Source: a virus. From it: a DNA stretch of 21,417 nucleotides. The translations under genes were made by a program, and so were the position numbers. The first letter of the stretch is position 1. The number at the start of each line of letters is the position of its first letter. Under the pieces are notes generated by a model. That model saw only the letters and a list, made by a program, of their open reading frames with translations. It made no database searches and was not told the DNA's origin. Location of the stretch: positions 1 through 21,417 of the IMG/VR virus record IMGVR_UViG_3300037993_000067; one strand, given 5' to 3'. Shown one piece after another: positions 1 to 21,417 of this stretch.

Positions 1-320
1 TCAACGTGCCGAAGCTGGACCTGGTGGCGGCAGGGAGGAAGTTGATCGAGACGCACCGAGTGGGAGTTTGTCCGGGCATCGACTACGCGAAAGACTTTGA
101 ACAGCAGATGAAGTCGTTCCACGAGATTCTGAAAGAAAACAAGCATCTAACCTTCGAGGCCGCGACGGGAGACCATGACGACGCGGTGTGCGCTTTCCTC
201 ATGGCCGCGTGGTGGACGACCTACAGCCGACCGAAAGACCGGGAGCGAGAGCGAGAGCGACCGATCCATACTCGGAGAGCTGCCCCCGCTGACTGGAATC
301 CTCTGGATTACCTGAACTAG
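1..320 (+). CDS. Terminase large subunit, C-terminal fragment
   Basis: The reading frame is open to the left window edge (first full codon at 3), so this is the 3' end of a longer gene. The visible ~105 residues fit the end of the nuclease (RNase H-like) domain of a large terminase, the motor that cuts concatemeric phage DNA and pumps it into the procapsid. The main clue is a GDHDDAVCAFLMAAWW stretch (HDD codons at 174-182). A late HDD-type acidic motif followed by an alanine-rich helix is typical for the last metal-binding Asp of terminase nucleases. The position directly before the portal gene is the usual terminase-portal order. The tail is very basic and has an Arg-Glu repeat encoded by three GAGCGA copies. 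The ATPase domain lies outside the window. The GTG at 6 is an internal codon, not a start. Confidence 0.8.
   Translation, partial: NVPKLDLVAAGRKLIETHRVGVCPGIDYAKDFEQQMKSFHEILKENKHLTFEAATGDHDDAVCAFLMAAWWTTYSRPKDRERERERPIHTRRAAPADWNPLDYLN
243..260 (+). repeat. Three perfect GAGCGA tandem copies
   Basis: GAGCGA occurs three times in direct succession inside the terminase 3' end and encodes alternating Arg and Glu in the basic C-terminal tail. It may vary in copy number by slippage, because each unit adds exactly two codons and keeps the frame. Confidence 0.7.
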
Positions 321-331
321 TAGGAGGGTCT

Positions 332-2011
332 ATGATCTCCAGAGAGGCACTTGGCAAACTCTACGGCATGAAGGCCCGCATGAAGATGGAGCGATCGCGC
401 TTTGACATGCGCTGGCGCCAGATCGCGGCCTATATCAATCCATCAACGGCAGACTGGAATGATCTACCTCCGCAGTCCTCGAGTCACGTCCTCGAGGATC
501 TGTCCCAGGTACACGACACGACGGCGATCGAGGACTCAAACACGCTCGCGGATGGCGTGGAGGGGTACGCTTTCTCGCGCGAGGACCCGTGGTTCAAACT
601 CGAGTTTTTGGACGACGAGTTCAACCAGGCAAAGGATTCGAGCTCGTGGCTTAGGGACGTGGAAAAGCATTTGTACAAGCAGATCGCCCGGTCGAATTGG
701 TACGATGAGGCCCGCATCTACGTGAAGGGGGGAGCGGACTATGCGACCTCGGTCATGATTCGGAAGTCGGACTATCGAGAAGGGACACAGACCTATCTGA
801 AGCTCCACTTGAAGCGGTGCTACCTAGACTGGGACAAGAATTTCAACATTGACGTGCTCTTTTACGACTTCTACATGTCGAAGAGTCAGGCGATAGATGC
901 TTTTGGCGAAGAGAATATGCCCGACGAGATTCTCCAGGACACGGACGAGGAGAACGGCCGACAGTGGAAGTTCACGCAGTTCATCTTCCCGCCCGATCGG
1001 TATCCCTCGATCCAAGTCTCCTCGGCGCCGGGGATGACGTACTACTCGTGCGTAGCATCGCAGGACTACCACTCGACGCCGATCGAGGAAGGTTTTTTCG
1101 AGGTCAAGCCCTTCTTTGTGTGGCGGTGGAACCGCTCCGAGGCCGGGGAAATCTGGGGCGTGGACAGCCCTGGGATCATGATGCTTCCGAACGTGCTCCA
1201 GGCCAATTCGACGCGCAAGGACCTGTCGAGGGTTAGTCAGAAGATGGCGCGGCCCTCCATCGCGGCCAGCGAGTCACTCTACGCCCGCATAGACGAGACG
1301 CCGAACGGCAAGACGTGGCTCAGGCCAGGTGAGCAGGTGGTTAAGATCGACGACACGGGAAGCCCCGAGGGGCTCCAGTGGGATCTCGACGACCTTCGCA
1401 AGGCGATCCACAAAGCCTACCACACAGACTTTTTCCTCATGCTCACGCAGCTCGCGGAGCGCGACAAGACCGCGACGGAGGTCAACGGGCTCCAGGGCGA
1501 GAAAGCCGCGATGCTCTCCGCGTTCTTCGGTAGGATATCCAACGATTTCCTCGGCCCGTTCCTGGAGGACTTCTTCCAGTGCGAGCGCAAGGCCGGCCGG
1601 CTTCCTCCTCCTCCGAAGGGACTGCCCGCGAAGGAGATCAAGGTCAAGTACGTCTCCCCGCTCGCACAGCTCCAGCAGCGATTCCATAGCCTCAACGGGC
1701 TCAGGGAGGCCGCGGCTACGATCCTCCAGCTTGCCCCAGTCATTCCGAACATAGTGGACAACTGGGACTGGGACCAGTACACCGAAGAGGTCTCCACGGC
1801 CTACAACGTGGACGGCAAAGTCGCGAGGTCGGAGGCGGACATTGCGAAGATCAGGCAGGCACGCGCGAAGCAGCAACAGCAGGTCCAGCAGATGCAGATG
1901 CAGCAGGCTCAGGCCCAGACGGCCGCCGCGGCCGCGAGTGCCCACCAGGGCATGTCCACGGCTCCAGAGCCGGGTAGTCCCGCAGCTCAGGCGCAGAAGG
2001 TGAATCAGTGA
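332..2011 (+). CDS. Portal / head-to-tail connector protein
   Basis: 559 residues, starting at an ATG behind AGGAGG (322-327). It resembles the podovirus head-to-tail connecting (portal) family to which T7 gp8-type portals belong. This protein forms the dodecameric ring at one capsid vertex through which DNA is packaged and ejected. Supporting features are the N-terminal WRQIAAYINP segment, the DTTAIEDSNTLADGVEG stretch, an ERDKTATEVNG motif in the long-helix region, and YVSPLAQLQQR near the C-terminal clip/crown part. All are the kind of landmarks seen in this family, and the length is normal for it. The last ~55 residues are rich in Gln and Ala (about 1860-1960), probably a flexible or coiled tail. 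It sits directly after the terminase, as expected, and its stop overlaps the next start (GTGA at 2008). Confidence 0.88.
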   Translation: MISREALGKLYGMKARMKMERSRFDMRWRQIAAYINPSTADWNDLPPQSSSHVLEDLSQVHDTTAIEDSNTLADGVEGYAFSREDPWFKLEFLDDEFNQAKDSSSWLRDVEKHLYKQIARSNWYDEARIYVKGGADYATSVMIRKSDYREGTQTYLKLHLKRCYLDWDKNFNIDVLFYDFYMSKSQAIDAFGEENMPDEILQDTDEENGRQWKFTQFIFPPDRYPSIQVSSAPGMTYYSCVASQDYHSTPIEEGFFEVKPFFVWRWNRSEAGEIWGVDSPGIMMLPNVLQANSTRKDLSRVSQKMARPSIAASESLYARIDETPNGKTWLRPGEQVVKIDDTGSPEGLQWDLDDLRKAIHKAYHTDFFLMLTQLAERDKTATEVNGLQGEKAAMLSAFFGRISNDFLGPFLEDFFQCERKAGRLPPPPKGLPAKEIKVKYVSPLAQLQQRFHSLNGLREAAATILQLAPVIPNIVDNWDWDQYTEEVSTAYNVDGKVARSEADIAKIRQARAKQQQQVQQMQMQQAQAQTAAAAASAHQGMSTAPEPGSPAAQAQKVNQ

Positions 2012-2265
2012 CGAAGGAGGAGAAGGCCAAAAAGTTGGAGTCACGCCGACGCTGGCGGGCGGTTTTCTCCTCGCAGTACGGGGATACGATCCTCGGGGAC
2101 CTTTTGTATATGTGCGGGATCACTAACCCGAACCCGGCGCAGATTAACCCGGTGCTTGTGAGTTTCGGGAATAAGATCATCGACAACATCGGGGGCGGGA
2201 TAGACTGCAAGCATTTGATCGACAACGCGAACGATAAGGACGTGGCTGAGGAGGACGAATCATGA
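2008..2265 (+). CDS. Small Bbp19-like phage protein
   Basis: 85 residues, GTG start overlapping the portal stop (GTGA), with a GAAGG ribosome binding site just upstream, so it is probably translationally coupled to the portal. The pattern WRAVFSSQYGDTILGDLLYMCG near residues 16-37 recalls the small protein between portal and coat genes in BPP-1-like podoviruses (Bbp19), which has a similar WxxVFsxxxGxxVLxDL core. Its biochemical role is not established to my knowledge; location points to head assembly. It is acidic at the C-terminus (DVAEEDES), has no signal peptide or membrane segment, and ends in an ATGA overlap with the next gene. The family match is from memory of the motif only. Confidence 0.6.
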   Translation: MTKEEKAKKLESRRRWRAVFSSQYGDTILGDLLYMCGITNPNPAQINPVLVSFGNKIIDNIGGGIDCKHLIDNANDKDVAEEDES

Positions 2266-3206
2266 TAGGAGGCCCACGTATACGAATCTTTTACTCCCCT
2301 GACGGAGCTGCGGCGGGTGGCGACGGTGGGGCGGCTGCACCAAGCGCAGCGGACGCGCTCACAGCCCCGACTCAAGGCGCGGAGGGCGCTGCGGGGCAAG
2401 CTGACGGCGGCCAAGCTCAACAAGGCCAAACTCAAGGCGATAAGAGGATGGGGGTGGGTGGCGCGCCAGCCTCGCCCTCTGGGCAGTCCCGGATAAAATA
2501 CAGCTCGCAGGTGCAGGCTGACCTCCGCGAAACACTCGAGAAGGAGTTCGGCGATACTGATACCGTGAACGACCTGGTGAAGCGGGCGCTCGAGTACAAA
2601 AGCAAGCTCGGCCGGTCGCTTCTCATCCCGACGAAGGACTCACCGCCCGAGGAACGAAAGGCCTTCCTCGAAAAGATGGGGATACCTCCCGATGGGAAGT
2701 ACCAGTACAAGCTCGACAAGTTCAAAGATATCCCTGGCGTTGAGGAGTTTGCGGCCAAGTACATCGAGAGGGTTGCGAAGCCGGAACTCATGACACCGAA
2801 GCAGGCCCTCGAGGGGCTCGGCTTCTTCCTGGCCGACATCAAGGGCGGATTCGACCGCATGGCGGCGGAGCGAAAGCAGGCCGAAGAGCAGTTCGAGGGC
2901 AAGATCAGCGAGCTGGTCAACGGCGACAAAGCCAAGGCTCAAGAGATTATGAACCGCTACAAGGAGTTCATAACTCACCAGATAGGCGACCAGCCCGAGG
3001 GCAAAGAGATATACTCCGAGCTGAAACGGGCAGGGCTTTTGACTAACCCGAAGCTGGCGAAGGTGTTCGCGGCCTTGCACCAACGCACGTCGGACATGGC
3101 CTTCCACGCGGGGGCTCCGGACCGATCTAAACCCGAGCCTGAGAAGAAACCCGGCTCGATGGGGAATTACTCGTCCGCTTGGGTAGCGGCGCACGGAGGG
3201 AAATGA
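2262..3206 (+). CDS. Probable scaffolding / capsid assembly protein
   Basis: 314 residues, ATG overlapping the previous stop (ATGA) with GAGGAGG upstream. The first ~75 residues are low-complexity Gly/Ala/Gln. Next comes a charged, helical central part (about 85-280) and a short basic, Pro-rich end (EPEKKPGSMGNYSSAWVAAHGGK region). The segment GIPPDGKYQYKL (about residues 140-151) followed by long helices is a pattern I associate with phage scaffold-like proteins placed between portal and coat genes. A scaffold guides coat assembly and leaves the procapsid; the basic C-terminal end could contact coat protein, as in other phages (inference). No protease motif was seen. Position is the strongest argument; a minor head protein is the main alternative. 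Confidence 0.6.
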   Translation: MIGGPRIRIFYSPDGAAAGGDGGAAAPSAADALTAPTQGAEGAAGQADGGQAQQGQTQGDKRMGVGGAPASPSGQSRIKYSSQVQADLRETLEKEFGDTDTVNDLVKRALEYKSKLGRSLLIPTKDSPPEERKAFLEKMGIPPDGKYQYKLDKFKDIPGVEEFAAKYIERVAKPELMTPKQALEGLGFFLADIKGGFDRMAAERKQAEEQFEGKISELVNGDKAKAQEIMNRYKEFITHQIGDQPEGKEIYSELKRAGLLTNPKLAKVFAALHQRTSDMAFHAGAPDRSKPEPEKKPGSMGNYSSAWVAAHGGK

Positions 3207-3445
3207 TGGGCTTTTTCGATGATCTACAGGATGGGATAGACAAAGAGACCGCGCCGCAGGTCGGCGCACAGGTCGGCAAGCCCGTCCAGGATTCCGAGGC
3301 GATCAAGGTGGCCATCCCCGGCGAGGGCGTCGTGGTCCTCAAGCCGGAAGCGGAGCGGTCGGCTTTCAAGCCGGATTCGAAGTTCGTGGAGAAGTATGGT
3401 CCCAGGGGGACCATACATAAACAAAACGATAGGAGGACCTCATGA
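3206..3445 (+). CDS. Small protein of unknown function (79 aa)
   Basis: I chose the ATG at 3206 because GGAGGG at 3195-3200 leaves 5 bases of spacing. The ATG at 3203 is possible but too close, and the TTG at 3179 has no such site. The start overlaps the upstream stop. The product begins MGFFDDLQDGIDKE and is rich in Lys, Glu, Val and Pro, with no membrane segment or known motif visible. The C-terminal codons are folded into a perfect 10-bp inverted repeat (3394-3416), and the stop overlaps the next start (ATGA). Because it lies between scaffold and coat genes it may be a minor head or assembly factor. I do not recognise the family. Confidence 0.65.
   Translation: MGFFDDLQDGIDKETAPQVGAQVGKPVQDSEAIKVAIPGEGVVVLKPEAERSAFKPDSKFVEKYGPRGTIHKQNDRRTS
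3394..3416 (+). promoter_or_regulatory. Perfect 10-bp hairpin before gene at 3442
   Basis: GTATGGTCCC (3394-3403), loop AGG, then GGGACCATAC (3407-3416): a perfect inverted repeat inside the last codons of the 79-residue gene, 25 bases before the ATG at 3442 and 14 bases before its AGGAGG. No T-run follows, so it is not an intrinsic terminator. An mRNA stabiliser, processing site or control of coupled translation would fit; the function is inferred. Confidence 0.6.
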
Positions 3446-3849
3446 ACCAGGTAGAAACGGATTTCTTGGCACTCGTCAAGGATCTCCACACCACAATCAA
3501 GAAGATCGAGAAGCATGTCGAGACAAATGCGCTCGCTGTCGGCCATGGCTTCCTTTTCGCCGTCAAGGCGGTGAAAACCTTCGCGGCCGACAAGCTCGTC
3601 GCGGCCGGGATCGACATCGACGCTCAGGCGGTCGATGCGGCTATCCCCGCGAGCATTGCGGGAGCGGTGGGGGCCATCACCCCATATCTGTCGACGGAAG
3701 GGCTGGATTTCCTCTCCGAGGCCGACAGCATGTGGAAGGGCGGGGCGAACCCGTTCAAGGTCGAGAAGGTCGCGGGCGGCTTCGTCCCACCCGTGGACGC
3801 TCCGGTCGTCATTCTCGACAGCAAGGCCCCTGACCCGCCTGCGCAGTAG
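3442..3849 (+). CDS. Unknown 135-aa protein upstream of coat gene
   Basis: ATG at 3442 with AGGAGG at 3431-3436 (5-base spacing) and a 4-base overlap with the preceding gene. The N-terminal half is a helical, Lys-rich region (about residues 8-50, with HTTIKKIEKHVETNA and AVKAVKTFAADKL). It is followed by an Ala-rich amphipathic stretch (about 62-80, AAIPASIAGAVGAITPYL) and a Pro-rich end. No transmembrane segment is certain, although the Ala/Gly stretch is mildly hydrophobic. I do not recognise a family. Context between scaffold and coat gene suggests a head-assembly or minor virion role. The gene is followed by a 210-base non-coding gap, the longest in the window. Confidence 0.7.
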   Translation: MNQVETDFLALVKDLHTTIKKIEKHVETNALAVGHGFLFAVKAVKTFAADKLVAAGIDIDAQAVDAAIPASIAGAVGAITPYLSTEGLDFLSEADSMWKGGANPFKVEKVAGGFVPPVDAPVVILDSKAPDPPAQ

Positions 3850-3873
3850 AGAATTCTCCGGAAGTGGTATGCG

Positions 3874-3906
3874 GCCCCTTGGCTTGACATTCTCGAGCCG
3901 AGGGGC
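3874..3906 (+). terminator. 11-bp hairpin, possible weak terminator
   Basis: Left arm GCCCCTTGGCT (3874-3884), 11-base loop, right arm AGCCGAGGGGC (3896-3906): 11 pairs including one G-U. It is followed by TATTTATTGATT, an imperfect T-rich tract. It could partially terminate transcription after the gene ending at 3849. Because a -35-like TTGACA sits at the left arm's edge, the element may combine attenuation and re-initiation. Confidence 0.4.
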
Positions 3907-3912
3907 TATTTA
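3884..3912 (+). promoter_or_regulatory. Sigma70-like promoter candidate for coat gene
   Basis: TTGACA (3884-3889, a perfect -35 consensus), 17-base spacer, then TATTTA (3907-3912), which keeps TAT of the -10 consensus. Transcription would start near 3920 and give a ~140-base leader for the coat gene. The -10 is weak, so support is moderate to low; it may instead match a phage or host variant sigma factor. Confidence 0.4.
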
Positions 3913-3921
3913 TTGATTGAC

Positions 3922-3936
3922 GGGTCAGTTTGACCC
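3922..3936 (+). promoter_or_regulatory. GGGTCA-GTT-TGACCC inverted repeat
   Basis: A perfect 6-bp inverted repeat with a 3-base loop, followed by TCTTC. It lies where transcription from the candidate promoter would begin, so it could be a 5' mRNA hairpin that stabilises the coat transcript, or an operator. Purely inferred from position and symmetry. Confidence 0.35.
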
Positions 3937-4059
3937 TCTTCGCGCGGTTCCCAGAATCGCCCAGGTGAGATAGCTGGCTAACTGTAGCAAGGATGCCGGC
4001 TCGCTCCGAAGGATACAGGACGGACAGGTCGCACACACGATCCTAGTTCGAGGTGTATC

Positions 4060-5037
4060 ATGAGCACTCTCACCGCTTATACACGCCTTACCCTCACGGA
4101 AGCCAACAAGCGGGCCGGTTTCACCGACATGGCGGCGATACTCGGCGAGCGCAAGCAGATGAACGACTTCCTTGACGAAGTGCCGTGGCTCCCCGCCACG
4201 CATGGCAACTTCAACAAGGCTTTTCAGGCTTCCCGTCTCGGCAAGGGCGGTTTCTCCTATGTGAACGGGCCTGTCCCGATCATCTCTTCCACCGGCCAGA
4301 TCGTGACCGAGCCCGTCAAGATGTACGAGGGCGACAGTCCGATCGACGACAGAATTCTCGACAGCGCCATCGATCCCTACGCCGCACGCGATGCAGAGGA
4401 TGCGATGAACATGGAAGGTCTCCTGCAGGACTGGACCTCCCAGCTCGTCTATGCCAATCAGGGCACCACGGGCGCGGACGCTTTCCAGGGTCTCTGGGCG
4501 CGTCGAGCCTCCTCGGGCACCAGGACGTGCATCAGCGCCGGCGGCTCGGGCGGCAACTACTCCTCGATTCTAGTATGCGAGTTCGGCCCCGCGGCCTTCT
4601 ATCTCGCGTATCCCGAGAACACCGGGGCTCCCCCCGGAATCTCCAACATGGACCGCGGCCTCGTCAACATCGCCGCGCCCACGGGCTCCGGCAACTACTG
4701 GGCGTGGATCAGGCACTACGAGATATGGGCAGCGATCATCCTCCGGGACAACCGCGCCATGATCCGCATCGCCAACATCAACAACACGTTCGGCGGGACT
4801 GGTGCCTTCGCCACCCCGGTGATCTCCAAGGCCAAGAACTACCTGCCACGGATGGGCCGCAACGCGGTCGCCTTCTGCGGCCGTACCATCCACGCCCAGA
4901 TGGACGACCTGGCGGTCAACAAGGCCAACAACTTCATGAGCGTCCAGGAGTTCGAGGGCTTCGGCCCCATCACGTGCATGAGCGGGATCCCCGTCCGCAT
5001 CATGGAAGTCCTGATCGAAACCGAATCGAACGTGTAA
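4060..5037 (+). CDS. Major capsid protein (BPP-1/epsilon15 type)
   Basis: 325 residues, ATG with GAGGTG at 4050-4055. It resembles the major capsid proteins of BPP-1 (Bbp17) and epsilon15 (gp7), HK97-like-fold shells of about this length. Recognisable landmarks are an N-terminal helix with EANKRAGF, LDEVPWLPATHGN leading into the E-loop/N-arm region, LDSAIDPYAARDAEDAMNMEG, a Gly-rich SAGGSGGNYSSILVCEFGP segment, then MDRG with YWAWIRHYEIWAAIILRDNR and AMIRIANINN. The 'RxHYxWxxxLxxRDxRxxxRIANI' type stretch is the most diagnostic part as I remember the family. It forms the icosahedral shell. It has its own leader and promoter candidate and is followed after 15 bases by the cement gene, the same coat-then-cement order as in BPP-1. 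Confidence 0.82.
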   Translation: MSTLTAYTRLTLTEANKRAGFTDMAAILGERKQMNDFLDEVPWLPATHGNFNKAFQASRLGKGGFSYVNGPVPIISSTGQIVTEPVKMYEGDSPIDDRILDSAIDPYAARDAEDAMNMEGLLQDWTSQLVYANQGTTGADAFQGLWARRASSGTRTCISAGGSGGNYSSILVCEFGPAAFYLAYPENTGAPPGISNMDRGLVNIAAPTGSGNYWAWIRHYEIWAAIILRDNRAMIRIANINNTFGGTGAFATPVISKAKNYLPRMGRNAVAFCGRTIHAQMDDLAVNKANNFMSVQEFEGFGPITCMSGIPVRIMEVLIETESNV

Positions 5038-5052
5038 GGAAGGAGGCACAAA

Positions 5053-5526
5053 ATGCGCGACGGACTATTCTTCTTCGAGGCGGCGGCCACCTCCATTCCG
5101 AACACGGCCAGCACGTACACGGACCTCGCGAACGTCATCGACCTGGGGACCATCGACACGGGCTCCAGGTTCACGGTGCAACATCTCGCGGAAGGTGCGG
5201 GACAGCAGGCGTATGTTTGCTTCATGGTCGGCGCGACCTGGAGCACGGGCACGGACGGATTCACGCCGTACCTGAAGACTAACGCCTCGGCCTCCATCAC
5301 GGCCGGTCAAGCGACCATCTTCGCTATGGGCGGCTCGGGCGCGCTCTCGGCGGCGGTTCCGGCAATCCAGAACCCCGTAGCGGGCACGATCTACAAGCTC
5401 CCGATACCCGAAGGGATGCTCCTGCGGTATATCTCGGCGGGCGTTTTCGTTCCTGTCGCGAACACGGGCGGCCCGTACACTAACATGTACTGCTGGCTCG
5501 AGACCGGCGCGAACTCGATTCTCTAG
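5053..5526 (+). CDS. Capsid cement / decoration protein (Bbp16-like)
   Basis: 157 residues, ATG with AGGAGG at 5041-5046 (6-base spacing). The sequence is beta-rich and short of charge: a FEAAATSIPNTASTYTDLAN start, then VIDLGTIDTGSRF, FMVGATWSTGTDGF, and a late LPIPEGMLLRYISAGVF. A start with 'ats..st.vIDLG' followed by a small jelly-roll matches my memory of BPP-1 Bbp16, the cement protein that clamps neighbouring coat subunits (epsilon15 gp10 has the same role). Placement right after the coat gene and right before an intrinsic terminator supports a high-copy capsid protein made together with the coat. The exact fold is inferred. Confidence 0.65.
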   Translation: MRDGLFFFEAAATSIPNTASTYTDLANVIDLGTIDTGSRFTVQHLAEGAGQQAYVCFMVGATWSTGTDGFTPYLKTNASASITAGQATIFAMGGSGALSAAVPAIQNPVAGTIYKLPIPEGMLLRYISAGVFVPVANTGGPYTNMYCWLETGANSIL

Positions 5527-5531
5527 CGGAT

Positions 5532-5560
5532 AGGGGCGGCTCCCACGACCGCCCCTTTTT
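5532..5560 (+). terminator. Intrinsic terminator after capsid/cement genes
   Basis: GGGGCGG (5533-5539), 9-base loop, CCGCCCC (5549-5555), then TTTTT (5556-5560). An extra A-T pair (5532/5556) makes an 8-bp, very GC-rich stem. It begins 6 bases after the cement stop codon and is a textbook rho-independent terminator. The ribosome binding site of the next small gene follows immediately, so downstream genes need read-through or their own promoter. Confidence 0.88.
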
Positions 5561-5569
5561 GGAGGGACT

Positions 5570-5719
5570 ATGTACCTTTGTATCCAAGACTGTTACGACA
5601 GCGCACAGCAGATTTACTATTCCAGGATGAATGTCTATCAACTCACTGACGCCCTCGTAGCGATCTACACGGCGACAGGATGGATCGGGGGTGATAACCC
5701 TCTCTTCGTTCCTGCCTAA
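5570..5719 (+). CDS. 49-aa protein, short paralogue of next gene
   Basis: ATG at 5570 preceded by GGAGGG (5561-5566, 3-base spacing to the ATG; GGAGG leaves 4); TAA at 5717-5719. The product starts MYLCIQDCYDSAQQIYY and ends GWIGGDNPLFVPA. The beginning and end match the N-terminal part of the next protein (CIQRCFDS, GWIGG, PNFVP), so the two genes look like a tandem duplication with the longer copy carrying an extra C-terminal domain. No function is known to me. The pattern 'C-x-D-S ... Y ... GWIGG' resembles small phage proteins found near capsid genes. Too short for many gene callers, but the ribosome site, homology and clean ends support it. Confidence 0.75.
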   Translation: MYLCIQDCYDSAQQIYYSRMNVYQLTDALVAIYTATGWIGGDNPLFVPA

Positions 5720-5734
5720 CGAAAGGAGACCCAT

Positions 5735-6196
5735 ATGAAACTCGATTGTATTCAGAGATGCTTCGATTCCAAGAAGGCCCTCCTCTACGAGGAGGGCGTC
5801 TATACCGTCGTCAAATCCGTGCAGAGAGGCATGATGGCAACCGAGTTCCTTATCGACGAGGCGACGGTCGATCGGTTCAAGGGTTACGGCTGGATCGGCG
5901 GCGAGAAAAACACAAAGGGCGAAGAGTCCGATGATCCGAACTTCGTCCCGCACGCCGAAGAGCAGCGCAACTTCGTCGACATGTCCCGCGGCGAGCTGAA
6001 ACGAGTCGCCGAGGTGATAGGCTTCGAGATCGACGGGGCGATGCCTCGAGACCAGATTCTAGCGATGGTTCTCGAGTCTCAGGGCATGGATTCCGAAGAG
6101 GCGGTCAGGACGGTCCTGGTACGCCCGGCTTCGATAACCGAGGCGCCCAAGGCTCCGAAGAGAGTCGCGCCCAAGGCTCCGAAGCTCGTGAAGTAG
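5735..6196 (+). CDS. 153-aa protein with possible HeH/SAP-like segment
   Basis: ATG with AAGGAG at 5723-5728. Residues 1-~72 share the CIQxCxDS ... GWIGG ... PxFVP pattern with the 49-residue protein upstream. Residues ~84-118 (MSRGELKRVAEVIGFEIDG and RDQILAMVLESQG) look like a short helix-extended-helix of the SAP/HeH/Rho-N kind, which often binds nucleic acid. The C-terminus has two copies of APKAPK from an 18-bp DNA repeat and is strongly basic. A small head-associated or DNA-contacting protein between the capsid and tail genes would fit. The domain guess rests on pattern only. A 9-bp hairpin (5777-5797) lies early in the coding region. Confidence 0.7.
   Translation: MKLDCIQRCFDSKKALLYEEGVYTVVKSVQRGMMATEFLIDEATVDRFKGYGWIGGEKNTKGEESDDPNFVPHAEEQRNFVDMSRGELKRVAEVIGFEIDGAMPRDQILAMVLESQGMDSEEAVRTVLVRPASITEAPKAPKRVAPKAPKLVK
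5777..5797 (+). promoter_or_regulatory. Perfect 9-bp hairpin inside gene at 5735
   Basis: GCCCTCCTC (5777-5785), loop TAC, GAGGAGGGC (5789-5797). The right arm contains GAGGAGGG, an internal ribosome-site-like sequence that the left arm would hide in mRNA. It may be chance in GC-rich DNA, but a perfect stem this long 42 bases into a gene is notable. Confidence 0.45.
6143..6184 (+). repeat. 18-bp direct repeat, 24-bp period
   Basis: GCGCCCAAGGCTCCGAAG occurs at 6143-6160 and again at 6167-6184, with 6 bases between. It encodes the repeated Ala-Pro-Lys-Ala-Pro-Lys motif of the basic C-terminus. Identity at DNA level suggests a recent in-frame duplication. Confidence 0.85.
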
Positions 6197-6216
6197 TGAA
6201 TTAGGGGAGGTTCAGG

Positions 6217-6927
6217 ATGCCCACCATCAATTACAGCGCTTCGTGGGTTGACGTTGCAAATGACGCTCTGGGTATTCTGGGCCAACCCTTTATTCAGACC
6301 TTCGGCGACACGTCGGCGCAGGCCCTCGCGGCTAATGCCCACTTCGCGAACACGATCGCGGGCGTCCTTCAATCCCACGACTGGCGCTGTCTCGCCGTCA
6401 TGGTCCAATGCCAACTGTGCGCAAATACTCCGGCCTATAAGTGGATGTTCGCCTACCAGCTCCCGAGTGACTTCTTCCGACTCCTCGACCTCGACGTGGG
6501 CGGCGACGATTACGAGATAATGAGCGGGCTTTCGGTCGGAGTCCCCGACTCCCTCGTGGTGATGTCCAACGGCTACGGCGACACGTACAACGCCCTTGGG
6601 GTTCAGACGACAACCGCGCAAATCATCAACCTGGTTTATATCCAGATGCCGCAGGACGCGCAGAGCCTTCCGTACGTGATGAAGAACCTTATCGCGGCAG
6701 AGCTTGCCGTCGCCATGGCGCCTCGACTGGTGGACAACGAGCAGACGATTTCCCGCGCATCGGCCAACGCGCAGCAAGCATGGGCCGATGCCCTGTCCTT
6801 CGATTCGCGGCTCCGCAAGGACCCGAAACCCATGTCGCCCTCCAAAAACGGAGTCTGGAACGACGAGCACCGGCACGGGCTCCCGAACGGGTACAACCCG
6901 GCCAGCTCCTTGGGGATGATAAATTAA
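6217..6927 (+). CDS. Tail tubular protein A / gatekeeper (T7 gp11-like)
   Basis: 236 residues, ATG with GGGGAGG at 6204-6210. The N-terminal VDVANDALGILGQPFIQTFGD, the following helix with ALAANAHFANTIAGVLQSHDW, and a middle KWMFAYQLPSDFFRLLDLD are typical landmarks for gatekeeper proteins of the T7 gp11 / P22 gp4 type. In these, 'LG...I.s..d....a......y....r..Ll..h.W' is followed by '.y.yxLPxDxlrl'. Such proteins form the ring under the portal that keeps DNA in the head and seats the nozzle. Length is slightly above T7 gp11 (about 196). The stop overlaps the nozzle start (TAATG), matching the usual A-then-B order. Confidence 0.8.
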   Translation: MPTINYSASWVDVANDALGILGQPFIQTFGDTSAQALAANAHFANTIAGVLQSHDWRCLAVMVQCQLCANTPAYKWMFAYQLPSDFFRLLDLDVGGDDYEIMSGLSVGVPDSLVVMSNGYGDTYNALGVQTTTAQIINLVYIQMPQDAQSLPYVMKNLIAAELAVAMAPRLVDNEQTISRASANAQQAWADALSFDSRLRKDPKPMSPSKNGVWNDEHRHGLPNGYNPASSLGMIN

Positions 6928-9161
6928 TGCCCGATTTCTTCACGCTCTGCCGGAACAACTTCTCGGCGGGCGAACTGTCCCCGCTCATGCAGGCAGCGGT
7001 CGACAAGCCCTTCTATCCGCAGGGCTGCCAGATCCTCGAGAACATGATCCCGCAGCGAGGAGGGTCCGTCAGGCGAAGGCCGGGGACGTACTACGCCGGA
7101 GCCGCGGCTGGCGGGACGACGGCCTCGAGGCTAATTCGCTGGAAAACCTCGGACGGGTCCAACTGGGTCCTCGAGCTCTCGAACCTCTATGCTTCGGTAT
7201 GGAATGTCTCGACGCACACCAAGATCAGCGGGGTGGCGACTCCCTACGCTCAAGCCGACCTGTTCAACCTCTCGTTCTGCGACGTGAAGTCTTCTCTGTC
7301 GGATGTCTCGGGGACCTCGGGTCATGGGTTATGGATCGCCCACCAGAGTTACCCTCCCGCCTACTTCCAGTTCGACGGGACGACGCTGCACTACGTGGTT
7401 CCGACGCCGAATACGACTTTCCCCTATGGCGGATACACTCCTACTCCTGCGAGCCCGTACACGACCTTCGTCTCAGGGGACGCGAACGCGAATGCCTGGA
7501 ATAACTTCTCCGGGGCAGGGAATTATCCCGCCGTGGTGTCCTTCATCGGCGGCCGGCTCACCTTCTTCTCGACCAAGAACAACGGGAACCTCATGCTCAT
7601 GTCCCGGTCCCCGGACTATATCAACGGGAACGACCGGCTTTTCGACCTCACGACCCTGGCGAGCGGAGCCTCCGCGCAGTCTCCCGATAACGCGATCGCC
7701 AACTTCTATTCGGCCCTCGCGCCGACTCCAGTCCGGTGGGTCGTCTCGCACCTGCGGATGATCGTCGGGACGGACCGGAATATGTGGGCCGACAACGGGC
7801 AGGCCTGCAGCGCGGGAGTTTTCGGCATCCAGACAGCAGGATTCAGCGGGGCGAGCTCCGTTCCCGGCAAGGGCATCGAGAACTACGTCGTCTTCGTCGG
7901 TCACTCAGGGCGCACGCTTTCGAAGATGTACTATCACTTCATGTACGGGTTCTACATCGACGAAGAGCTCACGAAGATGTCGGACCATATCCTCAATTCG
8001 GGCGTCGTCGAGATGGATATCCAGACCTACCCCTTCCCGATCGTCTGGCTCGTGCGGGCGGACGGGGTACTCGTATCCTGCACGCTCGATCTCCAGGGCG
8101 AGCTCCAAGGCGAGGGGAAAGTCGTCGGATGGGCTCGCCATCCGATGTCGGGGAACGTGGCGGCCGTCTGCTGTCCTCAGACCAACGCGGCGGCGGCAGG
8201 AGTCAATACACCATCGAGCGCGGGAAATGACGAGGTGTGGCTATGCGTCAACCGAGGAACCGCACTCGCGCCGGCCTTCGATATCGAATACATGATCTTC
8301 CACGACCTGCAGAACGTCGCGCTTTCCGACCTGCACTACGTGGACTGCGGATCCTACTTCTCGGCCCTGAACGGCCCCACTCCCACAGTCGCGCAGCTCG
8401 CCAACCAAACAGTGGACGCGGTCGGTGACGGGGCGGTACTTCCGCGCGTGACGCTGAATTCGTCAGGTCAATACACGTACAACCGATCAATAAAGCAGCT
8501 CCATATCGGGCTTCCCATGCCCTCAGTCCTCTGCCCGACTCGCCCCGATGTCCCTGGCAGACAGACGGGGAGCACTCAAGGCAAGACCAAGCGGATCACG
8601 AGGGCCGTAGTGCGCGTCTACAATTCGACCCTCGGCAAGATCGGCCGGACGCTTAATCCGTCCGGGGCCGGTTCTTTGCAGCGGGTTATCATTCCCTTTG
8701 TCGGTGGAGTGCCGGGATCTAATGCCTATGAAGCCATCGCGCTTTCGGGTGGTATCCCAGCCTCGGGGACGCAGTACCCGATCACGTTCCCCTATCAGGC
8801 GGTCTCGGACATCGTGGTCACGATTTCGAAGCAGGACTCGACCGATCCCGAGTTCAACCACGTCTATACGCTCATTCCAGGGACGGACTACTTCGTCACG
8901 AATCCAAGCATCAAAGGGACGTTGACCGTCATGGCGAACGTCTCGACCTGGGCCGCGAGCCTCGGGTACACTCCGGATACACTCAACATTTACTACCGGC
9001 CGACTCTGGCGGGGATGGCCGATCCGCTCGTTTCGGGGGATTTCGAGCTGGACCTGGGGGGCTACACGGACACGGACGGGAATATCTACATCGTCCAGGA
9101 CGACCCCATGCCCTTAAACGTGGTCGCGATCATGACTAGGATCGCCCTCGAGGAACCATGA
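6927..9161 (+). CDS. Tail nozzle protein (tail tubular protein B-like)
   Basis: 744 residues. The start is the ATG at 6927 in a TAATG overlap; the frame stays open upstream but only as a shadow of the previous gene. The N-terminus NNFSAGELSPLMQAAVDK, QGCQILENMIPQRGGSVRRRPGT is the hallmark opening of podovirus nozzle/tail proteins, where 'GELSP...R.D...y..g...l.N....p.Gg..rRpGt' is conserved. It forms the tube below the gatekeeper through which DNA and ejection proteins leave. Residues ~614-692 hold a beta-rich stretch (GTQYPITFPYQ, IPGTDYFVTNP, LNIYYRP) that resembles the N-terminal domain of the tail fibre at 20455. This suggests that part of the nozzle carries a fibre-type adaptor fold. 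The stop overlaps the next start (ATGA). Confidence 0.83.
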   Translation: MPDFFTLCRNNFSAGELSPLMQAAVDKPFYPQGCQILENMIPQRGGSVRRRPGTYYAGAAAGGTTASRLIRWKTSDGSNWVLELSNLYASVWNVSTHTKISGVATPYAQADLFNLSFCDVKSSLSDVSGTSGHGLWIAHQSYPPAYFQFDGTTLHYVVPTPNTTFPYGGYTPTPASPYTTFVSGDANANAWNNFSGAGNYPAVVSFIGGRLTFFSTKNNGNLMLMSRSPDYINGNDRLFDLTTLASGASAQSPDNAIANFYSALAPTPVRWVVSHLRMIVGTDRNMWADNGQACSAGVFGIQTAGFSGASSVPGKGIENYVVFVGHSGRTLSKMYYHFMYGFYIDEELTKMSDHILNSGVVEMDIQTYPFPIVWLVRADGVLVSCTLDLQGELQGEGKVVGWARHPMSGNVAAVCCPQTNAAAAGVNTPSSAGNDEVWLCVNRGTALAPAFDIEYMIFHDLQNVALSDLHYVDCGSYFSALNGPTPTVAQLANQTVDAVGDGAVLPRVTLNSSGQYTYNRSIKQLHIGLPMPSVLCPTRPDVPGRQTGSTQGKTKRITRAVVRVYNSTLGKIGRTLNPSGAGSLQRVIIPFVGGVPGSNAYEAIALSGGIPASGTQYPITFPYQAVSDIVVTISKQDSTDPEFNHVYTLIPGTDYFVTNPSIKGTLTVMANVSTWAASLGYTPDTLNIYYRPTLAGMADPLVSGDFELDLGGYTDTDGNIYIVQDDPMPLNVVAIMTRIALEEP

Positions 9162-10201
9162 GCGACACGCCCGAATATGATGCCTGGAACGCGGGCGGGG
9201 CATACCCAACGACGAACGCTGTCAACGCGGAAGGTCAATCTGTCCCTATTGGTGACGTGGGCTACACTGACCCGTCGCTCGACTTCTCGGCCTCGGCCCT
9301 CCAAACTGACGCCACGGCCGCTCAACTTCCCAGCCCGTCTGCTATATCCTCGGCCGCCGCGGGCGCCGCGAGCCTCGCGACTCTCCTTGCAGCCGGTGTA
9401 ACGGCATTCGGGCAAGACCTCGGCATGAGCGAGAACACGGCGGCAGGTGTCGCGGGTGCTCTCCAGGACGCGGGGGAAGGCGCGGCGGCCGGTGCGGAGA
9501 TAGGATCTCTTTTCCCTGGCATTGGAACCTTAATCGGGGCCGGTGTGGGAGCTCTTGCAGGCGGAATTCTCGGATTCTTCACGGGCGAATCGGCCGACGC
9601 GGCAAAGCAGAAGCAGCAGCAGATCGCCGAGGACAAGGCGCTCATCTCCGAGACAACCACCCTCCAGCAGGCCAATGCGGAAATGGTCAACGCCAAGACG
9701 CAAATCGGCATGTATGGGACGGCGCTCCAGGTCCTACCCACGGAAGAGGCAGGGCAGGAAGCCACGGCGAAGCAGACCGGCGAGGCGAACTATGCGAGCC
9801 TCCTTGGCAACTTCGGCAGCGTCAGCGCTCATGCGGGCCAGATGGGCACCGAGGCGGTCAAGGGGAGCTCTGCCGGCGCCGCCGAGGTCGCGCCCGCTAT
9901 CGAGCTCGGGCAGTTCACGGGAGGCTCGATCGCCTCGGGTGACATTGATAAGTTCAACGTGGACGAGGCGGACAGGGACTTCAAGAGCGGAGTCGCGCAG
10001 CCGGTCAACGGCGGGACCTTCGCCGCGGGAATGGCCTCGGTACAGAACCAGGCTTACCAGAATTGGACCTCGTACAACAACCAGGTGAGCATGTATCAGA
10101 ACAGCGTTATCCCGACCTTGCAGTCGACGATCGCCACGGCGACCTCGCAGATCAACCAGCTTACGGCGGCCGGCGCTTCGGTGACCGGTCCGGTGGTGTA
10201 G
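9158..10201 (+). CDS. Putative ejection protein with glycine zipper (347 aa)
   Basis: ATG overlapping the nozzle stop, with CGAGGA just upstream. The protein is Ala/Gly/Ser-rich. Residues ~108-143 (GAAAGAEIGSLFPGIGTLIG then AGVGALAGGILGFF) form a strong glycine-zipper hydrophobic hairpin able to insert into a membrane. An Ala-rich helix lies at ~62-84. The rest is polar, with Gln/Asn-rich helices at ~145-200 and at the C-terminus (MASVQNQAYQNWTSYN). Size, position after the nozzle and before two larger internal proteins, and the zipper suggest an analogue of T7 gp14, the first internal core protein to insert into the outer membrane during DNA injection. That role is inferred; sequence similarity to gp14 itself was not seen. 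Confidence 0.65.
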   Translation: MSDTPEYDAWNAGGAYPTTNAVNAEGQSVPIGDVGYTDPSLDFSASALQTDATAAQLPSPSAISSAAAGAASLATLLAAGVTAFGQDLGMSENTAAGVAGALQDAGEGAAAGAEIGSLFPGIGTLIGAGVGALAGGILGFFTGESADAAKQKQQQIAEDKALISETTTLQQANAEMVNAKTQIGMYGTALQVLPTEEAGQEATAKQTGEANYASLLGNFGSVSAHAGQMGTEAVKGSSAGAAEVAPAIELGQFTGGSIASGDIDKFNVDEADRDFKSGVAQPVNGGTFAAGMASVQNQAYQNWTSYNNQVSMYQNSVIPTLQSTIATATSQINQLTAAGASVTGPVV

Positions 10202-10202
10202 T

Positions 10203-12683
10203 ATGGACGTACCCCAGGTAAACGACCGGCCAGTCCTTCAGGCCTTCCAGGCTGAACGCGAGGCGCAAAGCGGGATGTTCGTCCCCCAGGAGATCGAGGC
10301 GCAGAACCAAGCCGCCTACGCTCAGGACCAAAATAGGGCCTTCGCCTCGGCGGCTGGCCTCGTCAAGGGAATCGGGGAAATGTGGGCACAGGGGCAGATG
10401 GAGGCGGCGAAGGTCGCCTCTTACACCGCTTCGCAGAAGCTCAACGACCAGTGGATGTCCGACGCGGCTTCGGGGAAGATTCAGCCCTCCGTCGCCGATG
10501 ATGGGACAGTCACGGTCAAGCCTACAGATGAATGGACAGCGATGCGGGACAACTTCCTCTCGCAGGCGAAGGACAAGTACCAGGCTCCCGGAGCTCAGAG
10601 CTTCCTTCAATCCTCCATCCTCGAGAACGCGAACCGGGTCCAGACGGACGGTCTCCGCGCGGTCTACGACAAGTACCAGAAGGACTACTACGCGAACGCC
10701 TCCCTCGGCCTCCAGATGACGACGGACGCCCTCGCCAAGGGAAACAGCTTCGAGCCTGAGCTCGACGGCCAGGGCCGGACGGTGGACTACAAGAAGCTCG
10801 ACCTCTCGACCGAGACGGACATCATTCGACAGAAAGTCATGGATATAAAAGGCCTGGACGGCCCCGCTCAGAACATCCTCATTCAGCAGCAGAAGAACAC
10901 CGTATTCGCGGGCATGGTCGACAAGGAAGCCCAGCGGCTCGCGGCGATCGATCCGGCCCAGGCAAAGAGCTTCATCGAGGCCGCGAACGACAAGTACCGG
11001 CCCGACGACGTAACGAAACTGGACGACCAGGCCCTGAAGCAGCTCCTCGACAAGTCCAGCGTCATCGAGCAGGCGACGAAAGAGAAGATCACCAACGACG
11101 CACAGACACAGATCGAGAAAATTCAGAAGGGGGCGAACTCTGGATGGGCCGACGCCTTCACAAAGATTCAGGACCAGAACTCGAAACAATACCCTGGTTA
11201 CAAGGATGAGGACGACAAGATCGCGGTAAAATTCGCGCAGGCGGCTGGCGCGACCTGGTTGAACGTCATAGGCCAGGACCTCACAAACAAGAACGAGGAC
11301 GCATTAAAAGAGGACATGGTCAACCTTAAGAATGACTTCGCCCATGATTTCAACGTCAATAACGCAGCATTCGCCGATCAGAAAAAATCTATCCAAGCGT
11401 TCGCAGATGCGCAATTAGGCCGGGACGAGGAGCAGGACGCGAAGGAACAGAAGGCGCGAGAGACCGCAGAGGCGAAGGGTTGGTACGATATTGTTGACGC
11501 TAATTCTCGCAATTATGAAGGGCTGCAAAATATCCGGGATAAGATCACTCATTCGAGCGATCCTAATCTCACAAGCGAATCGAAGCAGGCCCTCATCAAG
11601 ACAATCGACGAGTACAGCAAGGAACCAAGCCCCGATCTTGCCAAGAATATATCTTTCCTTAAAGAGCAAGTCGCGCAGGGAGCAATTCCTCAAGGAGCTT
11701 TAGAAAAATACCTCATACGTGAATCCGGGAGAGCAACCAATTTCAATAACCCAGTTTACATGAAACAGCTTTCCGATGGTTTAGATGAATGGAATAAAGG
11801 ACTTGAAGGGCAATTTAAGGCAAACTCGGAGATACTCAAGCAAGCGGCCTTGGATTTCGTTGGAGTGAAGGATATCAAGGAACTCAAGGATCCGGCTAAA
11901 CTCGCGGCCTATGCTCGGTGTCTCGATGATCTGACAAAAGCATCCATCGCTAATTTCAACGCCAGTAAGACAAACGACCCGGAAGCGTCTCAAATGATCG
12001 CTATAGATACGACGGCGAAGATGGTTTCTCGCGGGTTCTCGAATCCGAAGAATCCGGAAGCTCCTCCGATGGCTGGTAGCGAAGATGCAGCGCTGGCGAA
12101 ATTTGTACAGGGTGAAAAGGCAGGCTCGACCACGGTTGACGCCTCCGGGAATGAATCCAGCCTCAACAGTGGGGAATTGAAGAACGGTATAGCGCTTTCC
12201 GAGAAGCGAATCAAGACGGCGATCCCTGGGGTCGAGATTATTGGCAACTCCTTGGAAAAAGGAGATCAGTATGGACTCACGAATACAGGAGAGCGTATTT
12301 TTAAGGCTCAGGATGGGAGCCAGTACAAGGTCAGCTCGGATGATGGAAAGACTACCACTGTAATGGCGAGGTATAACCAAAGCGAGACATCGGGCGGAAA
12401 GACTACGCGAGTATTAGGACCGTGGGTCAAGGTCACTGAGAAGACCCAGGCACAGAAAGACCATGCCGCTGCCACGGTGATCGCCACCGCGACCGAAAAC
12501 CAGGACATAAATCGAATCTTGACCAAGGAGCAGAACGACAGGAAACAAACGGAGTACCAGGCAAACCAAGAAGTTGCCTCAAATGTCATGAGTGACCCGA
12601 GCAAGTTCGACGCGGCCTATAAGGGATGGGATGGGGAAGGCAAGGTAGCCGATTATCTGATGAAGTGGGAAAAGGCTCATTAA
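10203..12683 (+). CDS. Putative internal virion / ejection protein (826 aa)
   Basis: Starts one base after the previous stop, with a weak ribosome site (GGTGG), so probably coupled. The product is almost entirely charged and helical, rich in Lys, Asp, Gln and Ala, with no signal peptide or clear membrane helix. It contains long coiled-coil-like stretches (for example KDKYQAPGAQSFLQSSILEN and EEQDAKEQKARETAEAKG) and a more beta-like part near residues 650-760 (KRIKTAIPGVEIIGNSLEKG onward). Place and size match the middle core protein of podoviruses (T7 gp15 analogue), which would form the inner core and, after ejection, part of the trans-envelope channel. No lysozyme or transglycosylase motif is visible. 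Base composition drops clearly from about 11,290 to 12,600 (one line at 11,701 is ~38% GC against ~63% at 10,681), suggesting a mosaic join. Confidence 0.65.
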   Translation: MDVPQVNDRPVLQAFQAEREAQSGMFVPQEIEAQNQAAYAQDQNRAFASAAGLVKGIGEMWAQGQMEAAKVASYTASQKLNDQWMSDAASGKIQPSVADDGTVTVKPTDEWTAMRDNFLSQAKDKYQAPGAQSFLQSSILENANRVQTDGLRAVYDKYQKDYYANASLGLQMTTDALAKGNSFEPELDGQGRTVDYKKLDLSTETDIIRQKVMDIKGLDGPAQNILIQQQKNTVFAGMVDKEAQRLAAIDPAQAKSFIEAANDKYRPDDVTKLDDQALKQLLDKSSVIEQATKEKITNDAQTQIEKIQKGANSGWADAFTKIQDQNSKQYPGYKDEDDKIAVKFAQAAGATWLNVIGQDLTNKNEDALKEDMVNLKNDFAHDFNVNNAAFADQKKSIQAFADAQLGRDEEQDAKEQKARETAEAKGWYDIVDANSRNYEGLQNIRDKITHSSDPNLTSESKQALIKTIDEYSKEPSPDLAKNISFLKEQVAQGAIPQGALEKYLIRESGRATNFNNPVYMKQLSDGLDEWNKGLEGQFKANSEILKQAALDFVGVKDIKELKDPAKLAAYARCLDDLTKASIANFNASKTNDPEASQMIAIDTTAKMVSRGFSNPKNPEAPPMAGSEDAALAKFVQGEKAGSTTVDASGNESSLNSGELKNGIALSEKRIKTAIPGVEIIGNSLEKGDQYGLTNTGERIFKAQDGSQYKVSSDDGKTTTVMARYNQSETSGGKTTRVLGPWVKVTEKTQAQKDHAAATVIATATENQDINRILTKEQNDRKQTEYQANQEVASNVMSDPSKFDAAYKGWDGEGKVADYLMKWEKAH

Positions 12684-15600
12684 TGGACCTCTGGGACCAG
12701 AGCACGACGGCCGACGACGCGGGTAAGCCCGCCGCGATGGCGCAACTCACCAGCGAGCCCACGGGGGAAAATAAACCAGCCCTCCCCGCAGCGCCGGGCC
12801 CGCCCGAGCAAAAGCCCGAGGCTCCTCCCAAGACAGCCGCACCGACCGCGCCCACACCACAGGCACCTCAAGGCGGGGCCGAGGAACAAGTCAGTAAAAT
12901 CCTCGCTCCTATAGCGAAACAAGTCTCGGACATTGGGCTCGTCCCTGTATCCTCTGATGAGTACGACTCGATTATGCGAGCGGCTAAAAACTCTCCCGAT
13001 CCGCAGACTACGATTGCCAAGGCTTCCCAGGCGATGATGTACCAGAAGCTCCTTGGGATACCCGCCGACAAGGCGATGGATTATCTCCCGGCTCTCAATA
13101 AAGCCTTCGTCGGCGACCCGATGCCTTCCCAGGAGAACTTCGGGAACACGGTTTCTAAGGCTCTGGATAACGGGTCGTACTTCCTCCAGGCGGGTAGGAT
13201 CGGCGGACTCCTCGCGAACGATCCCCATAACCCCGAACTCAGAGCAGCGGCCGACTACGTCAATAAGAAGCTCGAGGAGACCGCTCCCTACGCTCAGAAG
13301 AACATATTCACCCAGGCCCTCCAGATGGCGCCATTCATGATCGACGGCCTCGCGACCTCGGCACTCGGAGGCGTCGGTGGTATCGCCTCGATGGTTACGG
13401 CCGTGGCGAACGTCGCGCAGATGAGCGCAACCATGCGTGGGGCCGACTTCCTCCGAATCCAACGGGACACTCAGGCGGCTCTCGTCAAGAAAGGGGTCGA
13501 TCCGGAGGAAGCCTACCAGAAGGCGACGGATGTCGCCGGGCCGATCTCCCAGACCTCGGGCATCATCGAAGGAAGCCTGGGCGAGCTCCTCGGCGGATTT
13601 CCGGCCCTCCGGGGCCTCATGGGCAAGGAAGCGGCCCCGATCACGTCCAAGATCATCGACGCGATTATGCAGGACGGCGTCACGTCCAGGGTAGGCCAGA
13701 AGCTCGCTTTACAGGGCGGTTTACATTACGCAGGTTCAGCGCTCGAGTCCGGCGCCAATATGGCGGCGTTTGAACTCACGCAGCGGCTCTCGGATAAGAC
13801 GGCGGCCGTGCTCTCGGACTCTGGGGTTCCACAGCCCACGGCCGCGGCGATCGCCAAGGATGTAGGGGGAGCCTTTGGAAACGGTATCCTCATCGGCCTC
13901 ATTACGGGCGTACCAGCCCTTGCGAAGGCTGAGATAGGCGCCGTGCGAGCGGGAAGCGCCGAGGCGGCAACACGGCTCACGGAAGCGAAGAACCTCGCCA
14001 CCTTGGCGAAGACGTTCGACCAGGACGGATTCAAAGCGGCGGTAGACCGACTCCCGGACCTCGTCTCTTTCAAAGGAGTGGATCCAAAAGACAAAGCCGC
14101 GCAGCTCGACCAGATATGGAAAACTTCCCACGCATCCGAGGCGCCAGAAGCCACAGGCAAGAGCGGAGAGGCCCCGGAGGGTAAAACTACCACCCCGGCC
14201 GCTGGCGAGGCTCCTGAGCCCGCCACGGGCTCAACGGCGCCTCTCGCTCGAGACGAAGGCGGGAAACTGTACGCGAACGATGAGCCTGTTGTCCTTCGGC
14301 GTGATGGATCATCCATGATCATGGAGGATCGGATAGGCGATCCGACCAGTCAAAAGGCCTATTCCCTGCACCAGTTTACGGTCGACGACGAGGCCAAGAC
14401 TGTCACGGTCGACTCGATGCGCTTCAAGCAGGGGACCGGGGACGCAGAGCGCGAGGAGATGGCCCGGCAGTACGTGGACCGGCTCCAGCAGCGATACCCC
14501 GGATTCGATATCAAATGGGAGCCCTCGGACCCGAAGCTGGCCGCCATCCGGGACAAGATCATCGCAGACAATCCCCAGGGCCTCGAGAAGGGACTGAACT
14601 ACTATCCGGACAAGGAAGCGGCCTCGACTCCCTTCAAGGCCGACGAGTTTAGGCAGAAGGCCCAGGCGGCTTTCGGGCTCAAGGACAACGAGGCGGACGC
14701 GGCGCTATCCCTCGTCCACGCCTTCGCGAAGGGGGAAGGGACCGACGCCGAGACCTGGCTACGGACGCACCTTGACCCGAGGATGATCGCCAATGCGGGC
14801 GAAAAGCAGATCGCCCAGGGGAACAAAGCCGGAACGTCTTTCACGGATTCCGAGGGGAAACCCATCGCGCCCGAGAAGGTCTCCCAAGTACAGGGCCATG
14901 CGAAGGCGCTCATCATCGCTACCAAGGCCGGAGACTTTTCTTCCATCGCCCATGAGCTCTTTCACGTCGCCCAGCTCACCACGAAAGACACAGAGATACG
15001 CAAGGCCATTTCTGACTATTTTGGTATACCTTACGATAAGCTCGGGCGAGACGCCATGGAGCACCTGGCCGACAACTTTGAGAGGTACTTAACCTCCGGC
15101 CGGGCTGACGCTCATCTCAAGGGCGCGTTCGGGAAGATCGCCGATATCATGGCCCGGTACGTCTCCGAGTTCGTCCGGCGCCTGAAGGGGAACCCAAAGC
15201 TCGAGGCCATCTTCGACAAGATGCTCGGCTCGGATACTCCCTTCGGAGAAGCCCTACGAAAGGCCGACGATCAGATCAAGGGTCGAGAGGTCAAGGAAGT
15301 CGAGCCGGGAAGCATGGAGGACAAGTACAACAAGATCAAAGGTACCCAGGGAGGGCGAGTTCTCGATGTCGATATCGCGCGTGAATTGGTCCCCGGCTAC
15401 AAGCCCGAGGAGGCCGGAAAGGTTCACGAAGAAGCCAGCGCCATAATAAAGCAGCGATACGCGGAACTTCTCCAGGGACCCGTCGCCAAGGGGAAAGAGC
15501 CTTTTGTCCTTTTCACCGCAGGCGGCAGCGGGGCGGGAAAGACAACTGCGATCAGAACGACCCTTGACGGACTCAGGGGAAAAGCCGATATTATATACGA

Positions 15601-18600
15601 AGGGATGATGAGCAAGGTTGAGTCTTCTGTAAAGAAGATCGACCAAGCATTGGAGAGTGGACGTGATGTTAATATTGCCTATGTTCATCGGAGTCCTGTT
15701 GACGCCTGGCATTCTGTGTTGGACCGCGCCGAAGAAACAGGCCGAACGGTTCCCCTCGATGCTCACGCCGAAGCACATAGTAACGTTCAGACCACGATTG
15801 AGAAGCTCCAAGGTATTTACAAAGACACTCCACAAGTCATTTTCCACGCAATCGATAACAACCAGGGACCAGGAAAAGCGAGGGAAGTTCCTTTCGAAAC
15901 TCTCCCCAAGATTGAGACCCAAAATCTCAAGGAGCAACTACATGAAGGACTTACCGAAAGATACCGAGCCGGCAGTATCTCTGAAAAGACGTACCGCGGA
16001 TCAGTACCCACCGCCCCTAATGAGCCCAGAACGCCGGAAGGAAATAACGGAGCAACTTGGGAAGGAGCTGGCGGACAACCTGAATCGCAACGTCCTGAAG
16101 TCTCGCAAGTAGAGGAACCCGTGCGCGGGGTTCCCGCGCGCGAGGGCGAGAAGATTGCCAAAGAAGCGACGACGGTCCAGCACGAGCTCGCCAATGAGCT
16201 CGGGGCCCTGAACGGCGCGCTGAAGCTCGGGAAGGGCGATCGGGCGAAAATCCTCGAGCAGTACGGATTCAAGGCCGGCGACGAGCCGGCGATCCGCGCG
16301 AGGGTCGCGGAGCTCGAGGGGAAGGTCCAGGCCTGGGACAACTGGTCGACCGACCCCGCGAAGTACCAGGAGCTCCGTCGACGGGCAGGGCTCCCCTTCA
16401 AGCAGGACGTTATCGACGCCGCTTCCCAGACCGAGGCGGAGACAGGCCGGCCCGAGGAGCCCATGCTCTTCCAGCACGACGACGACCTCGAGGAAGCCCG
16501 GCAGTACAAGAGCCCCGAGGAATGGATGAAGGCCACGGGCGCAAAGGACGAGGACGCCGACTTCTACAAAAAGACATGGGAGGAAGCCACCCAGAAGCCC
16601 CTTGTCTCAAGCGCTCAGGCCCGCGTAGACTTCGCCAACGAGGTCAAAGCCGACAATCACGCCCTCGGGCACGAGCTCCTCAAGGCGATCGGCGAGAACT
16701 TGCTGAACGGGAAGATCGCAGACGCGCACGCTAAGGGCGGCCGTGAGCTGTCCGTTATTGACGCCTACGCCCTCGATAAGGTATCGGGCCGGCAGATCAC
16801 CGAAGCGAAGTGGATGGTCATTGACGCATGGATCGAGAAGAACCCTGACAAGTACCGCACGCTCACCGCGAAGCTCCTTGGCCGCGACGATATAACTCGG
16901 CAGATGGGCGCGGAGGGCGACGGGACGGCGCCTCGGGAGCCCGTCAGGATCAAAGGCTCCAACTCCGACCAGGACGCCCAAGTCGCGGGAGCGGCACTTC
17001 AACGCCTTGTCGACAAGCTCGAGCCAGAAGCAGCGGATAAACTCTCCTCGGAGAAGTGGACCAAGGCCTCGGCTCAGGCTTATGCCGAGTCTACTCGGAA
17101 GGATATCGCCCGGCTGCAAGCCAAGGTCGACAAGTCTCAGGCAGAGGTCCAGCAGCTCAAGGACCTCATGAAGGCGCAGCGGGCGGGGCAGCTTGCCAGC
17201 GAGCAACGGACGGCCTACGAGAAGACTGTCAGGCGGAACCCCGGCCCGACGATCGACTACGCCCACGCGCAGATCGTCAGGGCGGTGATGGACTTCCTGG
17301 ACCCCATCGACCAGGGCAAGCGGGTCATGACGGACGAGAAAAACGCCGTCTTCGCGAAGTACGACGAACTCGCGAAGCAGTTCTTGACCCCGGAGCAGAT
17401 CGATAAGATCAAGACAGCACCTCTTAATGAGTGGAGCACGAAGGACCTGAAGGACCTCGCGGGCAGCCTCCGGGAACTTCGGCAGGCCGGCAGGGACGAA
17501 TACTTCGCCAAGGCCTCGGAGCGGAAGGCTCGCCTCGATGATCAGGCGATGGAGGTTCGGCAGACTCTCGTCGCGAACCATCCGGCAGACGGACGGGCGC
17601 CGGTAGGCTCGAAGGAATACCAGGACGCCAACGGCGGGAAGCTCGGGCGAATGCTTCGGAGCTTCGACCTTCCACAGACGAACATCCTCCGAGAAGCGAG
17701 GACGATAGACGGGAAAGAAGACGGGCCCGTCCAGCGGATCGTGATGAAGGAAGTAGAGGCGGACCGGGCCTCGGATACAATGTCTCGCGCGAGGAAGGCG
17801 GCGCTTGCTGAGGCTTTGAAGGGACAGGACCTCGACGTTAAGCACTTCTACGACAAGAAGGGCGAGGTGCAGATCATGGGTAAAACCTTCAACCGGGCGA
17901 CACTCATGAGCCTGTACGTCGGGATGCAGGACTCCTTCTCCCGCGGGCATATCGTCTACGGGAATTTCATGTCCCACGTAGACCGTGAAGCGATGGCCGG
18001 GCATCCTGAGCTCGAGGAAGCCGGGGACCGGATAACTTCGGCGATCAGGCAGGCGACGGACACACTTACGGCGAAGGAAAAAGCTGTCGCGGACGCCTAC
18101 CTCGCCAACATGAACGAGCACCGGGGCCGGTTCTTTAACGCGGAAGTGGAACTTGACAACAAGAGTCCTGAGAATGTTCAGGCCTATTTCCCCTGTTATC
18201 TCAACGAGCCAGAGGACCCGAGGGGATTCAAGGCCGATATTATGGGGCTGTTCGGTCTCAAGAAGCAGACGAATAAGGGCGCGACGATCAACCGTATCGA
18301 CATCGCACCGGAAAACCAGAAGTCTATCAACCTCGACTTCTTCAGCGTCTACGAGAAGGCCATTGAAAGCCAAGAGCGGTTCATTGCGATGGCACCTTTC
18401 CTCCGGGACTGGAACGCGGTGTTCGGCTCCTCGAATCGGTCAACCATAGTGCGGGAGGAAATCGGGAACCGGCTCGGCGCGGAGCACGTCCAGTACCTCG
18501 ACGACTGGGCTGGCTGCGTAGCCAACCCAAAAGCATGGGACCGGATACAGGACATGGAGAAGGGCATGAGCACGGCGGCGCGATACCTCCGCGGCGGCCT

Positions 18601-19591
18601 CACGACGGCATACTTGGGCTTCCGGTCGGCAATGGGAGTCCAGCACATCGCGACCTATTGGATGCCCTACATCCCCCACGCAGGCGGCGAGCTCCTTCAC
18701 CAGATGCTCGTCCACTTGAACCCTGTCACGGCGCTGAAAGATTGGGCGTGGATCAAGGAACAGAGCGCTGTCGTCAGGAACATCAAGCCGGGGATAGCGG
18801 TTCACGACCTCGCGAAGATGGACTTCGGAAACGCGGCCATGAACAAGATCCGTGACTTATCGATGCTGTTCGAGCAGGGAAGCCAGAACTACGCGGTCCT
18901 GAATGGCTGGAAGGCCATGTATGACAAGACCATCGCAGCGGGTCAAGCCGACCTTGGATCAGGGAAGATCACGGGAGATCAACTCCATATTCAGGCAGTG
19001 AACAAAGCCGACGAGATCACGCTAAAGGTCCAACCGACCTGGCAGCCCGAGTACATCGCTCCTGCCCTCCGATCTAAGAACGGGATGATGAAAATCATTA
19101 CGCAGTTCATGGAGCCGATGAACGTGGTGTACAACCAGTTGCGGCATGATGTACCCGATGCGATCGCGGACGGGCATCTTATGAAGGCTGCGGGGATAGT
19201 CACAAGCCTCATGGCGGTCGGTGCGGTCTATGGGCTCATCCGGGCGCCGCAAGAGGACGACGACGACGCGACTCAGAAGATGAAGGATGTTTTCGCGGGG
19301 ATAGCGAAAGAAGGGATAGACTCTATCCTCTTCGTCGGACCTATTCTCGATGGACTTGTCGACAGCGCAATCACGGGGCATACTCTATTTCAGCAGAAGA
19401 CGGAAGCCTTCCCTGCGGCGGACCAGATGATAAACGCGCTGCAGAAGATAGAGTCAGGGAATGGCGGCGGGGTGGCGCTCATGGAGGCCTTCGCTGTAGC
19501 TCTGGGGCTTCCGGTATCCGCGGTGAAGGACTACTACCGCGCGTTTGGCGGGGACCTTGGGGCATTGATAGGACGACCGGCTAAAAAGTAA
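12683..19591 (+). CDS. Giant polyvalent ejection protein: protease + zeta kinase
   Basis: 2302 residues; ATG at 12683 in a TAATG overlap. Layout by residue: 15-66 Pro/Ala-rich; 70-480 helical with Gly/Ala-rich hydrophobic parts; 483-525 acidic Pro linker; 530-645 mixed alpha/beta domain; 735-850 zincin-like metalloprotease (HELFH at 757-761, probable third ligand E793 in MEHLADNFERYL); 878-1106 zeta-toxin-like P-loop kinase (GGSGAGKTT at 947-955, YVHRSPVDAW, GRTVPLDAH, IDNNQGPGKA); 1107-1144 odd linker overlapping another ORF; 1145-1650 helical, coiled coil near 1472-1506; 1650-2302 C-terminal part like the LPD38-type domain of large phage polyvalent proteins, with a hydrophobic helix near 2168-2190. 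Position and size match the T7 gp16 slot, so it is probably ejected into the host. The protease could process virion or host proteins; the kinase could modify UDP-sugars or nucleotides. Domain names are from motifs, not searches. Confidence 0.75.
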   Translation: MDLWDQSTTADDAGKPAAMAQLTSEPTGENKPALPAAPGPPEQKPEAPPKTAAPTAPTPQAPQGGAEEQVSKILAPIAKQVSDIGLVPVSSDEYDSIMRAAKNSPDPQTTIAKASQAMMYQKLLGIPADKAMDYLPALNKAFVGDPMPSQENFGNTVSKALDNGSYFLQAGRIGGLLANDPHNPELRAAADYVNKKLEETAPYAQKNIFTQALQMAPFMIDGLATSALGGVGGIASMVTAVANVAQMSATMRGADFLRIQRDTQAALVKKGVDPEEAYQKATDVAGPISQTSGIIEGSLGELLGGFPALRGLMGKEAAPITSKIIDAIMQDGVTSRVGQKLALQGGLHYAGSALESGANMAAFELTQRLSDKTAAVLSDSGVPQPTAAAIAKDVGGAFGNGILIGLITGVPALAKAEIGAVRAGSAEAATRLTEAKNLATLAKTFDQDGFKAAVDRLPDLVSFKGVDPKDKAAQLDQIWKTSHASEAPEATGKSGEAPEGKTTTPAAGEAPEPATGSTAPLARDEGGKLYANDEPVVLRRDGSSMIMEDRIGDPTSQKAYSLHQFTVDDEAKTVTVDSMRFKQGTGDAEREEMARQYVDRLQQRYPGFDIKWEPSDPKLAAIRDKIIADNPQGLEKGLNYYPDKEAASTPFKADEFRQKAQAAFGLKDNEADAALSLVHAFAKGEGTDAETWLRTHLDPRMIANAGEKQIAQGNKAGTSFTDSEGKPIAPEKVSQVQGHAKALIIATKAGDFSSIAHELFHVAQLTTKDTEIRKAISDYFGIPYDKLGRDAMEHLADNFERYLTSGRADAHLKGAFGKIADIMARYVSEFVRRLKGNPKLEAIFDKMLGSDTPFGEALRKADDQIKGREVKEVEPGSMEDKYNKIKGTQGGRVLDVDIARELVPGYKPEEAGKVHEEASAIIKQRYAELLQGPVAKGKEPFVLFTAGGSGAGKTTAIRTTLDGLRGKADIIYEGMMSKVESSVKKIDQALESGRDVNIAYVHRSPVDAWHSVLDRAEETGRTVPLDAHAEAHSNVQTTIEKLQGIYKDTPQVIFHAIDNNQGPGKAREVPFETLPKIETQNLKEQLHEGLTERYRAGSISEKTYRGSVPTAPNEPRTPEGNNGATWEGAGGQPESQRPEVSQVEEPVRGVPAREGEKIAKEATTVQHELANELGALNGALKLGKGDRAKILEQYGFKAGDEPAIRARVAELEGKVQAWDNWSTDPAKYQELRRRAGLPFKQDVIDAASQTEAETGRPEEPMLFQHDDDLEEARQYKSPEEWMKATGAKDEDADFYKKTWEEATQKPLVSSAQARVDFANEVKADNHALGHELLKAIGENLLNGKIADAHAKGGRELSVIDAYALDKVSGRQITEAKWMVIDAWIEKNPDKYRTLTAKLLGRDDITRQMGAEGDGTAPREPVRIKGSNSDQDAQVAGAALQRLVDKLEPEAADKLSSEKWTKASAQAYAESTRKDIARLQAKVDKSQAEVQQLKDLMKAQRAGQLASEQRTAYEKTVRRNPGPTIDYAHAQIVRAVMDFLDPIDQGKRVMTDEKNAVFAKYDELAKQFLTPEQIDKIKTAPLNEWSTKDLKDLAGSLRELRQAGRDEYFAKASERKARLDDQAMEVRQTLVANHPADGRAPVGSKEYQDANGGKLGRMLRSFDLPQTNILREARTIDGKEDGPVQRIVMKEVEADRASDTMSRARKAALAEALKGQDLDVKHFYDKKGEVQIMGKTFNRATLMSLYVGMQDSFSRGHIVYGNFMSHVDREAMAGHPELEEAGDRITSAIRQATDTLTAKEKAVADAYLANMNEHRGRFFNAEVELDNKSPENVQAYFPCYLNEPEDPRGFKADIMGLFGLKKQTNKGATINRIDIAPENQKSINLDFFSVYEKAIESQERFIAMAPFLRDWNAVFGSSNRSTIVREEIGNRLGAEHVQYLDDWAGCVANPKAWDRIQDMEKGMSTAARYLRGGLTTAYLGFRSAMGVQHIATYWMPYIPHAGGELLHQMLVHLNPVTALKDWAWIKEQSAVVRNIKPGIAVHDLAKMDFGNAAMNKIRDLSMLFEQGSQNYAVLNGWKAMYDKTIAAGQADLGSGKITGDQLHIQAVNKADEITLKVQPTWQPEYIAPALRSKNGMMKIITQFMEPMNVVYNQLRHDVPDAIADGHLMKAAGIVTSLMAVGAVYGLIRAPQEDDDDATQKMKDVFAGIAKEGIDSILFVGPILDGLVDSAITGHTLFQQKTEAFPAADQMINALQKIESGNGGGVALMEAFAVALGLPVSAVKDYYRAFGGDLGALIGRPAKK
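15314..16000 (+). other. Captured zeta-toxin-like kinase segment
   Basis: Residues 878-1106 of the giant protein read like a complete stand-alone zeta-family kinase. They open with an internal Met and MEDKYNKIKGTQGGRVLDVD, continue with Walker A (K953), YVHR, GRTVP and DNNQG motifs, and end with AGSISEKTYRG. From about 15,590 to 15,960 the GC content is ~42-48% by line against >60% in flanks, and codon use is less GC3-biased. The position where I recall a catalytic Asp (YDG) carries Glu973 (YEG), so activity is uncertain. Acquisition from a bacterial or plasmid locus is inferred. Confidence 0.6.
15942..16112 (+). CDS. Overprinted 56-aa ORF in +1 frame
   Basis: ATG at 15942 with AAGGAG at 15929-15934 (7-base spacing) and TAG at 16110-16112, in the +1 frame inside the giant gene. 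The product starts MKDLPKDTEPAVSLKRR, continues with PPPLMSPERRKEI and ends in a well-formed amphipathic helix (TEQLGKELADNLNRN) and a basic tip. It looks more protein-like than the phage frame over the same bases, which from 16,001 reads as disordered Pro/Gly/Glu sequence. A hairpin follows 2 bases after the stop. My reading is a small partner gene, perhaps an antitoxin, that came with the zeta kinase. It may be a fossil or may still be translated. Family unknown. Confidence 0.5.
   Translation: MKDLPKDTEPAVSLKRRTADQYPPPLMSPERRKEITEQLGKELADNLNRNVLKSRK
16114..16134 (+). other. 7-bp hairpin right after overprinted ORF
   Basis: GGAACCC (16114-16120), 7-base loop, GGGTTCC (16128-16134), starting 2 bases after the TAG of the +1 frame ORF. 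No T-run follows (CGCGCG instead). It may be the remnant of a terminator from a captured cassette and marks the point where the sequence returns to strongly GC-rich phage composition. Confidence 0.45.
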
Positions 19592-19595
19592 TTTT

Positions 19596-19612
19596 CCTTC
19601 GACCCACGAAGG
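19596..19612 (+). promoter_or_regulatory. Hairpin overlapping ribosome site of gene at 19620
   Basis: CCTTCG (19596-19601), loop ACCCA, CGAAGG (19607-19612). The right arm overlaps the AAGGGGAG ribosome site (19609-19616), so the fold could lower translation of the next gene. The 28-base gap holds nothing else. Confidence 0.4.
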
Positions 19613-19619
19613 GGAGATC

Positions 19620-20453
19620 ATGGACCTTTTAAACGCTTTCTCTGGCGGCGTTGTACCCCTCATGGGGCGACAGGCCGCGCTCGGGGCCTCGTGGAACATC
19701 TTGAACGGGCAGATTGCGGCGCCGGTGGACATTGACTGGCACATCCAATTCCCCGCAGGAACTCCGGCGAAGCTCGACCTAACCTCGGATAGCACGAACG
19801 ACGTGGACGCTACGGGCTCGGGAGCCTGGAGAGTCCTCATTGTCGGCTGCGATAAGAACTACAAGATTATCTCGGAAGTGCTCGCATTGAACGGGCAGAC
19901 GATCGTTACCTCGGCGCTCGCGTATCAGCGGGTGTTCGGGATACAGGTCGTCAAGGTCAACACCACGACCGTTAATGGGATGAATCTCGGGAACATCTGG
20001 GCGGTCAAGACCGGGACAGGCGGATCGTACACCGCGGGTAATCCGGGAACCAAGACCGGCCTCGTGTGCGTTGTCACTGCTGGAATGCCGACAGGATACT
20101 CCGGTATCTGGACGGTCCCGGCCTGTGAAATAGGGCTGAGTGGTAACGCGGTGAACGCCTGGAGGCTCTTCAACTACACGGCGGGCGTCAGGGCGAACGC
20201 GGGGACCTTCGGGATATTCTCGATGGACCCGAGCGACGGGAACAACGGGGCCATGACCATGGACCTCGCGATGGAGCTTTCGACGGGCTCACCGGTCAAC
20301 TCCGAAATCGACGTGGACATCGCCTCGGACTGGACGCGCCACGGGGGAACGATCTACCAGTGGAGCAAGCCGGGGACGGACATACAGCTCCGGGGGCTGG
20401 CCTCGGCGGCAGCCACCTATATGAGCGTCCAGGCGCTCATCCGAAGGATGTAA
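19620..20453 (+). CDS. Virion surface / structural protein (277 aa)
   Basis: ATG with AAGGGGAG (19609-19616). The product is beta-rich and Gly/Thr/Asn-rich, with few charges. The segment LTSDSTNDVDATGSGAWRVL, GCDKNYKIISEVLALNGQT, QRVFGIQVVKVNTTTVNGMN, LGNIWAVKTGTGG follows a pattern I recall from marine and environmental phage structural proteins ('s.d..D...GtGar.v.v.GlD.ny..i.Etv.LnG.t.v....yxrv....v...G...n.G.I'). Copies of this family are usually found with tail or decoration genes. Its place between the giant ejection protein and the tail fibre suggests a tail-spike accessory, fibre adaptor or surface fibre. There is no signal peptide. The exact role is unknown. Confidence 0.6.
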   Translation: MDLLNAFSGGVVPLMGRQAALGASWNILNGQIAAPVDIDWHIQFPAGTPAKLDLTSDSTNDVDATGSGAWRVLIVGCDKNYKIISEVLALNGQTIVTSALAYQRVFGIQVVKVNTTTVNGMNLGNIWAVKTGTGGSYTAGNPGTKTGLVCVVTAGMPTGYSGIWTVPACEIGLSGNAVNAWRLFNYTAGVRANAGTFGIFSMDPSDGNNGAMTMDLAMELSTGSPVNSEIDVDIASDWTRHGGTIYQWSKPGTDIQLRGLASAAATYMSVQALIRRM

Positions 20454-20454
20454 C

Positions 20455-21417
20455 ATGATTACCTCGGCGGTCGTCAAGAATAGTTGGGTTCTCACGCCCG
20501 GTAGCCCGCCGTCGATAGGGGCTCAGTACGCGATAACGATCCCGTACTGGTCAACCGGGGACCTGGTCGTCCAGCTCATCGATGCGGGGGGCACAAAGCA
20601 GACCCTCACGCTCGGGACGGACTACACCTTGACGACGCCCTCCGGGGTTCCTCCGCAGACCGAGGCCGGGGGGATTCTGACGGTACAGAGCAACTGGACG
20701 TACTCGCCCGCAGACTGGGCAACTCTCTCGGTCTACCGTGCGCAATCGGTCGTTCAGCAGACGAACTTCCGCAACGGCGATTCTTTCGACATGCCGACGC
20801 TGGAAACTGAATTCGACAAGCTCGTGGGCATGATCCAGGAGACCAACGCGGGGACCACGACAGGATCGGGGGGAAGCTACTTCCCGACCGGCAGCGCGGC
20901 GACCGTGCTACAAGGGCTCGCGGCGAGCCTTCTCGCGGGACAGATAGCCTTCGGGCTCCTGCCTTCCGGGACCTCTTCGCCGCTCGCGGTGACATGGCAG
21001 CAGCTCCTAGCAGGAACCCTTGGTACAAACATCAAGGGACTCATCGCGGCAGACCTTGGCTCCGGGTGGGTTTCACCGCTCGAGGCGGCGCTTACGTCAG
21101 GATGGGCGAGCGCGTTCGCGACGGCCTTCAATACGGCATGGTCCTCGATCATAGGTGCGGCTCCGGGGTCAGGATGGGCGGCGGCCCTCGCGGCGACGTT
21201 CATCCCGAGCCCTATCCCTCCTGTCGGCTTCGTCTATTTCCAAGGACCGAACGACGCGACTCCTGCTTCGATGTGGTCAACCGGGACCTGGACCGATGTA
21301 TCAAGCGAAGAAGCCAACATGACCCGAAGGGTGTACGGAAGCCTTGCGGGCGCATGGGTTTCAGGGACACCGGCAGTTCTTACGGTCGGCGTCTCGGGCG
21401 GCGTCCCGACGATCACC
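20455..21417 (+). CDS. Tail fibre, N-terminal part (open at window end)
   Basis: ATG at 20455, one base after the previous stop, with GAAGGA at 20443-20448 (6-base spacing); the frame stays open for 321 codons to the edge, so the gene is truncated by the window. Residues ~22-96 (GAQYAITIPYW, LGTDYTLTTP, ATLSVYRAQ) followed by TNFRNGDSFDMPTLETEFDK and LVGMIQE form the usual N-terminal attachment domain of podovirus fibres, comparable in layout to T7 gp17. An Ala/Trp-rich imperfect repeat (GSGWVSPLEAAL, TSGWASAFATAF, GSGWAAALAATF) spans ~201-260. Near residue 265, PPVGFVYFQGPNDATPASMW with GTWTDVSSEEANMTR resembles the phage tail-collar segment. The receptor-binding end is not in the window. 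Confidence 0.75.
   Translation, partial: MITSAVVKNSWVLTPGSPPSIGAQYAITIPYWSTGDLVVQLIDAGGTKQTLTLGTDYTLTTPSGVPPQTEAGGILTVQSNWTYSPADWATLSVYRAQSVVQQTNFRNGDSFDMPTLETEFDKLVGMIQETNAGTTTGSGGSYFPTGSAATVLQGLAASLLAGQIAFGLLPSGTSSPLAVTWQQLLAGTLGTNIKGLIAADLGSGWVSPLEAALTSGWASAFATAFNTAWSSIIGAAPGSGWAAALAATFIPSPIPPVGFVYFQGPNDATPASMWSTGTWTDVSSEEANMTRRVYGSLAGAWVSGTPAVLTVGVSGGVPTIT

Follow-up and report, generated by a model that had tools for sequence, protein, structure and literature searches.

A fibre-type domain captured into the nozzle protein of a podophage lineage

In T7-like tails, the tail fibre is held by docks on the adaptor, a dock on the nozzle and the nozzle platform, and in both T7 and cyanophage P-SCSP1u the fibre trimer lies between the adaptor and nozzle docks (PMC6702177, PMC10575957). 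The nozzle studied here departs from this layout in carrying, near its C-terminus, a segment that resembles the N-terminal domain of the fibre encoded by the same phage. An initial annotation of this DNA took the segment for a duplicated or exchanged domain and proposed that it indicates how the fibre docks, or how a fibre came to be attached to this type of tail. Whether the resemblance reflects common descent, where the segment came from and what it may do on the virion are the questions that we address in this work.

The stretch of DNA analysed (the window) is a virus record of 21,417 bases with a podophage-type gene order (Table 1), in which further head genes, among them a capsid gene with PHROG support, lie between the portal and adaptor genes. 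The nozzle reading frame starts with the ATG at 6927, and neither the nozzle nor the window fibre is matched by Pfam at E <= 1. The 277-aa protein encoded upstream of the fibre may be an additional part of the tail or of an accessory fibre. The 2321-aa internal virion protein (12626-19591), which is probably an ejected virion protein, contains a Zeta_toxin-type P-loop kinase segment at residues ~985-1065 (PF06414, E 5.4e-16). Nozzle residues 162-191 (7410-7499) correspond to the tip-domain stretch of other nozzles and are poorly predicted here, with 66 residues between the anchors of this stretch against a median of 117 in 218 nozzles.

Table 1. Positions of the genes and domains discussed, in coordinates of the window, with the evidence for each assignment
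Feature	Position	Strand	Evidence
Portal	332-2011		PHROG
Adaptor (T7 gp11 / tail tubular protein A type)	6217..6927	+	PHROG 394, E 1.6e-26; alignment
Nozzle (T7 gp12 / tail tubular protein B type), 744 aa	6927..9161	+	PHROG 376 'tail protein', E 1.3e-92
Beta strand of the platform, N-terminal to the insertion, nozzle residues 554-567	8586..8627	+	Whole-nozzle AlphaFold model
Insertion, nozzle residues 592-697	8700..9017	+	Alignments and loop lengths
Fibre-N-terminus-like jelly-roll in the insertion (predicted), nozzle residues 599-692	8721..9002	+	hhalign with own fibre and 44 others; fold match of the insert model
Beta strand of the platform, C-terminal to the insertion, nozzle residues 702-715	9030..9071	+	AlphaFold model; block aligned in all homologues
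Internal virion proteins	9158-19591
277-aa protein, encoded after the ejection proteins and before the fibre	19620-20453		PHROG 8198, E 1.3e-5
Tail fibre, cut by the window end	20455..21417	+	PHROG 1640 and other tail-fibre families, residues 22-133
Fibre N-terminal jelly-roll, residues 22-98	20518..20748	+	hhalign with the 44-fibre profile, probability 98, E 4e-14; BLASTP with the nozzle
Fibre anchor-helix region, residues 99-131	20749..20847	+	Aligned to the fibre family

Direct comparison of the two proteins recovers the order of motifs from which the resemblance had been recognized, with GTQYPITFPY in the nozzle facing GAQYAITIPY in the fibre, DIVV facing DLVV, GTDYFVTNPS facing GTDYTLTTPS and GTLTV facing GILTV. 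The last motif put forward, L..YR, holds less well: it is one residue off register (LNIYYR against LSVYR) and is changed to LNIYFQ in L001, a nozzle of 90% overall identity that is the only close relative covering the site. Nozzle residues 614-692, to which the segment had been assigned, translate exactly positions 8766-9002 and are correctly placed, but the foreign part is larger, reaching from about residue 592 to 697. BLASTP aligns nozzle and fibre at 38% identity over 71 columns (E=1e-6), and their Smith-Waterman score of 99 stands 12.7 SD above the mean of 5000 shuffles (mean 29.0, SD 5.5, maximum 61). When the phage's own proteins are compared as 109 segments of 105 aa, the nozzle/fibre pair holds the two top scores (102 and 96), and the next (75 and 71) fall between two internal virion proteins. 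The profile comparison that had been suggested as a check, of the window fibre with the two nozzle inserts, yields a probability of 93 and E 2.9e-7 in hhalign, at 47% identity over 58 columns.

Searches with fibre profiles from which the window fibre was withheld return the same relationship. With the window fibre left out, hhalign of the nozzle inserts against 44 fibre N-termini from other phages gives a probability of 90.8 (E 1.2e-6), and the reverse comparison, of the fibre profile with the full nozzle pair, finds the same residues more weakly (probability 32, E 5e-4). A fibre profile built without window proteins ranks the window nozzle first (E 4e-4) and L001 second (E 2e-3) among 233 nozzle ORFs, the third-best having an E of 0.017. 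Conversely, the insert profile run against 18,456 ORFs from 230 loci matches, besides the two parent nozzles, the window fibre alone (E 0.0012), and its two top matches among PDB sequences are the N-terminus of a tail fibre (9lna, E 0.0018) and that of a tailspike (9vvr, E 0.034). In tblastn against phage records, the C-terminal part of the nozzle returns mostly T7-like tail fibres, each match being weak (~41% identity over 53-61 residues). No relative of the window fibre was found with back-translated patterns or tblastn, and the insert profile had no match in four bacterial genomes with nozzle relatives, a result that shows little. The Pfam family of the T7 gp17-type fibre N-terminus (PF03906, Phage_T7_tail) matches 19 of the 44 other fibres at E <= 0.01; the nozzle insert does not reach its gathering threshold. 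In reading frames of L115 and L163 that are extended upstream, a fibre-type N-terminal domain starts at residues 219 and 102, respectively, perhaps as an artefact of the assigned start sites.

The insert was modelled with AlphaFold alone, from two sequences and with fibre sequences excluded, so the fibre could not steer the model. The prediction (pLDDT 63) comprises seven strands and one short helix, with the putative jelly-roll at model residues 8-101, and its confidence is lower inside the whole nozzle. A plain Foldseek search of the PDB returned nothing significant, and a search of BFVD nothing at E <= 0.001, although the best matches in the latter have probabilities near 1 and several are named tail fibre proteins. 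A second look with VIA-align puts the N-terminus of the Carin-1 fibre first (8ck1_B; Z 5.9, 2.8 A over 72 residues), and fibre N-termini (Carin-1, T7, LME-1, del7.3K2R1 and P-SCSP1u) make up five of the top six structural matches, although generic beta-sandwiches come close behind and a Z of ~5-6 is not decisive alone. Because of these neighbouring beta-sandwiches and of the plain Foldseek result, we regard a fibre-type jelly-roll fold as supported by the model, not proven. In motifs and predicted strand pattern, in the closest match of its predicted fold and in its length of ~80-95 residues, the insert resembles the T7 gp17-type N-terminal domain (7EY9, 8DSP, 8I4M, 8CK1 chain B). With a significant hhalign match, concordant profile searches and a matching predicted fold, we hold with high confidence that the nozzle insert and the N-terminal jelly-roll of the fibre are homologous.

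Outside the insert, the nozzle has the same fold, end to end, as T7 gp12-type nozzles (6R21, 8CK1 chain A, 9EFK). Nozzles of this type form a hexamer that binds a dodecameric adaptor, and here an adaptor gene immediately precedes the nozzle gene. The whole-nozzle model (pLDDT 75.5) is of T7 type over its full length, with Z scores of 39.6 to the Carin-1 nozzle (8ck1_A, 568 residues), 34.7 to the LME-1 nozzle and 27.6 to T7 gp12, and places the insert, at low confidence, in the hairpin between two platform strands. Other gp12-type nozzles have a short turn at this site, where the window nozzle has ~105 extra residues, and the fibre dock known from them is found where the propeller meets the platform, whereas the insert lies inside the platform. 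Unlike the gp17-type domain of a fibre, the inserted one is not N-terminal in a trimeric fibre but occupies residues 592-697 of a 744-residue nozzle, and the conserved helix that follows the jelly-roll is missing from it: the region of the anchor helix motif (TQ.tD...dpFpAe..E.alDkLt...Q) is present in the window fibre, and the motif is absent from the nozzle, in which a platform strand directly follows the insert in place of the helix.

It had been asked whether other nozzle homologues lack the segment, and alignments and loop lengths agree that they do. In six homologues, one of them T7 gp12, both flanks of the site can be aligned and the segment is missing, and only two of the 169 nozzles that span the site carry it, exceeding the model there by 104 (window) and 106 (L001) residues as compared with -10 to +19 in the rest. 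We found no further insert-bearing nozzle in nozzle or insert scans of viral contigs, in a scan of bacterial and archaeal genome contigs or by tblastn in phage records, and the portal protein, used as a query, matched L001 alone. The segment is known from two fragmentary contigs of environmental phages and is almost certainly a lineage-specific insertion. Two contigs (L165 and L169; IMG/VR 3300013130_001624 and 3300013133_000508) represent a more distant branch of the nozzle lineage, at 31-48% identity, and stop before the site. Our literature search, the coverage of which was incomplete, found no description of nozzles that bear a fibre-type domain in this way.

Among all fibres, the closest partner of the window insert is the fibre of its own phage (Smith-Waterman 102, next fibre 67), and the L001 insert, whose contig stops before its fibre gene, also scores highest with the window fibre (86, next fibre 66). 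A tree of the jelly-roll region groups the two inserts with the window fibre at 98/74, a node that is not starred and has incomplete support. The proposal of a duplicated or exchanged domain stands to this extent: an event within this lineage fits the data, since the insert is nearest to the fibre of its own phage. We favour, as somewhat the likelier origin on these protein comparisons, derivation of the insert from the phage's own fibre. A recent duplication at the DNA level was rejected, the similarity between insert and fibre DNA amounting to a 12-base match at most, and the event must accordingly be old. Compositional foreignness was rejected as well, GC and GC3 being alike in insert, nozzle and fibre.

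In this lineage, the nozzle has therefore acquired a fibre-type domain, a putative jelly-roll, but the suggestion that it reveals how the fibre joined this tail type was not supported. Relatives without the insert encode the same fibre N-terminal domain, of which we collected 71, and for this reason the insert is not the general way in which these fibres dock; solved T7-like tails likewise hold their fibre without any such domain (PMC6702177, PMC10575957). We also discarded the idea that the insert offsets a missing dock on the adaptor: in an alignment with Skadi-1, BcepC6B, T7 gp11 and others, the adaptor has a counterpart of the T7 gp11 fibre dock and is, if anything, longer there. A docking role in this lineage is nonetheless plausible. 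Given that related phages do without it, we view the insert as an optional add-on that probably contacts the fibre.

The following scenario, to which we assign a probability of roughly 45%, accounts best for these observations. As the sequence shows and the predicted fold supports, the N-terminal jelly-roll of a T7 gp17-type fibre, minus its anchor helix, is inserted in a hairpin of the C-terminal platform domain of a T7 gp12-type nozzle; it arose in, or spread within, one lineage, to whose own fibre it remains most similar. The hairpin would then display six covalently attached fibre-type jelly-rolls round the collar at which adaptor, nozzle and fibre meet, which makes one for each fibre trimer provided that the stoichiometry matches that of T7. 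The P-SCSP1u tail has its fibre helices bound to the adaptor and the nozzle platform and two jelly-rolls bound to the adaptor docks, and the third (F3) is not hydrogen-bonded to the nozzle (PMC10575957). Each insert may pack on the jelly-rolls at the N-termini of the fibre trimer next to it, the likeliest partner being the subunit equivalent to this third one, and the added contact could strengthen or angle the fibre and couple it to the nozzle. With the anchor helix missing, the insert would serve the fibre as a partner or brace and not as its anchor. The bracing role itself, which is drawn from geometry, we put forward tentatively, as a little less probable than not. A further step, in which the nozzle jelly-roll and the three of the fibre form a mixed assembly that wires the tail tube directly to every fibre and lets it sense fibre movement when a receptor is bound, the copied domain being a new linkage from fibre to gate, appears unlikely to us.

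The strongest competitor to a brace is that the insert serves as a general decoration or adhesin on the tail surface, which would bind the cell surface or a glycan by itself, without touching the fibre. Beta-sandwich decorations are common on phage tails. The nozzle of the Kuravirus SU10, which has Ig-like domains as well as a dock loop for short fibres, offers a precedent for extra beta domains on a nozzle that touch fibres, but those domains sit at a different site, between blades 2 and 3 of the propeller, and are described as Ig-like, whereas the insert is of fibre type and in the platform (PMC9509320). The top matches of the insert, in sequence and in the second structural look, are moreover fibre N-termini and not adhesins, and its nearest relative is the fibre of the same phage, which leaves a decoration with perhaps a one-in-four share of our expectation. 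Slightly less probable is a second docking point, at which the tendency of fibre jelly-rolls to associate in the trimer would recruit another protein, such as an accessory fibre or the 277-aa protein (PHROG 8198) encoded just before the fibre. Branching domains are a known means by which podophages attach a second receptor-binding protein, and the T4gp10-like ones of Klebsiella podophages resemble the insert in being an added domain that creates a further attachment point on the tail, although they are a different domain and are borne on the first tailspike, not on the nozzle (PMC12692247). Within the 21 kb window, which ends inside the fibre gene, no other protein has a fibre-type N-terminus, and this argues against such a partner.

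That the insert is a functionless by-product, a chance capture tolerated at an exposed hairpin, would suit its occurrence in two contigs and the fast change of both insert and flanks, amino-acid change in the insert exceeding that in the nozzle core (p 1.6e-8). Its dN/dS of 0.15 at a dS of ~1.1 (0.04 in the core) nevertheless indicates clear purifying selection, and the two insert-bearing nozzles both preserve its reading frame and length, so that we consider this reading improbable. The rate of change had also been entertained as proof of a fibre partner and was dismissed, because the flanks change as fast as the insert (12 of 49 and 26 of 106 residues, respectively). Convergence of short beta-rich sequences, which the shortness of the segment, the moderate score of each method and the failure of Pfam to match either protein might invite, is very improbable in view of the agreement among shuffles, hhalign, the window-free profile (ranks 1 and 2 of 233), the PDB sequence search and the fold match.

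Both the fibre N-terminal domain and the gp12-type nozzle are known kinds; what is new is the former inside the latter, in a lineage-specific manner. The platform hairpin of the nozzle has room for an entire domain, and parts can be swapped between nozzle and fibre. For annotation, this means that a fibre-type N-terminal domain is not always the sign of a fibre. A nozzle with a piece of fibre also constitutes a natural experiment on how host-bound fibres signal to the closed channel of a T7-like tail.

What the first reader, a model, noticed from the sequence alone, without database searches (positions are those of the whole stretch)
15314..16134. A stand-alone zeta toxin cassette appears fused into the giant ejection protein
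The segment reads like a whole zeta-family kinase with its own Met start and natural-looking end (YRG at ~16,000). It has lower GC than its flanks, is followed by an overlapping 56-codon ORF with a good ribosome site, and then a hairpin 2 bases after that ORF's stop. Together these look like a toxin gene, a partner gene and a terminator remnant absorbed into a 2302-residue phage protein. This would be a visible intermediate in how polyvalent phage proteins gain toxin domains.
Basis: partly seen in the sequence, partly recalled or inferred. Interest (0 to 1): 0.85.

Follow-up and report, generated by a model that had tools for sequence, protein, structure and literature searches.

The report
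Toxin-kinase cassette with nested candidate antidote
Inside one giant protein that this phage probably injects into bacteria sits a cell-wall-poisoning kinase whose small partner gene, most likely its antidote, is written in a second reading frame over the same DNA; the same pair recurs in many other phages, both as neighbouring genes and nested inside other giant proteins.

Summary
The giant ORF (12626-19591) carries a zeta kinase at 15314-16003. It belongs to the rewired gonococcal zeta_1 type, not the classical streptococcal type (PDB 6EPH, TM 0.79; catalytic D56/K115/R175/R181 all conserved). The overlapping 56-codon ORF2 (15942-16112, SD AAGGAG) is a real conserved gene. 92 of 94 related loci have an ORF at this place, always in the +1 frame. 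A profile made only from loci where zeta ends in a stop codon ranks the window's ORF2 fourth of 7,994 six-frame segments; the first nine are all ORF2s. ORF2 matches no known family.

In most relatives zeta is a separate gene, or the last domain of one, with ORF2 overlapping its end. In 28 divergent loci, the window included, zeta lies inside a larger protein and ORF2 is nested. Zeta+ORF2 sits at different places relative to the same domains, so it behaves as a cassette. The window's host protein belongs to the BPP-1 Bbp10 family, whose members carry other effectors, or zeta, in a cargo slot.

Best reading: a zeta_1/epsilon_1-type toxin plus overprinted antidote. The antidote role is inferred. 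The 'terminator remnant' and 'transitional intermediate' ideas are not supported.

The parts
12626..19591 (+). Giant polyvalent protein gene (2321 codons from the first ATG), Bbp10-family ejection-type protein
   Evidence: profile of BPP-1/SR18/Carin1/ctQRb9/L114/L120 giants matches residues 1880-2238 at i-E 6e-23, and the right piece alone at 2.4e-10 with a profile from three zeta-free members; lies after portal, capsid and tail genes
14951..14965 (+). HExxH motif of the zincin-like metallopeptidase domain, just upstream of zeta
   Evidence: the helical tail after it aligns weakly with the BPP-1-type zincin (i-E 0.00095)
15314..16003 (+). Zeta kinase domain of the rewired gonococcal zeta_1 type
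   Evidence: Pfam PF06414; profile hit to 6EPH 2.5e-19; model pLDDT 96, TM 0.79 to 6EPH against 0.46 to 1GVN
15371..15373 (+). Invariant Asp codon, equivalent of catalytic Asp56 of ng_zeta1
   Evidence: Alignments; role from PMC5923241
15521..15544 (+). P-loop GGSGAGKT (Lys equivalent to Lys115 of ng_zeta1)
15929..15934 (+). Shine-Dalgarno AAGGAG of ORF2
   Evidence: SD match of at least 5 nt at 78 of 91 ORF2 starts against 9 of 423 out-of-frame ATGs inside zeta genes
15942..16112 (+). ORF2: nested +1-frame gene, 56 aa, candidate antidote of zeta
   Evidence: profile from non-fused loci, post-stop part only: E 0.0003 among 7,994 segments
16026..16106 (+). Predicted C-terminal helix of ORF2 (residues 29-55), with family motif LADNLN at 16068-16085
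   Evidence: AlphaFold helix pLDDT about 95; motif in the nested +1 frame of 25 of 28 fused loci against 2 in the giant frame and 0 in +2
16114..16142 (+). GC-rich hairpin(s) after the ORF2 stop, no T-run; not a recognisable terminator
15536..16117 (+). Segment of low third-position GC in the giant frame (0.45 against 0.76)
18263..19339 (+). C-terminal region shared with the Bbp10 family

Best explanation
The segment is a two-gene poison/antidote cassette carried as cargo in a giant ejection protein. The zeta domain is an ATP-dependent UDP-sugar kinase of the rewired gonococcal zeta_1 type, which would drain cell-wall precursors. ORF2, read from its own ribosome site in the +1 frame over the end of zeta and the following linker, makes a 56-aa mostly extended peptide with one C-terminal helix. 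It most likely binds and silences the kinase in the cell where virions are made. The giant protein would then be packaged and injected, possibly with zincin processing, and the kinase acts in the new host, where no ORF2 is made yet. Shown here by computation: the kinase family, fold and catalytic residues; ORF2 as a conserved gene; the cassette behaviour; the Bbp10-family host protein. Inferred: expression, inhibition, packaging and injection.
For: Kinase type: with the four catalytic residues of ng_zeta1 conserved (PMC5923241). ORF2 as a gene: ORF at the same place and always in +1 in 92 of 94 loci, against 6 of 94 in +2, and 38 of 39 further loci; profile tests; SD enrichment; motif counts by frame. 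In three independent fused pairs the ORF2 stretch loses the giant frame's third-position bias (17 of 65 differences at position 3, against 208 of 317 in zeta and 75 of 146 after ORF2; Fisher p 5e-9 and 9e-4). Antidote role by analogy: gonococcal order is zeta_1 then epsilon_1, a 186-bp gene (PMC2848598); ng_eps1 is unrelated to classical epsilon, binds as an extended stretch and its helices cover the ATP site. ORF2 has the same order, size and predicted shape. Cassette. No SD-preceded alternate-frame ORF of 35 codons or more over the PBECR1 or ART cargo of BPP-1 and SR18.
Against: No experiment. ORF2 shows no detectable sequence similarity to ng_eps1 or any known family. A two-chain structure could not be predicted here. 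Some fused loci have weak starts or a decayed motif (L029, L046, L057, L095). Substitution patterns show that the giant frame is relaxed over ORF2, but only one of three pairs shows the excess at ORF2 third positions expected from strong constraint on ORF2. In the stand-alone group checked the cassette lies near terminase genes, so virion delivery is not general.
Confidence: 0.72

Rival explanations
1. ORF2 is a real translated partner of the zeta domain but acts as a folding or packaging chaperone, or as a small virion component, rather than as an antidote.
For: It stays with zeta in both free and virion-type contexts. Precedent: Arc1 is both predicted chaperone and antitoxin of the zeta-like AvrRxo1 (PMC4938570).
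Against: The free-gene loci examined are near terminase genes, not structural genes, so a packaging role would not explain them; size, order and predicted shape match ng_eps1.
Confidence: 0.15
2. ORF2 inside the fused proteins is an unexpressed leftover from the time when zeta ended its gene; the frame stays open by chance in GC-rich DNA.
For: An open +1 frame alone is not significant in a single GC-rich locus (window shuffle P 0.18); some fused loci show decayed motifs or weak starts.
Against: Motif kept in 25 of 28 divergent fused loci, including GC 0.42 and 0.49 giants L114 and L120; strong SD in the window; profile recovery; giant-frame third-position bias lost exactly over ORF2.
Confidence: 0.07
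3. The +1 frame is reached by programmed frameshifting, giving an alternative short zeta product with a different C-terminus.
For: ORF2 always lies in the +1 frame and overlaps the zeta end.
Against: Most ORF2s have a start codon with an SD at a similar place; in L011 the start found even lies beyond the matched zeta end. No slippery site was searched for.
Confidence: 0.04
4. One reading: a complete bacterial toxin gene, partner and terminator recently absorbed, seen in transition.
For: Composition break in the window copy; the pair exists as overlapping genes elsewhere.
Against: Relatives are mostly phage genes, fused forms are widespread, the tree does not place free forms at the root, and there is no terminator.
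Confidence: 0.08

Closest known systems
Gonococcal zeta_1/epsilon_1 toxin-antitoxin (PDB 6EPG/6EPH/6EPI; PMC5923241)
   Same: Same rewired kinase topology (catalytic Asp block before the P-loop), same catalytic residues, toxin gene first, antidote of about 60 aa downstream with a mostly extended fold
   Different: Plasmid system with a C-terminal OB domain on the toxin; no sequence similarity found between epsilon_1 and ORF2; not part of a giant protein, and no nested antidote described
Streptococcal epsilon/zeta and PezAT
   Same: Zeta kinase superfamily
   Different: Different order of sequence blocks; three-helix-bundle antidote; structural match only TM 0.38-0.46
AvrRxo1:Arc1 (PMC4938570)
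   Same: Zeta-like toxin with a small antitoxin encoded downstream
   Different: Distant fold match (TM 0.50-0.53); Arc1 is a 98-aa three- to four-helix protein with its own motif; different biological setting
Polyvalent proteins of phages and conjugative elements (PMC5512222)
   Same: Giant injected multidomain proteins with zincin peptidase and interchangeable effectors; zeta-like kinase domains already listed there
   Different: That survey mentions zeta-like kinases once and overlapping genes not at all in its main text
Bordetella phage BPP-1 Bbp10 and Caulobacter phage SR18 gp040
   Same: Homologous giant protein in a structural gene cluster, zincin motif
   Different: No zeta; they carry PBECR1 or ART-PolyVal in the slot where L114/L120/L164 carry zeta+ORF2

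Membership tests
Rewired zeta_1-type UDP-sugar kinase | Catalytic Asp block located before the P-loop | tested here: met
   Colinear profile alignment to 6EPH 3-236/41-264; fold match TM 0.79
Rewired zeta_1-type UDP-sugar kinase | Catalytic D56, K115, R175, R181 | tested here: met
   Window residues D20, K76, R138, R144 of the segment; invariant in the 54-sequence alignment
Rewired zeta_1-type UDP-sugar kinase | Phosphorylates UDP-sugars at 4'-OH | not testable with these tools
   Needs enzymology
zeta_1/epsilon_1-type toxin-antitoxin pair | Small antidote gene directly downstream of the toxin | tested here: met
   gonococcal order
zeta_1/epsilon_1-type toxin-antitoxin pair | Antidote homologous in sequence to ng_eps1 | tested here: not met
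   ORF2 profile against PDB up to E=10 gave no 6EPx chain
zeta_1/epsilon_1-type toxin-antitoxin pair | Antidote relieves toxicity in trans | not testable with these tools
   Experiment needed
Canonical streptococcal epsilon/zeta | Upstream three-helix-bundle epsilon and P-loop-first order | tested here: not met
   Partner is downstream with one predicted helix; block order differs
Bbp10-type polyvalent ejection protein | Conserved C-terminal region and zincin HExxH | tested here: met
   (C-terminal strong; zincin region weak, i-E 0.00095)
Bbp10-type polyvalent ejection protein | Packaged in the virion and ejected | not testable with these tools
   Inferred from gene position after portal, capsid and tail genes
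Intrinsic terminator after ORF2 | GC-rich hairpin followed by T-run | tested here: not met

The most novel reading that the evidence does not exclude
Phages carry effector kinases inside giant injected proteins together with an antidote gene overprinted in the +1 frame across the effector's end and the following linker. The pair moves between cargo slots as one piece of DNA, so the giant protein spreads its own safety catch with its poison.
Probability: 0.65. Interest if true: 0.88.

Novelty: new variant of a known kind. Interest (0 to 1): 0.78.

Why it matters
Polyvalent phage proteins carry toxic effectors, and how the producing cell survives making them is an open question. A conserved nested gene that travels with one effector type gives a direct, testable answer for that type, adds a protein family not matched in Pfam, PHROGs or PDB, and shows annotation missing genes because they overlap larger ones. 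It also links injected phage kinases to the best-studied Gram-negative zeta system, so enzyme assays and structures already exist for comparison.

Tried and rejected

A canonical zeta with a segment loss: the Pfam match skips profile positions 40-93 because that block lies before the P-loop, as in ng_zeta1. I first took this for a new permutation; it is already published as topological rewiring.

Kinase inactivation in the window: the family's D/N at positions 96/98 read E/M here, but ng_zeta1 also has Glu at the first of these, and the four catalytic residues are intact.

Close sister phages of the window giant: scans with the right and left flanks found none; the portal found only L100, an 8.3-kb fragment too short to reach the giant gene.

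Flanking direct or inverted repeats marking an insertion: none convincing at the segment's ends.

Open-frame length as evidence: not significant on its own.

Nested genes over other cargo: none in BPP-1 or SR18.

Full report
What the window is. The record is a 21,417-base virus contig. It holds portal, capsid and tail genes of a podovirus-like phage, then the giant ORF 12626-19591. No close relative of the giant turned up in viral contigs. A profile of the giant proteins of BPP-1, SR18, Carin1, ctQRb9, L114 and L120 matches its residues 1880-2238 at i-E 6e-23, and a profile from three zeta-free members still matches at 2.4e-10. It is therefore a Bbp10-family protein. Ejection is inferred from gene order and from the polyvalent-protein literature (PMC5512222).

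The kinase. Pfam calls zeta toxin. Across 54 relatives the order of blocks is Asp-containing block, P-loop, then the arginine motifs. The profile finds gonococcal zeta_1 end to end at 2.5e-19. The AlphaFold model has mean pLDDT 96, and its best solved matches are the same protein at TM 0.79-0.80, against 0.38-0.46 for classical zeta and PezT. The published catalytic residues Asp56, Lys115, Arg175 and Arg181 correspond to D20, K76, R138 and R144, all invariant in the alignment. A UDP-sugar kinase activity is the natural expectation; it was not tested.

ORF2 is a gene. In 94 related loci a +1-frame ORF covers the zeta end in 92, a +2-frame ORF in 6; many of these loci are near copies, so this is not 94 independent cases. 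A second scan gave 38 of 39 more. The peptides share a C-terminal helix motif around L-N. A profile from 41 non-fused ORF2s ranks the window ORF2 first of 3,378 six-frame segments (E 3.9e-7). With only the part beyond the zeta stop, which cannot be an echo of zeta coding, the window is again first of 3,378 (E 0.003). A larger version of that profile, tried against 7,994 segments of 31 fused loci, put ORF2s in the first nine ranks, the window fourth (E 0.0003). Starts carry SD matches of at least 5 nt in 78 of 91 cases against 9 of 423 background ATGs; the best start was chosen per locus, so this comparison is somewhat favourable. In 28 fused loci the motif is in the +1 frame in 25, in the giant frame in 2, in +2 in none; the motif was written after seeing the data.

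Selection. In three independent close pairs of fused loci, differences fall at giant-frame third positions in 208 of 317 cases within zeta, 75 of 146 after ORF2, and only 17 of 65 over ORF2. So over ORF2 the giant frame is not the main constrained frame. Only one pair shows the excess at ORF2 third positions that strong ORF2 constraint would give.

Composition in the window. Over 15942-16112 the ORF2 frame has codon-position GC 0.60/0.39/0.65, like the phage's genes, and the giant frame 0.66/0.60/0.39, which is unlike them. The low-GC3 segment is 15536-16117.

Cassette behaviour. The ddrB-ParB-containing domain lies after zeta in L042/L101, L072/L155, L095, L102, L105, L107 and L008, but before it in L053 and L045. 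The zincin motif lies after zeta in L114, L120 and L164, but before it in the window. In the Bbp10 family the slot before the zincin holds PBECR1 in BPP-1, ART-PolyVal in SR18 and zeta in L120. ORF2 accompanies zeta in these positions; the other two cargoes have no comparable nested ORF. In the tree, terminal forms group together, internal forms are paraphyletic, and the main stand-alone clade is nested among internal forms, with a midpoint root only. Fusion and fission are therefore both possible.

Mechanism. The gonococcal system has zeta_1 first and a 186-bp epsilon_1 gene after it (PMC2848598). Epsilon_1 lies extended on the kinase and its helices cover the ATP site. ORF2 has the same order and size, and is predicted as an extended region plus one helix. 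No sequence similarity between the two was found. I therefore infer that ORF2 is the antidote and that overprinting guarantees its co-inheritance. Confidence: ORF2 is a protein-coding gene, about 0.93; antidote role, about 0.75; injected effector, about 0.7.

Limits. Nothing here was tested at the bench. Near copies inflate locus counts. The two viral-contig scans with deeper alignments kept only the best 80 of 176 and of 274 relatives, so rarer architectures may be missed. The literature search covers open-licence papers only; no paper describing this nested partner was found, which is not proof that none exists.

Noticed in passing
L178 (BPP-1 giant), L179 (SR18 giant), L114, L120, L164: A cargo slot just before the zincin domain of Bbp10-family giants holds PBECR1, ART-PolyVal or zeta+ORF2 in different phages.
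   Followed up: partly
Phage P1 records AF234172 and AF234173: P1 annotation lists iddB under the matched stretch of ddrB, apparently another nested ORF inside a polyvalent protein; not compared with ORF2.
   Followed up: no
Window 6780-9161 and 20455-21417: The 793-aa tail protein and the last, incomplete ORF share a segment (phmmer E about 1e-5).
   Followed up: no
Window 10203-12683: 826-aa protein just upstream of the giant gene, no PHROG match.
   Followed up: no
L003 3626-3829 (Novosphingobium plasmid zeta gene): A plasmid-borne zeta that looks like the rewired type also has a +1-frame ORF of 67 codons nested near its end; no clear ORF2 match, GC-rich, may be chance.
   Followed up: partly
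L171 and similar stand-alone loci: Stand-alone zeta+ORF2 lies between a predicted transcription regulator and the terminase small subunit gene, so the free form is not in the virion gene block.
   Followed up: partly
L029, L036, L046: ORF2 kept open in a fused context but with the L-N motif lost, a possible decaying or diverged partner.
   Followed up: no
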